This document shows positions 1 through 64,000 of a stretch of DNA of 64,000 nt, piece after piece. The stretch is from Crocinitomicaceae bacterium. GTDB lineage: Bacteria; Bacteroidota; Bacteroidia; Flavobacteriales_D; Crocinitomicaceae. Where the stretch lies: positions 124,001-188,000 of the forward strand of contig JAJTCM010000001.1 of the NCBI GenBank assembly GCA_021325675.1, written 5' to 3'. The notes below the pieces were generated by a model. The model ran no database searches and had not been told where the DNA came from. It saw only the letters and a program-made list of their open reading frames with translations. Position 1 is the stretch's first letter; each line of letters starts with the position of its first letter. The translations under genes were made by a program, and so were the position numbers.

Positions 1-1
1 T

Positions 2-3000
2 CTCATCAAAGAAAGCGGTGACCGGATTGAGCGCCGTACGATGGGAATGGCTTCTTTCCAGGTGCCTGATAATAAAACAGATGAAACGTATATTCCGAAA
101 ACAAGCAAAAGCGACAGCCTGAATGCTGAAAATAACCTCGCCGATACTAAAACAGACAACAAAACACCGGAAAATACTTTAGCGGATAACAAAACCGACA
201 ACAAGACGGACAATAAAACACCGCTGAACGGAACGGACAATAAAGTCGATCCAAAAACGGACACTAAAACGCCTGAGAATACATTAACGGATAACAAAAC
301 CGACAACAAGACGGATAATAAAACCCCGCTGAACGCAACCGACAATAAGGTAGATCCAAAAACGGACACTAAAACGCCTGAGAATACTTTAGCGGATAAC
401 AAAACCGATAACAAGACAGACAACAAAACCCCGCTGAACGGAACCGACAATAAGGTAGATCCAAAAACGGACACTAAAACGCCTGAGAACACTTTAACGG
501 ATAACAAAACCGATAATAAAACACCGCTGAACGGAACGGACAATAAAATTGATCCTAAAACAGACAACAAAACACCGGAAAATACTTTAGCGGATAACAA
601 AACCGATAACAAGACGGATAATAAAACACCGCTAAACGGAACAGACAATAAAGTCGATCCTAAAACAGACAACAAAACACCGGAAAATACTTTAGCGGAT
701 AACAAAACCGACAACAAGACGGATAATAAAACCCCGCTGAACGGAACGGAAAATAAAGTTGATCCAAAAACAGACACCAAAACACCTGAGAATACTTTAG
801 CAGTTCATAAAACAGTGCTTACACCTTCGGATTTGGAGGCGATCAAAAAAGTCAGTCCAACGTATGAAAAAACGACTGCTTCCATTGAAAATAACCCGTC
901 TTACGACCAGAAAGTGAAAAACGAAAAGCTGGTTATGGAGGAAAATAAGCTGCAAAAAAGCATAGATACCAAAATCAGTGAGCTTGATGCCCAATTAACA
1001 AAAAATCCTTCGGATACAGCTGCTACCGGACAGAAAGAGCGTTTAACGGCCATGAAGCAGGACAGCGAAAACCGCGAGAATGAATCCAAGCAGATTGTCG
1101 TAAGTGAAATTAAGGAAACAATTAAAAAAGACCAGCTGATCACTGCTGCGGATAAAAAATACAGCAAGGAGATTGCGGCGTTAACCCCAGAACAAAGCAC
1201 TGCCAGGGAAGAAAAGCTGCAGGAGAACCTGAAAAAACGTGTTGCAGCTAACGAAAAACGCATGGCTGCTAATGAAAATCTCGATCTGCAAGCCGAAAAC
1301 CAGGTATTGAACGAGCTCATCGATGAATCCCAGGGCCGAATCGAAACGATCAAAAACCCGGCAACCGCCAATACAACGAATCAAGGGGAGAAAAATCCTG
1401 TGGATGGCACAAACGGCACAAATAGCAGTGCGAATAACACAAACAGCGACGCTAAAACAGATAATTTGGCTGTTACAGCAGGAACGGATGCTAAGACCAT
1501 TGAGCTGAACAGCCTGCAAGCCCGCGAAACGGAGCTGGCAGCGCAGTTGGCTGATTCGAAATTACCCAAGGCCGACAAGCAAAAACTGGCTTTGGAATTG
1601 GCGGATAACCAGCAAAAGCAGCTGACAATTCTCAGTGAAAAAACCGGTGAGCAGGCTAAGCTGATCAGCTTCATGCCGGCAAATAAAACCGCACTTTCCA
1701 AAACAGATCTGCCGGTTGCACAAAATGACTCACTGGCTTTAGGAATGGCCGCTCAAAATGATGAAAGAATTGCAGCTTTGCAAAAAGAGCTGGTAAAAAC
1801 CAAAAAAGAAAGCAAAAAAGCGGAATTGATTGCTGAGATCAAATCGCTTCAGGCTCAAAACGCGGCCACTTATGAAGATGTTGCCTATTCGAAACAGCTG
1901 ACAAGTGATGCTTCACAATTACAAGCCATTGATCCGAAAGCGGGTAGCTTGACGCTGGAAAGCAAAAGCTCCCTTGAGAGGCGGAAAGCGGCTGTGAGCG
2001 AAGAATCCGAAAGCCTGAAAGCGCAGATCGAGCAGGATAAAATTGCTTTGAAGGAAGCGAGATCCGACGATAAGATCCTGTATGCAAGACGTATCGTGAC
2101 AAACGAAAAGCGCATTGGATTGCTGAATGAAGAAACGAAAAATATCGACAGCGAGCTGAAAAGCCGTCAGGCAGAAGAAAATAACAGTCAAACGGCTTCC
2201 GGGCCAAAAGCTGCTTACAGCGAAGAGGAGAAGAAACAGCTGAGTGCAACGGCCAGCTACGGTGAGCTGAAAATAGCTTACGAGCAGGCTGAAGAAGCAA
2301 CAGCTTCCAGATCTGTAGCATACAAAGCGCTCGATGAAGCGAAAAGCAATTATGCAGCTGCAGCAGCGGAGCAGGCAAAAAATCCGACGGCAGAAAACCA
2401 GCAGCGCGTAAGAAGGGCGCTGATTGAAGTGCTGGAAGCTACGCGTACTTACGAAGAAGCGGATGAAAAGCAAGTTGCTGCGCAGCAGGTTTACATGGAC
2501 CTGGGCAAAAACGAAGAGCATATTGCGAAGCTTGAATCGATGTTCCGCGACGGCGTAGAAGCGAATTATGTTGCAGCAGAATCGAATTATGTTGCGGCAG
2601 AAGAAAATACAAAAATAAAGCCGGAAACTGCGCTTATTGCTGATAACGTTCCATTCAAAATTTTGGAAGTTCCGCAGGAAAGCAGTGCCGAGGAGCGGAT
2701 CAAAGTGGGCGAGGAAATGCCGATGGGACTTATTTTCCGCATCCAGGTGGGCGCTTTCCGCAAGCCGCTGAAATCAAAAATGTATGCTGAGTTTACGCCT
2801 GTAACCGGTGAGCCGATCAAAGAAGGGATTACACGTTACATTACGGGTTATTTCGGCAGCACTGCTACGGCTTCACAAGCAAGAAGATCAATCCGGAACC
2901 TGGGTTACCGCGATGCTTTTATCGTCGCATACTGTGATGGAAAACGCATTTCCCTGGCGAAAGCGAAAAAACTGCAGGCCAGCGGCCAGTGTGTTCCTAA

Positions 3001-3514
3001 CCCAACGCTTGACCAGCAGGTAGAGATCGCTTCGGGCACTAACGAGGTGAAAACACCGGTAAAAACAGATGTAAATACCCCGGTGAAGACAGACGTAAAA
3101 ACCCCTGTGAAAACTGACGCTAAAACCGATCCTAAAACAGACCGCAAGACAACAACTCCGAACGTTAAAGCGGATTACAACAAGGCTGCCGGTGCAGTGA
3201 ACGCGATTGCCGTTGAAACCAAGCCAGGCTTGTTCTACACCGTTCAGATCGGGGCTTACCGCAAACCGGCAACAGCGAAACAGCTGAAATATGTTGAAAA
3301 TGTGGTTTCCAAATTACTTGCTGACGGCATGATCCGCTACTCAACCGGGATCTTCCCATCCGTTGAAGCAGCTATCCCTGCGAAAAGCAGCGCGGTTCAA
3401 AAAGGAATTACGGACGCATTTGTAACTGCTTACTACAACGGTGAGCGCATCAGTTTAGCTGAAGCCGACCGCTTGCTCAAAGAAAAGGGCGAGGGTATTT
3501 TGGAGAAACCTTGA
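2..3514 (+). CDS. Large repeat-rich protein with two C-terminal SPOR-like domains (5' end outside window)
   Basis: The frame is open from base 2, so the ATG at 41 is probably internal and the true start lies to the left. The visible part has four zones. First comes a Lys/Thr/Asp/Asn-rich tandem repeat (167-784). Next is a long Ala/Glu/Lys-rich stretch that looks coiled-coil or helical (about 850-2600). A first SPOR-like unit follows (about 2727-2990, beginning IFRIQVGAFRKP). After a KTD-rich linker (3048-3165) comes a second SPOR-like unit (about 3226-3495, FYTVQIGAYRKP). SPOR domains bind glycan-denuded peptidoglycan, so an envelope-associated role is likely. The two units are similar to each other, suggesting internal duplication. 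The N-terminal domain is not visible, so the full family cannot be named. No terminator is obvious downstream. Confidence 0.8.
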   Translation, partial: LIKESGDRIERRTMGMASFQVPDNKTDETYIPKTSKSDSLNAENNLADTKTDNKTPENTLADNKTDNKTDNKTPLNGTDNKVDPKTDTKTPENTLTDNKTDNKTDNKTPLNATDNKVDPKTDTKTPENTLADNKTDNKTDNKTPLNGTDNKVDPKTDTKTPENTLTDNKTDNKTPLNGTDNKIDPKTDNKTPENTLADNKTDNKTDNKTPLNGTDNKVDPKTDNKTPENTLADNKTDNKTDNKTPLNGTENKVDPKTDTKTPENTLAVHKTVLTPSDLEAIKKVSPTYEKTTASIENNPSYDQKVKNEKLVMEENKLQKSIDTKISELDAQLTKNPSDTAATGQKERLTAMKQDSENRENESKQIVVSEIKETIKKDQLITAADKKYSKEIAALTPEQSTAREEKLQENLKKRVAANEKRMAANENLDLQAENQVLNELIDESQGRIETIKNPATANTTNQGEKNPVDGTNGTNSSANNTNSDAKTDNLAVTAGTDAKTIELNSLQARETELAAQLADSKLPKADKQKLALELADNQQKQLTILSEKTGEQAKLISFMPANKTALSKTDLPVAQNDSLALGMAAQNDERIAALQKELVKTKKESKKAELIAEIKSLQAQNAATYEDVAYSKQLTSDASQLQAIDPKAGSLTLESKSSLERRKAAVSEESESLKAQIEQDKIALKEARSDDKILYARRIVTNEKRIGLLNEETKNIDSELKSRQAEENNSQTASGPKAAYSEEEKKQLSATASYGELKIAYEQAEEATASRSVAYKALDEAKSNYAAAAAEQAKNPTAENQQRVRRALIEVLEATRTYEEADEKQVAAQQVYMDLGKNEEHIAKLESMFRDGVEANYVAAESNYVAAEENTKIKPETALIADNVPFKILEVPQESSAEERIKVGEEMPMGLIFRIQVGAFRKPLKSKMYAEFTPVTGEPIKEGITRYITGYFGSTATASQARRSIRNLGYRDAFIVAYCDGKRISLAKAKKLQASGQCVPNPTLDQQVEIASGTNEVKTPVKTDVNTPVKTDVKTPVKTDAKTDPKTDRKTTTPNVKADYNKAAGAVNAIAVETKPGLFYTVQIGAYRKPATAKQLKYVENVVSKLLADGMIRYSTGIFPSVEAAIPAKSSAVQKGITDAFVTAYYNGERISLAEADRLLKEKGEGILEKP
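167..784 (+). repeat. Six in-frame tandem copies of a 35-residue (105-bp) repeat
   Basis: Six consecutive units start with PENTL and run through DNKTDNKTDNKT, PLNGTDNKVDPKT and a final DTKT or DNKT. Five units are 105 bp and the fourth is 93 bp because one DNKT tetrapeptide is missing. A seventh partial unit follows. Copies differ mostly at synonymous or single positions, so the array looks recently amplified and length-variable. The composition is disordered and positively charged. Confidence 0.95.
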
Positions 3515-3613
3515 TTTTGAATGTGCTGATTAGTAATGTGCTAATATGCTAATTCACTTCGTGGTTATTCGGGGCAGGGCAAATGACTTTAATTATGTTC
3601 ATTACTCATCATT

Positions 3614-5209
3614 CTATTTCACCTTGATGTAAAAATCCGGGTCAACTTCAGGATGCTGTTTTTTGGTCCATCCCGGAAATTTTTTCCAGTCGCTTGTTGG
3701 TTCGATCCAGCTTCCGTCTTTCAGCTTTACTTTCATATCGAAGCCAGGTACAACTGAGCTCCAGCGGTATTTCGTTTTTCCTTTTTTACCTTTGAATTCC
3801 AGCACGGGAATGTCTTTGGAACGCAGGTACTGGTCAAAAACCTTGTCGAGCTTCAGGCCGCTGAATTTACTCATGAAAGTTTCTATTTCGGCGCTTGTAA
3901 CGGTTTTGTGGTAAAATTCCCTGTTCATTTCGCGGAGCATGCTGCGAAAGCGCTTGTCATCATTCATCAGCTGGCGGACAAGGTGCACGAGATTTCCGCC
4001 TTTATAGTACATATCTCCGCTGCCTTCGTTGCGTACGCCGTAATGCCCGATGATCGGAATGTCATTTTCGATGTTTTTCCGGATGCCTGCCACATAAGCC
4101 GTCGCGGCGTCTTTGCCATAGTAATATTCCGTGAAAAGCGTTTCTGAATAATTGGTAAAAGATTCATGGATCCACATATCGGCCACATCTTTCGACGTGA
4201 TATTGTTGCCATACCATTCGTGGCCGCTTTCATGTATGATAATGAAATCCCATTTCAAGCCCCAGCCGGATTCACTGAGGTCCTTGCCGGAATAGCCGTT
4301 CTGAAAACCGTTCCCGTAGGCGATCCCGCTTTGGTGCTCCATGCCTAAATACGGTGACTGCACAAGCTTGTAGCCGTCTTCGTAGAAAGGGTAGGGGCCA
4401 AACCAGTATTCGAAGCATTTCAGCATGTCGTGGCTTTGCTTAAATTGCGTTTTGGCGCGCTCAAGCTCATAATCCAGCACCCAGTAGCTGCAGTCCAACG
4501 TGCCTTTTTCGCCCTGGTAGCTGTCCTTCCAGCCCACATAATACCCGATATAAGGAATAATATTGTAATTATTGATTGGGTTTACAATTTTCCAGCTTAC
4601 GCGTTTTTTACCATTAATTTCATCCTCGTAAAGCAGTTTTCCATTCGAAACCGCCTGTAGTTCCTTCGGAACGATCATTGTCAAAACCGAGCCGTTTTCC
4701 GGTTCATCGCCCTGGTAATCTTTGCAGGGATACCAAATGCTGGCGCCAATTCCCTGGCAGGCAACTGACATCCACGGGCGTCCTTTTTCGTCTTTCGACC
4801 ACACCCAGCCGCCGTCCCATGGGGCTTTTACTGCTTCGCGGGGTTTGCCGGAAAAATAAACGAGAATACTGGATTCCTGTTCTTTAAACAATTTCTGTTC
4901 GATATTCACCCACAAAATACCGCCGTCGCGTTCATAGCTGAGCTTTTTGCCACGCATCAGGATAGAATCGATCTGTAAAGCTTTGTCGAGGTCGATCTGC
5001 ATTTTGCGCAGGCTCCCGGTCACCGTAAAGCTGATCGTGTTGGAGCCTTTGATGGTTTTGGTCGCATAATCCGGTTCAACCGTCAGGTCGTAATGGGTAA
5101 CGTTCCACCAGCTGCGTTCAGGCGTATCGGACCCAAGCAGGCTGTCCTGACGGTTAAAGCTCTGTGCAGCAAGTGCAAAGGGGAAAAACAGGCACAAAAA
5201 TGTTTTCAT
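3614..5209 (-). CDS. M1 family zinc metallopeptidase
   Basis: This 531-residue protein has a signal peptide (MKTFLCLFFPFALAAQS) and the full gluzincin site. HESGH lies at residues 326-330 and the third zinc ligand is E349 in WIHESFTNYSE, matching HExxH-x18-E. GMEHQSG at 289-295 corresponds to the GAMEN exopeptidase motif of M1 enzymes, although its sequence is altered. The C-terminal helical domain of classical aminopeptidase N is missing, as is common for short Bacteroidota M1 proteins. It is probably a periplasmic aminopeptidase used in peptide scavenging. The gene stands alone and is divergent from the UbiB-like gene. A good minus-7 box lies 24-31 bases upstream of the ATG. Confidence 0.92.
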   Translation of the reverse strand: MKTFLCLFFPFALAAQSFNRQDSLLGSDTPERSWWNVTHYDLTVEPDYATKTIKGSNTISFTVTGSLRKMQIDLDKALQIDSILMRGKKLSYERDGGILWVNIEQKLFKEQESSILVYFSGKPREAVKAPWDGGWVWSKDEKGRPWMSVACQGIGASIWYPCKDYQGDEPENGSVLTMIVPKELQAVSNGKLLYEDEINGKKRVSWKIVNPINNYNIIPYIGYYVGWKDSYQGEKGTLDCSYWVLDYELERAKTQFKQSHDMLKCFEYWFGPYPFYEDGYKLVQSPYLGMEHQSGIAYGNGFQNGYSGKDLSESGWGLKWDFIIIHESGHEWYGNNITSKDVADMWIHESFTNYSETLFTEYYYGKDAATAYVAGIRKNIENDIPIIGHYGVRNEGSGDMYYKGGNLVHLVRQLMNDDKRFRSMLREMNREFYHKTVTSAEIETFMSKFSGLKLDKVFDQYLRSKDIPVLEFKGKKGKTKYRWSSVVPGFDMKVKLKDGSWIEPTSDWKKFPGWTKKQHPEVDPDFYIKVK

Positions 5210-5232
5210 AAGGAGTAATTTATCGGCTCAGG

Positions 5233-5240
5233 CAAATGTA
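5233..5240 (-). promoter_or_regulatory. Minus-7 promoter box (TACATTTG) of the M1 peptidase gene
   Basis: Read on the minus strand this is a perfect match to the Bacteroidota TAnnTTTG box. The predicted leader is about 18 bases. Confidence 0.6.
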
Positions 5241-5363
5241 GCTAAAATGATGTAAAACGGTTTTCCGCTCATCCGTTTCCTCCTTTTTTTTGATAAAAAA
5301 AAACATTTTTTTTTGTAAACCTATTGTCTCATTTTGACTAATTTTAGCCTAAAGTAAATTAGC

Positions 5364-7049
5364 ATGTGGATTTTCCGTTTTCGACAAAATGCAAGGAATG
5401 TAATCCGTTTAATGTCAATCATTTTGATTGTGTTGAACCATTACCTTCGCAACTGGTTTACTACCGGTCCTTTGAGGGTTATTTTTGACCGGAGGGGCAA
5501 AAGGCGCCTTTCCCGTGCGGAACGTTTGCGTCATATCCTGGAAGACCTTGGCCCAACCTTTATTAAATTTGGTCAGATCCTGGCCGACAGACCGGATATG
5601 GCTTCAGAAAACCTGCGGCTGGAGCTCAAAAAGCTGCAATCAGCGGCGCGTCCTTTTGACGACCTGATCGCCCATAAAATTATTGAAAATGAGCTGGGTG
5701 ATAATGTGAACAAATTGTTTTCATCTATCGAAGAAAAGCATTTTGCCGCGGCTTCGATCGGCCAGATATACCGTGCAAGGTTAAAAAACGGTGAGCAGGT
5801 CGTTATCAAAGTGCAGCGCCCGGGAATCCGCCAGAAAATTAAGCTGGACCTCGTTTTGCTGCAGGTGTTTGCCCGTAAGATCCAGCAGGGCTATCCCGAA
5901 TTGAGCACATTTAATCTCGAAGGCTTTATTAAGGATTTCGGTGAAATCATCCTCAAGGAGCTGGATTTTACGAACGAGATGTCGAATATGCTCCGTTTGC
6001 AGCACATGTTCCGCGAGATGGAAAGCTGTCATATTCCGCGGGTGCATACACGCCACAGTACGAATAAGGTGCTGATCATGGAATACATTGAAGGCGAGCG
6101 CCCGGATAATGTTGCCAACCTCATTAAAAAAGGATATTCGCCGCAAAAAATTGCCGAAAACGGGATGAATGCCGTTCTGACGATGATCCTCAAATATGGT
6201 TTTTTTCATGCCGATCCACATCCCGGGAATATTTTTATCCGCGACAATAACCAGATTGTACTGATCGATCACGGAATGTGCGCTTCGCTGCGTCCCAAGC
6301 AAATAGACGGTTTGATCCGTTTTCTCATGGGCTTTTCGGAGAAAAATCCGCGTAAAATTGCCCGGGCTTTGCTCGCAATGACGGAAGCGCAGAATTTCAG
6401 GGAAGTGGAAAACCTCGAATTCGATATCCATGAATTAATTCAGAAATATAGTTTCCTGACTTATTCCGATGTGGATATTTCGGGCTTGTTCAACGATACG
6501 TTCAGGCTCCTGATCAAATATGAGATCAAAATCCCTTCGAGCTTATATATGCTGATCAAAACGCTGGTGACTATCCAGAACCTGGCGGAGCAAATGCAGG
6601 CCAAGTTGTCCCTGGTAGATATGATCCGGCCGTATGCCCGTGAAAAAATCATGGAGAAATTCAGCTGGGAGAATATCAAGACGAAGGTTGTGCACGTAGC
6701 GGAAGATTATTTGTACCTCGTTGAGACCCTGCCGAAAGATATCCGGGCCATCGTAACTGATTTCAAGATCAACGGTTTGCGCCACCACATCAAGCTGGGT
6801 GAAGACGGAATGAACCGCAAGCATGTCAGCTCGCTTTTAAACCGCCTCGGAACTGTTGTACTCATTGGCTTCATGCTCCTCTGCGCTACAATTCTTAAAA
6901 TTTACAACGTCCAGTTTTTCAAGAACCCTAATGGCAAATCATATATGAAGGCCATTTTCGGTGATTTCCCGGATTATTTCTTCGTAATTACGATTGTGCT
7001 CTCCGTGATGCTGCTGCTCCGCATGGTGTTCAGAAACAGGACTTCTTAG
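5364..7049 (+). CDS. UbiB/AarF (ABC1) family atypical kinase
   Basis: This 561-residue protein carries all the hallmarks of the ABC1/UbiB kinase-like family. These are KFGQ (residues 68-71), the Ala-rich AAASIGQ nucleotide loop (128-134), the lysine in VVIKVQRP (about 149), the catalytic HADPHPGN (282-289) and the metal-binding IDHG (301-304). Two hydrophobic segments at the C terminus (about 495-515 and 535-553) are likely membrane anchors, as in UbiB. Family members support isoprenoid quinone biosynthesis or lipid handling through an ATPase activity. In a menaquinone-using Bacteroidota the exact role is not settled. The first ATG in frame is used and no Shine-Dalgarno is visible. Confidence 0.93.
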   Translation: MWIFRFRQNARNVIRLMSIILIVLNHYLRNWFTTGPLRVIFDRRGKRRLSRAERLRHILEDLGPTFIKFGQILADRPDMASENLRLELKKLQSAARPFDDLIAHKIIENELGDNVNKLFSSIEEKHFAAASIGQIYRARLKNGEQVVIKVQRPGIRQKIKLDLVLLQVFARKIQQGYPELSTFNLEGFIKDFGEIILKELDFTNEMSNMLRLQHMFREMESCHIPRVHTRHSTNKVLIMEYIEGERPDNVANLIKKGYSPQKIAENGMNAVLTMILKYGFFHADPHPGNIFIRDNNQIVLIDHGMCASLRPKQIDGLIRFLMGFSEKNPRKIARALLAMTEAQNFREVENLEFDIHELIQKYSFLTYSDVDISGLFNDTFRLLIKYEIKIPSSLYMLIKTLVTIQNLAEQMQAKLSLVDMIRPYAREKIMEKFSWENIKTKVVHVAEDYLYLVETLPKDIRAIVTDFKINGLRHHIKLGEDGMNRKHVSSLLNRLGTVVLIGFMLLCATILKIYNVQFFKNPNGKSYMKAIFGDFPDYFFVITIVLSVMLLLRMVFRNRTS

Positions 7050-7378
7050 AAATTGAGAATTAATTGCTGTCTGCGGCGGTGAGAATGGAAAATAGGTTTA
7101 ACTAAGCATCTTCAACTGCCGAAATCAAAAGCATAGCTATCACGAAGTAGCGACGAATTCAATCTTCGAATTTCAAATCTGCATAAGCAGCAATCCGCAC
7201 AACGGTAATTGCGCAGCATAAATATTATAAAATTTTCCTGAGTTTATGTAAGCTGGAATTCGCTCCGGTTTAGCATTTTTGTTTTACTAAAACCTGAACT
7301 ACCTTTTATGATCAAACACCTCTACAACGGCAAAGGTTTTAAGACCTGGCTGAAGCAACGAACCAATACAACAGCCTT
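7050..7378. other. Intergenic region without recognised gene
   Basis: This 329-base AT-rich stretch lies between the UbiB-like gene and the SDR-Ku-LigD operon. It begins with a fragment of the ATTCTCAATT/GAGAATGG low-complexity family seen elsewhere in the window. I see no clear terminator. A short frame at 7308-7505 overlaps the SDR gene and looks spurious. The promoter of the downstream operon should be here, but no perfect TAnnTTTG box was found. Confidence 0.5.
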
Positions 7379-8248
7379 ATGCAAAAAAGCAACCCACCAA
7401 AAAAAATCTTTAAAAAGCAGTCACAGAGCCAGCCCGGACTGGAATTTAAAATGGACCCCCTGCCTGAATTTGATTACGGTACACCCGGGAGCGAGAAGCT
7501 GCTGAACAAAAATTGCATTATTACCGGCGGTGACAGCGGGATTGGCCGGGCAGTAGCGATCGCTTTTGCCAGGGAAGGCGCCAATGTAGCGATAGTTTAC
7601 AAGAAAAAAGAAGCGCAGGATGCTGAAATCACGGCGCAGTACATCAAAACGAAGTTCAATCGCAAATGCATTACCGTAGCGGCGAACCTTGCCAAAGAGG
7701 AGCAGTGTATGGAAGCAGCGGTGAAAATCATTAAAAAGATGGAGCGGATTGATGTTCTGGTGAACAATGCAGCCATTCATTACCCGGCGAAAGATTTGTC
7801 TGAAATTACGACGCCGAACCTCCTGGAAACGTTTGCTGTGAATATTTTCGCCATGTTTTGGCTCACGAAAGCCGTTTTGCCTTACATGAAAAAAGGGGCG
7901 AATATCATCAATACGACCTCCGTTACGGCTTACCGCGGCAGCAGCCATTTAATCGATTACAGCGCAACAAAAGGGGCGATTGTTTCCTTTACGCGCAGTC
8001 TGGCTTCCAACCTGGTAGAAAAAGGAATCCGTGTGAACGGCGTTGCCCCGGGACCGGTCTGGACACCGCTGATCCCTGCAAGCATGCCCGATGAGAAAGT
8101 ACAGACTTTCGGGACGGATTCACCGATGAAACGCCCGGCACAACCTGCGGAGCTCGCCCCGGCCTATGTTTTCCTGGCCAGTGATGAGGCAGCTTATATT
8201 TCGGGGGAGATCATCCACGTGAACGGAGGTGAAATTGTAAACAGCTAA
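7379..8248 (+). CDS. SDR family oxidoreductase (YghA-like)
   Basis: This 289-residue short-chain dehydrogenase has a Rossmann glycine motif TGGDSGIG (49-56), the structural NNA motif (VLVNNAAIHYP), and a catalytic YSATKGA (Tyr-x-x-x-Lys) preceded by the Ser in NTTSVTAYRGSS. The roughly 40-residue N-terminal extension ending in MDPLPEFDY is typical of the YghA/glucose-dehydrogenase-like SDR group, which uses NAD(P) to reduce aldehydes or ketones. The substrate is not predictable. The stop is 3 bases before the Ku start, so the gene is almost certainly cotranscribed with ku and ligD. SDRs of this group are often in general-stress regulons, which fits the neighbourhood. Confidence 0.9.
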   Translation: MQKSNPPKKIFKKQSQSQPGLEFKMDPLPEFDYGTPGSEKLLNKNCIITGGDSGIGRAVAIAFAREGANVAIVYKKKEAQDAEITAQYIKTKFNRKCITVAANLAKEEQCMEAAVKIIKKMERIDVLVNNAAIHYPAKDLSEITTPNLLETFAVNIFAMFWLTKAVLPYMKKGANIINTTSVTAYRGSSHLIDYSATKGAIVSFTRSLASNLVEKGIRVNGVAPGPVWTPLIPASMPDEKVQTFGTDSPMKRPAQPAELAPAYVFLASDEAAYISGEIIHVNGGEIVNS

Positions 8249-8251
8249 GCC

Positions 8252-9022
8252 ATGAAAGCAATATGGAAAGGGGCAATCAGCTTCGGTTTGGTAAACATAC
8301 CGGTGAAACTTTACAGCGCCACGCAGCAGAGCCGGCTTGACCTGGATATGGTTGACCGCCGCGACCATTCCCCGATCCATTTTCAGCGGGTGAATGAAAA
8401 CACGGGCAAAAAAGTGGAGTGGGACGATATCGCCAAAGCTTACATGGTGAATGAAGAATATATCGTGCTTGATCCTGAGGACTTTGAAGAAGCGGCGCCT
8501 GCCAAAACGAAAATAATTGAAGTGAACCATTTCATTGATGTAGACGAAATAGACAGTATTTATTTTGAAAATTCCTACTACGCCGAACCGGAGAAATCGG
8601 GGCAAAAAGCTTACGCTTTGCTTCGGGAAGCGCTGACAAAAACCGGTAAGGTCGGCGTAGCCCAGTTTGTGATGCGAACGGCTGAAACGCTGGTTGTCAT
8701 CAAACCGATGGGTAATATCCTGGTGATCAGTAAAATCCGCTTTGCGGAAGAAATCAGGAGTATAGAAGATTTCGATCTGCCTCCTAAATCGGTTGTGAAA
8801 CCAACGGAGCTGAAAATGGCCGTTACCCTGATCAATCAATATACGGAACCTTTCAAAATTGAAAAATATAAGGACGAATATACAAGTGCTTTACTCAAGG
8901 TTATCAAAGCCAAAGCCAGCGGGAAACGGGCAAAAATCCGCAAGCTTCCGGTTGCCGAAAATCGCAAAGATTCCTTGCTGGAACAATTGAAAGCCAGTTT
9001 GTCAAACAAAAAAACTTCCTGA
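8252..9022 (+). CDS. ku: Non-homologous end-joining protein Ku
   Basis: This 256-residue protein starts MKAIWKGAISFGLVNIPVKLY, the near-universal N terminus of bacterial Ku. It continues with the Ku-core beta-barrel signatures (KVEWDDIAKAY, ENSYYAEPEKSGQKAYALLREAL, GVAQFVMRTAETLVVI). Ku forms a homodimeric ring that threads onto DNA ends and recruits LigD. The C terminus is short and basic (KAKASGKRAKIRKL), as in other minimal bacterial Ku proteins. It sits 3 bases after the SDR gene and 3 bases before ligD. This is a complete two-protein NHEJ system. Confidence 0.97.
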   Translation: MKAIWKGAISFGLVNIPVKLYSATQQSRLDLDMVDRRDHSPIHFQRVNENTGKKVEWDDIAKAYMVNEEYIVLDPEDFEEAAPAKTKIIEVNHFIDVDEIDSIYFENSYYAEPEKSGQKAYALLREALTKTGKVGVAQFVMRTAETLVVIKPMGNILVISKIRFAEEIRSIEDFDLPPKSVVKPTELKMAVTLINQYTEPFKIEKYKDEYTSALLKVIKAKASGKRAKIRKLPVAENRKDSLLEQLKASLSNKKTS

Positions 9023-9025
9023 CCG

Positions 9026-11536
9026 ATGAGCCTCGATTTGTATAAAAAGAAACGTAATTTTTCCAATACGCCCGAACCGGGAGCAGAGAAAGGAAAAAAA
9101 GGACCGAAGCTGACTTTTGTGGTCCAGCGGCATTTTGCCTCGCACCTGCACTATGATTTCAGGCTCGAAATGGAAGGGGTGCTTAAAAGCTGGGCTGTGC
9201 CCAAAGGCCCGTCGATGGTGAGCGGCGAACGCCACCTGGCGGTGATGGTGGAGGACCATCCTTTGCCATACGGCAAGTTTTACGGTGAGATACCGGAAGG
9301 AAACTACGGCGCGGGCACAGTTGAGATTTTTGACAGCGGAACGTATGAACCGCTTGAACCGGCCGCTGATGCAGAGAAATCTTTACTGAAGCAGCTGGAA
9401 AAAGGTGACCTGAAAATTGTCCTGGACGGTACGTACCTGAAAGGCGCATTTGCTTTGGTGCGCATGAACGACGGCAAAAACAAAAACTGGCTGCTGATCA
9501 AAAAAAAGGATGAGTTTGCGCTCAAATCCTTCACCATTGCAGATATCCCGGCGCTCAAATCCCCCGGTAAAAAAAAAGCCCGGACGGAGCCTGAAGCAAA
9601 AGCTGCAGTCAATTTTCAGAAAAAACAAAAAATAAAAACCCTGCCGGTCGGTAAAAGCCTGTTCCGCGAAGATTTTCAGCCTATGCTGGCGCGCCTGAGC
9701 AAGGAAATGTTTGACCGTTCCGACTGGTTTTACGAAATGAAATATGACGGTTACCGCGCACTGGCTGAGATCAATAAAGGAAAAGTTGAGCTGATTTCAA
9801 GAAATGGGAACAGCTTTACGAAATTATACAAGGACCTGGTCAAAGAATTGGAAATCATCAGCGAAGATGTTGTGCTCGACGGGGAAGTTGTAATCGAAAA
9901 CAAGCAGGGAAGAAGCGATTTTCAGCAATTGCAGAATTTCGGGACAACCGGTGAAGGCAAGCTGAAATTTTACGTTTTTGATATCCTTTACCTCAATGGT
10001 CACAGCCTGGAGGATTTTCCGCTGCGGGAACGCAAAGATTTGCTTGATACCTGGTTTAAAAGCTATAAGTTCAGGCAGGTTTTCAATGCACCATATCAGC
10101 TCGGTGGCGGAAAAAAGCTTTTTGCTGATTTAGCTAAAAAAAGCTACGAGGGAATAATCGCCAAAGACCCGGAAAGCTTGTACCGCGGTGGCCGGCGTTC
10201 GGATTCCTGGCTGAAGATCAAAACCGAGCAAAGCGGCGAAGCCATAATTGCAGGGTACACGCTTCCGCAAAACAGCCGGAAATATTTCGGTTCACTGATT
10301 TTGGGCGAATACGAAGGCGATACGCTGAAATACATCGGGAACTGTGGTACCGGGTTTTCGGACGCTTCCCTGAAAGAATTGTATACAGCCTTCGAAAAGC
10401 TTAAAACGAACGACTGTCCTTTTCCCGAAAAGCCGCAAATGTATGGAACGAAAGGAAAGCCTGTCTGGATCTTGCCGGAGCTCGTATGCAACGTGAAATT
10501 TGCGGAACGCACCGAAAGCGACCGCCTGAGGGCGCCTGTTTTTATGGGACTGCGCCTGGATAAAGAAGCTACGGAAGTAGAAGAAGAACAAACGCTGGAA
10601 CAGCAGCAAGCGAAAAGTTTTATGGAAAAAGACCAAATACTGAAGATTTCGGGCAAAAATGTCAAGTGCACGAACCTGACCAAGGTTTACTGGCCCGAAG
10701 AAAAATATACGAAAGGCGATTTAATTGCGTATTATCAATCGGTAGGCAAATACATACTGCCTTACCTCAAAAACCGCCCGCAATCGCTTAACCGCTTCCC
10801 GAACGGGATTTCAGGCTCAAGCTTTTACCAGAAGGACATGGATACGGAACATTTGCCGGAATGGGTGCAAACGTCCAAAATCTATTCCAAATCAAATGAT
10901 ACCGAGCTGGATTATCTCATCTGCAACGACCTGGCAACTTTGGTTTACATGGCAAACCTGGGCTGCATCGAGATCAATCCCTGGCACAGTACCTGGCAGA
11001 AGCCCGATCATCCGACTTACCTGATGCTGGACCTCGACCCGGGAGAGATTTCTTTCGTAGACGTTGTCAATACCGCGCTGGTGATCAAAGAGCTCTGCGA
11101 CGAGATCAAAGCTCCGTGTTACTGTAAAACAAGCGGCGCAACAGGATTGCATGTTTACATTCCGCTGGGAGCGAAATATACGTACGATGAGGTAAAAGCT
11201 TTCGGTGAATTGCTGGCGCTGCTGACGCATAACCGTTTGCCGGATACAACGAGCATTGAGCGCCGCGTGGCAGGCAGGAAAGACAAAATTTACGTGGATT
11301 TTCTCCAGAACCGGAAAGGGCAAACGATCGCCGCTCCCTACAGCGTTCGTCCGCGGGCAATGGCAACGGTTTCTACGCCCTTGCTCTGGGAAGAAGTGAA
11401 CCACAGTCTTTCGCCGCAGCAGTTTACGATCCAAAATACAGTGAAGCGACTGGAAAAAGTGGGCGATTTGTGGAAACCGGTGCTTGGAAAAGGGATTAAC
11501 CTGCAGGCGGTGCTCAAGCTGCTTGAGAAATTGTGA
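9026..11536 (+). CDS. ligD: ATP-dependent DNA ligase D (phosphoesterase-ligase-polymerase)
   Basis: This 836-residue LigD has all three modules in the order 3'-phosphoesterase, ligase, polymerase. The phosphoesterase (about 30-165) has the HFASHLHYDFRLE motif. The adenylating ligase (about 210-510) has the nucleophile Lys239 in KYDGYR, LDGEVVI, GIIAKDP and WLKIK. The primase-like polymerase (about 540-830) begins near YWPEEKYTKGDL and has metal-binding LDLDPGE at 668-674. It seals double-strand breaks together with Ku, trimming 3' ends and filling gaps. All catalytic residues I can check are present. No hairpin terminator follows. The downstream gap contains degenerate direct repeats of an AGATTCG/GAATTTACGAAT type. 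Confidence 0.97.
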   Translation: MSLDLYKKKRNFSNTPEPGAEKGKKGPKLTFVVQRHFASHLHYDFRLEMEGVLKSWAVPKGPSMVSGERHLAVMVEDHPLPYGKFYGEIPEGNYGAGTVEIFDSGTYEPLEPAADAEKSLLKQLEKGDLKIVLDGTYLKGAFALVRMNDGKNKNWLLIKKKDEFALKSFTIADIPALKSPGKKKARTEPEAKAAVNFQKKQKIKTLPVGKSLFREDFQPMLARLSKEMFDRSDWFYEMKYDGYRALAEINKGKVELISRNGNSFTKLYKDLVKELEIISEDVVLDGEVVIENKQGRSDFQQLQNFGTTGEGKLKFYVFDILYLNGHSLEDFPLRERKDLLDTWFKSYKFRQVFNAPYQLGGGKKLFADLAKKSYEGIIAKDPESLYRGGRRSDSWLKIKTEQSGEAIIAGYTLPQNSRKYFGSLILGEYEGDTLKYIGNCGTGFSDASLKELYTAFEKLKTNDCPFPEKPQMYGTKGKPVWILPELVCNVKFAERTESDRLRAPVFMGLRLDKEATEVEEEQTLEQQQAKSFMEKDQILKISGKNVKCTNLTKVYWPEEKYTKGDLIAYYQSVGKYILPYLKNRPQSLNRFPNGISGSSFYQKDMDTEHLPEWVQTSKIYSKSNDTELDYLICNDLATLVYMANLGCIEINPWHSTWQKPDHPTYLMLDLDPGEISFVDVVNTALVIKELCDEIKAPCYCKTSGATGLHVYIPLGAKYTYDEVKAFGELLALLTHNRLPDTTSIERRVAGRKDKIYVDFLQNRKGQTIAAPYSVRPRAMATVSTPLLWEEVNHSLSPQQFTIQNTVKRLEKVGDLWKPVLGKGINLQAVLKLLEKL

Positions 11537-11777
11537 AATTCAAAGATTCGTAGATTCGAAATTCGTAGATTTTTGATCTTAAGCTCAATTTTGCAAAAAA
11601 TGAATTAATTAAACTTCGAATTTACGAATAGCGCAGCAAACGAATACACGAATAGCGCAGCGAATGAATTTACAAATACTTCCAATCCATTTATAAAAAA
11701 ATCCTAAAAAAATATAACACGGATTTTAAGCCCTTGCCGCATATTTGTGTTACAGATTAACAATTAAACCAAATAAG
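11537..11777. repeat. Low-complexity direct repeats downstream of ligD
   Basis: Repeated words (GATTCGTAGATT, ACGAATAGCGCAGC, twice each) occupy about 11545-11665. The rest is AT-rich. A minus-7-like box CATATTTG (11740-11747) probably drives the next gene. No coding capacity was seen. Confidence 0.5.
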
Positions 11778-12218
11778 ATGAAAAGAATAGCAATTTTATT
11801 GTTGCTGGCTGTAGCAGGAAGCTATACAACGGCAAATGCGCAAACCCCGAAAGTAGTTGTGAGCGACAAAACCGGGTGGCACAAAATTGGAGAAACCACT
11901 GTGAGCTTTGAGCGTGAGCGCGACGAGATTTTGGTGATAGGCGCTGACAAATTTGCCCAGCTCCAGTTTAAAGTTACCGAAGCACCGATTGACCTCCGTC
12001 AAATGGAAGTATATTACGAAAACGGTGACAAGCAGCCGGTTACAATCCGTGAAACAGTTAAAGCACCGGGAGAAAGCCGTGTCATTGACCTCAACGGAGG
12101 AGAACGTACCATTAAGAAAATCGTGTTTGAATACAAAACACTTCCGAACCGTAAAGATGATAAAGCCCGCGTAGAAATATGGGGACTTAAAACAAATACG
12201 GACAAAAAGACCAAGTAG
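11778..12218 (+). CDS. Small secreted protein, DUF2541-like
   Basis: The start chosen is the ATG at 11778, which opens a clean signal peptide (MKRIAILLLLAVAGSYTTANA). A longer frame from 11745 only adds a non-signal extension. The mature part of about 125 residues is predicted to be beta-rich. It contains GWHKIGETTVSFERERDEI and ends with a VEIWGL motif, resembling small periplasmic DUF2541 proteins. That family call is tentative. Function is unknown. The promoter is likely the CATATTTG box at 11740, and a strong terminator follows at 12245. It is therefore probably monocistronic. Confidence 0.75.
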   Translation: MKRIAILLLLAVAGSYTTANAQTPKVVVSDKTGWHKIGETTVSFERERDEILVIGADKFAQLQFKVTEAPIDLRQMEVYYENGDKQPVTIRETVKAPGESRVIDLNGGERTIKKIVFEYKTLPNRKDDKARVEIWGLKTNTDKKTK

Positions 12219-12244
12219 TGAAAACTTACTCTTTTATGTCCCGA

Positions 12245-12275
12245 AGCCGTCTTGCTTTACGTAAGGCGGCTTTTT
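12245..12275 (+). terminator. Rho-independent terminator
   Basis: AGCCGTCTT pairs with AAGGCGGCT (one G-U pair) and is followed by TTTT. It closes the DUF2541-like gene. Confidence 0.85.
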
Positions 12276-12309
12276 CAAATCAAACTTTTAACTTCTAAAA
12301 ATAAACCAC

Positions 12310-13035
12310 ATGAATCCGACTCCTGAAACCAAAACAAAAGATGACCTGGGAGGGGTTATCTCCCTGGAATTTATTCCGGGTATTTCACTGAATGACTTTT
12401 GCGCGAAGCATATTGAAAACTATGACCCGCAGCGTTATGATGTGCTCGCGCTCCGTTTCCATTACGGCCAGGAAATGAGCCTCATCGCTTATGCTATCGA
12501 CAACGAATATAGCAGCAAGGATGATGATCCGCTGAAAGGCCCTGTGAAAAAGTTCAAAATCGACAATTTTTCGATCAGCGATATCCTGTCTTATATAACA
12601 GAATGTAATTTTACCATAACAACCGGCCTGCATCCGCTGAAAGATCTCGACCTGATCAACCAGTCGAAGGACGATACGCTGGATATCCGGGAAACTGAAA
12701 CGGAAAAAACCGAGATGAAAACCATGGTTTCCTGTACCAATATGCTGAATAAAATGGGCTTTACCACCCAGTTCAAAGCATTTAAGGCCGGGCTGAAATC
12801 ATTGGATACCGAGCGGGTATATGCTCCGAACCAGGTAAACATTGTGAACTTTTACCGCTTTGAAGGCGAATCCGATCCGGCTGAGAACTCGATCTTGTAC
12901 GCAATCGAAACTTCTGACGGTGAAAAAGGCACCCTGACTGATGCCTATGGGATGTATAACGACGCCCATGTGACCAATTTCATCAAGCAGGTCGAAGAAA
13001 TCCAGAAAAAAATCAACCGCGACGAAACGCTTTAA
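12310..13035 (+). CDS. Hypothetical protein (241 aa)
   Basis: I do not recognise a family. The protein is acidic, soluble and without signal peptide or membrane segment. The first 20 residues look flexible (MNPTPETKTKDDLGG), followed by a mixed alpha/beta body with regular hydrophobic spacing. The C terminus is helical (FIKQVEEIQKKINRDETL). Coding is credible because the frame is long, has a normal ATG, and is isolated between a terminator and another gene. It lies in the stress and repair block before a 56-residue hydrophilic protein and the DUF892 gene, so a stress link is possible but unproven. Confidence 0.7.
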   Translation: MNPTPETKTKDDLGGVISLEFIPGISLNDFCAKHIENYDPQRYDVLALRFHYGQEMSLIAYAIDNEYSSKDDDPLKGPVKKFKIDNFSISDILSYITECNFTITTGLHPLKDLDLINQSKDDTLDIRETETEKTEMKTMVSCTNMLNKMGFTTQFKAFKAGLKSLDTERVYAPNQVNIVNFYRFEGESDPAENSILYAIETSDGEKGTLTDAYGMYNDAHVTNFIKQVEEIQKKINRDETL

Positions 13036-13128
13036 AAGGTTTTTATAAATTTTCGGAGGAAGAATATAACAGATTCCCGGCCTGAAAATCTGAAATTTGT
13101 AAAACAATAACCTCTAATACCTTAAACA

Positions 13129-13299
13129 ATGAAACCAACACAAAAAGACGAGCGCTCGCATGTTCCCCAGGATGAAAAATGGGAGAACCGTGATAAAAGA
13201 AAAGGCGATTCAGCTGACCGCGGAAGCGGGAACTCAGGCGGATCGAACACCGGTGGCAATTCACGCCGGAGAGACGACGAACAAGCGGGCAACCATTAA
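13129..13299 (+). CDS. Short hydrophilic protein (56 aa), unknown
   Basis: This ATG-initiated frame encodes 56 residues beginning MKPTQKDERSHVPQDEKWEN. It is rich in Gly, Ser, Asp, Arg and Lys, with a Gly/Ser/Asn-rich centre and a charged C terminus. It is likely disordered. The stop is directly followed by a long perfect-stem hairpin, which supports a real transcription unit. Similar short charged proteins are common next to stress genes in Bacteroidota, but I cannot name a family. Confidence 0.55.
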   Translation: MKPTQKDERSHVPQDEKWENRDKRKGDSADRGSGNSGGSNTGGNSRRRDDEQAGNH

Positions 13300-13308
13300 A
13301 CAATATCC

Positions 13309-13372
13309 GGAAAGCCGGTGTCTAAACGATTAAGTCCCGTAAACTTGATCAGGTGCCCGGCTTTCCTTCTTC
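13309..13372 (+). terminator. Terminator-like hairpin with long loop
   Basis: GGAAAGCCGG (13309-13318) pairs perfectly with CCGGCTTTCC (13357-13366), with a 38-base loop and a pyrimidine-rich TTCTTC tail. It follows the 56-residue gene. Confidence 0.65.
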
Positions 13373-13394
13373 ACCTTAACTAACATTTAAGCCG

Positions 13395-13520
13395 TATATT
13401 CTATGCCGGTTGTTTCCGGAAATTCCATTTTTATCATAAGATAGACAAACAATTTATAATTTTCAAGGCCGAACTTTGTACACTAAACCAACACTCAGGA
13501 AACAACCGGCATAGAATATA
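13395..13520. repeat. 23-bp perfect inverted repeat flanking 80 bp
   Basis: Bases 13395-13417 are the exact reverse complement of 13498-13520 (core TATGCCGGTTGTTTCC). The enclosed 80 bp contains a minus-7-like box GAACTTTG (13471-13478) that probably drives the DUF892 gene. The right arm would therefore be in its 5' UTR and the left arm upstream of the promoter. It could be a regulator looping site, an mRNA structure or the remains of a small mobile element. Confidence 0.85.
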
Positions 13521-13566
13521 AACAGAATACAAATCAACAAATACCAAACAACAAAAACCAAACAAG

Positions 13567-14115
13567 ATGAAAGCAACAAAAAAAGGAAACGGAATGGAAA
13601 GGTCACTATTGATGACTTTGTTTGAAACTGAATTGAAAGATATCTACTGGGCTGAGAAAGCCTTAACCAAAGCTCTGCCTAAAATGGCTAAAAATGCTAC
13701 TTCTCCCGAGCTGCATGAAGCTTTGCAAAATCACCTCGAAGAAACGGAAGCCCAGGTCGAAAAAGTGGAGCAGGTTTTTGAGATCATCGGCAAGCGCGCC
13801 GTTGGTAAAAAGTGCGAAGCTATGCAGGGCCTGATCTCCGAAGCCGAAGGTATGATGGAAGAAACCGAAAAAGGCCCTCAGCGTGATGCCGCGATTATTT
13901 CGGCTGCACAAAAAGTAGAGCACTACGAAATCGCATCATACGGAACCCTGGCAACTTTTGCTAAAACCCTAGGCCTGGATGACGCAGCAGGGATTTTAGC
14001 CGGAATCCTGGAGGAAGAGAAAAAAGCTGATTTGCTGCTTACTGACATCGCTGTTTCTACAATCAATGTAGAAGCGCTTGAGCTGGAAGAAGGGCAGGAA
14101 GCAGAGGAAGAATAA
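13567..14115 (+). CDS. DUF892 (YciF-type) ferritin-like protein
   Basis: This 182-residue, four-helix ferritin-like protein matches the YciE/YciF (DUF892) family. It has the start LFETELKDIYWAEKALTKALPKM, the repeated E-x-x-H metal-ligand spacing (LQNHLEETEAQV and KVEHYEIASYGTL), and the family's usual length. These proteins are induced by general stress and are thought to bind a di-metal centre; their substrate is unknown. A strongly acidic tail (ELEEGQEAEEE) ends the protein. The leader is unusually A/C-rich and carries one arm of a 23-bp inverted repeat. A terminator follows at 14136. Confidence 0.9.
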   Translation: MKATKKGNGMERSLLMTLFETELKDIYWAEKALTKALPKMAKNATSPELHEALQNHLEETEAQVEKVEQVFEIIGKRAVGKKCEAMQGLISEAEGMMEETEKGPQRDAAIISAAQKVEHYEIASYGTLATFAKTLGLDDAAGILAGILEEEKKADLLLTDIAVSTINVEALELEEGQEAEEE

Positions 14116-14135
14116 TATTACCTACTTACTGTAAA

Positions 14136-14167
14136 GGCTGCCTGATATTGTTTCAGGCAGTCTTTTT
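14136..14167 (+). terminator. Rho-independent terminator
   Basis: GGCTGCCTGA pairs with TTCAGGCAGTC around a short loop, followed by TTTTT. It ends the DUF892 transcript, which argues against the longer frame of the next gene that would start at 14148. Confidence 0.85.
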
Positions 14168-14225
14168 AATTTACAGTCCGCAGCTTGCTGTGTTGAACCT
14201 AAGTGCACCAATAAAACGAAAGATT

Positions 14226-15041
14226 ATGAATTTAGAAGAGAAATACGTCCTGATCACTGGCGGAACCAGTGGGATCGGGTATGAGCTGGCTAAGGTCTTT
14301 GCTCAAAACGGATATAACCTCGTGCTTGTTGCCCGCGACCGTGCGGGGCTGGCGCGTGTAAAAGCTGAAATTGAGGACAGCTCGGATGTGATTGTACAAA
14401 CAATTGTGCAGGATTTGTTTGATTTTGAGAATGCATTCAAAGTTTATAACGAGCTCAGGCAAAAAGAAATCAAGGTCGGGATCCTTGTAAACAATGCAGG
14501 ACATGGCTGTTACGGTGAGTTTGTCGATACGGATATCCGCAAGCAGCTGGGGATTATCCACCTGAACATTTGCAGCCTGGTGGTTCTCACGAAGCTTTTC
14601 CTGGAGGACATGGTTGCCGCTGGTGATGGGAAAATACTCAACCTGTCTTCTATAGCGAGTAAGCTGCCTGGCCCATGGCATTCCGTTTACCACGCAACCA
14701 AAGCCTTTGTGCAATCCTTTACGGAAGCGGTACGCGATGAGGTGAAAGACAAGGGGGTGACTGTAACTGCTTTGCTTCCGGGAGTAACCGATACAGATTT
14801 CTTCCGCAAGGCCGGTATGGAAATGTCGAAAGAAGTGCAGGACCCCGAAAAGATGTCAGATCCGGCAGATGTGGCCAAAGATGGTTACGAAGCCCTGATG
14901 GCGGGAAAGGATATGGTAATTTCAGGTTTCAAAAACAAGGTGAATATCTTCATGAACAAATTTCATACAGATGAGCACAATGCCGAAAACATGGGTAAAA
15001 GACAAGAACCGGTAGATCCCGGAAAAGACAAGGAAAAGTAA
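14226..15041 (+). CDS. SDR family NAD(P)-dependent oxidoreductase
   Basis: The start at 14226 (MNLEEKYVLITGG) is preferred because the longer frame overlaps the upstream terminator. The 271-residue protein has TGGTSGIG near residue 11, NNAG (LVNNAGHGCYGEF), catalytic Ser in NLSSIASKLPG and YHATKAF. The region after the active site (VKDKGVTVTALLPGVTDTDF) is typical of the DltE/YqjQ-like classical SDR branch. The C terminus is a hydrophilic tail rich in Lys and Asp. The substrate is unknown. It lies 20 bases before the DUF6766 gene and is probably cotranscribed with it. Confidence 0.88.
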   Translation: MNLEEKYVLITGGTSGIGYELAKVFAQNGYNLVLVARDRAGLARVKAEIEDSSDVIVQTIVQDLFDFENAFKVYNELRQKEIKVGILVNNAGHGCYGEFVDTDIRKQLGIIHLNICSLVVLTKLFLEDMVAAGDGKILNLSSIASKLPGPWHSVYHATKAFVQSFTEAVRDEVKDKGVTVTALLPGVTDTDFFRKAGMEMSKEVQDPEKMSDPADVAKDGYEALMAGKDMVISGFKNKVNIFMNKFHTDEHNAENMGKRQEPVDPGKDKEK

Positions 15042-15061
15042 ACGATCAAACTGTGTGAGAG

Positions 15062-15724
15062 ATGAAAAAGAAGTATTCCTTTATTTACAGGAACGGGCTG
15101 TCCCTTGCCTTTTTGCTGCTGATGCTTTGCTCACTGGCCGGACAGATCTACAGCGGTTGGCTGGAGCACAACGATTTCCTGGCGGAATACGGGAAGACAC
15201 CGCAAGCGCTTTCGGAATATATGTATAGCGGACATTTTCTGCAGGCAACGTTTGAAAACTGGGAAAGTGAATTTTTCCAGATGGCCCTCTTCGTTATCCT
15301 GACTATTTTCCTGAAGCAGGAAGGCTCATCGGAATCAGGAAAATGCGGGGAAGAAACCTTTGACCCGGCTGAGCTGAAAGCCAAAAAGAATTCGCCCTGG
15401 TCGGTGAAAAAAGGTGGATTTTTCCTCGGGTTCTATAAACATTCACTTTCCATTGTCCTCTTTTTGCTTTTTATTTTGTCTTTTGTGCTGCACTGGTATG
15501 GAAGCTGGCTCGATTTCAATGAGAAAGAATTCCTGGAGGGCAGGCAAGGGACAGTTTTCGCCGATTATTTGTCAAATAAAAAATTCTGGTTTGAATCTTT
15601 CCAGAACTGGCAAAGTGAGTTCCTGTCGATCCTCGCAATTATTTTCCTGTCGATTTACCTGCGGCAGTTCGGTTCTTCACAATCCAAGCCCGTCAATGCA
15701 CCGCATGATCATACCGGAGAGTAG
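15062..15724 (+). CDS. DUF6766 family membrane protein
   Basis: This 220-residue protein consists of two similar halves, each with a pair of transmembrane helices. The halves share the signature [F/Q]xNW[E/Q]SEF: ATFENWESEFFQMALFVILTIFLKQ in the first and QNWQSEFLSILAIIFLSIYLRQ in the second, each followed by G-S-S-x-S. This is characteristic of DUF6766 proteins, often found near stress genes. The function is unknown. The halves are joined by a charged cytosolic linker. A hairpin at 15731-15766 follows. Confidence 0.85.
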   Translation: MKKKYSFIYRNGLSLAFLLLMLCSLAGQIYSGWLEHNDFLAEYGKTPQALSEYMYSGHFLQATFENWESEFFQMALFVILTIFLKQEGSSESGKCGEETFDPAELKAKKNSPWSVKKGGFFLGFYKHSLSIVLFLLFILSFVLHWYGSWLDFNEKEFLEGRQGTVFADYLSNKKFWFESFQNWQSEFLSILAIIFLSIYLRQFGSSQSKPVNAPHDHTGE

Positions 15725-15730
15725 TTTCTT

Positions 15731-15766
15731 TAATCCTCATACTCTAATGTGCAAATATGAGGATTA
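15731..15766 (+). terminator. Hairpin after the DUF6766 gene, within a TAATGTGC-type repeat
   Basis: TAATCCTCATA pairs perfectly with TATGAGGATTA around a 14-base loop. The 3' side has only weak T richness, so terminator function is uncertain. The sequence ATTAGCACATT belongs to a word family seen at other gene ends here. Confidence 0.5.
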
Positions 15767-15782
15767 GCACATTTAAATTTCG

Positions 15783-15790
15783 TATCTTTG
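15783..15790 (+). promoter_or_regulatory. Minus-7 box (TATCTTTG) of the ABC exporter gene
   Basis: Perfect TAnnTTTG, ending 27 bases before the ATG at 15818. Confidence 0.6.
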
Positions 15791-15817
15791 CCAGTTCAAT
15801 TTAACTCGCACTGACCG

Positions 15818-17560
15818 ATGAAATTATTGCTCCAATATCTTAGAAATTATAAGCTCCTCATTTTCCTTGCCTTACTCCTCGCAGCAATTAACCAGACTTT
15901 TTCCCTCCTTGATCCTTACATTTTCGGGAAGATCATTGACCGTTACGCTTCCCGTCCGCAGGATTACCTGCAAAAAGATTTCACCTGGGGCGTTGGAATG
16001 CTGATCCTTGCAGCAATCGGTGTAGCAATGGTAAGCAGGATTGCCAAAGCTTTCCAGGATTATACAACGAGCCTGGTGATCCAGAAATTCGGCGCCAAAA
16101 TCTATACGGACGGATTGAAGCATTCCCTGATGCTGCCTTTCCAGCAATTCGAGGACCAGCGCAGCGGTGAAACCCTCAACGTGCTCCAGAAAGTACGCTC
16201 GGATTCAGAACGTTTTATCTCAAATTTCATCAATATCATGTTTATGTCCCTCGTCGGGATTATTTTCGTCATGGTGTATGCTTTTTCCGTTAAGCCTTTC
16301 CTGGTGCTGGTGTATTTTGTGGCTTCCTTCCTGTTGTTCTTCCTGATTAAATTCCTGAGCAAAAAAATTAAGGAAATTCAGAAGAAAATCGTCAAGGAAA
16401 CGAATATCCTCGCCGGCGCAACTACAGAAAGCTTACGCAACATTGAATTAGTAAAAAGCTTAGGCTTAACCGACCAGGAAATCAACCGCCTGAATATATC
16501 CACGATGAAAATCCTCCAGCTGGAGCTCAAAAAAGTGCGCAGTATCCGAAGTATCAGCTTTATACAAGGAACGCTCGTTAACCTGCTTCGCCAGTCGATC
16601 ATGTTTTTCCTGCTGATGCTGATCTTTTACAAGGAGCTGACAGTGGGCCAGATGATGACGTTGCAGTTTTACTCTTTCTTTATTTTCGGCCCTTTGCAGG
16701 AAGTGGGCAACGTGATCCTGTCCTACCGCGAAGCCGAAGCATCGCTCGACAATTTCAAAACAATCCTCAGCACGCCGGTTGAAGTGCGCCCTGAAAACCC
16801 GATCCAGATCAATCAATTGGAAACTTTTGCTTTCGATGAGGTATATTTCAAGCACAAAAGCAGTGCGGGCAATGCCCTCGAAAATATCAGCTTTGAAGTT
16901 GAGAAAGGCGAAACGATTGCTTTTGTCGGCCCTTCAGGCTCAGGTAAAACGACGCTCGTCAAATTACTCGTTGGCCTTTACAGCCCGGAGCAGGGAAAAG
17001 TGCGCTACAACGGCATTGACTCGCTGAGCCTTGATATCGAAGAAGTGCGTACGCAGGTCGGCTTTGTGACGCAGGATACACAGCTTTTCTCCGGAACGAT
17101 CAAAGACAACCTGCTTTTTGTAAACCCAACGGCCACAGATCAAGAAATTGAGACCGTACTCAACAAAGCGGCTTGTCAGAACCTGCTTGCGCGAAGTGAG
17201 CACGGAATTGATACCGTGATCGGGGAGGGCGGGATGAAAATCTCCGGCGGAGAGAAACAGCGTTTATCGATTGCCCGCGCTTTGCTGCGCAACCCGAAGC
17301 TGATCGTATTTGATGAAGCGACTTCAGCGCTGGATTCCATCACGGAAACTGAAATTACGGATACCATCAAAAATATCGCAGGAACACGCCAGCACATGAT
17401 GGTCCTTATCGCACACAGGCTTTCAACGATTATGCACTCCGACCGGATTTTCGTACTTGAAAAAGGCAAGGTTATTGAAACGGGTACCCACGAGCAGCTT
17501 CTCTCCGAAAAAGGCTTGTACTATGCCATGTGGAGACAGCAGATCGGTGAACGGAGCTAA
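15818..17560 (+). CDS. ABC exporter, fused permease and ATPase
   Basis: This 580-residue half-transporter has an N-terminal six-helix membrane domain (about 1-310) and a C-terminal ATPase. Visible ATPase motifs are Walker A GPSGSGKTT near residue 371, Q-loop VTQDTQLF, signature SGGEKQ near 476, Walker B LIVFDEAT near 497, and the switch His in IAHRLST. This is the MsbA/MDR-like exporter architecture acting as a homodimer in the inner membrane. The substrate (lipid, drug or peptide) cannot be inferred. The gene has its own promoter and a short terminator downstream. It is not obviously linked to the neighbours. Confidence 0.93.
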   Translation: MKLLLQYLRNYKLLIFLALLLAAINQTFSLLDPYIFGKIIDRYASRPQDYLQKDFTWGVGMLILAAIGVAMVSRIAKAFQDYTTSLVIQKFGAKIYTDGLKHSLMLPFQQFEDQRSGETLNVLQKVRSDSERFISNFINIMFMSLVGIIFVMVYAFSVKPFLVLVYFVASFLLFFLIKFLSKKIKEIQKKIVKETNILAGATTESLRNIELVKSLGLTDQEINRLNISTMKILQLELKKVRSIRSISFIQGTLVNLLRQSIMFFLLMLIFYKELTVGQMMTLQFYSFFIFGPLQEVGNVILSYREAEASLDNFKTILSTPVEVRPENPIQINQLETFAFDEVYFKHKSSAGNALENISFEVEKGETIAFVGPSGSGKTTLVKLLVGLYSPEQGKVRYNGIDSLSLDIEEVRTQVGFVTQDTQLFSGTIKDNLLFVNPTATDQEIETVLNKAACQNLLARSEHGIDTVIGEGGMKISGGEKQRLSIARALLRNPKLIVFDEATSALDSITETEITDTIKNIAGTRQHMMVLIAHRLSTIMHSDRIFVLEKGKVIETGTHEQLLSEKGLYYAMWRQQIGERS

Positions 17561-17576
17561 TTCATGTTTTTTGGAT

Positions 17577-17596
17577 CCTGCCTGTCGGCAGACACG
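17577..17596 (+). repeat. 20-bp dispersed repeat, inverted copy at 26505-26524
   Basis: The 20 bases centred on TGTCGGCAGACACG are present in inverted orientation at 26505-26524 with one mismatch. The two copies flank the signalling locus. Confidence 0.75.
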
Positions 17597-17604
17597 GCGC
17601 AAAG

Positions 17605-17632
17605 TCTCCGGGCTTTAATGGAGATATTTTTT
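17605..17632 (+). terminator. Probable terminator of the ABC exporter gene
   Basis: TCTCC and GGAGA form a short stem followed by TATTTTTT. Confidence 0.5.
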
Positions 17633-17693
17633 GCCACGAATTCTCTGCTGCGCAGCCATTAGTAAATCAGTACATTATCCCATTCATTATGCA

Positions 17694-17729
17694 TAAAAAA
17701 CCCGGTTTCCTAGTAGTATGGAAACCGGG
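17694..17729 (-). terminator. Minus-strand intrinsic terminator
   Basis: CCCGGTTTCC (17701-17710) pairs perfectly with GGAAACCGGG (17720-17729). Read on the minus strand it is followed by a run of T. No minus-strand gene ends here, so it may close an unannotated minus-strand RNA that starts near the 84-bp element. Confidence 0.65.
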
Positions 17730-17845
17730 CCTACCTTTTCGTGAATAATAGCACGGGTGGGGATTGAATAACTTTAGCAGCAGTAAGTTATTTATATTTT
17801 CACAGGAACGCTTAAAGCTCCTTATTACTATCTCTACACGCGATA

Positions 17846-17929
17846 ACAAACTTCGGCAATAAAAACATACAAAACAATCCCCCTTTCCGGGGTAATTTAG
17901 GGGCTAAATTTCTGAATTTTGCGAAAAAT
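17846..17929 (+). repeat. 84-bp repeated element, copy A
   Basis: It aligns without gaps to 26904-26987, with 65 of 84 positions identical by my hand alignment. The last 23 positions and an internal CAAAACAA are invariant. Both copies have CCCC-N6-GGGG with a changed loop, and a CAAAA/TTTTG outer pairing. A further G4 block in this copy could pair alternatively with the C4 block. Confidence 0.85.
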
Positions 17930-18062
17930 CGATTTTTTTCTTCTTTTTAAAGTTTCGTTAAACAATTATTAGCTCAAATTGTTCACTTCCGACGAATGTT
18001 TTAGTTCAACTAAAGTCTTTTTATGTAAAAGCAGCTATGCAATCGTGTCCGATATCGAATTA

Positions 18063-18074
18063 TGACTTCTGTCA
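18063..18074 (+). promoter_or_regulatory. Solitary FNR/FixK-like palindrome TGACTTCTGTCA
   Basis: This is a perfect TGAC-N4-GTCA palindrome. It has no minus-7 box at the 29.5-bp distance seen in the other operators, so it may be an accessory or upstream site. Confidence 0.5.
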
Positions 18075-18198
18075 AAGCTATCTTTTTTTAAATTTAATAA
18101 TAAGAAAACTAGACGATTAAGGAGAGCAAACTTTTTAATTATCATCTTAAAACCCGGCTTTCCTCATTCTCTTATCTGTTCAAGGTCTTCATGTGTTC

Positions 18199-18232
18199 TG
18201 ACCAGCATCATGTATTCCTCTGACAGCTGTCA
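18199..18232 (+). promoter_or_regulatory. Tandem operators of the T9SS gene: TGACCAGCATCA and TGACAGCTGTCA
   Basis: The two palindromes occupy 18199-18210 and 18221-18232, with centres 22 bp apart. The proximal centre (18226.5) is 29.5 bp upstream of the minus-7 box at 18256. The same arrangement is found before the kinase gene and the candidate small RNA. Confidence 0.75.
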
Positions 18233-18255
18233 TTCGGCCTGGATTATAGACAGGG

Positions 18256-18263
18256 TACTTTTG
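18256..18263 (+). promoter_or_regulatory. Minus-7 box (TACTTTTG) of the T9SS gene
   Basis: Perfect TAnnTTTG. It predicts a start of transcription near 18268 and a leader of about 20 bases to the ATG at 18290. The operator centre is then near minus 41, the class II activator position. Confidence 0.7.
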
Positions 18264-18289
18264 CCTTAACAAAATAATTAAGAGCAATC

Positions 18290-21200
18290 ATGGAAACAGG
18301 AAACACACAAAAAGCAAAATCACCGGCCCTAAACGGACCATGTATGGATTCCTTTTCTAATGTGAAGCAAAACGTATTCAAACCAACTACAAGTATGAAA
18401 ACCAGAATTTTAACCCAGGGGCTGAAACTAACTATTCTTGCCCTTCTCTTACCTTTATGTAAGGTAAGCGCACAAAACATCAGTCTGACAGAAACGCGTC
18501 CGGCAGGGATGACCGTATGTATGGGGGATTATCCTTTTACACTCAAGATCCGGAACAATTCGGCTCAAACGGCAAGCAACTTCCGGGTGAAACTGGATTT
18601 GCCGGATTACATTTACTATACGGGTAACCTGGCCAATGCGGGCGAGTTCAACGTATCAAACCTGAATGAGCCGGTATTTACCCTTCCGAATATTGCAGGA
18701 TACGATTCTTTGGTGATTTCTTACACCGCTGAAGCTTCCTGCGGGATTATAGCTTCATTAAGCAATGACCTGACCGTTCAGAACAAATATACCTGCACCT
18801 ATACAATGGGGGGAAACAACAATACCTTAGGCCCGGTTCCGGCACAATCGTATAACCTGCTGTTTGCAAACCTTTCTATGGTAGTGACCAACCCGATCAA
18901 TACAGTGCTTCAGTACGGTGACCGCATCAACGAAAACAGCGCTGAGTTCCGTTCCGTTCAGCTTTTGAACAGCGGAAACGGCTCATTGGATACCGTTGTT
19001 ATCCGTATCCGTCCGGAAGGAGAAATTGTTTACAACCGTTTTGTTTCCGAAGCTCATCCGGCAATCGCTTTTCCTTATACAACTGAAGGAAGCGATTTAC
19101 TGATCACCCTCAGCGGCCAGGCTTTGCAAAACGCTATCCTCCAGGGAGACGCCGACAACCTTTTTGATCCGGGAGAAAGCATCAGCCTGATCGAAGATTT
19201 TACCGTAGTGAGCTGTACAGGACTGAACACTTTATATAAAGTAGAGTGGGGGTGCTACCAGGAGGCCTGTAATACCAATTCAGGAAATGCCACAATCAAT
19301 TCCAACATCAGCGTTCACAGCGGAAATGCCCAGTTTGACCTATTCGTAGGCGATGTTACCGGCTTGCTGGATTACTGCGAAGATGACCGTGAAATGGAAT
19401 TTTATTTTGTCAACACAGGAAGCCAGAACGGCGATTTTGCCCGTGACCTGAAAGTGGATTTGCTTGCTTATGAAGAGCAGGAAATTTATATTCTTCCGGC
19501 GAGCTTCGAATTATATGATTACAAGGCAAACGGGTATGCAATCAGCAATTCACTTATCAGCGCCCACAGCACAATTAACTGGTATTTCCCAAGAAACTCA
19601 ACAATTACACCGGGTTACAAGCTTGATTTCAGTGCGAATACTGCTCCTGGCTTGCTCGAAGACCTCGATGGCGATGGTTTTTATGATGACCTCGCAGCCG
19701 GCGATACACTCAGGCTTACAGTGAAAATCCGCTTTACAGACTATACTGAGCTCCAGGGCGAATGTCCGCTCGATATTCTTCAGAATTACGGAATGCCGCA
19801 AATTTCCTGGCTGACAAGCTGCGGGGAGCTGCGCACGTCAATCGATGGAAACACATTTTACCAGAACCGCTATTATGTTTACAATTACCCGGATGACCAA
19901 AGCATGGTGGATTTAATCACTGAGCCGGTTGACTTTATTGAAGCAAGCCCTGAAATCTTTCGTTTTTGCACAGGATCCTGGTATTACAACTGGAATTTGA
20001 TGGATTGCGAAGAAAATGCTTACCAGGGAGTTATCAGCCTGCCTGCAGGTTTTCACCTCAATAACACGGAAGCAATGTGGTATTCAGCGGCTGGTGACAG
20101 CATGGTGGTGAGCGCCCAGGAAATCGGGAACACAGTTGTTGTGGACGGGATCGGAAAAAGTCTTTTACAGCCGGAAAACTGGACAGGCTGTTTCAACGTG
20201 GAGCTTGTATTGATTTGCCCGGAAGACGGCCTTCAAAGTCCGGCACAGATCAGTTGGGAAATGCAGTACAAATGCAGCGACTGTGATGTGATCCAGCGCC
20301 GCGCCTGTGCAACTGAAGAAGTTTATGTTCACGTAAGCTCTTGCCCGGGCTCCAAAGACAACTGCCAGGGAATCTATTCCAGCAGCTTTGAAATGAAGCG
20401 CACAACTTTGGGCTGGACGGATGCTACACGTCAGCAGCATGTAAATATGACGCAGGAAGGCCTTCGCCTGAATGCAGCTTATGCCTATGATAAAGTTGAA
20501 AGCTATACTTCCGGTCTTGTGATCGGCGAAAATATGGAGCAAGTTTTCGTGGATGTGATTTATACGGCCCCAAACCAGCTGTTCAGTTTTGAAAGCGGAC
20601 GTTTCGAGATTTACAGGGACGGACAATTGGCCGGAAGCTGTGCTGCAAACGCGCCTGCTTTACTCGTGATCGATAATAATTATACAAACCGTTTTCAAAT
20701 GCCTTGCCATTCCTTGTTATTACCTGGTGACAGCGTTGTGCTCGTGGCAGCCTGGATGGTTGAAAACAGCCTTTTGATTACTAAAACACGCGAATACGAA
20801 ATTCCGGAGCTGCGCTCACGTTACATGTCACTCCGAAACGATACGCTGTCCGCTTGTGATAGCTGGGGTGCGCGTTTCACACTTTTCAGCAATAAAACTT
20901 TCCCTGTAGCTACTGTTGGTACTGCATCCGGCTGTTCTAACCTGACGGTTAACCTGGCCTGGATCAACCTCGGCGGAAGCAAAGGAAACGATTTCCCGCA
21001 CGAATTCAGAAACCTTGGAAAACTTGATAACGAAGTAATTTTCTCAATTCCTGCCGGATACAGCTATGTGGATGGAAGCGCCAGGATGTTCGCTTATACT
21101 CCAAATGAGACAGGAATTTCACCCCGCTTTTTTACCGATAATACCACTTTGATCACACCTGCAGTCAGCTCGGATGGCTTGAGCCTGATCTTTAATGAAA

Positions 21201-23761
21201 ACTGGCCTTTGGTTGATAAAGCAGGTAACTACAACGTGAGCTATACTACGCCGCCGTTGCTGAGCTTTGAAATCCGCCCTGACTGTGACCACGAGGATAC
21301 TGTTTTTGCTCTGATGGATTTCAGCTACAAAAATTACCAATACCTCGAAGATCCGGCTATGCACCAGCAAATCGGCTGGGAAGATACCTGGCATGATGAC
21401 GGAAACAACCCGGCAGCAAATATGCGCTGGTACCATTATTTGCCAAACCTGCAGGTGACCCAACCGGGATTGACAACCGTTGACGCTTACACCAATACGG
21501 TGAGCTGGGACTTAAAAGTTTGTAACCGCCCGGATGCGCAGCACAATGTAATTGCTTCAGCAGGAAGTGTGTGGCTGGATATCGACGAGCCTGTTACAAA
21601 CAGCGGAAATATCCTGATCAATTCTGTTTTTGACCTGGAAAACAATACTAATTTTAATGTAAGTGATTACAATAACGGGGCAGGGGCTTTCGTAGAAATC
21701 GGTGAGATCAGCGCTAATGCATGCCGCACTTACCGTATCAATGCAAGCTATACGAATTGCGCGGAAGATGAGCTGGACTCACTGCGCATTCTTACCGGCT
21801 GGGCATGCGGCGCTTATCCTGAAGCAGAAACGGCAGAAACTGCTTCCTGCCAGGTTGACACGAGCTTCTTCATTATCCGTTATAAGACTTCAAACCTGCA
21901 AATGTCTGTTGCTGAGCCTTTGGGAATCTACGAAATGTGTGATACATTAAACTACCAGGTTACCTTAACGAGCTCTGAGCCGGCAAACCTGTATGATATT
22001 AAGCTGTGGGGCAACCTGCCGGATGGCGCGCATATCATAAATGCTTTTTACCAGTATCCTGAAGATAACACAAGCTGGATCAATCTGGATCTTAGTGCAT
22101 CAGCTGATTTCAGCGGCTACAATCCGCACGGATGGGACCTTTCAGGGATTGTTCCTGAGTTTTTAAATGGTTTTCCGGGCAGCAGAACGCCGGGTCAAAA
22201 TGAAATCCGGGTGCGCTTTGAAGTCGTAATGGACTGCATGTACCATCCTGGCCAGGAATTCGTGATCTTTGCACGCGGAACAACAAACTGCAATGATTCA
22301 CTTGCCCTGAATGCACATTACACGCTTCCGCTTAACCTTTCTGAAACACCGGTGATTTACCGTCTTTCGCACAACATCAAAGATACCATGAACTGCGAAA
22401 ACCCGAATACAATTACTTATACGGTTAAAAATACGGAGAACAGGCCGAATACTGCCGGTGACAGCTTACGCATCGAAATCCCTGCAGGCTTTTACTTCGT
22501 TACCGGAAGCGGATTGCCATCCCAGCCTTTTGTTTCAGGAAACACCTTATACTGGGCCCTGGGATCAATGGGCGCTTATAATTCCAAAACGTTCAGCTTC
22601 CGCATTGAGGCCGATAATTTTACAGGCTGCAATGAGCTTCTCATTCCGGTTGAAATTATCAGGACAGCAAGCGGTTCAACCTGCGGTATGTCTTGTAACC
22701 CTACAGGCGATTCAGGAAAAGACACGCTGCACCTCGTTTACTGCTGCGGTAACAACGTTAACAACGGCGGGTGTGAAATTGATGCCAGCTTCAGAAATGT
22801 AATTTCCTGCGCAGGAAGCCCGATGTGCCCGGTTGTGGCAAACCCGGAGCTTAGCATTGAATATGCGAATACCTGGGATTTTGGTGACGGAAGCTCTTCC
22901 ACAGATGCTGAGCCATGCCATGTTTACACAAACCCTGGTACTTATACGGTGACCCATATTGTAAGAAACCTTTACGGCTGTATTGATACGGTGACCAGAA
23001 CGGTAAAGATCGTTCCTGCACCAACTATCAGGTTATCAGGCAACAGCTATATCTGCGATGGCAGCAGCCGCCTGCTCAGGGCTGAGACGTCAAGCTCCTG
23101 CCAATGGTCATTGAACGGAAACATCCTTGCAACAGCATCAGAAGTGAATGTCAGCGCAGCCGGAACATACGTCATGGTAACTACAGCTCCAAATGGCTGT
23201 ACGGTTACAGACAGTGTTGTGGTGGCAAGCCGCGTAGTAGACCCTGTCGTAACTTCTTCAGCGGTAAGCATGTGCGTAGGCTACAATGTTGTCCTGAGCG
23301 CAAGCTGTGATCCTTCTTTTTACTATCAGTGGCAGAAATTTGTGGCTGGCAACTGGGTAAACCTCACGGGAACGGATTGTTCAATTACAACACCTGTTTA
23401 CAAAGCAGGACAAAATATGTACCGTGTAATCGTGCGTGACCAGCTGAGCGGATGTGAGAGCATCAAAACAGTTTCCGTACAAGGAACTACACAAAACTGC
23501 AAGCAGGTAACAGTGAGCCCGAACCCAACGGAAAAACTACAGTCTGCTATCCACTATTCCTTTGATCCGGCGGAATATAACGCCGCTTACCTGGAAATTT
23601 ATGACATGAAAGGTGAAATCATCAGCACGCAGACGGTTGACCTCAACCAGGAAAAGGCTGAGCTTGATTTCAACGGAAGAGCTGAAGGGATCTACCTGGT
23701 GCGTTTGTTTGTAGACGGACAGGAAGTTGCTACCGAGAAAATAATGGTGTTAAACCGTTAA
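18290..23761 (+). CDS. Giant cysteine-rich T9SS-secreted surface protein with PKD domain
   Basis: This 1823-residue protein carries a signal peptide whose hydrophobic core follows a second Met (MKTRILTQGLKLTILALLLPLCKVSAQ, start 18395). Starting at 18290 gives a 35-residue hydrophilic extension. Most of the protein is a string of cysteine-containing, beta-rich, DUF11-like modules. One PKD domain lies near residues 1500-1580 (WDFGDGSS, then CHVYTNPGTYTVTHIV), followed by an Ig-like unit. The last 80 residues form a type A T9SS sorting domain (VSPNPTE through GIYLVRLFVDGQEVATEKI). It is probably exported across the outer membrane and cell-surface attached, as an adhesin. Its promoter carries the FNR-like operator pair and a terminator follows at 23809. 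Confidence 0.88.
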   Translation: METGNTQKAKSPALNGPCMDSFSNVKQNVFKPTTSMKTRILTQGLKLTILALLLPLCKVSAQNISLTETRPAGMTVCMGDYPFTLKIRNNSAQTASNFRVKLDLPDYIYYTGNLANAGEFNVSNLNEPVFTLPNIAGYDSLVISYTAEASCGIIASLSNDLTVQNKYTCTYTMGGNNNTLGPVPAQSYNLLFANLSMVVTNPINTVLQYGDRINENSAEFRSVQLLNSGNGSLDTVVIRIRPEGEIVYNRFVSEAHPAIAFPYTTEGSDLLITLSGQALQNAILQGDADNLFDPGESISLIEDFTVVSCTGLNTLYKVEWGCYQEACNTNSGNATINSNISVHSGNAQFDLFVGDVTGLLDYCEDDREMEFYFVNTGSQNGDFARDLKVDLLAYEEQEIYILPASFELYDYKANGYAISNSLISAHSTINWYFPRNSTITPGYKLDFSANTAPGLLEDLDGDGFYDDLAAGDTLRLTVKIRFTDYTELQGECPLDILQNYGMPQISWLTSCGELRTSIDGNTFYQNRYYVYNYPDDQSMVDLITEPVDFIEASPEIFRFCTGSWYYNWNLMDCEENAYQGVISLPAGFHLNNTEAMWYSAAGDSMVVSAQEIGNTVVVDGIGKSLLQPENWTGCFNVELVLICPEDGLQSPAQISWEMQYKCSDCDVIQRRACATEEVYVHVSSCPGSKDNCQGIYSSSFEMKRTTLGWTDATRQQHVNMTQEGLRLNAAYAYDKVESYTSGLVIGENMEQVFVDVIYTAPNQLFSFESGRFEIYRDGQLAGSCAANAPALLVIDNNYTNRFQMPCHSLLLPGDSVVLVAAWMVENSLLITKTREYEIPELRSRYMSLRNDTLSACDSWGARFTLFSNKTFPVATVGTASGCSNLTVNLAWINLGGSKGNDFPHEFRNLGKLDNEVIFSIPAGYSYVDGSARMFAYTPNETGISPRFFTDNTTLITPAVSSDGLSLIFNENWPLVDKAGNYNVSYTTPPLLSFEIRPDCDHEDTVFALMDFSYKNYQYLEDPAMHQQIGWEDTWHDDGNNPAANMRWYHYLPNLQVTQPGLTTVDAYTNTVSWDLKVCNRPDAQHNVIASAGSVWLDIDEPVTNSGNILINSVFDLENNTNFNVSDYNNGAGAFVEIGEISANACRTYRINASYTNCAEDELDSLRILTGWACGAYPEAETAETASCQVDTSFFIIRYKTSNLQMSVAEPLGIYEMCDTLNYQVTLTSSEPANLYDIKLWGNLPDGAHIINAFYQYPEDNTSWINLDLSASADFSGYNPHGWDLSGIVPEFLNGFPGSRTPGQNEIRVRFEVVMDCMYHPGQEFVIFARGTTNCNDSLALNAHYTLPLNLSETPVIYRLSHNIKDTMNCENPNTITYTVKNTENRPNTAGDSLRIEIPAGFYFVTGSGLPSQPFVSGNTLYWALGSMGAYNSKTFSFRIEADNFTGCNELLIPVEIIRTASGSTCGMSCNPTGDSGKDTLHLVYCCGNNVNNGGCEIDASFRNVISCAGSPMCPVVANPELSIEYANTWDFGDGSSSTDAEPCHVYTNPGTYTVTHIVRNLYGCIDTVTRTVKIVPAPTIRLSGNSYICDGSSRLLRAETSSSCQWSLNGNILATASEVNVSAAGTYVMVTTAPNGCTVTDSVVVASRVVDPVVTSSAVSMCVGYNVVLSASCDPSFYYQWQKFVAGNWVNLTGTDCSITTPVYKAGQNMYRVIVRDQLSGCESIKTVSVQGTTQNCKQVTVSPNPTEKLQSAIHYSFDPAEYNAAYLEIYDMKGEIISTQTVDLNQEKAELDFNGRAEGIYLVRLFVDGQEVATEKIMVLNR

Positions 23762-23808
23762 AAACAGACTTTCGTCATTAAAATTCAACATTTTTCTAAA
23801 ATTTTATC

Positions 23809-23847
23809 AAAAAACAGGGGAATCCTGATGGAGCGCTCCTGTTTTTT
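23809..23847 (+). terminator. Rho-independent terminator of the T9SS gene
   Basis: AAAAAACAGG (23809-23818) pairs with CCTGTTTTTT (23838-23847). It is A/T-flanked and suited to both directions. Confidence 0.8.
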
Positions 23848-23872
23848 GTATTTAATTGTAATTCAAATAATT

Positions 23873-23884
23873 AGACTTTAGTCA
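23873..23884 (+). promoter_or_regulatory. Weak extra operator-like site AGACTTTAGTCA
   Basis: One half-site deviates (AGAC). It lies upstream of the tandem pair but is not in the 22-bp register. A similar weak site AGACTTTCGTCA is at 23766-23777. Confidence 0.35.
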
Positions 23885-23918
23885 TAGCGTATTCCGGAAA
23901 GTAAAAAAAAGGTTGTAG

Positions 23919-23952
23919 TGACCTTCATCAGGACCGGATATGACTTTCGTCA
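23919..23952 (+). promoter_or_regulatory. Tandem operators of the kinase-regulator operon: TGACCTTCATCA and TGACTTTCGTCA
   Basis: The sites occupy 23919-23930 and 23941-23952, with centres 22 bp apart. The proximal centre is 29.5 bp upstream of the minus-7 box at 23976. The arrangement predicts autoregulation by the encoded Crp/Fnr-type response regulator. Confidence 0.75.
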
Positions 23953-23975
23953 TGTTTTATAAAAAAATCACTGCT

Positions 23976-23983
23976 TATTTTTA
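23976..23983 (+). promoter_or_regulatory. Minus-7 box (TATTTTTA) of the kinase-regulator operon
   Basis: This matches TAnnTTTG with one deviation at the last base. The predicted transcript starts near 23988, about 23 bases before the ATG. Confidence 0.6.
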
Positions 23984-24010
23984 CAAGCGGTCAAAATTTC
24001 TAAATTTACC

Positions 24011-25219
24011 ATGAACAAGCTTAACGGAGAAAATATCGAAAGTAAACAAGGAATGGATGCCTTGTTTCTTTTTGCTACTGAGGCTATCCTGGTTGCCAAC
24101 GGAAATGGTGACATAGTACGAATTAATCCAAGTGCCGAGCGTTTGTTCGGTTATGAAAAAGACGAGCTGAAAGGCCAAAAAATCGAGGCCCTGATCCCCG
24201 GACGTTTTTCTGCTCATCAGCAGCACCGTGAAAAGTATGTCGAAAATCCGCATCCCCGTGCTATGGGGGCAGATATAGATCTCTACGCGCTCCGGAAAGA
24301 TGGAACAGAATTCCCGGTGGAAATCAGCCTTAGCCCTTATATGGTTCAAGGACAGAAATTTGTTGTTGCTTTTATCGTTGACATCACTACCCGCAAAGAA
24401 GAGGAGGAAAAAATCAAAACCTATTCCGATGACCTGGAGAAGCAGGTGAAAAGCCGCACACTGATCCTGGAGGAAGCAATCGGTGAGCTGGAAAGGACCC
24501 GCAAGGAATTGAAAATCGCGCTGAATAAGGAAAAAGAGCTGAATGAGCTTAAAAGCCGCTTTGTTTCAATTGCTTCGCATGAATTCAGGACACCGCTCAC
24601 AACGATGCTTTCGTCTTTGTCGCTGATTACCAAATACGGTGAGCAGAACGATTCGGAAAACCAGATGAGACATGTCAACAAGATTAAAACTTCCATCAAT
24701 CACCTCACCGATATCCTGAATGATTTTCTTTCTGTCAGCAAGCTGGAGGAAGGCAAGGTCGAAAATATGCCTGAAACTGTTAACTTGGAGAATTTCCTGG
24801 CAGATATGCTTTCCGAAATGCAGGTTATGAAGGATGAGAACCACACTCTTGTCCAGGTGTATGAAGGTAACCCGCTCGTATCCATAGACAAAAAACTGCT
24901 TCGTCACATGGTGCTGAACCTGCTGACCAATGCGATCAAATTTTCACCGGAAGGCGGTAAAATTGAAGTAAATGCCAAAGTGACGGCAAGCGAAATCAGG
25001 ATCGCCATTAAAGATGAAGGTATCGGAATAGCCCCTGAAGCACAAAAGAATTTATTTGAGCGTTTTTTCCGCGCCGACAATGCGATGCATATCCAGGGAA
25101 CAGGCCTGGGACTGAATATTGTTGCCAAATACGCGGAATTAATGCACGGCACTATAGAACTGGAAAGTGAAGAAAACAAAGGAACAACTTTTATAATCAT
25201 AATCCCGCAAGCAAAATGA
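24011..25219 (+). CDS. PAS-domain sensor histidine kinase (FixL-like PAS)
   Basis: This 402-residue soluble kinase has no membrane segment. The N-terminal PAS domain (about 15-130) contains LIPGRFSAHQQHREKY, in which His69 aligns with the haem-ligating His of FixL (H-x-x-Y/H-x-x-R/K-Y), followed by RKDGTEFPVEISLSPY. A coiled linker (130-185) leads to the HisKA domain with phospho-acceptor His200 (ASHEFRTP), then an HATPase with N box NAIKFSPEGG, G1 DEGIGIAPE and G2 GTGLGLNI. The stop overlaps the next ATG by 4 bases, so it is translationally coupled to its response regulator. Haem binding is an inference; many related PAS domains carry similar residues without proven haem. Confidence 0.9.
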   Translation: MNKLNGENIESKQGMDALFLFATEAILVANGNGDIVRINPSAERLFGYEKDELKGQKIEALIPGRFSAHQQHREKYVENPHPRAMGADIDLYALRKDGTEFPVEISLSPYMVQGQKFVVAFIVDITTRKEEEEKIKTYSDDLEKQVKSRTLILEEAIGELERTRKELKIALNKEKELNELKSRFVSIASHEFRTPLTTMLSSLSLITKYGEQNDSENQMRHVNKIKTSINHLTDILNDFLSVSKLEEGKVENMPETVNLENFLADMLSEMQVMKDENHTLVQVYEGNPLVSIDKKLLRHMVLNLLTNAIKFSPEGGKIEVNAKVTASEIRIAIKDEGIGIAPEAQKNLFERFFRADNAMHIQGTGLGLNIVAKYAELMHGTIELESEENKGTTFIIIIPQAK

Positions 25220-26271
25220 AGAAAATACTTTTGATTGAAGACAATCCGGACGTTCGTGAAAATACAGCTGAAATTTTGGAATTGGCTCAGTACAAGGTTG
25301 TAACCGCCGTAAACGGTAAAGAAGGCGTAGAAGTTGCCCAGAAAGAAAAGCCGGACCTTATTATTTGTGACATCATGATGCCTGTGCTCGACGGTCACGG
25401 GGCGCTCCACATGTTATCAAAAAATGATGAAACAGCCAGCATTCCCTTTATTTTCCTGACCGCAAAATCCGAACGCTCAGATTACCGCCGGGGAATGGAA
25501 ATGGGTGCCGATGACTACCTCACCAAGCCTTTTGACGATATTGAATTGTTGAATGCCGTTGAAGTAAGGCTACGCAAAAATGAAATCCTCAAAAAGGAGT
25601 TTACGAAAGGTATCGCCGGGATCAACGAATTTATAAACGAAGCGAAAGGCATCGACTCGCTCAAAAAGCTCTCCGAAGCCCGCGATGCCCGTATTTATAA
25701 GAAGAAAGACGAAATTTACAAAGAAGGCGCCTTCCCGAAAGGAATTTATTTTGTCAATAAAGGCCGTGTAAAAACGTATCAAACAAGCGAATCAGGCAAG
25801 GAATTAATCACCGATTTGCATAAAGAAGGCGATTTTTTCGGCTACCTTTCCCTGCTGAAAGATGAGCCATACACCAGCTCCGCCACTGCGCTCGAAGATG
25901 CTGAAGTATACATGATCCCAAAAGACGACTTTTTCGCTTTGATTTACAAAAATGCCGAAGTGTCCCGGAAATTTATTGAGCTGCTTTCCAACAATCTGAG
26001 TGAAAACCAGACACAATTAGTAAAGCTCGCTTACAATTCCGTTCGGAAAAGACTAGCTGAAGCGCTGGTTAAGCTTTCTGACAAGTATAAAGACGGCGAA
26101 GCAGCGTTCAGCATGAATATTTCCCGCGAAGATCTCGCCAACATGGTGGGAACGGCCACTGAAACAGTTATCCGTACGCTGAGCGATTTCAAAGACGATA
26201 AATACATTGAGATCAGCGGGGGAACGATCACGATCCTCGATTATGAGAAACTTTCCCGCATGAAGAACTAA
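25216..26271 (+). CDS. Response regulator fused to a Crp/Fnr-type DNA-binding module
   Basis: This 351-residue protein joins a REC domain (1-120; phospho-acceptor Asp52 in CDIMMPVLDG, Lys104 in YLTKPFD) to a cyclic-nucleotide-binding-like barrel (about 150-265) and a Crp-type winged helix (about 290-345). The recognition helix TATETVIRTL keeps Glu316 and Arg320, the Glu-x-x-x-Arg pair that reads TGA half-sites in Crp and Fnr. No Fe-S cysteine cluster is present, so the signal should come from phosphorylation by the upstream kinase. It is the best candidate to bind the TGAC-N4-(A/G)TCA palindromes found at four promoters here. A strong terminator follows at 26357. Confidence 0.92.
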   Translation: MKKILLIEDNPDVRENTAEILELAQYKVVTAVNGKEGVEVAQKEKPDLIICDIMMPVLDGHGALHMLSKNDETASIPFIFLTAKSERSDYRRGMEMGADDYLTKPFDDIELLNAVEVRLRKNEILKKEFTKGIAGINEFINEAKGIDSLKKLSEARDARIYKKKDEIYKEGAFPKGIYFVNKGRVKTYQTSESGKELITDLHKEGDFFGYLSLLKDEPYTSSATALEDAEVYMIPKDDFFALIYKNAEVSRKFIELLSNNLSENQTQLVKLAYNSVRKRLAEALVKLSDKYKDGEAAFSMNISREDLANMVGTATETVIRTLSDFKDDKYIEISGGTITILDYEKLSRMKN

Positions 26272-26356
26272 GCCGGTGAGATTTTACCACATAGGCACAT
26301 AGAATTTTACCGGATGTAAGTTATATAAATAGTGAGCTTAAATGCCAGGCATTTTT

Positions 26357-26385
26357 AAATTCCAACATCGTTGGAATTTTTTTTT
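26357..26385 (+). terminator. Rho-independent terminator of the kinase-regulator operon
   Basis: AAATTCCAAC and GTTGGAATTT form a perfect 10-bp stem with a 3-base loop, followed by a T tract. Confidence 0.9.
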
Positions 26386-26504
26386 GTCTGATGTTCCCGA
26401 TGGGTTCAACAACTTCGCACACTTTTCCCAACTCAAAACTTTGCGTGCCTTATGCTTACGCCGAAGCTTCAGCATAGTCGCAAGCGGCGACATGGTTCTT
26501 CGGT

Positions 26505-26524
26505 CGTGTCTGCCGATAGGCAGG
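26505..26524 (-). repeat. Inverted copy of the 20-bp repeat at 17577-17596
   Basis: 19 of 20 bases match the reverse complement of the left copy. Confidence 0.75.
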
Positions 26525-26594
26525 CTCCCAATAATCTACGTTATCTATGTGCCTGTAGGGTCGAATTAATCTGAAATCATACCATTTTCCGTTT

Positions 26595-26624
26595 AAGCCC
26601 CGTTTTTCTAAGAGCGGGTTTTTT
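26595..26624 (+). terminator. Terminator-like hairpin immediately upstream of the small-RNA promoter
   Basis: AAGCCCCG can pair with GCGGGTTT (one G-U pair and one mismatch), followed by TTTTT. It would insulate the next promoter from readthrough. Confidence 0.5.
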
Positions 26625-26626
26625 AT

Positions 26627-26660
26627 TGACGAAGGTCATGCCCGTTTCTGACCGCGATCA
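26627..26660 (+). promoter_or_regulatory. Tandem operators of the candidate small RNA: TGACGAAGGTCA and TGACCGCGATCA
   Basis: The sites occupy 26627-26638 and 26649-26660, with centres 22 bp apart. The proximal centre is 29.5 bp upstream of the perfect minus-7 box at 26684. This is the same geometry as at the T9SS and kinase genes. Confidence 0.75.
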
Positions 26661-26683
26661 TTTCCGGCGGGGAGTAATGGACA

Positions 26684-26691
26684 TATCTTTG
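26684..26691 (+). promoter_or_regulatory. Minus-7 box (TATCTTTG) of the candidate small RNA
   Basis: A perfect TAnnTTTG with no coding gene downstream. Confidence 0.7.
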
Positions 26692-26695
26692 TATC

Positions 26696-26849
26696 ATAAA
26701 GGAAGAGAGAAATACTTTCCGGGAAATAGGAAAACAATCCTGGAAATTCAAAGATATTCAAGAGTTAGGTTTTTTCATAGTTAGTTATAGTTAGAGTGTA
26801 CGTTAGGTAAAGAAAAGGGACCAGGTGATAACCGGATCCCTTTTTTTTT
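26696..26849 (+). ncRNA. Candidate regulated small RNA, about 154 nt
   Basis: The predicted transcript runs from just after the minus-7 box to a T tract. It contains no ATG, and no ORF is visible. The middle carries four GTTAG words (26763-26806) that look single-stranded and could be a target-pairing region. The 3' end is a hairpin with T9 (26817-26849). It lies directly downstream of the kinase-regulator operon and is preceded by the same tandem operators. Existence is inferred from signals only. Confidence 0.6.
26817..26849. terminator. Terminator of the candidate small RNA
   Basis: GGGA pairs with TCCC and GGT with ACC inside, with two mismatches, followed by nine T. On the minus strand it is followed by TTTTCTTT, so it may also stop transcription coming from the 84-bp element B. 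Confidence 0.7.
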
Positions 26850-26903
26850 GATCAGTGCAGGTTTCTTTTTGAACTACATCAGGATTACATATAACCCGAT
26901 GGT

Positions 26904-26987
26904 ACAAATTTCGATATTAAAATCATGCAAAACAACCCCCGGAAACGGGGTAATTTGACCCCGGAATTTCTGAATTTTGCGAAAAAT
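26904..26987 (+). repeat. 84-bp repeated element, copy B
   Basis: This is a gapless relative of 17846-17929 in the same orientation. Here the C4-N6-G4 hairpin is followed by a further C4 block (GACCCCGG), the opposite of the G4 block of copy A. An alternative pairing is therefore available in both copies. The outer GCAAAA/TTTTGC pairing is 6 bp. Confidence 0.85.
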
Positions 26988-27191
26988 GTAAAAAACTACT
27001 TTGCCGCTGCGGATTGAGTGTAGGAGTTTTTAGGATCGCAAAGTTCACCAAGTTTTCGCAAAGATCGCAAAGCTTAATTTGACAAGATAATTTACCGTGG
27101 ATATTGTTTTGCGCCCTTTGCTCAACTCAACTTTGTATACTTTGCGTTTAACTCAGCGTTTCTACAAAAAACTTTAGGTCTTGTGGCGAAA

Positions 27192-28067
27192 TCAGATTTC
27201 CTGCTTCAGGATTTCAATCGTTTTTCCTTTCCGCTTATTGTAAATAAAAAAATCATTGGACGGAGCTACGTAAACCCGGGCATCTTCTTCGCCGGCGAGT
27301 GCGTTTGTTAACTGTGTTTTCTTCTTCCCCTCAAGGTCCATGCGGTAAATGTGATAAAATCCTGTTTCCATCGAAGAAAAGTAAATCCATTTATCGTCCG
27401 GTGAAAACATCGGCCAGCCATCATACGTTGGTGGGGTTTGGCTCAGGTTGACAGGCAAAAAGCTATCGGTATCCATGAGAAATACATCGTCGCCGCTCAC
27501 ACCGTTGCGCAGGTAAACGATATGCTTCATATTATTGGAATAGCGGGCGCAGGTTTCATTGTCTTCCGTGTCAGTGATCCGCAATGTTTTACCACTTTGC
27601 AGGTCGTAACGGTAAATATCCAGCGATTCATTGCCGCGGGTAGAGTTGAACAAAATATACTTGCCGTCCGGGCTGAAATACGGGTGGATATCACGGGCCG
27701 GATCGCTGATTATCTGCCGGGTTTGACCGCTTTTAACATCGTAGAGGTAAATGTCTTCATCCCCGCTGCGGTCACTCACGAAAGCAACAAGATCGTTTTT
27801 TGGGTTCCAGTCCGGGAAATTGTTGTTGAACGTATCCGTAAACAACGCCCGGTGCTCCATCGTTTCCAGGTCGAGGATGCGCAGCTGCCATTTACCGCTT
27901 TCATTGCTTTGATACAGGATTTCTTTGCTGTTAGCCGAAAGCCTCGGATAAGCTGCTTCCTGCTGCTGAGACCGGTAAACCACAACAGGTGTTTTCAGAC
28001 CGGTTTTTTGTGCGCCGCAGGAAAACAGCACACAAACGAAAGCGGAAAAGAATAATGGATTTTTCAT
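27192..28067 (-). CDS. TolB-like PD40 beta-propeller lipoprotein
   Basis: This 291-residue protein begins with a lipoprotein signal (MKNPLFFSAFVCVLFSCG; lipobox FSC). It is made of PD40/WD40-like blades: YPRLSANSKEILYQS, FPDWNPKNDLVAFVSDRSGDEDIYLYD, HPYFSPDGKYILFNSTRGNESLDIYRYD and WPMFSPDDKWIYFSS. TolB-type propellers mediate protein contacts in the periplasm, and many in Bacteroidota are free-standing. It is the last gene of a three-gene minus-strand operon, 7 bases after the DUF885 gene. The partner and ligand are unknown. Confidence 0.88.
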   Translation of the reverse strand: MKNPLFFSAFVCVLFSCGAQKTGLKTPVVVYRSQQQEAAYPRLSANSKEILYQSNESGKWQLRILDLETMEHRALFTDTFNNNFPDWNPKNDLVAFVSDRSGDEDIYLYDVKSGQTRQIISDPARDIHPYFSPDGKYILFNSTRGNESLDIYRYDLQSGKTLRITDTEDNETCARYSNNMKHIVYLRNGVSGDDVFLMDTDSFLPVNLSQTPPTYDGWPMFSPDDKWIYFSSMETGFYHIYRMDLEGKKKTQLTNALAGEEDARVYVAPSNDFFIYNKRKGKTIEILKQEI

Positions 28068-28074
28068 TTATGAT

Positions 28075-29394
28075 TTATTTTTGGTAAAAAGCCGTAAAAT
28101 TTTCAACAACAACTTCGAGCGGCATCCCGCTGAATTGCAGGTAAGCCTCGTGGAATTTTTGTTCGCTAAATGTGTTCTCATACTGGTATTTGCTTTTCAA
28201 GGTGCGGATAAAATCCGCGCCCAGCTTGTAGCTCAGGGCTTGCCCCGGCCAATTGGTTACCCGGTTGATTTCGCGCTCAGCAATTTCGTCAAAGCCATAA
28301 ATGTGCTCTTTCCAGAAGGCCAGCGCTCTTTCTTTGTCCCAGCCCTGCGTGTGGATTCCGCATTCAAGCACTAGTCTCGCTGAACGCACGAGGTCCCATT
28401 CACATTTGCCGAGATAGCTTTCGTCGCTTTGGTAAACGCCCAGCTCCCGGCCGTAATTCTCAATATAGCAGGCCCAGCCTTCGAAATTACCCGAATAGCC
28501 GAAGAGGTCATTCAGCGGGTTGTTTTTAATAACTGTTGGGAAATAATGCTGCAAATGGTGGCCGGGAATGGCTTCGTGCATGTAAATCCAGTCAAGCGCC
28601 CGTTTGTTGAATTTCCCGCCATAAAAATTAAAAAGAAAAACATCCTTTCCGTAAGCATTGTCGTCCTGGCTCAGATACATGCCCGGGGGCGTAAACTGTC
28701 CGGCGCCTTCCCATTCGATGGCGTGGATCGGTGGAATTTCAAAGCCCGGGACGAAGTGCGTCAAATGCCGGCGTATGGTACTGTCTATTGCTTGAAAGCG
28801 GGCTGCAATTTCTTTTTTGCCTGTGAGGAAAAAACGTTCGGAGCGAAGAAAAGTATAAAATGTTTCCCGCGACGAATACCCTTGTTTCTGCTGCAGAGAA
28901 TCAATTTCCCGGTTGATGCGCCTGACTTCCGAAAGCCCGAAAGCCATTATTTTTTCCGGTGGTGTTTCCAGGCTGGTGAAGCGCTTTACGAAAAAAGCAT
29001 ACCATTTTGCGCCATCAGGCAAATCATACAAGGACGGGTAGGGAAGAGGGCGCCCATGTTGATGCCAGCTTTTTTCAAGCTCCAGACGCCCGAGGTTAAA
29101 TTCAATCTCATAGCTAACCTGACCGAACATCACCCTATTTTCACGGCTTAAATCTTCCTGGTCAATTTTGCGGAAAAGGGAATCCTGCTGCCGGAAAAAA
29201 GCTTCCTGCCTTGCTAGTTTCTCCGGTGCCGGGATCTGATCGAAATATTCCTTGAAATCAAAGGTAAGTTCGGGGATGCCAAGCTGCCGGTAACCGCTCA
29301 CAAAAGCTGTGAGCTGCGTCTTGAAACGCTTATTCTCATTTGCGCAAATACTGCTGCAAATAAAGAGGAATAGGATGAAGGGCAGCTTAATCAT
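28075..29394 (-). CDS. DUF885 family metallopeptidase-like protein
   Basis: This 439-residue protein has a signal peptide (MIKLPFILFLFICSSICA) and the DUF885 hallmark MHEAIPGHHLQHYF, an HExxxxHH-type zinc site, plus YSGNFEGWACYIENYGRELG. DUF885 proteins resemble gluzincin carboxypeptidases. The family's usual length is 550-600, so this is a shorter version missing part of the N terminus. The ATG overlaps the stop of the upstream PDZ-hydrolase gene (ATGA). It is probably a periplasmic peptidase. Confidence 0.88.
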   Translation of the reverse strand: MIKLPFILFLFICSSICANENKRFKTQLTAFVSGYRQLGIPELTFDFKEYFDQIPAPEKLARQEAFFRQQDSLFRKIDQEDLSRENRVMFGQVSYEIEFNLGRLELEKSWHQHGRPLPYPSLYDLPDGAKWYAFFVKRFTSLETPPEKIMAFGLSEVRRINREIDSLQQKQGYSSRETFYTFLRSERFFLTGKKEIAARFQAIDSTIRRHLTHFVPGFEIPPIHAIEWEGAGQFTPPGMYLSQDDNAYGKDVFLFNFYGGKFNKRALDWIYMHEAIPGHHLQHYFPTVIKNNPLNDLFGYSGNFEGWACYIENYGRELGVYQSDESYLGKCEWDLVRSARLVLECGIHTQGWDKERALAFWKEHIYGFDEIAEREINRVTNWPGQALSYKLGADFIRTLKSKYQYENTFSEQKFHEAYLQFSGMPLEVVVENFTAFYQK

Positions 29395-30716
29395 GCATCG
29401 GTTTCTTTCAGCCAGCTGAGCATGATTTTAGCCGTTTCCGGGTTATACGAACCAGGCGCTACCTGGGCTTCGGTAAAGCTTTTGGCTTTGTTCATACCGT
29501 GATCGGTGTGTTCAACGACCTTAAATGTGCTGTTTCCCTTGTGGTAATAATTGACGGTTTTATCCAGGATTTCGTGATCTTCCCGGGAAGCGATGTAATC
29601 ACTGGATCCCCAGAGAAACAAGCTTTTTCCTTGAAACCGGCTCCATTCTTCGGGCAGGTTGAGCGCATACAATTGCTGGTTATAGGAACGGGAGCGCAAA
29701 TCGAAAATTCCCAGGTATTCTTTGCAAACTTCACGTGTGGCACCTATTTCTTCAGTAGTTTTATTTTCACCGAAATAGAGGGCGCTGCATTCGCAAAACT
29801 CTTTGATCATCTGATCGGTTTCAACCGGGTTCATTTGGTAGGCATCAGCGATCGTCCGGCGTGTTTTGACCAGGTATTCGTTAAAATTCGAGCCGATAGT
29901 TCCGTAGGAAATGATTCCTTTAATAGTTGTTTTCCGGGCAACAAGCGGTGCAAAAACACCGCCCATGCTGTGCCCGATGATATATACGCGTTCCGGGTCG
30001 ATATCAGGCCGTTTTTTGAGCTCTTCGATCGAAGCGGTATAACTGTCGCTTTCTTCCATAAAGCTCACTTCCTGGCAGCTTTTACAGTGATTGCTGTTAT
30101 CGCCCATTCCGGGTTTTTCGAGCCGCGCACAGGCAAAACCCGAACGGCTCAGGTGGTTCAGCAGCTGGATCTCGCTGCGCGTGGTGTCAAAGGGCGAATC
30201 AAGCGAATAACAGCCGATCCCGCCGATAAATACAATCAAAGGCTGCTTGCCGGGTTTATCCTGCTTCGTTAAGATAATGCGCTGTGCACCGATGGGAGAG
30301 TTGCTCTCTGTGTAAATCGTTTGCAAACCGCTGTATTTTTCCTCCGGGAAAGCCTTGAACGTGGATTTTCCGCTTTTGCTTTTCTTCTGGCGGATCAATT
30401 CGTAACTGAAAGCATCGCCGGAACTGTATTTTGCTAATTCTGCCAGGAGATGCTCCATATTTTTAATCTTTACGCCATTGAGACTGCTCAGTACGTCGCC
30501 TTTTTTGAACCCGGCACTCACCGCTGTTGAATTCGGGAGCACTTCAGAGATCAGTATGCCGCTCTGTCCTTCAATGCCCATGAGGGTTTTGGTGTCATCC
30601 GTGAGGTTTTCCATCCGGATTCCTAAAAATACGCGCCTGCTGAGGTTTTGAGCGGTGGCACAAACACACAATCCACCGAAAAGCAGGAGGATTACTAATT
30701 TTAAAAAACGTTCCAT
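29391..30716 (-). CDS. PDZ domain fused to alpha/beta hydrolase
   Basis: This 441-residue secreted protein has a signal peptide, then a PDZ domain (about 27-115; FLGIRMENL, GILISEVLPNSTAVSAGFKKGDVLSSLNG). A C-terminal alpha/beta hydrolase follows with nucleophile elbow GHSMGG, an oxyanion region FIGGIGCYS, and the catalytic His probably in EHTDHGMNK. The fusion suggests a hydrolase recruited to, or regulated by, a C-terminal peptide. It is the first gene of the operon with DUF885 and PD40 proteins, all envelope-targeted. A perfect minus-7 box TATATTTG lies 41-48 bases upstream. Confidence 0.87.
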   Translation of the reverse strand: MERFLKLVILLLFGGLCVCATAQNLSRRVFLGIRMENLTDDTKTLMGIEGQSGILISEVLPNSTAVSAGFKKGDVLSSLNGVKIKNMEHLLAELAKYSSGDAFSYELIRQKKSKSGKSTFKAFPEEKYSGLQTIYTESNSPIGAQRIILTKQDKPGKQPLIVFIGGIGCYSLDSPFDTTRSEIQLLNHLSRSGFACARLEKPGMGDNSNHCKSCQEVSFMEESDSYTASIEELKKRPDIDPERVYIIGHSMGGVFAPLVARKTTIKGIISYGTIGSNFNEYLVKTRRTIADAYQMNPVETDQMIKEFCECSALYFGENKTTEEIGATREVCKEYLGIFDLRSRSYNQQLYALNLPEEWSRFQGKSLFLWGSSDYIASREDHEILDKTVNYYHKGNSTFKVVEHTDHGMNKAKSFTEAQVAPGSYNPETAKIMLSWLKETDA

Positions 30717-30756
30717 TTTCTGTCCGAAATTAAGGGTTAAGATCTACACTTTCAGA

Positions 30757-30764
30757 CAAATATA
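30757..30764 (-). promoter_or_regulatory. Minus-7 box (TATATTTG) of the PDZ-hydrolase operon
   Basis: A perfect TAnnTTTG on the minus strand, with a leader of about 36 bases. Confidence 0.6.
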
Positions 30765-30953
30765 AGGGCTTTTGAGAACGGATTTTAAAATCAATTATTG
30801 ATATATCAAATGTTTATTTAAGCGGATAAAGAAAAGGATGAACGGATTTTAATTTAAAATTTAAAACTGAGACCGAAACGAAGTGAATGGAAAATTGATG
30901 TTTAGCTTATGGATTCCCTGCGTGCCCTTCCAATCCGCGCAGGGAAGTCTATC

Positions 30954-30996
30954 AAAAAAGAATGCGGCCTATCGAAATGGAAAGGACCGCATTCTT
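30954..30996 (-). terminator. Terminator of the 82-residue lipoprotein gene
   Basis: AAGAATGCGG and CCGCATTCTT form a perfect 10-bp stem. On the minus strand it is followed by a T run. Confidence 0.85.
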
Positions 30997-31082
30997 CAGA
31001 TTTGTTGTAAAAAAGGCTCTGTTCTGGAGCTTTTGTTATTTAGTTAAGTAAATAACTTGTCTGGTTTTTAAACGATTTACGT

Positions 31083-31331
31083 TTACTGAATTGCACAGTT
31101 TACCGTGTAATCGCCACCCAGGTCGGAACCTGTCGCCGTGTTGTTGTCACATCGTTGCTCTGCCCTGACGCGGTTGTCTTTGTACGTATACGTTGCATGA
31201 TCATTAATGGTCACGTTTCCATCATCTCTTGTATAAGTTTTGGAACATTGGCAGATATATGACTGTTCACAGGAAATCAACAGGGTTGTTGCGAACACGA
31301 AAAATGCAAATCTTACAATTATTGCTTTCAT
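31083..31331 (-). CDS. Small cysteine-containing lipoprotein, unknown
   Basis: This 82-residue protein has a lipoprotein signal (MKAIIVRFAFFVFATTLLISC). The mature part of about 60 residues contains four more cysteines (ICQCSKTY, EQRCDNN, VNCAIQ), which could form disulfides. It matches no family I recognise. The gene is monocistronic, with a strong terminator directly downstream. Confidence 0.7.
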   Translation of the reverse strand: MKAIIVRFAFFVFATTLLISCEQSYICQCSKTYTRDDGNVTINDHATYTYKDNRVRAEQRCDNNTATGSDLGGDYTVNCAIQ

Positions 31332-31468
31332 AACTCAAGTTTTTAATTTGTACTGATTCACTTATTAGATTAAAGTTACGCCGTTTTAGCTGAGAATGGC
31401 TTACAATATTGCCCGGAAATGTTGTATTTATTTTAACTGAAAAGCTTGGAACTACGAATTTTTTAGTT

Positions 31469-31476
31469 TAGATTTG
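31469..31476 (+). promoter_or_regulatory. Minus-7 box (TAGATTTG) of the YdjC-like gene
   Basis: A perfect TAnnTTTG, with a TTG at 31446-31448 as a possible minus-33 element. Confidence 0.6.
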
Positions 31477-31508
31477 GTTCGCTTATTAACCTCAATCCAC
31501 TTTAAAAT

Positions 31509-32510
31509 ATGGGAAAATTGATTCTTACTGCTGATGACTACGGGCTGAGTACCGGGGTCAACGAAGCCATCCTTCAATCTGTTAGAAATAACACCATCAC
31601 GTCCGTTCAGGTACTGATGAATTATGTCGGGGAAAACGAAGTACTGAAGCTCGCAAAAACCATAGCAGAATCGGGAAACCGCTGCGGGATTGGCGTACAT
31701 CTCTGTACAACGGCAGGAAAAAGTGTCATCCAGGAGCCTTCAAGCCTTACATACATAGGAACTGACGGCGCATATCATTTCCGGGAGCTCCAGGATTGGG
31801 ATTATGACGAAACCCTGCTGGAAGATATGAAAAAAGAGCTGGAGGCCCAGTATAAAAAGCTCAGCGATATCATTGGCGGTGAGCGGATAGACAGCCTTTC
31901 TTCCCATCATAATATCCATTTATTTGATGAAAAATACATGAAAATTGTGGCCGATATTGCCAAAGCACATGCAATCCCGGTGCGGAGCCCGTTGCGCTGG
32001 AACCAGGATGATACTTGCCTGAGACGAAATTACCCGGACGGCCTGGCGCTTTCACCGATTGAACATTCTTCGATTTTAACCCTTGCCCAATGCAGAAAGG
32101 GCTCAACTCGCCGTGTACTGCTGAATGCCCTTGACTCTAAGCGTATGCTGGTGAACCGGGAGCTTGTCAACAACAATAATCCAGGAAAACGGGGAGCTCC
32201 CAATTCAACTTCGGGGCATTGGTACGGTCAGCCCAAGAAAAGGGCCCTGAACTGGACTTTGGAGCAATTACTCCTGCTTAAGCCCGTACATCCGCAGTAC
32301 GCCACTGAAATTTTCATGCACTTATCCAATACGGCTGCCGGTGGCGACCCTAAACTCACTTACCCGATGAGTAAGCGCCTGGAAGAATATACTGCTTTGA
32401 ACAGCGTCGACGTTAAGGATTTGCTGAAATCCCTGTACAATCACGCAGACTACGAATTGGGATCATACCGGAAAGTGCTCCTGGGAGAAAGTGTTGATTA
32501 TACGATTTAA
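31509..32510 (+). CDS. ChbG/YdjC-like carbohydrate deacetylase
   Basis: This 333-residue cytosolic protein starts MGKLILTADDYGLSTGVNEAI, the metal-binding Asp-Asp motif of YdjC/ChbG enzymes. It also has SSHHNIHLFD (His ligands) and a C-terminal HLSNTAAGG segment. ChbG removes an N-acetyl group from chitooligosaccharides; other members act on different acetylated sugars. The C-terminal half (from about residue 200) differs from enterobacterial ChbG, so the substrate is open. The gene stands alone, convergent with a small lipoprotein gene 4 bases away. Confidence 0.85.
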   Translation: MGKLILTADDYGLSTGVNEAILQSVRNNTITSVQVLMNYVGENEVLKLAKTIAESGNRCGIGVHLCTTAGKSVIQEPSSLTYIGTDGAYHFRELQDWDYDETLLEDMKKELEAQYKKLSDIIGGERIDSLSSHHNIHLFDEKYMKIVADIAKAHAIPVRSPLRWNQDDTCLRRNYPDGLALSPIEHSSILTLAQCRKGSTRRVLLNALDSKRMLVNRELVNNNNPGKRGAPNSTSGHWYGQPKKRALNWTLEQLLLLKPVHPQYATEIFMHLSNTAAGGDPKLTYPMSKRLEEYTALNSVDVKDLLKSLYNHADYELGSYRKVLLGESVDYTI

Positions 32511-32514
32511 TATT

Positions 32515-32865
32515 TTATTTCCAGCAGGTATATTTAATTCCGTCGATCATCATGGTATACTCATCTGATGATAAGCCGGATGATATTTTCAGAGGAAATG
32601 CATCCACCCGGAATTTCCGGGTAAAAATGCGCAGTTTATTATCCTTGATTTTGGCTTTTCCGCTCACATTGATCTGTGTGTTGTCTTTATATGCAACAAA
32701 GCTTGCCTCGCTGTCAGGATCAATGTTCATGATATAAACGGTTTCAGAATCGGCCCCTTTCCATTTTCCGATAAAATCCGGTCTCACATCGCATATTCTT
32801 TTCTTGCAGGACATAAAAGCAAAAAGTATGAAAATGCCTGTGAGTAAGATGCTTGTCTTTTTCAT
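32515..32865 (-). CDS. Small lipoprotein, lipocalin-like
   Basis: This 116-residue protein has a lipobox (LFAFMSC). The mature part starts with FIGKWKGADSETVYIM and continues with alternating beta strands, like short lipocalin-type proteins in which a G-x-W motif opens the barrel. Function is unknown. A perfect minus-7 box (TATATTTG, 32889-32896 on the minus strand) with a TTTG element 18 bases upstream gives a clear promoter. Confidence 0.7.
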   Translation of the reverse strand: MKKTSILLTGIFILFAFMSCKKRICDVRPDFIGKWKGADSETVYIMNIDPDSEASFVAYKDNTQINVSGKAKIKDNKLRIFTRKFRVDAFPLKISSGLSSDEYTMMIDGIKYTCWK

Positions 32866-32888
32866 TGAGTGAACGTGTGGTTACGGGG

Positions 32889-32896
32889 CAAATATA
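32889..32896 (-). promoter_or_regulatory. Minus-7 box (TATATTTG) of the small lipoprotein gene
   Basis: A perfect TAnnTTTG with TTTG at 32915-32918 as the minus-33 element. Confidence 0.6.
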
Positions 32897-33014
32897 AGAG
32901 AAATTTTAAATGCGCAAACAATCCCCCGAAACTTGTAAGTCAAACTGAGCTGTTTATAAGAAATTTCCTGCGGGATTGAAGTATCTTGCAGTGTAACCTT
33001 TTTAACAAAATCAC

Positions 33015-33341
33015 ATGATACAGGATGAAAAAAACCAGGAGCAGGATGCCGGTGAAGATTTTCCGGGATATCCGCATTATGCACCGGAAGATGATATTTA
33101 CCGGAAGGAAAAAGAAGAAAAAGAAATTGATCCCGAAAATCCTGACCGCCTGAAAACACCAAACGAAACATACGCCGGCCGCAACGAAAAAAATTCCGAC
33201 GACCTGCTTCCAGGCGATGACCTCGACGTTCCCGGTTCCGAGCTGGATGACGCCCAGGAAGATATCGGCAGTGAGGACGAGGAGAACAATTATTACAGCC
33301 TGGGCGATGATGAGAGGGATGTGGAGGAGAATAAGGAATGA
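33015..33341 (+). CDS. Acidic disordered protein with conserved C-terminal motif
   Basis: This 108-residue protein is extremely acidic and predicted disordered. Its C-terminal part (DLDVPGSELDDAQEDIGSED, then ENNYYSLG) resembles a short motif I associate with small hypothetical proteins across Bacteroidota, often near stress genes; that association is from memory. No signal peptide or membrane segment is seen. Function is unknown. Composition alone could suggest nucleic-acid mimicry or stress protection, but there is no direct evidence. Confidence 0.7.
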   Translation: MIQDEKNQEQDAGEDFPGYPHYAPEDDIYRKEKEEKEIDPENPDRLKTPNETYAGRNEKNSDDLLPGDDLDVPGSELDDAQEDIGSEDEENNYYSLGDDERDVEENKE

Positions 33342-33421
33342 ATCTAGCTTAAACTCTTTTCCTTCTTAAAATATTTAGCGCCCTTCGCGAGTACTCAGCG
33401 TTTCTTCGTGATCCCAAATAG

Positions 33422-34030
33422 TTAACCAAACCGCTTCAGCTTCTGTTTCTTGCCGGCTGCTTCCACAATTTCCGAAATGCGTTTTTCTTTGGTTTCCGGA
33501 CGTTTGGCGCTTACTATCCAGTAGAGCATCATTTTCCGCACCGATTTACTTAAGCTTAAAAAGAAATCCTTTGAGCCCGGGTGGTTTTTGAACGCTTTTT
33601 CGAGGTCATCGGGGATGCTCAGCTCTTCCACTTCGTCTAAGATATTCCAGGAACCATTTTCTTTGGCGGTTTCAATGCTGGCATAACCGGCAGGCATCAT
33701 TTTCTTTTCTTCGATCAGGCGCTTCACTTTGTCCTTGTTGATTTTCGACCAGTTGCTTTTCGCCTTTCGCCGTGTGAAAAACTGGATAAAGCTGTCCTCA
33801 TCGCGTGTTTTCCGGGTGCTGTCTATCCAGCCGAAACAGAGTGCTTCATCAACGGCGTCGCTCCAGGAAATAGTTGGAACGCCGGATTTCATTTTGTAGC
33901 AAATGAGCCAGACGGATTGTTCCTTATCGTGGTTTTTCTCCAGCCATTTACGCCATTCCTGCTTGCTGGAGGGGTAAAAAGTCCCGGGTTCGTGCTCTTT
34001 CTCTTTCTGCTTCTCTTTCTCTTTGCTCAT
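33422..34030 (-). CDS. YdeI/OmpD-associated family protein
   Basis: This 202-residue protein matches the YdeI family: FYPSSKQEWRKWLEKNH, then W-L-I-x-Y-K, ISWSDAVDEALCFGWIDS, FTRRKAKSNWSKINKDKV and a C-terminal SVRKMMLYWIVSAKRPETKEKRI. YdeI-type proteins are small, mixed alpha/beta, linked to antimicrobial resistance in enterobacteria, with no defined biochemistry. A Lys/Glu-rich N terminus (MSKEKEKQKEKEHE) is an extension. It lies 4 bases after the DUF4256 gene, so the two are cotranscribed. Confidence 0.85.
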   Translation of the reverse strand: MSKEKEKQKEKEHEPGTFYPSSKQEWRKWLEKNHDKEQSVWLICYKMKSGVPTISWSDAVDEALCFGWIDSTRKTRDEDSFIQFFTRRKAKSNWSKINKDKVKRLIEEKKMMPAGYASIETAKENGSWNILDEVEELSIPDDLEKAFKNHPGSKDFFLSLSKSVRKMMLYWIVSAKRPETKEKRISEIVEAAGKKQKLKRFG

Positions 34031-34034
34031 CAGG

Positions 34035-34598
34035 TCAGACTTTTAAAGATCCGCGAAAACCTCTCGCAGCATAGTAAGATTCTGCGCCATTGTGATAGAG
34101 GAAAACTGTTCCGTAGCGGTAATCGCAAAAGATCGCTCCGCCTAGCTTCCGGATGTCAGCCGGTGTTTTGATCCAGCTCGAAGTTTTGGTGTCAAATTTT
34201 CCGAGTTTTTGAAGCCCGCGGTATTCCTCTTCGTTTAAGAGCTCAATTCCCATGCTTTCCGCCAGGTCGATCACGCTGTTTTGCGGTTTATGCTCTTTCC
34301 TGGAATCCAGCGCGGCGCGGTCATAGCACAGGCTCCGGCGCCCTTTGGGACTTTCAGGTGAACAATCCATGAAAATGTATTCCCCTGTTTTTTTGTCCTG
34401 TCCCACAACGTCCGGCTCGCCTTCCGTAATTTCCATTTCATTCAGCGACCACAGCTTGTCGGGATTGGCTTCCAGTTTTGCCTGGATGTTGTCCCATTCC
34501 ATGCCTTTATGGCGGTCCATATTTTTCTCAAACCGGGCCTTCAAGGCTTTAAGCAGGCCTTCACGCTCACCTGCGGGCAACTCTTTGGAATTTTTCAT
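34035..34598 (-). CDS. DUF4256 family protein
   Basis: This 187-residue protein matches DUF4256 over its whole length. Key segments are L-x-A-R-F-x-x-N-M-x-R-H, WDNIQAKLEANPDKLWSLNEME, GEPDVVGQD, FMDCSPESPKGRRSLCYD and the C-terminal FCDYRYGTVFLYHNGAESYYAARGFRG. The repeated aromatic/Asp pattern suggests an enzyme-like fold, but no function is established. It is soluble and has no signal peptide. It is followed by the YdeI-like gene. Confidence 0.85.
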   Translation of the reverse strand: MKNSKELPAGEREGLLKALKARFEKNMDRHKGMEWDNIQAKLEANPDKLWSLNEMEITEGEPDVVGQDKKTGEYIFMDCSPESPKGRRSLCYDRAALDSRKEHKPQNSVIDLAESMGIELLNEEEYRGLQKLGKFDTKTSSWIKTPADIRKLGGAIFCDYRYGTVFLYHNGAESYYAARGFRGSLKV

Positions 34599-34639
34599 GC
34601 TGTTTAAACTTATTGTTAGTTCGGTAAATTTAATGAGAA

Positions 34640-34703
34640 TCTACATTCAATATTACTAATTCTCCATTCTCCTTTTCAATTCTCAATTCTCCATTCTCAA
34701 TCA
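34640..34703. repeat. Low-complexity ATTCTCC/AATTCTC repeat
   Basis: Tandem-like TTCTCCATTCTCC and CAATTCTCAATTCTCC words fill the gap between two genes. The same word family occurs at 7048, 43330, 51275-51330 and 53878-53950. Confidence 0.7.
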
Positions 34704-35278
34704 TTGAGTCCCTTTCCCTGGAAAATCAGCTCCATGCATTTTTCAATGCGTGCTTCGCGTGTTTTGGCTTGTTTCGGCTGTGAAAAATGAAGCAGGTAAG
34801 CGCGCTGACGTCCCGGTGTTAATGATTCAAAGGCTTTTTTGAGCGCCGGGTTTTTTTCCAGTTTTTCCTTGAACTCATCTGCCATGGCGAATTCCGTTGT
34901 TTTTTTCAGGGGAACTTTCAAGCCGGCTTTTTCCACCTCAACTGCTTCGTAGATATATGCTTTTATTGTCGCTTCAAGCTCTGCGACCTGCTCAACGGAA
35001 GTAAAGCGCATTTGCCGCGCAGACTGCACATTTTCCGTTTGTTGGATCAGCAGTCCTTCGTTGTTTTTGAGTAGAACGCCTTTAAAAAAGAGCAGGGCGC
35101 AATATTCCTTGAAAACATGGATGAGGACGATATTGCTTTTTTGATGGGTATAGCAAGGCGTTCCCCATTTCAGTTCTTCGCTGAGACCACAGTCAAGCGT
35201 TATTTCTCTCAGTTTTTCGGTAGCTTCCTGCCATTTTCCGGCTTTCGCGAAATACCAGTCCACTTTTGGGTTCATCAT
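34697..35278 (-). CDS. DUF1801/YdeI-type protein
   Basis: The start at 35278 (MMNPKVDWYF) is chosen because the longer frame overlaps the DoxX gene. The roughly 193-residue protein has the DUF1801 core (DWYFAKAGKWQEATEKLREI, WGTPCYTHQKSNIVLIHVFKEYCALLFFKG). Its C-terminal YdeI-like tail is PGRQRAYLLHFSQPKQAKTREARIEKC. DUF1801 proteins share a fold with the frataxin-like YdhG group, but their role is unclear. It is the last gene of an ArsR-led operon, 4 bases after the DoxX gene. Confidence 0.85.
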   Translation of the reverse strand: MMNPKVDWYFAKAGKWQEATEKLREITLDCGLSEELKWGTPCYTHQKSNIVLIHVFKEYCALLFFKGVLLKNNEGLLIQQTENVQSARQMRFTSVEQVAELEATIKAYIYEAVEVEKAGLKVPLKKTTEFAMADEFKEKLEKNPALKKAFESLTPGRQRAYLLHFSQPKQAKTREARIEKCMELIFQGKGLND

Positions 35279-35282
35279 AGCT

Positions 35283-35666
35283 TCAGGCTTTAAGTGAGCT
35301 GATCTTGCGGCTTGGCGGCCTGAAATACCAGGACAGAACAACGAGAATGAGCGATAACACAGGTCCGAACAGCTCTTTGGCTTCATCGCCGACAGCCAGG
35401 TGTGAAATCACAGCTCCCGACATCGTAAAGAAAAATCCGGCGTAGGCCCATTCCTTTAATAAAGGCAGCTTTGGAATGAGGATCACGATAACCCCGAGCA
35501 TTTTCCAAACGCCGAGGATCGTCATAAAGTAGGGCGGGTAGCCCAGGTGGTCAATCATTTCCGCTTCTTCTTTCAGGTGGATCAGCTGTACAATTCCGCT
35601 GGAAACCATACCCAGTGAAAGCCAGATCGTTGCAATCCAATAGGTAATTTTGTGTGCTTTTGTCAT
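35283..35666 (-). CDS. DoxX-like membrane protein
   Basis: This 127-residue protein has four transmembrane helices and the DoxX/YphA pattern: IVQLIHLKEEAEMIDHLGYPPYFMTILGVWKMLGVIVILIP, WAYAGFFFTMSGAVISHL. DoxX-like proteins are small inner-membrane proteins linked to quinone or redox processes. In this ArsR-SRPBCC-DoxX arrangement they are frequent in Bacteroidota without known function. Spacing to the neighbours is 4-5 bases, so it is within the operon. Confidence 0.88.
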   Translation of the reverse strand: MTKAHKITYWIATIWLSLGMVSSGIVQLIHLKEEAEMIDHLGYPPYFMTILGVWKMLGVIVILIPKLPLLKEWAYAGFFFTMSGAVISHLAVGDEAKELFGPVLSLILVVLSWYFRPPSRKISSLKA

Positions 35667-35671
35667 ATCTG

Positions 35672-36139
35672 TTAATTTAAATTGTGTAAGATTTCCTGGA
35701 TTCGGTTATGTGCCATGTTGATACCTTGCGCAAAAGGCAATTGCAAAAGCTTGTCCCGCAGCTCAACGGAGCGGTAAACGACATGCATCGTGAGCTTGCT
35801 TGTCCCTTCTGTCAGCTTTTCAAATTCCAGGAATTCCAGCTGCACTTCAAAAGGTGTATTCTCCATTTCAAAAGTCCGCGTGATTTTCCGGTTGGGGCTA
35901 AACTCGTGGATCGTTCCGCTGAAATGATGTTTATTTCCTTTGGGATCGCTGGTTTCAAACTGGTAGCTGCCGTGCTTTTTGTTTTCCAGCTTCAGCACTT
36001 TAGTTCCCATCCATTGTTCCACAATTTCGGCTTCTGCATACGCCCGGAAAAGCAATTCCAGGGGTAAATCAAATTCGCGCGTGATCGTCAGCTCCTGCTT
36101 GCCGTCCTCGGCGTGGATTTTTGTTTTCTGTTCCATCAT
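35672..36139 (-). CDS. SRPBCC (AHSA1-like) domain protein
   Basis: This 155-residue protein has the START/Bet v1-like fold of the AHSA1 group: LTITREFDLPLELLFRAYAEAEIVEQWMG, then a beta-rich centre, and a C-terminal helix QGINMAHNRIQEILHNL. These proteins bind hydrophobic small molecules in a long cavity. Immediately downstream of an ArsR gene, it is a recurrent pair whose ligand is unknown. It starts 1 base after the ArsR stop, so the genes are translationally coupled. Confidence 0.88.
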   Translation of the reverse strand: MMEQKTKIHAEDGKQELTITREFDLPLELLFRAYAEAEIVEQWMGTKVLKLENKKHGSYQFETSDPKGNKHHFSGTIHEFSPNRKITRTFEMENTPFEVQLEFLEFEKLTEGTSKLTMHVVYRSVELRDKLLQLPFAQGINMAHNRIQEILHNLN

Positions 36140-36140
36140 C

Positions 36141-36455
36141 TTATTTCAAATTTTTCATAATTTCTTCCAGCTTGTTGAACCGGTCGTCCCACAGTTGGCG
36201 GAACGGTTCGATAAAATCGGCCACTTCGCTCATCTTTTTAGCGTTAATGTGATAATAAATTTCCCTGCCGTTTTGTTCCTGTTTCAGTAATTCACATTCC
36301 GTCAGGATCTGGAGGTGTTTGGAAACCGTGGGCCGCGCAGTATCAAAATTGGAAGCGATAGCCCCGGCTGTCATAGATTGTGAAGCCACCATCAGTAAGA
36401 TCGCCCTGCGTGTTGGGTCGGCAATGGCCTGGAAAACGTCCCGTCTTAAATTCAT
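36141..36455 (-). CDS. ArsR/SmtB family transcriptional regulator
   Basis: This 104-residue winged-helix protein has [19 protein letters not shown], recognition region [24 protein letters not shown] and wing [12 protein letters not shown]. It has no metal-binding Cys box, so it belongs to the SRPBCC-linked, non-metal branch. Its promoter (minus-7 box TATATTTG at 36475-36482 on the minus strand, TTG at 36503-36505) is embedded in repeats that look like its own operators. It is first in the operon ArsR, SRPBCC, DoxX, DUF1801 and divergent from the DUF2200 gene. Confidence 0.92.
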
Positions 36456-36505
36456 TTGCGTAGCTATTTGACTACAAATATAAATGAAGTTATTTGACTA
36501 CGCAA
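36456..36505. promoter_or_regulatory. Probable ArsR operator region shared by divergent promoters
   Basis: TTGCGTAG (36456-36463) and CTACGCAA (36498-36505) form an inverted repeat. Inside, TATTTGACTAC occurs twice (36465-36475 and 36491-36501), flanking the arsR minus-7 box (36475-36482). Binding here would block arsR and probably the divergent DUF2200 promoter. Confidence 0.55.
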
Positions 36506-36535
36506 GTTTTGAAAAAAATAATTTAAATTTACAGC

Positions 36536-36898
36536 ATGAGCACATCACCGACACACGACGAGCGTATTGCAAAAATGACCTTTGCTTCGGTTTATCCGCA
36601 CTACGTTACTAAAGTTGAAAGCAAGGGCAGGACCAAAGACGAATTACACCAGGTCATTGAATGGCTTACCGGCTTTGATGAAGCAAAATTACAGCAGCTT
36701 ATTGAAGAGAAAGTGACGTTCGCATCCTTTTTCGAACAGGCGAAGCTCCATCCGAATGCGGAGTTAATTACAGGTGTAATCTGCGGGTATCGCATCGAGG
36801 ACATCCAGACGCCGCTCACCAAAAAAGCACGTTACCTGGATAAATTAATCGATGAGCTTGCGAAAGGGAGAAAGATGGAGAAGATCCTGCGCAGTTAA
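36536..36898 (+). CDS. DUF2200 family protein
   Basis: This 120-residue soluble protein matches DUF2200 over its length: RIAKMTFASVYPHYVTKVESKGRTKDEL, VIEWLTGFDE, FFEQAKLHPNAELITGVICGYRIEDI and LTKKARYLDKLIDELAKGRKMEKIL. The structure is alpha-helical and the function unknown. It is divergent from the ArsR gene, with a minus-7-like TAAATTTA at 36524-36531. The shared operator region suggests joint control. Confidence 0.9.
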   Translation: MSTSPTHDERIAKMTFASVYPHYVTKVESKGRTKDELHQVIEWLTGFDEAKLQQLIEEKVTFASFFEQAKLHPNAELITGVICGYRIEDIQTPLTKKARYLDKLIDELAKGRKMEKILRS

Positions 36899-37283
36899 AT
36901 ACGTGTATCTAAATAATAGTCAGTTATGGTAAGTTTAAATTAGCATGACAAAGAAATTTTCCGGTTCTCTTTTCCTGATTTTTTGGGTACAGCCAACTTT
37001 ATCGGCAGCTTTTCGGAACCTCTATCCTAAGCTTTTAGGAACCCGGAAGTGTTAAATATTCCTAATTGAACCGCGCAAATCTGCGCAAATTAGCCTGGAT
37101 AATGTAAAAAACCCTGCGAAATTGGGTCTGAATCTGCTGAAAAAATACCTCTAGATCAGCGTAAATAGGCATTTCCAAGGAAATTTGTAAAAAAAAGCAC
37201 AAAAACGTACAACTCGGTTGCGGCTGATTTCTATAAATTTATTCTAACAATTAAACTGTCAAACAATTAAACTTTTAGAAATC
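36899..37283. other. Intergenic region upstream of the OmpA-family porin gene
   Basis: This 385-base AT-rich stretch holds a small hairpin CCTAA-GCTT-TTAGG (37026-37039) and a degenerate CGCGCAAATCTGCGCAAA repeat (about 37070-37090). A minus-7-like TAAATTTA (37234-37241) probably drives the OmpA gene. No coding frame was seen. Confidence 0.55.
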
Positions 37284-38552
37284 ATGAAATCAGTACTTAC
37301 CTTAGTATTAGTATTTGCACTTGCGAGTGCTTACTCTCAGGCCCCTGCTTACAACCGTTTTTCTGTAGACGGACAGTTTGGTCTGAACAACCCTGTCGAA
37401 CCAATGACAGATTCCTACGATGCTGCCACACTCAATCTTTTCCACGTTGGACTTGGGTTCAGGTATGCAGTGAACACCAAATTCGGGTTACGCCTTGGAT
37501 TTGGGTACGATAACTTCAGGGAACGTGCCGGAAAACCTGATTTTTCTTCAGATTATTCCCGCGTATCTTTAGAAGGTGTTGCCAACCTGGGGAACATGAT
37601 GGATTTTCAGACATGGACCCGCCGTGTAGGCTTGCTCCTGCACATGGGTGGGGGATACTCCGTTCTGACAGGTGCATCAATCGAACCGGACCATATTATG
37701 CATGGGGTTATCGGGTTGACACCTCAGGTACGCTTAACCGAACGTTTCACCATGAATGCCGATGCGTCCGTTTTAGCGAACATTTACCAGGGATACACCT
37801 ATGACCTCCGTTCTTCTAATGGAACAAACCGGGGGATTAGCGGTTACCTGATCAATGTTTCACTGGGACTTCAATACGCGTTCGGGCCTCATGCACAGCA
37901 TGCAGACTGGGCAATTTTGCCTGATAAGGATGCTGAAATCCAGGTTCTTAAAGAGCGTTTGGAAAAAATGGAGCAACAGCAGCGTGATGACGACGGCGAC
38001 GGAGTTGTTAACTGGCTGGATGAAGAACCGGGATCAGCAGCCGGAGCTACGGTTGACACCAAAGGACGTACAGTAGCGCCAAGGGATAGCGACAGCGACA
38101 ACATCCCTGATGACGTAGATAACTGTCCGTTTGAAAAAGGTTCGCCTGCAATGAAAGGATGTCCTGATCGTACAGGAACTTCTACGAACAACAGTAGCAA
38201 CAGCGCATCTGTTATTGCATTGATCGAGCAAAGTGAAGTGAAGTTTGAAACAGACAAATCTGATCTGAGCCCATCTTTTAAACACATGATCGAAGGAGTA
38301 GCCGACGTAATGAAGGAAAACCCGTCTTACAAACTGAATGTAACAGGTCACGCTGATGACCGTGCATCCCAGGAGTACAACATGGCGCTTTCCCAAAGAC
38401 GTGCCGATGCAGTGAGGGCTTACCTTATTGAGCAGGGTATTTCCGGTGACCGGATTACAACAACTGCAATGGGTGAAACACAGCCTAAAATTAACGCTAC
38501 AACCGTTGAGGCAAGAGCGGAAAACCGTCGTGTACAGTTCGACATCCGTTAA
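37284..38552 (+). CDS. OmpA-family outer membrane protein with TSP3 linker
   Basis: This 422-residue protein has a signal peptide (MKSVLTLVLVFALASAYSQ) and an N-terminal beta-barrel of about 190 residues. A linker carries calcium-binding thrombospondin type 3 repeats (DDDGDGVVNWLDEEPG, DSDSDNIPDDVDNCP). The C-terminal OmpA peptidoglycan-binding domain (about 310-422) has VKFETDKSDLSPSF, LNVTGHADDRASQEYNMALSQRRADAVRAYL and NRRVQFDI. It anchors the outer membrane to the cell wall. It is abundant in Bacteroidota and has a strong terminator downstream. Confidence 0.93.
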   Translation: MKSVLTLVLVFALASAYSQAPAYNRFSVDGQFGLNNPVEPMTDSYDAATLNLFHVGLGFRYAVNTKFGLRLGFGYDNFRERAGKPDFSSDYSRVSLEGVANLGNMMDFQTWTRRVGLLLHMGGGYSVLTGASIEPDHIMHGVIGLTPQVRLTERFTMNADASVLANIYQGYTYDLRSSNGTNRGISGYLINVSLGLQYAFGPHAQHADWAILPDKDAEIQVLKERLEKMEQQQRDDDGDGVVNWLDEEPGSAAGATVDTKGRTVAPRDSDSDNIPDDVDNCPFEKGSPAMKGCPDRTGTSTNNSSNSASVIALIEQSEVKFETDKSDLSPSFKHMIEGVADVMKENPSYKLNVTGHADDRASQEYNMALSQRRADAVRAYLIEQGISGDRITTTAMGETQPKINATTVEARAENRRVQFDIR

Positions 38553-38596
38553 GCGTGGTTTTTGTTTTCCCTGGTGTATTCAGGGGACACATAGAA

Positions 38597-38631
38597 ATCC
38601 CCAGTTCATCAAGCATGAATTGGGGATTTTT
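38597..38631 (+). terminator. Rho-independent terminator of the OmpA-family porin gene
   Basis: ATCCCCAGTTCAT pairs with ATGAATTGGGGAT (one G-U pair) around CAAGC, then TTTTT. Confidence 0.9.
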
Positions 38632-38783
38632 CGTTGGTATCCAATAATCTATCAATCCAATTTCAACTCACCTGTGAACCATGTAACAAAAACCCTGAAA
38701 TGATAAACAGTTTTTTAATGCACCTCCCTAAATTTACTGAACACAAATTGAGGACAATATCCTGGATTAAAAAAATAAGAGTT

Positions 38784-39620
38784 ATGAAAGTATTCAATAA
38801 ATGTATTCTGATCGGCGCCTTCGCCATTGGAATCTTGACAATTTCTTCCTGTGCACCCGTTTATAAATGCGGTGACCCCATTCCGGAGAAAAAGAAAGGT
38901 GGAAAACGGCTTCAGGCAGTTGTGGCTGAACGCGATGCCTTGTGTACTTCCCTTGCTGACCAGAGAGCTGTCAACGAACGGCTTACCAATGACAATAAAA
39001 AACTGCAGAACAGGCTTTCTGGGCAGGAAGACATCAATGAAAGCCAGTCTGAAGAGCTGAGCCAAAAAGAAAAAGACCTGCGCAACAAAGAACGCATGCT
39101 GCGCGAAATGCAGGCCATCATCGCCCGCCAGGCTGAAGCCACACAAAGGCTGAACCAAACTTTGCGCGACGCACTCGTAGGGTTTAACTCGGACGAGCTC
39201 ACATTGGAGATCCGCGACGGTAAAGTGTACGTCTCTATGTCAGATCAGCTGCTGTTCAAATCCGGATCTACGGCCGTTGAGCCTAAAGGAGTGGAAGCCC
39301 TGAGGGTTTTGGCCGACGTACTGAACAAAAACCCCGATATCCAGATCCTGGTAGAAGGCCACACGGATAATGTTCCGATCAAAACCGCCGTATTCAAAGA
39401 CAACTGGGATTTAAGCGTTGCCCGTGCAACTGCGATCACACGGATGCTGAATGAAAAATATGCTGTTGCACCAACCCGTATGACAGCCTCAGGCCGCGGG
39501 GAATACTATCCTAAAGCTCCCAACGATACAGCCGAAGGAAAAGCAAAAAACAGGAGAACGGAGATCATTCTTTCACCAAAACTGGACGAAATTATGCATT
39601 TGCTGAATTCCGGGAATTAA
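38784..39620 (+). CDS. OmpA-family lipoprotein with coiled coil
   Basis: The start at 38784 opens a lipoprotein signal (MKVFNKCILIGAFAIGILTISSC). The longer frame from 38634 overlaps the upstream terminator region and has no signal. The 278-residue protein has a coiled-coil stalk (about 50-135; EELSQKEKDLRNKERMLREM) and a C-terminal OmpA-like domain (VYVSMSDQLLFKSGSTAVEPKG, LVEGHTDNVPI, NWDLSVARATAITRML, NRRTEIIL). It resembles MotB/Pal-type cell-wall anchors, probably outer-membrane lipid-anchored. A terminator follows at 39643. Confidence 0.9.
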   Translation: MKVFNKCILIGAFAIGILTISSCAPVYKCGDPIPEKKKGGKRLQAVVAERDALCTSLADQRAVNERLTNDNKKLQNRLSGQEDINESQSEELSQKEKDLRNKERMLREMQAIIARQAEATQRLNQTLRDALVGFNSDELTLEIRDGKVYVSMSDQLLFKSGSTAVEPKGVEALRVLADVLNKNPDIQILVEGHTDNVPIKTAVFKDNWDLSVARATAITRMLNEKYAVAPTRMTASGRGEYYPKAPNDTAEGKAKNRRTEIILSPKLDEIMHLLNSGN

Positions 39621-39642
39621 GTATCCGCTATGTAAAATTAGG

Positions 39643-39675
39643 AAAGCCATCTGTTTTTGACGGGTGGCTTTTTTG
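39643..39675 (+). terminator. Rho-independent terminator
   Basis: AAAGCCA pairs with TGGCTTT, followed by TTTT, after the OmpA-family lipoprotein gene. Confidence 0.8.
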
Positions 39676-39879
39676 TTTTTCGTAGTGTTGTTGAACGGTA
39701 ATTATCCTGGTATTCCCAATAAGATAATTCTGTTTTCATTTTGAAAAATTAATAAGACGGGAATAAATATAATTTCGATTTAAATCAATGAATATCAGTA
39801 GTTTATTTTTAGTTGAACATCATGGCATAATGCTTGAGCCTGGTAATTCATTAACCGCGAAAGCATAAAACTAAAAGTC

Positions 39880-39933
39880 ATGTTAGCAATTGGCATAGTA
39901 TTACTGGTAGTTGGTCTTGTAATTCTTCTTTAA
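39880..39933 (+). CDS. Possible 17-residue hydrophobic peptide
   Basis: The frame encodes MLAIGIVLLVVGLVILL, a single transmembrane-length peptide. It lies between a promoter-like box at 39804 and a strong terminator at 39999, about 190 nt in total, so a short transcript is likely. Tiny hydrophobic proteins of this size act as regulators of membrane enzymes or as toxins. The unit could instead be a non-coding RNA with a fortuitous frame. Confidence 0.35.
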   Translation: MLAIGIVLLVVGLVILL

Positions 39934-39998
39934 GGAATAAGATTTTACAAGCAAGCCCTTAAACCGGGTGAACAACAAAAAATGAAATTATAACACGA

Positions 39999-40023
39999 AA
40001 GAGTACTTTAGGGTACTCTTTTT
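39999..40023 (+). terminator. Rho-independent terminator of the tiny unit
   Basis: AAGAGTAC pairs perfectly with GTACTCTT around a 6-base loop, then TTT. Confidence 0.8.
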
Positions 40024-40097
40024 GTTGGGATCAATGTGCTAAACCGCATCAAAACGCTAAATTTGATTTCCTGGGATAAATGCCGGTGATCATAAAC

Positions 40098-40127
40098 AGA
40101 AAAAGCCACCCCGTAAAGGATGGCTTT
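40098..40127 (-). terminator. Terminator of the cupin gene
   Basis: AAAGCCA (40102-40108) pairs with TGGCTTT (40121-40127). On the minus strand it is followed by TTTTC. Confidence 0.65.
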
Positions 40128-40281
40128 CTATTTTCGTGTGACCCAATAAGAGAAATGTCACTTTTTAATGAAGGATTTGGAAGCGGTTCTTACGGATAAA
40201 TTGTTGGCTGATTAACTCAAATATGAGTGTCTTTGTCAACCCGTCGAAAATCCGAAAAAAACGGAACATTTGTGCACGGGG

Positions 40282-40836
40282 CTATTTCTCACCGGTGTAC
40301 TTCGTATAGTACTTATTCCACCCTCGAATTGTTCCTGTTATGTAAAATAACTGAAGTACGATTTTAAAAACAGGAGCCGGTATTTTAGTAGGACGGGTAA
40401 TAGACTTTGCCTTCATTTTTTTCATGAAATAGCACATTTTGGGAATATTGACCTGGCCGTTTTTATCGTAATCCTTATCAAGTACCAAACCTCCCATACA
40501 TTGGAAAAATTTAAAGGTATCGAGTGCCGGTCTGAATTCTACAATGCAAGTCAAAGCCTCGTTTGTATCATTGTAGGCAATGTGTGATATGCCTTTAGGA
40601 ACATTTATACTATCTCCTGCGTTACCGATGTATTCCTTCCCGTCCAATACCATCCGTGTTGTGCCACTCCTGACATGGAACAATTCATCCTGGGTGAAGT
40701 GTATATGCGGATTAGGAACATGTCCGCCAGGTTGAACAATCCATTCAAATATAAAAGCTTCTTCGTCATTTGAAATACAGCGAAACGTTTCTCCTGCATT
40801 CGGGTTTGTAAACCCAGCGTATAAATCTGTTGCCAT
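40282..40836 (-). CDS. Cupin domain protein under FNR-like control
   Basis: The start at 40836 (MATDLYAGFTNP) is preferred because the minus-7 box lies inside the longer frame that begins at 40899. The 184-residue protein has a single cupin barrel (about 10-120): HIHFTQDELFHVRSGTTRMVLDGKEYIGNAGDSINVPKGISHIAYN. The His-x-His...Glu...His ligands suit a divalent metal. A C-terminal helical extension of about 60 residues (KKMKAKSITRPTKIPAPVFKIVLQLFYITGTIRGWNK) is basic and amphipathic, perhaps membrane-associated. The activity is unknown; dioxygenase, isomerase and sensor roles all occur in cupins. It is monocistronic. Confidence 0.85.
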   Translation of the reverse strand: MATDLYAGFTNPNAGETFRCISNDEEAFIFEWIVQPGGHVPNPHIHFTQDELFHVRSGTTRMVLDGKEYIGNAGDSINVPKGISHIAYNDTNEALTCIVEFRPALDTFKFFQCMGGLVLDKDYDKNGQVNIPKMCYFMKKMKAKSITRPTKIPAPVFKIVLQLFYITGTIRGWNKYYTKYTGEK

Positions 40837-40860
40837 TTTTTGGTTTTTATAATTACCTGG

Positions 40861-40868
40861 CAAAAGTA
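40861..40868 (-). promoter_or_regulatory. Minus-7 box (TACTTTTG) of the cupin gene
   Basis: A perfect TAnnTTTG on the minus strand, identical to that of the T9SS gene. The predicted leader is about 20 bases. Confidence 0.65.
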
Positions 40869-40890
40869 AATCCGCTGAATCCGGAAGCCG

Positions 40891-40904
40891 TTGATCCAAA
40901 TCAA
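40891..40904 (-). promoter_or_regulatory. FNR-consensus palindrome TTGATCCAAATCAA
   Basis: A perfect TTGAT-N4-ATCAA site. Its centre (40897.5) is 29.5 bp upstream of the first base of the minus-7 box (40868), the same geometry as in the three promoters of the signalling locus. Confidence 0.7.
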
Positions 40905-41111
40905 CTAATCATCAGTGCGAGATTTTTTTTCGGATCCGGCTAATCGTTTCCGTTCGTATCCCTTGGGTAATTGGCAATAAGGTGCTGTGGAACGCGTAGA
41001 TCAATGAAGGTCGGTTTTTCATAAGGTCCAGGTATTTCGGTGTTTCTCCAGCTTGATAGAAATAATCTCCTTTTTTTCCCGTTGCTTACAATAAATTAGC
41101 AACACACTGAA

Positions 41112-41144
41112 AAACAAAAAACCCTAATGTAAACATCAGGGTTT
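41112..41144 (-). terminator. Terminator after tRNA-Arg
   Basis: AAACCCT pairs with AGGGTTT around an ATGT/ACAT inner stem. On the minus strand it is followed by TTTTTTG. Confidence 0.8.
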
Positions 41145-41150
41145 CTTTCG

Positions 41151-41224
41151 TGACCTCGACAGGAGTCAAACCTGTAACCTTCAGAGCCGTAATCTGATGC
41201 TCTATTCAATTGAGCTACGAGGCC
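41151..41224 (-). tRNA. tRNA-Arg (anticodon ACG)
   Basis: All four arms can be drawn on the minus strand. The acceptor is GGCCTCG with CGAGGTC. The D arm is GCTC/GAGC. The anticodon stem TCAGA/TCTGA closes the loop TTACGGC. The T arm is ACAGG/CCTGT around TTTGACT. The anticodon is ACG, and the wobble A is presumably deaminated to inosine by TadA. The 3' CCA is not encoded. The length is 74 bases including the discriminator A. Confidence 0.95.
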
Positions 41225-41301
41225 ATTCGCTTAGGCTGTGAAGCCGATTGCGGGTGCAAAGATAAGACTAAAATCTTGTTTTGCAAGAATTAATTTGAAA
41301 A

Positions 41302-41574
41302 TTATTGTATTTCGGCACTCAAGCCCCTGTCAAGCAGTGCGGTGCACATCGGTTCCAGCTCTTCGTAAGAGCCTTTTTTGATCTGGCATTTTCCGCTGAA
41401 GTGGATAATCCACGCACATTGTTCTGCCTGGACAGATTCGTGCTTACAAATCTTGATAAAAGAATCGATCACGTGGTCAAACGTGTTAACGTCATCATTA
41501 AATACAATCAGATCGCGCTCACCCACTAATGCTTCAACCGCTTCTGTTTCCGGCGAAAATTCTACTTCTGTCAT
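41302..41574 (-). CDS. clpS: ATP-dependent Clp protease adaptor ClpS
   Basis: This protein of about 90 residues has the ClpS core: LIVFNDDVNTFDHVIDSFIKICKHESVQAEQCAWIIHFSGKCQIKKG. The NDDVNTFDHV segment forms the N-degron pocket, and the C-terminal half binds the ClpA/ClpC N domain. ClpS delivers N-end-rule substrates to the Clp protease. The start at 41574 is chosen over 41628 because a perfect minus-7 box (TAACTTTG, 41599-41606 on the minus strand) lies inside the longer frame. Confidence 0.95.
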   Translation of the reverse strand: MTEVEFSPETEAVEALVGERDLIVFNDDVNTFDHVIDSFIKICKHESVQAEQCAWIIHFSGKCQIKKGSYEELEPMCTALLDRGLSAEIQ

Positions 41575-41598
41575 GCTAAATTCTGCTTTATTTATATG

Positions 41599-41606
41599 CA
41601 AAGTTA
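41599..41606 (-). promoter_or_regulatory. Minus-7 box (TAACTTTG) of clpS
   Basis: A perfect TAnnTTTG; it decides the downstream ATG as the start. Confidence 0.65.
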
Positions 41607-41829
41607 TGAAATTTCTTACAGCTTTCAAATAAAATTTTACATAAATCCCCGGTGATCTTTAAAACCCGGAATATGACCTCTGAAAATCCCTGATTGTAAG
41701 TTTTTTTAAGCACATGCAGCCTGTATTAAGAGTTACAGGATTCAGCTTATATGCCCTTCAATATCTCCTTTTCACAAATTCTTATACGTCTGCTATGGTT
41801 CAATTCAAAACATCTTTACCTTTACCGGC

Positions 41830-43056
41830 ATGAAGAAGCTCCTCGTCATAGCCCATGTCTGGCCCGAGCCCCGATCATCGGCCGCCGGCTCCCGGATCGT
41901 ACATCTTTTACAGCTGCTCCGCGGGGAGTTTGATGAGGTGACACTCGTTTCTGCGGCTGAGAGAGGACCATTTTCGCATGATTTCAAAGACAGCGGAATA
42001 AATTCTGTACAAGTGGGCCTGAACGATCCTTCTTTTGACGTTTTCCTGCGGGCATTACAGCCGGATGTTGTTTTGTTTGACCGTTTTATGGTGGAAGAGC
42101 AATTTGGCTGGCGCGTACGCGAACAAGTTCCTCAGGCGATGACTGTGCTTGATACGGAAGATTTGCATTTCCTGCGCCAGGCGAGGGGAGAAGCGGTCAA
42201 ATCAGGAAAGGAGTGGAACGATGCTTTTTTTTATTCCGACGTGGCAAAGCGTGAAATCGCGTCCATCCTGCGCTGCGACTTGTCACTGGTGATTTCTGAA
42301 GTGGAAATGAATATGCTCATTGAAAAAATGCAGGTTCCCGGGTCTTTACTGCATTACATTCCGCTTCTCGTGGATGAAATCCCTGGAAATATGCCCGGGT
42401 TTGGCGAGCGGAAAAACTTTCTTTTCATAGGCAATGGTTTCCACGAGCCGAACACAGACGCAATCACCCGGCTGAAAAAAGAAATCTGGCCGCTTATCCG
42501 CAAACAGCTGCCCACCGCCGGGCTTCATATTTACGGGGCGTATTTACCAGAAAAAGTCAGGCAGATGAACAAACCCGCTGAAGGTTTTTGGGTTCAGGGC
42601 AGGGCAGAAGAGGTATCCGAAATCATGAAGGAAGCCCGTGTTTTCCTGGCGCCTTTGCGTTTTGGGGCCGGGCAGAAAGGGAAGTTACTGGAAGCCATGC
42701 TCTACGGTTTGCCCAGCGTTACGACTGCTGTTGGCGCCGAATCAATGCCTGGAGAGCTGAGCTGGCCGGGTGCAATCAGCGATAATAAGGAAGATTTTGC
42801 AAGGCAGGCGATTGGGCTTTACCAGGATGAAAATAAATGGCAAGGGTCGGTTAAACTGATCAAACCCTTGCTGGAAGAGCGTTTCAGGACAAGTTTATTC
42901 AAAGAAAGCCTGCTTGAAAATATCCGGCAAATTTACAGCAGGCTTGAACAGCACCGCCAGGAACATTTTATAGGGCAAATTCTAAGGCTAAATACTCTCA
43001 ATAGCTACAAATACCTGTCACGCTGGATCGAAGAGAAGAACAAAAAAAACGATTAA
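41830..43056 (+). CDS. Glycosyltransferase (GT4-like)
   Basis: This 408-residue protein has a GT-B fold. The N-terminal Rossmann half starts LLVIAHVWPEPRSSAAGSRIVHLLQLL. The C-terminal donor-binding half contains FLFIGNGFHEPN, LHIYGAYLPE, VQGRAEEVSEIMKEARVFLAPLRFGAGQKGKLLEAMLYGLPSVTT and GAESM. The last segment fits the E-x7-E donor motif of family 4 glycosyltransferases with changes. It probably acts in surface polysaccharide or glycolipid synthesis. No neighbouring sugar genes are present, so the acceptor is unknown. Confidence 0.85.
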   Translation: MKKLLVIAHVWPEPRSSAAGSRIVHLLQLLRGEFDEVTLVSAAERGPFSHDFKDSGINSVQVGLNDPSFDVFLRALQPDVVLFDRFMVEEQFGWRVREQVPQAMTVLDTEDLHFLRQARGEAVKSGKEWNDAFFYSDVAKREIASILRCDLSLVISEVEMNMLIEKMQVPGSLLHYIPLLVDEIPGNMPGFGERKNFLFIGNGFHEPNTDAITRLKKEIWPLIRKQLPTAGLHIYGAYLPEKVRQMNKPAEGFWVQGRAEEVSEIMKEARVFLAPLRFGAGQKGKLLEAMLYGLPSVTTAVGAESMPGELSWPGAISDNKEDFARQAIGLYQDENKWQGSVKLIKPLLEERFRTSLFKESLLENIRQIYSRLEQHRQEHFIGQILRLNTLNSYKYLSRWIEEKNKKND

Positions 43057-43184
43057 ACGATAAAAAGCGTATAAAAATAAATCAAAAGCCCGGTTTGCAC
43101 ATTTTGCAACTAAGGAATTAAAAATAATAGTTATTCTTACAATAGAAACCTGCTAAACTAATCGCTTGATCGCTGAAAGAATAA

Positions 43185-43244
43185 AACCCAGGCTACGCTC
43201 CCGTTTTAATTGGACTCTAAGATAAGAGGGATAGCCTGGGTTTT
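43185..43244. terminator. Bidirectional terminator-like hairpin
   Basis: AACCCAGGCTA (43185-43195) and TAGCCTGGGTT (43232-43242) form a perfect 11-bp stem around a 36-base loop, with T runs on both strands. Confidence 0.75.
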
Positions 43245-43388
43245 AGTTATCATAAATGTCGCTTAGCGATTTAAATTCCTTTTAAGCAGGCAGCAATGCA
43301 ATTAATTCTCACCGCCGCAGGCAGCAGCGTAGCTTATTTTCCATTCTAAATTTTCCATTCAAACTTCGCAGCTTTAGCGAAGAAGTTA

Positions 43389-43396
43389 TATCTTTG
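43389..43396 (+). promoter_or_regulatory. Minus-7 box (TATCTTTG) of smpB
   Basis: A perfect TAnnTTTG ending 6 bases before the ATG at 43403. Transcription should start at or just before the start codon, giving a leaderless or near-leaderless mRNA. Confidence 0.6.
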
Positions 43397-43402
43397 TCCC
43401 CC

Positions 43403-43855
43403 ATGTCTTCCAAAGAAGTAAATATCCGAAACAAACGCGCCCGCTTTGAATATCACCTGCTCGAAACCTACACGGCAGGGATTCAGCTTGGCGGCACGGA
43501 AATCAAGAGTATCCGCAATTCCAAAGCGAGTATCCTGGAAGCATACTGTATTTTTGATCACGGTGAAGTCTGGATCCGCAACATGCACATTACAGAATAC
43601 GAAAACGGATCGTTTTACAACCATAAGCCCCGCGCCGACAGGAAATTATTGCTCAACAAAAAAGAAATCAATAAGATCGAAAAATTCCTGCAAGTCAAAG
43701 GAAATACGCTTATTCCGCTCCGTTTGTTCATTTCAGAAAAAGGCTGGGTAAAAATCGACATTGCCTGCGCCCAGGGTAAAAAGCTCCACGATAAGCGCCA
43801 GGACCTGAAGGCCAAAGACGATAAGCGCGACATGGACCGGGCTCTGAAGAAGTAA
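43403..43855 (+). CDS. smpB: SsrA-binding protein SmpB
   Basis: This protein of about 150 residues has the SmpB core: NIRNKRARFEYHLLETYTAGIQLGGTEIKSIRNSKASILEAYC, NMHITEYENGS and HKPRADRKLLLNKKEI. The basic C-terminal tail (KKLHDKRQDLKAKDDKRDMDRALKK) enters the mRNA channel. SmpB escorts tmRNA to stalled ribosomes. The ATG at 43403 is chosen over an in-frame TTG at 43394, which lies inside the minus-7 box. No tmRNA gene is in the window. Confidence 0.97.
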   Translation: MSSKEVNIRNKRARFEYHLLETYTAGIQLGGTEIKSIRNSKASILEAYCIFDHGEVWIRNMHITEYENGSFYNHKPRADRKLLLNKKEINKIEKFLQVKGNTLIPLRLFISEKGWVKIDIACAQGKKLHDKRQDLKAKDDKRDMDRALKK

Positions 43856-43876
43856 TATGGAAATGTGCTGATACTT

Positions 43877-43917
43877 TAATGTGCTAATGGTTTGAAACGA
43901 ATATAATTAGCACATTA
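43877..43917. repeat. TAATGTGCTAAT inverted repeat between convergent genes
   Basis: TAATGTGCTAAT (43877-43888) and ATTAGCACATTA (43906-43917) are perfectly complementary. They could act as a bidirectional terminator for smpB and the J-domain gene. The same words occur at 3525-3550, 15745-15770 and 56045-56105. Confidence 0.65.
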
Positions 43918-43922
43918 GCTCA

Positions 43923-44756
43923 TCAAATAATTCCCAAAGTCAGCAAATGCAGCCAGCGGTCTTGTGTTACGAGGAAATAAACGACAAAAATCCCGATAAT
44001 ATTAAAGCTGAACAGGTAAAAAAGCGTAAACCAGAAGGATTTCCGGCGGTAATACATCGTCAATATGGGCAGCAGGAAAAGCATCGGAACGGACGGAAAA
44101 AGGGAAGTGACCGAAAAATCCACATCAAACGATTTCAGATAATACCGCGTTCGGTGCCAGACTTTCACCGGGTTGTGGAAAATCCAGGAACGCTCAACGC
44201 CGATTTGCGGCTGGCTTGTGTACATATTCGGATAAGGGTTTTTCACAAAGATCTCCAGTTCCCTGTCCGTTTTAAAGGAAATCACCTGGCCGTTGATAAT
44301 CCCGTTATATTTAGGGGAATAAGAGATGATCGTATGGTTTTCCATGTGTGTGGGCAAAAGGGTATCCAGGAGCAGCAAACAGCTCAGGAACGCTGAAATT
44401 TGTGCAAACCGTTTGAAAACCAGCCATTTTTTTCCCTTCGTCAGGTTGGCAAAATAAGCTTCCTGCTCCCTGCGCTGGCGTTCCTGCTGTTTTCGGAAGC
44501 GCTCTTCGGCATCTTTGCGGCGTTCTTCAAAGCTTTTTTCTTTACGTGTTTTAAGCTCGTTGCCTTTCGGCAGGCGGTCATTGATGAGGATTTCATAAGC
44601 TTCGGCAAGGTCCACAAAAATCTGGTGCGCTCGCGGGTCCTGGTTTTTATCCGGGTGGTATTTCATCGCCAGCTTGCGGTAAGCCCTGCGGATTTCCGTT
44701 TTTCCGGCACTTTCGTCCAGCCCGAACAGGTCGTAATATTTTTTTCTAACGCTCAA
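43923..44756 (-). CDS. J-domain (DnaJ-like) membrane protein
   Basis: This 277-residue protein has an N-terminal J domain (5-70: KKYYDLFGLDESAGKTEIRRAYRKLAMKYHPDKN, HPD at 34-36). A charged coiled linker (KTRKEKSFEERRKDAEERFRKQQERQRREQ) and at least three transmembrane helices follow. The arrangement would place a DnaK-recruiting J domain on the cytosolic face of the membrane. The extracytoplasmic loop between helices 1 and 2 is about 90 residues. The client is unknown. It overlaps the 3' end of the MenE-like gene by 11 bases. Confidence 0.88.
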   Translation of the reverse strand: MSVRKKYYDLFGLDESAGKTEIRRAYRKLAMKYHPDKNQDPRAHQIFVDLAEAYEILINDRLPKGNELKTRKEKSFEERRKDAEERFRKQQERQRREQEAYFANLTKGKKWLVFKRFAQISAFLSCLLLLDTLLPTHMENHTIISYSPKYNGIINGQVISFKTDRELEIFVKNPYPNMYTSQPQIGVERSWIFHNPVKVWHRTRYYLKSFDVDFSVTSLFPSVPMLFLLPILTMYYRRKSFWFTLFYLFSFNIIGIFVVYFLVTQDRWLHLLTLGII

Positions 44757-45780
44757 GTGCTGATTTTTGACTCGCCAAACGATTGATTTTACCGCTTTCG
44801 GTTTTCACAAATTCCCGGAGAAAGTAGATTTTCTTTGGTTTTTCGTATCGCCCGAAAGATGCAGCAAGTGTTTCCTCAACACGCTGTTTCATTTCCGTAC
44901 TATAATCCATTTCCAGGTAGAGCGTTACGCATTCGCCAAACTCCGCGTCAGCTTCCCCGATGATAAAATAATTCACGGGAATCCGGCCTTCGAGCTTTTG
45001 TTCCAGCAGCTCCGGGTGAAATTTATATCCTCCCGAATTGATCGCAAAATCACTTCTGCCCAGCAGCCTGAAGCGGCGCTCATCCAGTAATTCCACCGAA
45101 TCATTCGTTGGTAAAGAATCAATCCCAAGCAAAGGCGCATGGATCACGAGGTTTCCGTCACGGCTTGAAAAACGGATGTCGCCCACAGCTTCAAATACGG
45201 CCGTGGAGCTATTCAGTTTTTTGATCGCCACATGGGAATACGTTTCCGTCATTCCATAGCTTTCAAAGAATTCAGTTGAGAATGTGCGTAATTTTTCTGC
45301 CAGCTGAAGCGGTACTTTCGCCCCCCCGATCAGGATTTTGCGGCAAAGCTCGGGTTTTTCAGGCGTTTCGTCCAGTATCGCCTGCACCTGCAGCGGAACG
45401 AGCGTCACAAAATCCAGTTCGCGGTCCAGGTTCTTCAGCGGGTTGCGCTCGTTGTCAAAAACGAGGATTTCCAAACCGAAGGCCATGGCCCGCAGGAGCT
45501 GCATTTTCCCGCCGATTGTGTCCGGAGAGAGACAAAGGCCCATGGTTTTCATCCTGTCGAAGTGGAAATAAGCCTGGCTGGCGAATACCGATTGCAAAGC
45601 ATATTTTTTTTCGAGCCTTGTGTTTTTGGGAATTCCCGTCGAACCGGAAGTTTTCGCCATGAAAAAAGGATCGTCCGAATTCCATTCTTCCACAAAAGAC
45701 CTGGTTTTCGAGATCAATGTTTCGTCCTTCGTCATGAAAGTGAGCTTACAGGATTCAAACTTTGGAACGATATTTGTCAT
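44746..45780 (-). CDS. menE: AMP-binding acyl-CoA ligase, MenE-like
   Basis: The start at 45780 (MTNIVPKFESCKLTF) is used because the longer frame would overlap the divergent thioredoxin gene and its promoter. The 344-residue enzyme has the P-loop AKTSGSTGIPKNTRLEKK, YGMTETYSH, GRSDFAINSGGYKFHPELLE and catalytic Lys in ESGKINRL. It is much shorter than general acyl-CoA synthetases, matching the short Bacteroidota o-succinylbenzoate-CoA ligase that activates OSB in menaquinone synthesis. No other men gene is adjacent, so the specific assignment is probable rather than certain. Confidence 0.78.
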   Translation of the reverse strand: MTNIVPKFESCKLTFMTKDETLISKTRSFVEEWNSDDPFFMAKTSGSTGIPKNTRLEKKYALQSVFASQAYFHFDRMKTMGLCLSPDTIGGKMQLLRAMAFGLEILVFDNERNPLKNLDRELDFVTLVPLQVQAILDETPEKPELCRKILIGGAKVPLQLAEKLRTFSTEFFESYGMTETYSHVAIKKLNSSTAVFEAVGDIRFSSRDGNLVIHAPLLGIDSLPTNDSVELLDERRFRLLGRSDFAINSGGYKFHPELLEQKLEGRIPVNYFIIGEADAEFGECVTLYLEMDYSTEMKQRVEETLAASFGRYEKPKKIYFLREFVKTESGKINRLASQKSALER

Positions 45781-45822
45781 GTTTAGTGCGAAACTATTTT
45801 TTGAGGATTCATCAGAAAGTTG

Positions 45823-45830
45823 TATTTTTG
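45823..45830 (+). promoter_or_regulatory. Minus-7 box (TATTTTTG) of the thioredoxin gene
   Basis: A perfect TAnnTTTG with a TTG at 45801-45803 as the minus-33 element. Confidence 0.65.
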
Positions 45831-45880
45831 AGATGAACTTCGAACTGAAACAAAAGTAAGTAAAATTAATAAAACGTAAA

Positions 45881-46318
45881 ATGAGAAAGTTATTTGTACT
45901 CTTAGTTGTCATCGGCGCTGTTTCTATGGCATTTGTTAAAAAAGATGCCCCGGCTGAGCCCCTTGCGGATGGTACCGGCATTAAATTCAAAGGCATGAGC
46001 CTGGAGGAAGCCAAAGCAGAGGCTAAAGCAAGCGGTAAAATTATTTTTATCGACGCTTATACCGAATGGTGCGGGCCTTGCAAGAGAATGGCAGCAACAA
46101 CATTTATGGACGATAAAGTGGCGGATTTATTCAACTCCAAATTCATCAATCTCAAAATCGAGATGGAAAAAAGTGCAGACGGCCCTAATGTGGCCCGCGC
46201 TTACGGGGTTAAAGTTTACCCGACTTTACTTTTCATTGATGCCCAGGGCGTGTTGAAAAAGCAGGCGCTTGGTCTTCAAACGGCAGATCAGCTGCTGGCG
46301 CTGGGTAAATCCCTGTAA
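45881..46318 (+). CDS. Periplasmic thioredoxin-fold protein
   Basis: This 145-residue protein has an N-terminal signal or anchor (MRKLFVLLVVIGAVSMAFV) and a thioredoxin domain with CGPC at 64-67 (FIDAYTEWCGPCKRM) and the cis-Pro loop GVKVYPTLLFID. The segment before the active site (SLEEAKAEAKASGKIIFID) is typical of DsbD-gamma/thioredoxin_7-type secreted thioredoxins. It probably reduces or isomerises disulfides in the periplasm. It is monocistronic, with a terminator directly downstream. Confidence 0.9.
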   Translation: MRKLFVLLVVIGAVSMAFVKKDAPAEPLADGTGIKFKGMSLEEAKAEAKASGKIIFIDAYTEWCGPCKRMAATTFMDDKVADLFNSKFINLKIEMEKSADGPNVARAYGVKVYPTLLFIDAQGVLKKQALGLQTADQLLALGKSL

Positions 46319-46338
46319 AAAATGCTGTAATTAAATTG

Positions 46339-46368
46339 AACCGTTCCGTATTCCGGGGCGGTTTTTTT
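46339..46368 (+). terminator. Rho-independent terminator of the thioredoxin gene
   Basis: AACCGTTCC pairs with GGGGCGGTT (two G-U pairs), then TTTTT. Confidence 0.8.
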
Positions 46369-46464
46369 GTTTTATATATGTTTCTAAAATAAACCTGTGC
46401 GCTCCTGTGTACCATTTTTTAAATTATCGCATTTTAAAATTAAATTTTTGTTTATTTTAGCAAG

Positions 46465-49400
46465 TTGAAAATCTTATTTGTGAGGAACATATTTAAAATT
46501 TGTATTGCAATCGGTCTTTCCCTCTACGGTTATGCCCAGAATATGGCTCCATACGGTAAATTCAACGGGCAGTACTTCTCACAGAACGATTTCAAAAGCG
46601 GCGCCCAGATTTGGTCCGGGGCACAGGACAATAACGGAAGCATCTTTTTCGGGAACAATGACGGATTGCTTATGTTCAACGGCGTCAGCTGGAAACTGAT
46701 CAACTGTGATTCCACGCATTCCGGGGCAAAAGCGGCACAGGCCGTGCATAAAACCAAAGTTACCAAGATCTTTACGTCAAAAAGCGGCAAAATTTACGTC
46801 GGCAGGAAAGATAATTTCGGTGAAATCCAGTATTCCAAAAAAGGGGAAACAGTTTATCACCCGCTTTTCATCTCTAAAAAAGAAAACGATCTCGGCCAGG
46901 TCTGGAATATTTTCGAATTCGGGAAAATGGCTTTCTTCATCGGGGAAAAGAGAATCTTCCAGTACGATGGCAAAAGGCTGAAGCCGGTTAAAATCCCGAA
47001 CACGGAAAATTACAACTGCAAAACCGCCGGCCGCATTGAAGACGGGATCCTCCTGGCTTACCGCAACGATGATCCGAACGTAAACGAGCGCAAATACATT
47101 TATTACAATGTTAAAACGGGCGAATCCCGCGAGATTACGCTTCCGTCCACTGTAAAATACCTCAGTATCAGCGGTTCGCACAAGATTGATAACACCTGGC
47201 ATATCTTCAACCTCAACGGCGAAGTATACAAGGTCCGGGTGAAAAACAACAAGCTGACCTGGCTCAAAGCTTCCGAAGGCTATTTTTCCGTCCTGAAAGA
47301 TAAAATTGTCAACGCGGCCAAATACCACCGCAACCATTTCTATATCTCAACGGAAGAAGGCGTGCTGATCCTCGACCGTTCCGGGCAGCTCGTACGTAAA
47401 TTCGCCCTGGAAGACGGGATGGAAAACCTCCAGGTATACGATGTGATCGTTGATAACGAAAATAACCTCTGGTTTTGCCAGGACAACGGGATCCATTTCT
47501 TTGAAACTTCCTCGCCGATCACATATTACGACAAGTCCAGCGGCCTGATTGATTTCATTTCGCGCTTTAACGTCATCGACGGGCAGCCTTACCTGGCCAC
47601 AGCCTCCGACATCTGGACGCCGAAACTCGAGAATAACCGCCGCAGCTTCCAGTCACTGATGCTGATGAACCAGCAGGTGTTTGACATCAATACTTACGAA
47701 ACCGATTTCGGCCGCAAAACTATTGCCATCGGCTTCAATGGTGTATTTGAGGTTGACGTCAAAAACAAGGATGCCAAACGTATTTCTGAAGAATATGCCT
47801 GGATTACGCACCAGAACCCCTTAAACAGGAACGAAATTTTTGTCGGTCTTGAAACCGGCCTCGGCAAACTGACGATCACTGCCAAAGGATGGGAATACAC
47901 AAGCCTGATCCCGGATCTGAACGGGGATATCATCAGTCTCACAACTTTAAACGGCAAGCTGGTTTTCGGTGCGGCCAACAAAGGCGTTTTTGTCTATGAT
48001 ATCCGCAGCGGCAAACACGAAAAAGTGAAATCCCCGCTGGGTAAAAACATCAATACCCAATATGTCGTGGAACGTTTCCAGGGACGCGTATATATCGGGA
48101 TGGAAACAGGAATGTATTATCTTTCCGACGATTTTAAAACAATGCTCCCCTTCAAAGAGCTCAACAAAAAATTCATTGGCGACAGTCATTTGCAGATTCA
48201 CCGGATCATCAGCCACGACGACAAAAAACTGTGGGTGATGGTGCACCTTGAAAAAGGCGCAAAAGAATTCGAGCACGGCTGGCTGGAAGTGAAAAACGGC
48301 AAGTGGGTGTGGACATCCTGGCCCTTCGAGCAAATCAGCCTCAACAAAGACCCGCTGGCCTTTGATATTGCTAAAGTCAGCAACAAGGAAATCTGGTTTT
48401 GCGCCGGGAGCAGTATTTTTTCCTACAACCCCGAAGCCATTCAGAATTTTAAAACCCGGTTTACGCTTTCTTTTGATGAGCTGATTATCAATAAAGTACT
48501 GAAAGTGTACGATCCTTTGAAGGCCGAGTCACTTGGTAAAATGGATTATGACAATAATTCCATGAAATTTGTTTTCCATGCCAATTCCTTTATGGGGTTA
48601 AAGCAAATGAAATACCGCTACAGGCTGGACGAATACATGGACGATTGGTCGGAATGGTCGGAGCTGAACTTTGCGGATTTCAAGAAGCTGAGCGAGGGAA
48701 CATACACCCTGAAAGTCCAGGCGCGCAACATTTACGGTTTTGAAAGCGATGTGCTCGAGTTCAGCTTTACGATCCTGCCGCCGTGGTACCGCACCTGGTG
48801 GGCATTCCTGATTTATGCCATCACTTTCTTTATCCTCATTTACATCACGATCCGCCTGAGTATCAAGCGCGTGAAAAACCAGAATATCCGCCTGGAAGCC
48901 GTTGTAAAAGAGCGTACCAGCGAAATCGCCCAGCAAAACCAGCAGCTCGAAATCCAGAAAGCAGAAATTCAGCAGAAAACACAGGATATCGTTGATAGTA
49001 TCGTTTACGCCAAACGGATCCAGGAAACAATTCTGCCTACCGAGCGTCTCGACAGGATGTTCGATGAATACTTTGTGTTCTACCGTCCGAAAGATATCGT
49101 CAGCGGCGACTTCTACTGGGCGCGTCAGAAAGGCAGCCTCGCGATTTTCTCTGCGATCGACTGTACAGGCCACGGCGTACCGGGCGCACTTGTAAGTATT
49201 GTCGGAAATGCTTCGCTTTTGCGCTGTGTGAATGAGCACCGCCTGACCGAACCGTCGGAAATCCTCAACATGCACCGCGAAATCGTCGTAAAATCTTTCG
49301 GTTCCAAAGGAAATACGGATGTAAAAGACGGGATGGATATGTCGCTTTGTGTGCTAGACCAGGAAACGCTTGTTATGAAGTATTCCGGCGCCAATAACGA

Positions 49401-49728
49401 ATGTGTTATTATCCGCAACAAAGAAATTATTGAATTGAAACCGGACAAACAGCCGATCGGCCAGTTTTCTCACGCCAAACCGTTTACACAGCATGAAATC
49501 CAGCTGCAGGCCGGTGACTGCGTTTACCAGTTTACAGACGGTTACGTCGATCAGTTTGGAGGTGAAAAAGGGAAAAAGCTCAAATCCAGGCCGTTTAAAG
49601 AAATGCTCGTAGAGATCAGTCATCTGTCAATGAAGGAGCAGGAGAAAAAAGTCAGCGAATTCTTCTACAGCTGGAAAGGCGAATTTGAGCAGGTGGATGA
49701 TGTATGCGTATTCGGTGTAAAAATTTAA
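46465..49728 (+). CDS. Two-component-type propeller receptor with SpoIIE phosphatase output
   Basis: This 1087-residue membrane receptor has a signal peptide and a periplasmic seven-bladed propeller (about 40-670). A Y_Y_Y-like beta domain (about 680-775; MKYRYRLDEYMDDWSEW) follows, then one transmembrane helix (WWAFLIYAITFFILIYITI), a coiled coil and a PP2C-type SpoIIE phosphatase (about 855-1087; SGDFYWARQ, FSAIDCTGHGVPGALVS, DGMDMSLCVL, TDGYVDQFGG). It would dephosphorylate a serine or threonine on a cytosolic partner, such as an anti-anti-sigma protein. The start is a TTG at 46465; a GTG at 46480 is an alternative. It is cotranscribed with the next gene. Confidence 0.9.
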   Translation: MKILFVRNIFKICIAIGLSLYGYAQNMAPYGKFNGQYFSQNDFKSGAQIWSGAQDNNGSIFFGNNDGLLMFNGVSWKLINCDSTHSGAKAAQAVHKTKVTKIFTSKSGKIYVGRKDNFGEIQYSKKGETVYHPLFISKKENDLGQVWNIFEFGKMAFFIGEKRIFQYDGKRLKPVKIPNTENYNCKTAGRIEDGILLAYRNDDPNVNERKYIYYNVKTGESREITLPSTVKYLSISGSHKIDNTWHIFNLNGEVYKVRVKNNKLTWLKASEGYFSVLKDKIVNAAKYHRNHFYISTEEGVLILDRSGQLVRKFALEDGMENLQVYDVIVDNENNLWFCQDNGIHFFETSSPITYYDKSSGLIDFISRFNVIDGQPYLATASDIWTPKLENNRRSFQSLMLMNQQVFDINTYETDFGRKTIAIGFNGVFEVDVKNKDAKRISEEYAWITHQNPLNRNEIFVGLETGLGKLTITAKGWEYTSLIPDLNGDIISLTTLNGKLVFGAANKGVFVYDIRSGKHEKVKSPLGKNINTQYVVERFQGRVYIGMETGMYYLSDDFKTMLPFKELNKKFIGDSHLQIHRIISHDDKKLWVMVHLEKGAKEFEHGWLEVKNGKWVWTSWPFEQISLNKDPLAFDIAKVSNKEIWFCAGSSIFSYNPEAIQNFKTRFTLSFDELIINKVLKVYDPLKAESLGKMDYDNNSMKFVFHANSFMGLKQMKYRYRLDEYMDDWSEWSELNFADFKKLSEGTYTLKVQARNIYGFESDVLEFSFTILPPWYRTWWAFLIYAITFFILIYITIRLSIKRVKNQNIRLEAVVKERTSEIAQQNQQLEIQKAEIQQKTQDIVDSIVYAKRIQETILPTERLDRMFDEYFVFYRPKDIVSGDFYWARQKGSLAIFSAIDCTGHGVPGALVSIVGNASLLRCVNEHRLTEPSEILNMHREIVVKSFGSKGNTDVKDGMDMSLCVLDQETLVMKYSGANNECVIIRNKEIIELKPDKQPIGQFSHAKPFTQHEIQLQAGDCVYQFTDGYVDQFGGEKGKKLKSRPFKEMLVEISHLSMKEQEKKVSEFFYSWKGEFEQVDDVCVFGVKI

Positions 49729-49730
49729 GC

Positions 49731-50255
49731 ATGTTAAACAAGATCAACAACATACTCTTCTACTTTAGTTTCCTGTCTTTCCTGGTAAACATTGTGGTTT
49801 ATTTCATGGGCTTTATCGAGATCATCGCCGCGATTAATTATGCGCTGATCATCTTTGGCTTTATCGGGCTGACGTTGGGCTTAATGCTCACCAAAAACTC
49901 GCCTTTACCGCTTAAACTCGCCATTGTGGGCTTAATTGGTGTGGGATCGCTCATCTGGATCATTTCTATTTTCAAGATCATTGATTTCGCCGTTTTCTGG
50001 CGCTATGCCCTGCTGCTGATTTTCAGCGGGATTATCTGGGCAATCTGGAACAAAGTATTTGTGCGTGGAACGGGCGCCCTGAAAGTGATTTTTGCCCTTA
50101 GCGGGATCGCACTGATCGGCTGTACATTAATGACTTGTTTTTCCTTCTTCGATAATTCGGATGTCCTGTTTTATTCGCTGGTAGCATTTACAGCGAGCAC
50201 CGTAATTATCCTGATCCTCCACACGATCAAGTCCCGCAAAAAGCTTAATCCGTAA
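49731..50255 (+). CDS. Six-helix membrane protein, unknown
   Basis: The start at 49731 (MLNKINNILFYFSFLSF) is 2 bases after the upstream stop, and the longer frame overlaps the phosphatase gene. The protein of about 174 residues is almost entirely hydrophobic, with six predicted transmembrane helices and no large loops. No family is recognised. Close coupling to the propeller/SpoIIE receptor suggests a partner role. Its 3' end overlaps the convergent NlpC/P60 gene by 11 bases. Confidence 0.75.
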   Translation: MLNKINNILFYFSFLSFLVNIVVYFMGFIEIIAAINYALIIFGFIGLTLGLMLTKNSPLPLKLAIVGLIGVGSLIWIISIFKIIDFAVFWRYALLLIFSGIIWAIWNKVFVRGTGALKVIFALSGIALIGCTLMTCFSFFDNSDVLFYSLVAFTASTVIILILHTIKSRKKLNP

Positions 50256-51153
50256 CGTAGGTTCCAAAGGCAAAAATCCGTTTTTGCCAGTAGGTCGACT
50301 GCTCGATATCCGTAATCACAATCCCTTTCGAGGAGCTGGCATGGATCATTCTAAGCGGTTCGCCTTTATTGGAAGCAATAATTCCCACGTGGGAAATCCC
50401 GGAACCGTTGTCAAAGAAAACGAGGTCGCCCATCTGCACGTCTTTCTGCTTGATTTTCACGGCGCTTTCAAACTGGTCTACGGCGCGGCGCGGCAAAGCC
50501 TGATGCAGGGAAGCTTGCATGACGTAAGAAGTGAACCCGCTGCAGTCAAAGCCTTTCGGGTCGTTGCCCGCCCAAACGTAAGGAACGCCTACATATTTCT
50601 TGGCAATTTCAATGATCTCTTCGCGGTTTTTGCGCTTGCCCACGCTTTCGGTAAGGTCGGTGGTCTGAACAATAACCTCTTCCGGTTTAACATTCTTTTC
50701 CAGGACATCCGGTACGTTTTCAAACAAGCCGTTCATCAGTTCCTGCACATATTCGAAGGCCTGGCGGTTGCCCGTACGCTTCAGGTCGGCTGACCAGGAA
50801 ATCAGGTCGCGCTTGAGGGCGGAAACTTCAAAAATATGGGCTTCGAAAACTTTTTTTCCGTCCGAAGAAGATTTGATTTTCAGGAAAAGCTCCCTGGCTT
50901 CATCCAGCGCATTTGTATGCCGTTTGTACCAGTATTCGTTCTGGCTCAGCTGAAAAAGCGCCATACTTTTGTAGAGCGACGGGATTTGTGAATAATCGTA
51001 TTCCGGGTTGTCAAGCAAGCGCTCGGCTTTTTTGAGCACAATTGCATAATGCTGCTGGTCATAAAGCATTTCAAGCTTGTCAAAAGCCTTCACCTGCGCC
51101 CGTCCGGCCGAAGCAAGCAATGAAAAAACAAAAAACAAGACAAAATATTTCAT
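50245..51153 (-). CDS. NlpC/P60 family cell-wall peptidase
   Basis: The start at 51153 (MKYFVLFFVFSLLASAGRAQ) gives a clean signal peptide. The protein of about 302 residues has an N-terminal helical domain (about 25-180) and a C-terminal NlpC/P60 domain (about 185-302). The latter has VGVPYVWAGNDPKGFDCSGFTSYV (catalytic Cys), GDLVFFDNGSGISHVGII (catalytic His) and a third polar residue in RMIHASS. These enzymes cleave gamma-D-Glu-to-diamino-acid bonds in peptidoglycan. The N-terminal region, rich in helical repeats, probably directs localisation. Confidence 0.9.
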   Translation of the reverse strand: MKYFVLFFVFSLLASAGRAQVKAFDKLEMLYDQQHYAIVLKKAERLLDNPEYDYSQIPSLYKSMALFQLSQNEYWYKRHTNALDEARELFLKIKSSSDGKKVFEAHIFEVSALKRDLISWSADLKRTGNRQAFEYVQELMNGLFENVPDVLEKNVKPEEVIVQTTDLTESVGKRKNREEIIEIAKKYVGVPYVWAGNDPKGFDCSGFTSYVMQASLHQALPRRAVDQFESAVKIKQKDVQMGDLVFFDNGSGISHVGIIASNKGEPLRMIHASSSKGIVITDIEQSTYWQKRIFAFGTYVTD

Positions 51154-51269
51154 ACCGGGTAATCTGTGCATAAAAGTATAAAAAATATGAAGCGGGGTTT
51201 CATGCGCTTTAAAATCTAGTGAACAGCGTTGTGTTAGTTAATGTGCCAATGACGGCGAAGCAGCGAAGG

Positions 51270-51340
51270 TTGACAATTCTCATTCTCCATTCTCCATTCT
51301 CCATTCTTCACTCAACACTCATAATTCAAATTGTTAACTT
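51270..51340. repeat. Low-complexity ATTCTCCATTCTCC repeat
   Basis: Four near-tandem TTCTC[A/C]ATTCTCC words lie upstream of the S41 peptidase gene. They belong to the same word family as 34640-34703 and 53878-53950. Confidence 0.65.
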
Positions 51341-51422
51341 TACATAAAAGAACTCCCCGCTCATGTAACTTTTTGAACCTCCTTTCATTTTTGTTGTATT
51401 TTAGTATCAAAATAAATAAACC

Positions 51423-53024
51423 ATGTTAAGATCAATTTCACTTGTAAGCGGTTTTCTACTCACAACGACGCTTTTATTTGCCCAACCGGAGAAACCGATA
51501 AAAAATCCAAACGCACAAAAATTCGACGAGATCCTCACGTATGTCAACAGCTTGTATGTAGACACAGTCAATGATGAACAGCTGACAGATGCTGCGATTG
51601 TGGCCCTTTTGGAAAAGCTCGATCCGCATTCTACCTATATTTCCAAAGAAGAAGTAGACGATGCGAATGAAAAAATAAACGGCAGCTTCGTTGGAATCGG
51701 GATTCGTTTCCAGATTTTAAAAGATACGCTCGTAGTTGTCCAAACGATTCCCGGCGGGCCATCCGAAAAGCTGGGGATTAAAGCCGGTGACCGCATTGTA
51801 AGCATTGAAGGAAAAAATGTTGCCGGTGTTGGCCTCAAGAATACCCAGGTGCGCGAAAAGCTCATGGGTGAAATGGGCAGCAAGGTGAAAATCGAGATCA
51901 ATCGTAAAAACACGAAGAAAACCCTCGATTTTGTCATCACACGCGATAAAATTCCGGTGTATTCCGTTGATTCTTACTACATGGTAAACCCGCAAACCGG
52001 TTACATCAAATTGAACAGCTTCTCCCGCACAACAACGGAAGAAATCCAGAAAAGCATCAAAGAATTGTCGAAAAAAGGCATGCAAAACCTGATCCTCGAT
52101 TTGCAGGACAATGGCGGGGGCTTGCTGTATGCAGCGAAAACCGTTTCCGATGAATTCCTTTCAGATAACAAACTGATCGTTTATTCCGAAGGGCGTTCCC
52201 AGCCAAGACAGGATTTGAATGCAGGCGCTCTCGGTAACTGGGAAAAAGGCCGTTTGATCGTCCTGACAAATGAAAATACAGCTTCCGCCAGCGAAATCGT
52301 TTCCGGCGCCGTTCAGGATTGGGACCGTGGTTTGATCGTTGGCCGCCGGAGCTTTGGTAAAGGACTGGTTCAGCGCCCGATAGATCTCACGGATGGTTCA
52401 CAGATCAGGCTGACAATTGCCCGTTATTACACGCCGAGCGGACGTTTCATCCAAAAACCGTATGACGATCTCGAAGCATACCGCAACGATTACATGGACC
52501 GTTACCTGCATGGTGAATTGTCCAGCCAGGACAGCATCAAATTCAATGATTCCCTGAAATTCCTCACAAAGCTGAGCAAACGTAATGTGTACGGCGGCGG
52601 CGGGATTATGCCGGATGTTTTTGTTCCATTGGATACTGCTTCGGTGACAGAATATTACAAATCCCTCGTGAGGGGAGGCTATTTCAATTCCTTCGGGTTG
52701 ACGTACGTGGAGAAAAACCGCGATAAGCTCATCGCTTCTTACCCGGATTTTGAGAAATATAAAAGTGATTTTTCCGTTGACAAGAAGATGATGGACGAAT
52801 TTTTTGAGTATGTGAAAAAAGAAGACCCGGAGCTTAAGTTCAATGAAGCGGAATTCAAAACCAGCGAGCAATCCATCAAGCTGCGTATGAAAGCAATGCT
52901 TGCCCAGGATTTATGGGGTATCAGCGAGTATTATCAAATCGCAAACGCCGAAAACGAGGTACTCCAAAAAGCCATTCAGACGATTGAATCCGAGATGTAC
53001 GATACTTACGGCTTAACCCGGTAA
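51423..53024 (+). CDS. S41 family C-terminal processing peptidase
   Basis: This 533-residue protein has a signal peptide (MLRSISLVSGFLLTTTLLFAQ) and an N-terminal helical region. A PDZ domain (about 85-175) contains GSFVGIGIRFQI and GPSEKLGIKAGDRIVSIEG. The S41 catalytic core has YIKLNSFSRTT, LILDLQDNGGGLL, the nucleophile Ser in NTASASEIVSGAVQD, and the Lys in RSFGKGLVQ. It is a periplasmic tail-specific protease of the CtpA type. The C-terminal extension of about 150 residues is helical and common to Bacteroidota members. Confidence 0.93.
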   Translation: MLRSISLVSGFLLTTTLLFAQPEKPIKNPNAQKFDEILTYVNSLYVDTVNDEQLTDAAIVALLEKLDPHSTYISKEEVDDANEKINGSFVGIGIRFQILKDTLVVVQTIPGGPSEKLGIKAGDRIVSIEGKNVAGVGLKNTQVREKLMGEMGSKVKIEINRKNTKKTLDFVITRDKIPVYSVDSYYMVNPQTGYIKLNSFSRTTTEEIQKSIKELSKKGMQNLILDLQDNGGGLLYAAKTVSDEFLSDNKLIVYSEGRSQPRQDLNAGALGNWEKGRLIVLTNENTASASEIVSGAVQDWDRGLIVGRRSFGKGLVQRPIDLTDGSQIRLTIARYYTPSGRFIQKPYDDLEAYRNDYMDRYLHGELSSQDSIKFNDSLKFLTKLSKRNVYGGGGIMPDVFVPLDTASVTEYYKSLVRGGYFNSFGLTYVEKNRDKLIASYPDFEKYKSDFSVDKKMMDEFFEYVKKEDPELKFNEAEFKTSEQSIKLRMKAMLAQDLWGISEYYQIANAENEVLQKAIQTIESEMYDTYGLTR

Positions 53025-53056
53025 ATCTTGTTGTATCCCAATAGCGGGAAGTGATT

Positions 53057-53262
53057 TTAACCACATAGAACACATAGTTTGTCATTCAAAAATGGTGTAC
53101 AGCCGGTTCTATACGCAATTACCTGTCGCGCTATTAATAACTGCATGCCCTGTGTTGGTTCAGTATATTCCTTTGTAGAACAAATTCCGGGCTTTCCAAA
53201 GATCACAAGAGTAAATTTCCAAAGGAAAAGTTTCATATTTCTATGTGCCTATGTGGTTAATT
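53057..53262. repeat. CACATAG-type intergenic inverted-repeat element
   Basis: TTAACCACATAGAACACATAG (53058-53078) is matched by CTATGTGCCTATGTGGTTAA in inverted orientation (53241-53260), with one mismatch and one gap. The internal 160 bases carry no convincing gene. The ends match those of the element at 26283-26560. Confidence 0.65.
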
Positions 53263-53289
53263 TATCTTTTTTCTTTGGGGATTTTTCAT

Positions 53290-53297
53290 TAGCTTTG
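53290..53297 (+). promoter_or_regulatory. Minus-7 box (TAGCTTTG)
   Basis: A perfect TAnnTTTG, 15 bases before the ATG at 53313. Confidence 0.6.
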
Positions 53298-53312
53298 AAG
53301 CAAAATTGATTT

Positions 53313-53870
53313 ATGGGAGCTTTAAAATTCCGCGTTTTATTGGATACTGATCAGGAAGCCGAGATTTTCAGGGACATCCTCGTGGATGAAAACGACAATT
53401 TCGAATCCCTGTACCAGGCAATTATCAACTCATTCCGCTTCCAGGGCGATCAGATGGCTTCGTTCTACATGTCTAACGACGAGTGGGACAAAGGTCACGA
53501 AATCAGCCTGATGGACATGAATTACGGCGATGAATCGATAGACGAAAAAGCTTCCGTGATGTCTTCTGCCATTCTCCGCGATTTTATGGAGGCCGACGAT
53601 CAGAAAATAATCCTCGTGTACGATTTCATGCGCATGTGGATTTTCCTGATTGAGCTCATCGGCCGCAGCAATGAGCAGGTCACCAAGCCCGAAACCGTAT
53701 TGTCCGTTGGCATGGCCCCGCCTGAAGATTCACGTATGGCTAATCTCGACGATGAGGACGAAATAGATGGTTTCGATGATGATCTGGATGGCGACGATGA
53801 CGATATCTACGATGACGATTTCGAAGACGGCTACGATGAAGAAGATTTCAAAAATTACGACGACTATTAA
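53313..53870 (+). CDS. IS1096-passenger TnpR-like (pRiA4b ORF-3-like) protein with acidic tail
   Basis: This 185-residue protein matches the pRiA4b ORF-3-like family (named after an IS1096 passenger protein): LKFRVLLDTDQEAEIFRDILVDENDNFESLYQAII, FRFQGDQMASFYMSNDEWDKGHEISLMDM. The C-terminal 45 residues are almost purely Asp, Glu and Tyr (FDDDLDGDDDDIYDDDFEDG), a DNA-mimic-like tail. No transposase or inverted ends are nearby, so the name does not imply mobility here. The function is unknown and the protein is conserved in free-living Bacteroidota. Confidence 0.85.
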   Translation: MGALKFRVLLDTDQEAEIFRDILVDENDNFESLYQAIINSFRFQGDQMASFYMSNDEWDKGHEISLMDMNYGDESIDEKASVMSSAILRDFMEADDQKIILVYDFMRMWIFLIELIGRSNEQVTKPETVLSVGMAPPEDSRMANLDDEDEIDGFDDDLDGDDDDIYDDDFEDGYDEEDFKNYDDY

Positions 53871-53877
53871 TAGCATG

Positions 53878-53957
53878 GAGAATTGAAAATGTAGAATTGA
53901 GAATTTAATTTTCCATTCCCATTTTCCATTTTCCATTTTCAATTCTCAATTAAAAAA
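53878..53957. repeat. Low-complexity ATTCTCAATT/TTTTCCATTT repeat
   Basis: GAGAATTGAAAAT, then TTCCATTTTCCATTTTCC and AATTCTCAATT, form a weak inverted repeat between two genes. Confidence 0.65.
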
Positions 53958-54653
53958 ATGGATCCAATAGGTAAAGCAATACTTGACTACGCTAAATTTA
54001 AAAAACCTGCAGACATTATCGTTTCTTCCGATTTGTGTGAAGACGATATTATTCCTGTAGAGGTTCTTTTCAGGTCGTTTGACGAAATGCCCGAGCTGGA
54101 GAAAAAGGCTTTGTCGCTTTGCAGGGGGAAAGTGCTGGACGTTGGCGCCGGTGCGGGTTCCCATGCTTTATATCTCCAGGATATGGGGATGAGCGTCGAT
54201 GCTATCGATATTTCCCCCGGGGCGGTTGAACACATGAAAAGCAATGGCTTAAACGCCTGGAAAGAGAATTTTTTCGACCTGAAAAGCGAAGCCAAATACG
54301 ATACGATCCTGATGCTGATGAACGGGATCGGGATTGCCGGCAAGCTCTCCAACCTCGAGCGGACACTGGAGCATGCCAAATCGCTGCTCAAGCCGGGCGG
54401 ACAGATTTTGTGTGACTCATCCGATATCAAATACCTGTATGAAGACGAGGACGGTTCGCTTTGGATTGACCTGAACAACGAATATTACGGCAATTTTAAT
54501 TTCTGGATGACGTATAAGAAAGAACGTGGTACACAGTTTGATTGGTTGTACGCTGATTTCGATTCGCTGTTTAAAGCCGCTAAAAATGTAGGCTTGAAAG
54601 CATCGCGCGTTTACGACAAGGACGATAACTACCTGGCGCAGATAACGAATTGA
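53958..54653 (+). CDS. Class I SAM-dependent methyltransferase
   Basis: This 231-residue protein has a Rossmann-type SAM site: LDVGAGAGSHALYLQDMGMSVDAIDISPGAV, then TILMLMNGIGI and LLKPGGQILCDSSDI. The N-terminal 50 residues form a cap that could bind the substrate. The C-terminal half contains several aromatic residues. The substrate cannot be predicted. The next gene starts 31 bases downstream, so it may be cotranscribed with the TraB-like and FKBP genes. Confidence 0.88.
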   Translation: MDPIGKAILDYAKFKKPADIIVSSDLCEDDIIPVEVLFRSFDEMPELEKKALSLCRGKVLDVGAGAGSHALYLQDMGMSVDAIDISPGAVEHMKSNGLNAWKENFFDLKSEAKYDTILMLMNGIGIAGKLSNLERTLEHAKSLLKPGGQILCDSSDIKYLYEDEDGSLWIDLNNEYYGNFNFWMTYKKERGTQFDWLYADFDSLFKAAKNVGLKASRVYDKDDNYLAQITN

Positions 54654-54684
54654 TCCGCCTTAAAACCAAAGTAAGAAAGCAGAG

Positions 54685-55584
54685 ATGAAAACAGGCCTGA
54701 AAATAATTTTATTATTGCTCACCGGGGTTGCTGCGTTCAGCTTTTCTTTCCGGGGAACGACTGACGGCCCTGATCTGCCGCCGGCAACTTCACTGCTTTG
54801 GAAAATCGAGGGGAATGGCTTGAAAGAGCCGTCTTATCTTTTCGGGACGATGCACATGATCCAGAAAGAATATTTTTATTTCCCGCCTTCCCTGGAGAAG
54901 ATTATCAAAAAATCCGATGTCGTAGTCACCGAAATAGCCCTTGATCAAATGGGTGACCAGGACGAAGCGCTGAAACATATTTACCTGAAAGAAGGAAACC
55001 TCTTTGATTTTTTCAGTCCGGAACAGGAAGATACGATCCTGCGCTGGGCCGAAACCAGGCTGATGCTGAAAAAAGACCCGTTTTTGGCGACTTTTGGTAA
55101 AATGAAGCCCTTTGTGATCCTGCAAACCCTGGTGCAGCTTCATTTCTTCGGGAAAACAGAATCCTATGAAATGAAAATCAAGGAAGTAGCCGAAAAAAAT
55201 AAAATCCCTTTCCTGGGCTTTGAAAGTGTTGCCGAGCAAATTTCGTTTTTTGATCAGCTGACGCGTGATGAACAGGCCGAAATGGTCATGGAAAGTATCC
55301 GGGACGAGCAAAAAAACATCGGTCTTCTCATTACAATGCAAGGAATTTACAGGCGTCAGCAGCTGGATTCCCTCCACGGAATGATCCAGGGCGAAAGTGT
55401 CGTTTCGAAACACGAAAGCGCTTTTTTAGATCAGCGCAATCAAAAATGGATTCCCCGGATCAACGAGATTATCCAAAAACAGCGGGCTTTTATCGCTGTG
55501 GGGGCAGGACATTTATCCGGCGAAAAAGGAGTGATCCGCTTGCTTCAGGAAGAAGGGTACACCGTAACGCCAATAGCTTTTTAG
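54685..55584 (+). CDS. TraB/GumN family protein
   Basis: This 299-residue protein has a signal peptide and the TraB/GumN (GxxH) signature: SYLFGTMHMIQKEYFYFPPSLEKIIKKSDVVVTEIALDQ and, near the C terminus, FIAVGAGHLSGEKGVIRLLQEEGY. The Glu of VTEIALD and two GxxH-type His residues are the presumed metal ligands of this metalloprotease-like family (related to Tiki). The substrate is unknown. It is followed 1 base later by an FKBP lipoprotein gene, so both act in the envelope. Confidence 0.88.
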   Translation: MKTGLKIILLLLTGVAAFSFSFRGTTDGPDLPPATSLLWKIEGNGLKEPSYLFGTMHMIQKEYFYFPPSLEKIIKKSDVVVTEIALDQMGDQDEALKHIYLKEGNLFDFFSPEQEDTILRWAETRLMLKKDPFLATFGKMKPFVILQTLVQLHFFGKTESYEMKIKEVAEKNKIPFLGFESVAEQISFFDQLTRDEQAEMVMESIRDEQKNIGLLITMQGIYRRQQLDSLHGMIQGESVVSKHESAFLDQRNQKWIPRINEIIQKQRAFIAVGAGHLSGEKGVIRLLQEEGYTVTPIAF

Positions 55585-55585
55585 A

Positions 55586-56041
55586 ATGAAATACCTGTTT
55601 TTAATTACACTATCCGCCGCTTTGTTTGCGGGATGCCAACAAACTTACAACGAAGCAGATCACGCTTCTTTTGACAAGAAGATCAAACACTATCTGGAGA
55701 AATCCCCTGTAAAATATCGGAAATCCGAGTCGGGCCTTTACTATTTCATTGAGAAAGAAGGGGAGGGCGAATACATCAAGCCCACAGACGAAGTAAGTTT
55801 TGTTTACCAGGGAAAGCTGCTCAACGGAACTATTTTTGACGGCGAAAACAGGAAGAAACCCGTTACTTTCAAAGTTAAAAAATTAATCATGGGCTGGCAG
55901 GAAGCTATGCTTTACCTCAAAAAAGGTGGAAAAATCAAGTTGATCGTCCCGCCGCAGCTCGGTTACGGTGATTACAGCCTGGACGATATCCCGCCAAATT
56001 CCGTGCTTTTATTTGATATGGAAGTGACTGACGTAAATTGA
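55586..56041 (+). CDS. FKBP-type peptidyl-prolyl isomerase lipoprotein
   Basis: This 151-residue lipoprotein has a lipobox (SAALFAGC) and a C-terminal FKBP domain (about 55-151): EVSFVYQGKLLNGTIFDGE, IMGWQEAMLYLKKGGKIKLIVPPQLGYGD and NSVLLFDMEVTDV. It is the short, membrane-attached FKBP type common in Bacteroidota, some of which (GldI, PpiD-like) assist outer-membrane protein folding or gliding. The N-terminal linker (YNEADHASFDKKIKHYL) is helical. It is cotranscribed with the TraB-like gene. Confidence 0.9.
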   Translation: MKYLFLITLSAALFAGCQQTYNEADHASFDKKIKHYLEKSPVKYRKSESGLYYFIEKEGEGEYIKPTDEVSFVYQGKLLNGTIFDGENRKKPVTFKVKKLIMGWQEAMLYLKKGGKIKLIVPPQLGYGDYSLDDIPPNSVLLFDMEVTDVN

Positions 56042-56112
56042 TTGATGTGCTAATGTAATTCTATCAAGCTATTCAACTTATTAGCTCATTAGCATATTAA
56101 CTCATTAAAACA

Positions 56113-57243
56113 TTAGTTTTCCATTCTTAACTCATACCTCGTTCCACCGGAATTACTTGTAAAAATAATTTCCGCATTAATCTGTTCGGAAAGATCGTGG
56201 ATCAGGCTCAGGCCAAAGGAGCTGCCGATTTCTTCCGGCATATTGAAACCATCGCCGTTGTCGGATAAAGTGAGGTGGACCATGCCGTTTTGATGAAACA
56301 GGCCAATCGAAATAGTCAGGTTTTTTCTGATTTTCAACCCGTGTTTCAGTGAATTGTTAATAATTTCGTTGACAATCAGGCCAATCGTGACGGCAGTGCT
56401 GGACTTAACGAGCACTTCTTCCAGGTGCAGGTCGAATTGGGAAGGATTGTTCATGGAGTCGTTCAGGCCGCTGCTCAGTTCTTCCAGGTAAGATTTCAGG
56501 TTTACTTTCAGGTAATTTCCGGTAACATATAGCTGTTCGTGCAGTTTGGATATGGAAAGGATCTGGTTTTCAAAGCTTGTGAAAATTTCCAGGTCGCCCG
56601 GATCGTTAATCGTACGCGACTGGATTCGCAGCAGGCTGATGAGCATCGTGAGGTTGTTTTTAATGCGATGGTGCATCTCAACAAGCAGCGTATTTTTTTC
56701 TTCCAGCGCTTTTTTAAGCTTGAGCTCATAATGGCGGCGCTTATAATTTTCAATGGAAAGGGAAACGATCTGGCTCACGGCCATAGCAAAATTGATCTCG
56801 TCTTCTTTCCAGGTCCGCTCGTTTTTACAGTCTTCGAAGCAAATCACCCCGGCAAGCTTTCCTTCAATCCGCACCGGGATATCGAGAATTGCCATGATCC
56901 GGTTGTCGGCACAGTACGAATCCTTCAGCTCAGAGCTGATCTCATCGGTATAAACGTTGGAAATGGAAATCGTCTGGTCGCTCATCAAATGCGCAAAATA
57001 GCTCGGGATTTGTGCTTCCAGCAAAGTTTCGCCTTTTGAAAAGCTGTCATCTTCAGAGAAGTAGTTCGCAATACATTCAATGCGGCTCGGGTTCTGCTTG
57101 AAAACCCAGATATTCACCCGTTCCAGCCTTAGGCAGGAGCAAAGCCGCTGACCCAGGCGGTAAAGCACATCGTCCAGCGTATCCGTTTCGTTGACGGGAA
57201 GCCTGGAAAGCTCCTCGAACTGCTTATTGAAATTAAGGGTCAT
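56113..57243 (-). CDS. GAF-domain HisKA_2-type sensor kinase
   Basis: This 376-residue soluble kinase has an N-terminal GAF domain (about 20-165; GAF-type core LAGVICFEDCKNERTWKEDEINFAMAVSQ). A HisKA_2-type dimerisation region follows with the phospho-acceptor in VEMHHRIKNNLTMLISLLRIQ. The C-terminal HATPase has NEIINNSLKHGL, SDNGDGFNMPEEIGSSFGLSLI and a G2-like box. The GAF domain probably binds a small ligand. It is the minus-strand neighbour of sucD and resembles the kinase at 58936. No response regulator is adjacent. Confidence 0.88.
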   Translation of the reverse strand: MTLNFNKQFEELSRLPVNETDTLDDVLYRLGQRLCSCLRLERVNIWVFKQNPSRIECIANYFSEDDSFSKGETLLEAQIPSYFAHLMSDQTISISNVYTDEISSELKDSYCADNRIMAILDIPVRIEGKLAGVICFEDCKNERTWKEDEINFAMAVSQIVSLSIENYKRRHYELKLKKALEEKNTLLVEMHHRIKNNLTMLISLLRIQSRTINDPGDLEIFTSFENQILSISKLHEQLYVTGNYLKVNLKSYLEELSSGLNDSMNNPSQFDLHLEEVLVKSSTAVTIGLIVNEIINNSLKHGLKIRKNLTISIGLFHQNGMVHLTLSDNGDGFNMPEEIGSSFGLSLIHDLSEQINAEIIFTSNSGGTRYELRMEN

Positions 57244-57527
57244 AGATGGATTTAAAATTAAGGAAAAAATCGATTAAGCAATAGAAAAAAATGATTAAAC
57301 GATGATTTTTAACGTTTCGGGGGTGAAATGTTGTTTTTCTTTCCTCTTAGAAGCAATAGGATAACTATCGGGAAGAGTGCTTGGTTTTACAATAAGAGCG
57401 GGGTGCTGCCCCTTTGTCCCGCCCGAAAAGGGGAAAGACGTTCCCGTCCATGCAAAAATTTAATTTCCGATTTACTTGCGGGTTCAGATTCAAAACACTA
57501 ATTTTGGGCAACGAAAATTAAATAAAC
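57244..57527. other. Divergent intergenic region between the GAF kinase and sucD genes
   Basis: This 284-base region holds a CCCCTTT/AAAGGGG hairpin (57409-57433), a TTG (57476-57478) and a perfect minus-7 box TAATTTTG (57499-57506) for sucD. The minus-strand gene may use TAATTTTA at 57253-57260. Confidence 0.6.
57499..57506 (+). promoter_or_regulatory. Minus-7 box (TAATTTTG) of sucD
   Basis: A perfect TAnnTTTG with a minus-33 TTG 20 bases upstream. Confidence 0.65.
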
Positions 57528-58406
57528 ATGAGCGTTTTAGTTAACAAAGACTCTAAAATTATTGTACAGGGCTTCACTGGGAGTGAAGGTACATTTCACG
57601 CCGGCCAGATGATCGAATACGGCTCCAATGTTGTTGGTGGTGTTACACCGGGAAAAGGAGGTTCGACACATTTGGACAAGCCTGTGTTCAACACGGTAAA
57701 AGAAGCGGTTGAAAAAACAGGGGCCAATGTATCCATTATTTTCGTTCCGCCGGCCTTTGCAGCTGACGCTATTATGGAAGCAGCCAACGGCGGTATCAAA
57801 GTGATTGTTTGCATTACCGAGGGAATCCCGGTAAATGACATGGTGAAAGCCAAAGAATATATTCAGAGTTACGATTGCCGCCTGATCGGGCCGAACTGTC
57901 CGGGAGTTATTTCCGCAGGTGAAGCGAAAGTAGGCATCATGCCGGGCTTCGTATTCAAAAAAGGTAAAATCGGTATCGTTTCCAAATCAGGAACATTGAC
58001 TTACGAAGCTGCTGACCAGGTTGCGAAAGCAGGTCTGGGGATCACAACAGCGATCGGGATCGGTGGTGACCCGATTATCGGTACAACAACGCGTGAAGCA
58101 GTTGAATTGCTGATGAACGACCCTGAAACTGAAGGAATCGTTATGATCGGTGAAATCGGTGGAAACCTCGAAGCTATTGCAGCGCGCTGGATCAAAGAAA
58201 ACGGAACAAAGCCGGTGGTTGGCTTCATCGCAGGTGAAACAGCCCCGAAAGGACGTACAATGGGCCACGCAGGAGCAATCGTTGGCGGCCATGATGACAC
58301 AGCTGAAGCGAAAAAGCGCATCATGCGTGAGTGCGGTATCCACGTAGTGGACTCACCGGCAGAAATTGGTAAAAAAATGGCGGAAGTGATCGGCGTAACA
58401 GCTTAA
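57528..58406 (+). CDS. sucD: Succinyl-CoA synthetase (ADP-forming) alpha subunit
   Basis: This 292-residue SucD has the CoA-binding N-terminal motif [48 protein letters not shown], and the phosphohistidine loop [10 protein letters not shown] near the C terminus. It makes ATP or GTP from succinyl-CoA in the TCA cycle with the beta subunit SucC, whose gene is not in the window. The length is normal. A strong promoter lies just upstream and a perfect terminator at 58427. Confidence 0.97.
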
Positions 58407-58426
58407 GCTTTCTCAACATAAGTTTG

Positions 58427-58459
58427 AAGCCCGGATCACGCGATCCGGGCTTTTTTTTT
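58427..58459 (+). terminator. Rho-independent terminator of sucD
   Basis: AAGCCCGGATC and GATCCGGGCTT form a perfect 11-bp stem with a 4-base loop, then a T tract. Confidence 0.95.
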
Positions 58460-58534
58460 GATAGTTAACCGGTAAAAACCTTGAATTGAACCAATTTAGC
58501 AGTTCATTTTATTTTTTTTACTATCTTCGAATCC

Positions 58535-58939
58535 ATGAATGTTCCCGCCGATGCGCTCGAAATAACATGTTACCATACATGGAAAGGCGAGGATGGAATT
58601 GTAAGAACAAAGGTAAAGCCGGGATCTGAGGTAGGCGTGATAGAAGCGCGGGAAAACTCAGCTGCCGTAAACGGACTATCTGTCAATGGGGAAAAATTTC
58701 CTTTGCTGATCGATGCCCGGGGAATTAAATCAATCAGCCGCGAAGCCCGCAACCAGTTTTCTGTGAGAGGGCGCGAAACCAACACCACTTCATTCGCTAT
58801 TATTATCGATTCGCCCTTAAGCCGGGTGATAGGAAATTTTTTTATGGGAATCAACAAACCTGCTGTGCCAACCCGCCTGTTTGAAAACGAAGAAGAAGCG
58901 ATAACGTGGTTGCTAAGCCTAAAAGTGAACAAAAAGTGA
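58535..58939 (+). CDS. STAS/SpoIIAA-like (DUF7793-type) protein
   Basis: This 134-residue soluble protein has a SpoIIAA/STAS-like pattern: a beta strand opening ([18 protein letters not shown]), a central [22 protein letters not shown], then [45 protein letters not shown]. Such proteins in Bacteroidota sit in front of HisKA_2 kinases. The minus-7-like TATCTTCG at 58522 lies just before the ATG, so the mRNA is nearly leaderless. It overlaps the next gene and is translationally coupled to it. Confidence 0.75.
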
Positions 58940-59748
58940 AACCTGGAAAAACCGAAAAGGAAATATATTCAGATAAACGCGCAAACGACATTCTCGAGGT
59001 GATTTTATCTTACGCGCGCCTGGAATTTGACAAAAAAACGGAGCTCACCGGTACGGAAGACGTTTTTGATGCCATCAGCGCCGGTGTAAACATGCTCGGC
59101 GAAGAACTCGAAAATTCAACGATTTCCCTCAAGGAGAAAGAACAATTGCTCCAGGAAGTGCACCACCGCGTGAAAAATAACCTGCAAATCATTTCAAGCC
59201 TGCTGAACTTACAGTCGGAATCCGTGCAGGATGCGAAATTCCTGGGCTTGATCCGCGAAAGTAAAAACCGCATTACGTCCATGGCGCTGATCCATGAAAT
59301 GCTATACGCAACCAAAGACCTGAGCCACATCAATTTCAAGGAATACGTCGAAAAATTGTACCGCTCGATTTACCATACTTTTGAAACCAGCGATTATAAA
59401 ATTGATTTCGAATTCATTATGGAAAAGGAACAGCATTTTGAAATGGATACGATGATCCCGCTGGGCTTGATCTTTAACGAAATTATTACCAATTCTTTCA
59501 AGTATGCTTTTCCCGGCCACCAGGGTGAAATTAAGGTGCAGGTAGATAAAAAAGGTGAAGATCTTTCAATCCGGATCTGGGACAATGGCGTCGGTATCCC
59601 CGCCGATTTTGATCACCAAAGCTCCAAAAGCCTGGGCATTCAGCTCATCCACCTGCTCGCCGAGCAAATTGAAGCCGGTCTCAGTGTGGACTGTACTCAT
59701 GGCACAAGCTACGAGCTGCATTTCTGCAGGTCAAAAGTTTTGGCTTGA
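58936..59748 (+). CDS. HisKA_2-type sensor histidine kinase
   Basis: The start at 58936 is a GTG in a GTGA overlap with the upstream stop. An in-frame GTG at 58906 is an alternative (10 residues longer). The protein of about 270 residues has a helical N terminus ([21 protein letters not shown]), the phospho-acceptor block [25 protein letters not shown], and an HATPase with [19 protein letters not shown] and [12 protein letters not shown]. No membrane segment or sensor domain is visible, so the STAS-like partner may supply the input. No response regulator is next to it. Confidence 0.88.
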
Positions 59749-60147
59749 TTTTCCTCTCAGGTAAGCTTTCATTGGCCGCCAGTAATAGATTTGCCAGCCT
59801 TGTTCCAGGTCTTTCACCTTGTGTTCGGGGATTCCCGTCTGCGAAAAGCTGAGCTTTGTTTTACCATCTTCCTCTTCAAACAAAAAGGTACAGGTGGAAA
59901 AATGATCGTCCGGCCATCCTTCTTCCGCAAAATTCCAGGCTTGTACAATCTTTTTCCCGGGGTCCAGCTCGATGTTGTACCCATGGCAATAGCCGTTAAA
60001 CGTACTGAATGTGTCGGGAACTTCGGTACTCATCTTTACCTCCGAATCTGAGAATGCTGCATGTTTTCCGGCATCCATCAATAAATCATAGACATCCTGC
60101 GGAGCCGCGTCAAACAGCACCGTTTGGTTTATCGTTCCTGCGTACAT
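59731..60147 (-). CDS. SRPBCC (AHSA1-like) domain protein
   Basis: This 138-residue protein starts [36 protein letters not shown] and has a START/AHSA1 ligand-cavity fold: [57 protein letters not shown]. The ligand is unknown. It overlaps the convergent kinase gene by 18 bases. A perfect minus-7 box TATTTTTG (60165-60172 on the minus strand) drives it, and it appears monocistronic. Confidence 0.88.
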
Positions 60148-60233
60148 AGGTTAAATCTTTCTATCAAAAATAAACTATTTTGCCTTGAAATGCAAAATTT
60201 ACACCAGCATATTTCCCCTCATTAACACACGAA

Positions 60234-61172
60234 TTATTCGTCATAATACAAAAAGTAGAACGCTTCCACATTATCGAGGTAAGCCCCGTCAAAGCCGGCG
60301 TCAATGATTTTTTGCACATAGGAATTGCTGTTGCCGTAGATAATTTCTTTCCATTCTTTCTTCCAGAATTTCACCCAGATTTCGTCTTCGTAACCCTCAT
60401 ATTCCTTTTTGAGCCAGCGCGGGTGGTGCAGCTTCCAGTCTTCCTGCCAGTAGTAACGGTATTTTTCGGCTGCGCCAACGTTAATATAGCTGATTACAAG
60501 CCTGGAACCTCCGTTAGCTTTCGTTTTCAGGGAATTGATCTCAGCTGAAGAAAAAAGCTCATCCCCGAAAAAAGCGTCCATCAGCACGACATCGAAATTT
60601 GTTTGCCGGATCGCTTCTAAAAAGCTGGATTTATCTGGAAAATTGTCGCTGCTGATCAGGTAAAGATAGTTTTTCGCATCAGACAGTTTTATAATGTCAT
60701 TTGCATTTTCCTGGTGCACATAAGACGGGATACTGAGATAATCGTAATTCGACGAGTCGCGCGGAAAAGCTACGAAGCCTGCGTCCGTATTGTAAGCATA
60801 CGATTGGTTCAGGTCAGCCTGTCCGGAAGTATAATCAGCCACAAAAACCGGGATTTTTTCACGCGCTTGCAGCAGCATCTGAAGCCGGTAATCATCCGGT
60901 TCAAAAACGCCGTTGTAAAACAATTCCTCAACCCCGATGCCGTCAATTGCATTAATCAGGCGGTCTTCAAGCTTTTCCATATTATCCAGGTTACGAAAAA
61001 GCAATTCAGTGCCGTTTTGCGGGATAATAGCGAATCCGGGCTTTTGCGCTTTGGCAAATTCGCTCAGCTCAATAATGAAATCCTGCATCCTGTGGCCCGC
61101 GCGCTTGCTCCTTCTTTCCCTGGAACAGGCTGCCAGCACAAGAATGAAGCTGAAAAATATGAGTTTCTTCAT
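60234..61172 (-). CDS. GH114-like (endo alpha-1,4-polygalactosaminidase-type) lipoprotein
   Basis: This 312-residue lipoprotein (lipobox LAAC) has the GH114/TM1410-type TIM-barrel pattern. It shows VLMDAFFGDELFSS, then LVISYINVGAAEKYRYYWQEDW and FWKKEWKEIIYGNSNSYVQKIIDAGFDGAYLDNVEAFYF, with an Asp in a strand-end DNVEA motif. Family members are thought to hydrolyse galactosamine-containing polymers, though many remain uncharacterised. It is the last gene of the minus-strand operon with the glycosyltransferase and serine hydrolase, which suggests a polysaccharide role. Confidence 0.82.
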   Translation of the reverse strand: MKKLIFFSFILVLAACSRERRSKRAGHRMQDFIIELSEFAKAQKPGFAIIPQNGTELLFRNLDNMEKLEDRLINAIDGIGVEELFYNGVFEPDDYRLQMLLQAREKIPVFVADYTSGQADLNQSYAYNTDAGFVAFPRDSSNYDYLSIPSYVHQENANDIIKLSDAKNYLYLISSDNFPDKSSFLEAIRQTNFDVVLMDAFFGDELFSSAEINSLKTKANGGSRLVISYINVGAAEKYRYYWQEDWKLHHPRWLKKEYEGYEDEIWVKFWKKEWKEIIYGNSNSYVQKIIDAGFDGAYLDNVEAFYFLYYDE

Positions 61173-61181
61173 AGGAAAGAG

Positions 61182-62291
61182 TTAGTGTTTAAGAACAGAA
61201 GCATAGAATTGCTCAAAAGATTCTGCTACAGCTTCCGGAGTGTAAGCTTCGGTGAGCGCACGGATTTTTACCGGATCGAAGCTGTTTTTAGCTGCTATAA
61301 ATTGTTGAAGGGCAGTGTTAAGCCCTGTGCTTGTCGCTTCGGGTACTAAAATTCCGGCTTCGGCAGGTAATTCGGCTGCAATGCCAACCGGCGTGGAAAT
61401 TATAGCTTTTCCGGCAGACCAGGCTTCCGCAATCACGCAGGAAAAAGTTTCATGGGAAGAGAGCATCACCAAAGCATCAGACTGTTGAACGGCTTCGGCC
61501 ACTTTTTCAATAGGTAGCGGGCCTTCAAGACGGATTTTTGCTCTAATAACCGAGCTTTCAACTTGCTGCCTGATTTCGGGATCGGCTTTTTCACAAATAA
61601 TGCGGAGCGTAAAATCGGGTTGGGTTTGGTCCAGAAGCTCAAATGCCCGGATCATTTCAGGAACGTTTTTCACCGGTTCCAGCGTTGAAATATGAATAAA
61701 ACGTGTTGTGCTTTCACTTGGTTTTGCTGCAATCGTGAATAAATCCCGCCGGATCACATTCGGTGTCAGCGCAGTTTTTGCCCGTGGAAAAAGATAGCGG
61801 ATCTCATCAGCAAGCGCCTGGGAAACACAGCTCATGGCGGATACATGTTTCAACGTCTGGATGATGATCATTTTTTGCCGTGTACTAAGCTGCCGGTAAT
61901 TTTCACGGAATAAATACGAGCCATGTTCAGTCACCACCAGGGGTTTACTGAAATGTTTTTTCGCCCAGACACCCAAAATACCGCGGTCAAGCACCACGTG
62001 GACATGGATGAGATCAACCTGTTTTATAGTTTTGATTGCAGCATTAAAGCTCCTTCTCAGGCTGAGAAACTGCCCGATTTTGTTATTTTTTTTCGGGTAT
62101 CGGACATGAATTACCTGGAGCTGGCCGTTTTGCTGTGTTTCAATCTCTGCTTCCGGGATTTTTTCCGAAGTGAAATAAAGCACTGTTACCCTATGTTTCT
62201 CCGCCAAAAGCTCCGCATGCCGCTGGATAAAGTTTCCGTTGTAAGGATTTTCAGCAGTGGGATACCAGGAAGGAATAAGGAGAATGTGCAT
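61182..62291 (-). CDS. Glycosyltransferase family 4
   Basis: This 369-residue GT-B enzyme starts HILLIPSWYPTAENPYNGNFIQRHAELL and continues with FSKPLVVTEHGSYLFRENY, RFIHISTLEPVKNVPEMIRAFELL, ALVMLSSHETFSCVIAEAWSAGKAIISTPVGIAAE. The family 4 E-x7-E motif is represented by ETFSCVIAE. It uses an activated nucleotide sugar to build a glycan or glycolipid at the cytosolic face. It lies 2 bases after the serine hydrolase gene and 9 bases before the GH114-like gene. Confidence 0.88.
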   Translation of the reverse strand: MHILLIPSWYPTAENPYNGNFIQRHAELLAEKHRVTVLYFTSEKIPEAEIETQQNGQLQVIHVRYPKKNNKIGQFLSLRRSFNAAIKTIKQVDLIHVHVVLDRGILGVWAKKHFSKPLVVTEHGSYLFRENYRQLSTRQKMIIIQTLKHVSAMSCVSQALADEIRYLFPRAKTALTPNVIRRDLFTIAAKPSESTTRFIHISTLEPVKNVPEMIRAFELLDQTQPDFTLRIICEKADPEIRQQVESSVIRAKIRLEGPLPIEKVAEAVQQSDALVMLSSHETFSCVIAEAWSAGKAIISTPVGIAAELPAEAGILVPEATSTGLNTALQQFIAAKNSFDPVKIRALTEAYTPEAVAESFEQFYASVLKH

Positions 62292-62293
62292 GG

Positions 62294-63583
62294 TTACTGT
62301 TTGATGAAACGGAAAACCCTGCTTTCATCAGCGATGGCAATTTTCAGGAAATAAACGCCCGGTTCGAAGCGGCGCAGGTCGAGCTTGCCGTTTTCAGGCT
62401 TTTGCGCGTAACTCTTACCTTGAATATCAATGATTTCAACAGATTCCGCTGCTTCAGCGCTTTTGATAACTAAATAATCCTGTGCAGGGTTCGGGTACAG
62501 GCTGAATGTTTCCGTATGGATTTCCTGGCTTCCCTGGACGCAAGGCAACAAGTTGATCCTTCTCCAGATGCTGTCGTTATATTCGTTCCCGATCAGGCTC
62601 GTTCCGTCGTGCTCACCCATGCGCACAACCACCACGTTCTGTGAAGGTACAACATTGATGACCTGTGCATTTTTCCCCATGGCGGCAAAAGCATCATCAG
62701 GGGCGTTTGGCAGGGCGTCCGTGTTCACCGTAAATTGAACGGTAGATGAAGGGATCATATACGATCCTTTGCCGTTGAGCCAGGTGAGATAACCGTAGGA
62801 CGGGTTGTAAGGCTGTGAAGTATTTGTCATCGCCTGGAAATAGGCCGGATCATCGAGCACAGGCGTTCCGTTCCAGTTACCCTCAGCAAGCATCAGTAAG
62901 CCAAAGCGGGCCATGCTCCGGGCGTTGCTCAGGTTTACGTTATTGTAATCAACGGGATAAAAAAAGCCGTTCATTCCGATTTTACTGCGGATTTTTTGAT
63001 TGACATACGTTGTCAGGTTCACACCGGTAGCAGCTTCGATCACACCGTCAAGCAAAGTATACGGGCCATTGTGGTAAGACCAGCGTGTTCCGGGTTCAGC
63101 TTCGTAAACCAGGCATTCCGGATCGGTGCAGTAATGATCTCCGGTGTGTCCCAGTCCGGAAGTCATTGTCAGCTGGTGCCAAATCGTAATTTTTTCTTCC
63201 TGGGCAGGGGTGAGGGAAGTCCAGCCGGTTCCGAGATAGTGTGATGTCGTGTCCGTTAATTCGAGGTAACCTTCGCGCTGTGCAATTCCGACGGCCATAG
63301 CGGTGAGCGTTTTTCCGGCAGAATTCCAGACGTAGAAGCTGTCGCGGGTAAATGTGCCGTAATACCATTCGAAGACGATCTTGCCGTCTTTCAGCATAAT
63401 GAAAGCCTTGCTGTTGGTTTCTTCGAGGTAATCGTGCAACACATCTATATTGTCCTGGCAGTAGCCGAGGCTTAATGGATCGATTGTTTCCCAGGTTGTT
63501 CCGGCGAGCGGCGGGAAATACAATTCCTGCGTCCTTGCTGAAAATGCAAGCAGGAAGCCAAGCAGTAGAAGTATAGATTTCAT
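62294..63583 (-). CDS. Class C beta-lactamase-like serine hydrolase with T9SS sorting domain
   Basis: This 429-residue secreted protein has a signal peptide and a beta-lactamase/D-Ala-D-Ala peptidase-type domain: SAGKTLTAMAVG (S-x-x-K), the second-motif-like YHNGPYT, and a late KTG-like region that I cannot confirm. The last 75 residues are a T9SS type A sorting signal (SLYPNPAQDYLVIKSA through PGVYFLKIAI). It may therefore be released or surface-attached, acting on peptides or esters outside the cell. The next gene in the operon starts 2 bases downstream. Confidence 0.88.
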   Translation of the reverse strand: MKSILLLLGFLLAFSARTQELYFPPLAGTTWETIDPLSLGYCQDNIDVLHDYLEETNSKAFIMLKDGKIVFEWYYGTFTRDSFYVWNSAGKTLTAMAVGIAQREGYLELTDTTSHYLGTGWTSLTPAQEEKITIWHQLTMTSGLGHTGDHYCTDPECLVYEAEPGTRWSYHNGPYTLLDGVIEAATGVNLTTYVNQKIRSKIGMNGFFYPVDYNNVNLSNARSMARFGLLMLAEGNWNGTPVLDDPAYFQAMTNTSQPYNPSYGYLTWLNGKGSYMIPSSTVQFTVNTDALPNAPDDAFAAMGKNAQVINVVPSQNVVVVRMGEHDGTSLIGNEYNDSIWRRINLLPCVQGSQEIHTETFSLYPNPAQDYLVIKSAEAAESVEIIDIQGKSYAQKPENGKLDLRRFEPGVYFLKIAIADESRVFRFIKQ

Positions 63584-63585
63584 AA

Positions 63586-64000
63586 TCAGGCAGTAATCGG
63601 GGTGAAAATTTCCCGCAGGCGTTCTACGGCAAATTCAACTTCTTCTTTTTTATTCAGATGTGAAAAGGAAAAACGGATTGTCGGACGGTTTACATCGGCT
63701 TCAATACCTTCCAATACATGAGAGCCTTTATTTGCACCTGAGGTACAGGCGCTTCCACCGCTGCAGGCCACACCTTTCAAATCGAGGGTGAACAGGAGTA
63801 TGCCGGATTTTTCGTTTTTAGGAAAAGAGCAGCTCAATACGGTGTACAAGCTTTTTGCAGGCTCTGTTTCACCGTTGAAGGACACGTTTTCGATTTTTTG
63901 CTGAAGCATTTCCATGAAATAGCTTTTGAGGCCCTGCACATGCTGCTGGTGGGCTTCGAGGTTATCGTAAGCGATTTCGATAGCTTTGGCCAGGCCGACA
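63586..64000 (-). CDS. Cysteine desulfurase, C-terminal part (5' end outside window)
   Basis: The frame stays open to the right edge. The upstream sequence codes for VGLAKAIEIAYDNLEAH, so the GTG at 63939 is internal. The visible 138 residues are the small domain of a PLP-dependent NifS/IscS-type enzyme. They include the catalytic Cys in VACSGGSACTSG and the C-terminal PTIRFSFSHLNKKEEVEFAVERLREIF. It delivers sulfur for Fe-S cluster assembly or tRNA thiolation. The partial view does not allow IscS versus SufS to be told apart; the class looks IscS/NifS-like. It starts the minus-strand operon or continues it from outside. Confidence 0.92.
   Translation of the reverse strand, partial: VGLAKAIEIAYDNLEAHQQHVQGLKSYFMEMLQQKIENVSFNGETEPAKSLYTVLSCSFPKNEKSGILLFTLDLKGVACSGGSACTSGANKGSHVLEGIEADVNRPTIRFSFSHLNKKEEVEFAVERLREIFTPITA

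Follow-up and report, generated by a model that had tools for sequence, protein, structure and literature searches.

Just downstream of a gene pair for a histidine kinase and a response regulator, a stretch of about 154 nucleotides without a coding frame of note follows a promoter with tandem operators and ends in a terminator, which raises the question of whether it encodes a small RNA (sRNA), what controls that RNA and what the RNA acts on. The stretch (positions 26696–26849, forward strand) was analysed within a window of 64,000 nucleotides from a Crocinitomicaceae genome, the window being the whole stretch of DNA under analysis. What is understood of sRNA mechanisms in the Bacteroidota rests on few examples from Bacteroides, and the window RNA, from a distant relative, has a layout much like that of FopS, a recently described RNA family of gut Bacteroides. 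A real sRNA of a conserved kind at this position is very likely, in the absence of expression data, and its direct control by an FNR-like response regulator is likely, in the absence of binding data. The most plausible function of the RNA, inferred from sequence alone, is to block the start codons of mRNAs, many of them for exported proteins. The reading as a whole, in which a FopS-like, anti-start sRNA is placed under an FNR-like response regulator, is favored by a modest margin, with transcription, binding and targets all inferred.

The RNA locus and its promoter

The 3' end of the putative sRNA is taken from an intrinsic terminator (26813–26849), whose nine T occupy 26841–26849 and are followed by G. 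The 5' end at 26696 is inferred by analogy with FopS genes, in which the Rfam FopS model begins five bases after TAnnTTTG. A -7 box of the Bacteroidota type, TATCTTTG, is read directly at 26684–26691, and the -33 position holds TTTC (26661–26664) where TTTG is expected; a weak -33 element would be compatible with an activated promoter. Two operators precede the box, the distal site TGACGAAGGTCA at 26627–26638 and the proximal site TGACCGCGATCA at 26649–26660, the latter 23 bp before the -7 box. Both fit the palindrome TGAC-N4-RTCA and lie 22 bp apart. Counted from the inferred start at 26696, their centres fall at -63.5 and at -41.5, the class II activator position, and with that start the criterion for an FNR-like class II promoter (an operator centre near -41.5 before a -7 box) is met. 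The promoter and its operators are thus shown by the sequence, and their use is inferred.

Promoters activated by FNR- and FixK-type proteins have a palindrome near TTGAC-N4-GTCA centred at -41.5. The sRNA promoter is alike in both palindrome and position, and the DNA-binding half of the neighboring response regulator is nearest Fnr and FixK among the Crp-type NCBIfam models, though below their cut-offs. In contrast to FNR and FixK promoters, the regulator here is fused to a receiver domain, the sites are tandem and 22 bp apart, and the -7 box is that of the Bacteroidota.

Two terminator-like hairpins, at 26357–26379 and 26599–26618 (forward strand), separate the regulator gene from the promoter of the sRNA, and the gene 3' of the sRNA (27192–28067) is on the opposite strand. 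There is no ATG and no TTG in 26697–26849, and the two GTG present both lead to very short frames; a peptide reading, which would have refuted the sRNA, was rejected for want of a frame. The word GTTAG occurs four times, at 26764, 26780, 26790 and 26802. When both strands were sampled in 154-nt stretches at steps of 10 nt (12,770 in all), only 11 had four occurrences, and all 11 overlap the sRNA locus. Among 200 dinucleotide shuffles of 26697–26849, 197 fold less well than the sequence itself (z = -2.2). The predicted fold includes a 5' hairpin at 26718–26744, which rests on fold prediction only, and pairs the U-run of the seed described below with a 5' GAGAAA, so that the accessibility of the seed may be under regulation too.

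An earlier note, made without database searches, had described a candidate sRNA directly controlled by the two-component system on the basis of the -7 box, the tandem operators, the lack of ATG, four GTTAG words and a hairpin followed by nine T, and each of these held when the sequence was read directly. Its claim of a small RNA is supported by related RNA modules with terminators in related genomes, without transcript data. The claims on control and on the seed are taken up where the evidence is given.

Tandem operators and candidate regulators

The kinase gene (24011–25219, forward strand) encodes a PAS-containing histidine kinase, and the response regulator gene (25216–26271, forward strand) encodes a receiver (REC) domain, a cNMP-binding domain and a Crp-type helix-turn-helix with the recognition helix GTATETVIR. 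The promoter of this operon (HK-RR) has tandem operators at 23919–23930 and 23941–23952 before a -7 box, TATTTTT, at 23976–23982 on the forward strand. The pair is 22 bp apart and 23 bp before the box, exactly as at the sRNA. A pattern of two sites 22 bp apart, 22–24 bp before TANNTTT, was searched in 240 genomes of the family and found at 33 places in 25 genomes, five of them in the own genome; read backwards, the pattern gave none. Single sites with the same spacing are far less specific (4 against 2 backwards in the own genome). In the own genome they are not clearly above the backward control (3 vs 2; 4 vs 2), and they are present in 192 of the 240 genomes, including genomes whose best match is a CRP-like protein without a receiver. 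In 8 of the 17 closest loci (L009–L025), own included, the kinase gene is preceded by a class II site whose gap is exactly 23.

All five tandem promoters of the own genome lie within 42 kb (C1:109048–150690) of a genome of 3.57 Mb, and they precede the sRNA, the HK-RR operon and three open frames with an exported look. One is in the window, with operators at 18199–18210 and 18221–18232 and TACTTTTG at 18256–18263 on the forward strand, before the gene (18290–23761, forward strand) for a 1823-aa exported protein with a type IX secretion sorting domain; this protein is probably a member of the same regulon as the sRNA, an inference from its promoter sequence. Another (L327) precedes a 310-aa protein that also has a type IX secretion sorting domain, and the third (L335) precedes a short frame with a signal-like start, judged by eye, behind the 310-aa protein. 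As a side observation, the tandem FNR-type operators before exported-protein genes (window 18199–18263; G000:C1:109048–110231) give the appearance of a regulon island round the two-component system.

Across the family, 7 of the 33 tandem places, own included, lead to HK-RR operons, as assigned by N-terminal sequence and place, with one assigned by Pfam. The six in relatives are L311, L314, L315, L317 (the one also identified by Pfam), L318 and L333. Six places lead to Usp proteins (L306, L320, L321, L322, L328 and L332, all by Pfam), and three, own included, lead to sRNAs of the same kind. In L328 (G049, same genus), the tandem promoter directly downstream of the response regulator gene drives a Usp gene and not an sRNA. 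Tandem operators also stand before small cysteine-rich proteins in L324, which has a DUF326 match, and in L325, judged by eye.

The other two sRNA places are in G016 and G036, genomes of another genus (g16), where tandem promoters without a 60-aa frame lead to a short RNA with UUUCAUAAGUAGUAGUU, UUAGGU and a terminator. Model R2 of the RNA module, which holds no sequence from G016 or G036, was run on 30 tandem-operator loci (88,374 bases) and gave exactly two matches, in G016 (E = 3.5e-6) and G036 (E = 4.8e-7). The motif TTCATA is present in both of these RNAs, which had been found by operator alone. Both genomes carry the HK-RR pair, with the helix GTATESVIR vs GTATETVIR, on contigs other than that of the sRNA. 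No such operator promoter was seen in the HK-RR stretches of G016 and G036 that were examined.

These results support the claim of two-component control, in the absence of binding data: tandem operators at equal distance are found at the own HK-RR operon and at the HK-RR operons of six relatives, and in another genus two genomes with the pair have RNAs of this kind behind tandem promoters. The position just downstream of the regulator operon, which the earlier note had likened to self-contained regulator-sRNA loci, is true here and is not conserved in relatives. The sRNA module was found at none of 31 loci around orthologues of the response regulator (with flanks of at most about 1.5 kb at the majority of them); consequently, adjacency of regulator and sRNA is seen only in the own genome, and the regulatory link in two more.

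The presumption that the HK-RR pair is the activator meets a rival in a second FNR-like protein of 228 aa, encoded at C1:509164, which could bind the same sites. According to this rival, the sRNA is real and has the same seed, and is activated by C1:509164 or by both proteins, with the HK-RR operon itself in the regulon of C1:509164. The recognition helix of C1:509164, GTATENLIR, is close to the GTATETVIR of the response regulator, and only these two proteins with a PF13545 helix-turn-helix pass the Pfam cut-off in the genome. Moreover, single operators stand directly before receiver-less CRP-like matches elsewhere, for example in G117:C6 and G123:C46 (by coordinates). Against this rival, the tandem form clusters round the HK-RR operon in the own genome and precedes HK-RR in six relatives, and the genomes with tandem-operator sRNA loci also possess the HK-RR pair. 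It remains possible, though less likely, that C1:509164 shares or owns the operator sites of the sRNA.

In the preferred reading, the PAS kinase would phosphorylate the REC-CRP response regulator, and the phosphorylated, FNR-like regulator would bind the palindromes at -63.5 and -41.5 and activate the sRNA promoter. The same regulator would bind the promoter of its own operon and those of several exported proteins. Both the dependence on phosphorylation and transcription itself are inferred.

A conserved RNA module and its copies

The conserved part of the window RNA (26770–26847, forward strand) consists of an anti-start seed beginning with UUUUCAUA, a UAG-rich stretch, UUAGGU and the terminator. 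A nucleotide search of the 240 family genomes with the window RNA gave mostly unrelated short matches, with 19 other genomes reached at E ≤ 0.01. A match in G118 (E = 1.7e-6) led to related RNAs in genus g17, where two or three were found per genome in five genomes, with terminators and their own TATCTTTG-like promoters (TAnnTTT type). Many of these multicopy sRNAs (L062–L066, L072–L079) have upstream repeats of the CTACGTAGAACTACTTAG type, and one adjoins fatty-acid desaturase-like genes, judged by eye. The upstream repeats of the g17 RNAs are different, and another, unidentified activator is therefore probable for them. Some matches were set aside. Those of genus g22 at query positions 113–155 (L042, L054, L055, L060) are coding gene starts on the other strand (MKTQLFK) and are target-like, and a match in G019 is a 3' UTR-like copy.

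A covariance model built from the g17 RNAs and the window RNA (R1) found a second copy in the own genome (C6:160369–160449; L110:1585–1652), which lies behind the sigma54-like TTTGGCACGCTATTTGAA. A sigma54-like match upstream is present at seven loci in seven genomes, and three other genomes from its genus (L108, L113, L114) share the arrangement of the second copy. The own genome has two R1 matches at E ≤ 1, a count for which only 19 of 1722 first-look candidates were scored. R1 matches 220 of the 240 genomes at E ≤ 1; these E-values are rough and AT-rich terminators score, so this figure was not used as a count. Among the best 24 R1 matches outside the known g17 copies and the own genome (L086–L109), TTCATA is present in 16 and absent from 8. 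Copies lie directly behind genes for Hsp20 (L046, L096) and ClpB (L107, L116), named by Pfam, and L096 and L116 are without TTCATA. In these four and in L101 (TonB_C, also named by Pfam), the gene is separated from its terminator by the module or by the UAG-rich half of it. Such copies suggest the possibility of sRNAs derived from 3' UTRs, some of them tied to heat shock.

For an independent test of the window RNA, 23 diverse copies were aligned and a profile (R3) was made from 22 of them, with the window RNA left out. The copies had been picked by a pattern that required TTCATA; the invariance of TTCATA in the resulting alignments A3 and A4 is for that reason not evidence. R3 finds the window RNA with 26.1 bits and E = 4.2e-7 in 64 kb, which meets the leave-out criterion for membership among RNAs of the UUUUCAUA/UAG-module kind and shows that the module is conserved. 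The only other R3 match at E ≤ 10 in 64 kb is at 5201–5288 (E = 0.005), on the antisense strand of an M1 peptidase gene at its start codon; it is weak, and shows that the profile responds to target-like sites as well. In its exact form, the pattern TTCATAAGTAGTAGN{0,26}TTAGGT was found in the own genome and in 1 of 394 other genomes of the phylum. As only one of those 394 genomes is from the own family, the exact form is rare outside the family, and its frequency inside the family is not addressed.

The evidence above also bears on the possibility that there is no functional sRNA. The locus would then be either an activated promoter left orphaned before a T-rich tail, or what remains of a lost gene start as read on its reverse strand. 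In favor of this, the minus strand of the locus reads as a typical gene start, ATGAAAAAACCTAACTCTTGA, with a short frame, the module is absent beside the response regulator orthologues, and the similarity of this copy to FopS is not significant by itself. Against it stand the E-value of the leave-out profile, the rightly placed terminator, the link of operator and sRNA in another genus and the multicopy relatives, which make this reading very unlikely.

Seed, predicted targets and comparison with known RNAs

The core of the seed, GTTTTTTCATAGTTAGTT (26769–26786, forward strand), is antisense to AACTAACTATGAAAAAAC, and GUUUUUUCAUAGUUAGUUAUAGUUAG is the reverse complement of CUAACUAUAACUAACUAUGAAAAAAC, which resembles a Bacteroidota start region. 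This antisense match to gene starts is shown, and pairing is inferred from it. The block TTTTTCATAG has a single occurrence in the window, both strands considered. When duplex energies of the seed were calculated for 49 long frames of the window, the best position was over the start codon (-20 to +15), with a mean of -10.7, and eight other positions gave -8.5 to -9.5; only 1 of 200 shuffled seeds was as good as the real one. The sequence TAACTATGAAAAAAC, with up to two mismatches, is present at 50 places in the genome, own site included, vs 18 for the sequence read backwards. Of the 49 places other than its own, 29 were examined, and in 22 of the 29 the ATG begins an open frame no shorter than 100 aa. 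These 22 frames have mostly signal-peptide-like starts, judged by eye, and one, RecA-like, may be an internal methionine. The strongest predicted duplexes are with L239 (an M16 peptidase, -34.5), L262 (no Pfam family), L240 (lipoprotein-like by eye) and L257 (an M43 peptidase); such predictions for individual targets are model output and are not to be trusted. The suggestion that the GTTAG words form the seed held only in part: the likely pairing region is wider, beginning with UUUUCAUA just before GTTAG.

A further rival holds that the sRNA does not pair with mRNAs and chiefly serves, by means of its UAG/GTTAG repeats, to capture an RRM protein as a decoy or landing pad. UAG-rich or UUAGG stretches do recur across the copies, including several of the eight model matches without TTCATA, and UAG-rich stretches are also found behind the Hsp20 and ClpB genes. 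The genome encodes two RRM_1 proteins, and in Bacteroides the RRM protein RbpB binds the 5' portion of FopS (PMC11697453). On the other hand, TTCATA is present in both RNAs found through operators, and the seed pairs best with start codons, which would be needless for a pure decoy. The decoy is consequently regarded as unlikely.

In the anti-start reading, which is preferred, the UUUUUUCAUAGUUAGUUAUAGUUAG stretch of the sRNA would pair with the start-codon region (CUAACUAUGAAAAAAC type) of target mRNAs, many of which start MKK and encode exported proteins or lipoproteins. Pairing would block initiation of translation, as FopS and GibS do in Bacteroides, and an RRM-domain RNA-binding protein may attend the sRNA. 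The net effect would be that one signal raises one set of exported proteins and damps others. Pairing, repression and the involvement of an RRM protein are all inferred. In enterobacteria, OmpR-MicF and sigmaE-RybB are cases of a regulator driving an sRNA that blocks the start regions of exported proteins; the proposed circuit has the same logic, with the difference that its targets are only predicted.

FopS (RF04319), a paralogous sRNA family of Bacteroides, has a seed antisense to start codons, UUUUUCAUAG, with which its members cover the start codons of SusC-type mRNAs, and is bound by RbpB (PMC11697453). The window RNA shares with it the start-codon-antisense seed, a UUAG-containing stretch, AAAGA, the terminator and a TAnnTTTG promoter, in a genome that also has RRM proteins. 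A 3' UTR-derived member is known in FopS, and 3' UTR-like copies are seen in the Crocinitomicaceae module family. In contrast, FopS RNAs are 65–70 nt long with the seed at the 5' end, whereas the window RNA is 154 nt long with the seed about 75 nt inside (from the inferred start) and has a promoter with tandem FNR-like operators. FopS is present in 12–15 copies per genome; in the own genome two copies were found among the few candidates scored, the second with a sigma54-like promoter.

The window RNA does not qualify as a formal member of FopS: with the Rfam model it reaches 16.0 of 56 bits, below the gathering score. GibS (RF04182; PMC7366714), which pairs with start regions in Bacteroides, is likewise below its gathering score (19.9 of 115 bits), so that the window RNA does not qualify as a GibS RNA either. 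GibS resembles the window RNA in its GUUUUUUCAUAGU seed (R1), its start-region pairing (only predicted for the window RNA) and its possession of a special promoter of its own, and differs in the type of that promoter (PM2). These are the two Bacteroidota families that stand out on the sRNA strand, aligned over seed and terminator. Unrelated families reach better E-values in the same scan (down to 0.021), mostly on the other strand, and the Rfam scan alone therefore proves nothing; matches other than FopS and GibS were taken as chance, being far below gathering and many of them on the other strand. For the second copy (L110), no family exceeds FopS in bit score (26.5 of 56 bits, at E = 0.018), with a slightly better E-value (0.013) for an unrelated leader.

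Direct comparison with the FopS R1 seed (GUGUUUUUCAURGUAUUAGAU) shows that the 10-base block TTTTTCATAG is identical in the window RNA and that the remainder has diverged. In local alignment to the 5' part of FopS, the window RNA scores 28, which 260 of 5000 shuffles match, compared with 39 for the second copy (0 of 5000) and 35 for a g17 copy (11 of 5000). To judge by these alignments, the family resembles FopS clearly and the window copy only weakly by itself. Among 80 FopS loci from Bacteroidales, model R2 matched 10, in each case at the FopS site, and gave no match in 70, and R3 matched 5 of the 19 such loci given to it. A 21-mer overlapping the best block of the models had been used to select these loci, and 80 of at least 118 stretches were used. 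The likeness to FopS may reflect either common descent or convergence on the sequence of start codons. That the window RNA works like FopS is the best reading, by analogy.

Another flavobacterial sRNA with secreted-protein targets is Rfp18 of Flavobacterium psychrophilum (PMC9723704), for which, in contrast, pairing is predicted via the third stem-loop and no start-codon seed is mentioned in the relevant sections. A search of one open-access library found no report of the window RNA or of an sRNA controlled by a REC-CRP regulator in the Bacteroidota. If the proposed reading is true, the conserved coupling of an anti-start-codon sRNA to a two-component regulator, in a branch other than Bacteroides, would form a simple circuit, FopS-like regulation may predate the Bacteroidaceae, and the silencing of exported-protein mRNAs in bacteria without Shine-Dalgarno sequences would be explained, as the start codon itself is covered. 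A bolder reading extends start-codon blocking to the phylum: RNAs that combine a UUUUCAUA seed with a UAG-rich tail on which a protein lands would be an architecture found throughout the Bacteroidota, of which FopS and GibS are one branch. In that case, the same output module would be wired to different sensors (the FNR-like two-component system, sigma54, heat-shock 3' UTRs and other activators) as an Hfq-free counterpart of the envelope-stress sRNAs. This bolder reading is less likely than not. The FopS seed of 21 bases, mostly with a promoter and a terminator, is present in at least 118 Bacteroidales stretches (L119–L236), and it extends beyond the Bacteroidaceae to Prevotellaceae, Muribaculaceae, Dysgonomonas, Porphyromonas and Odoribacter.
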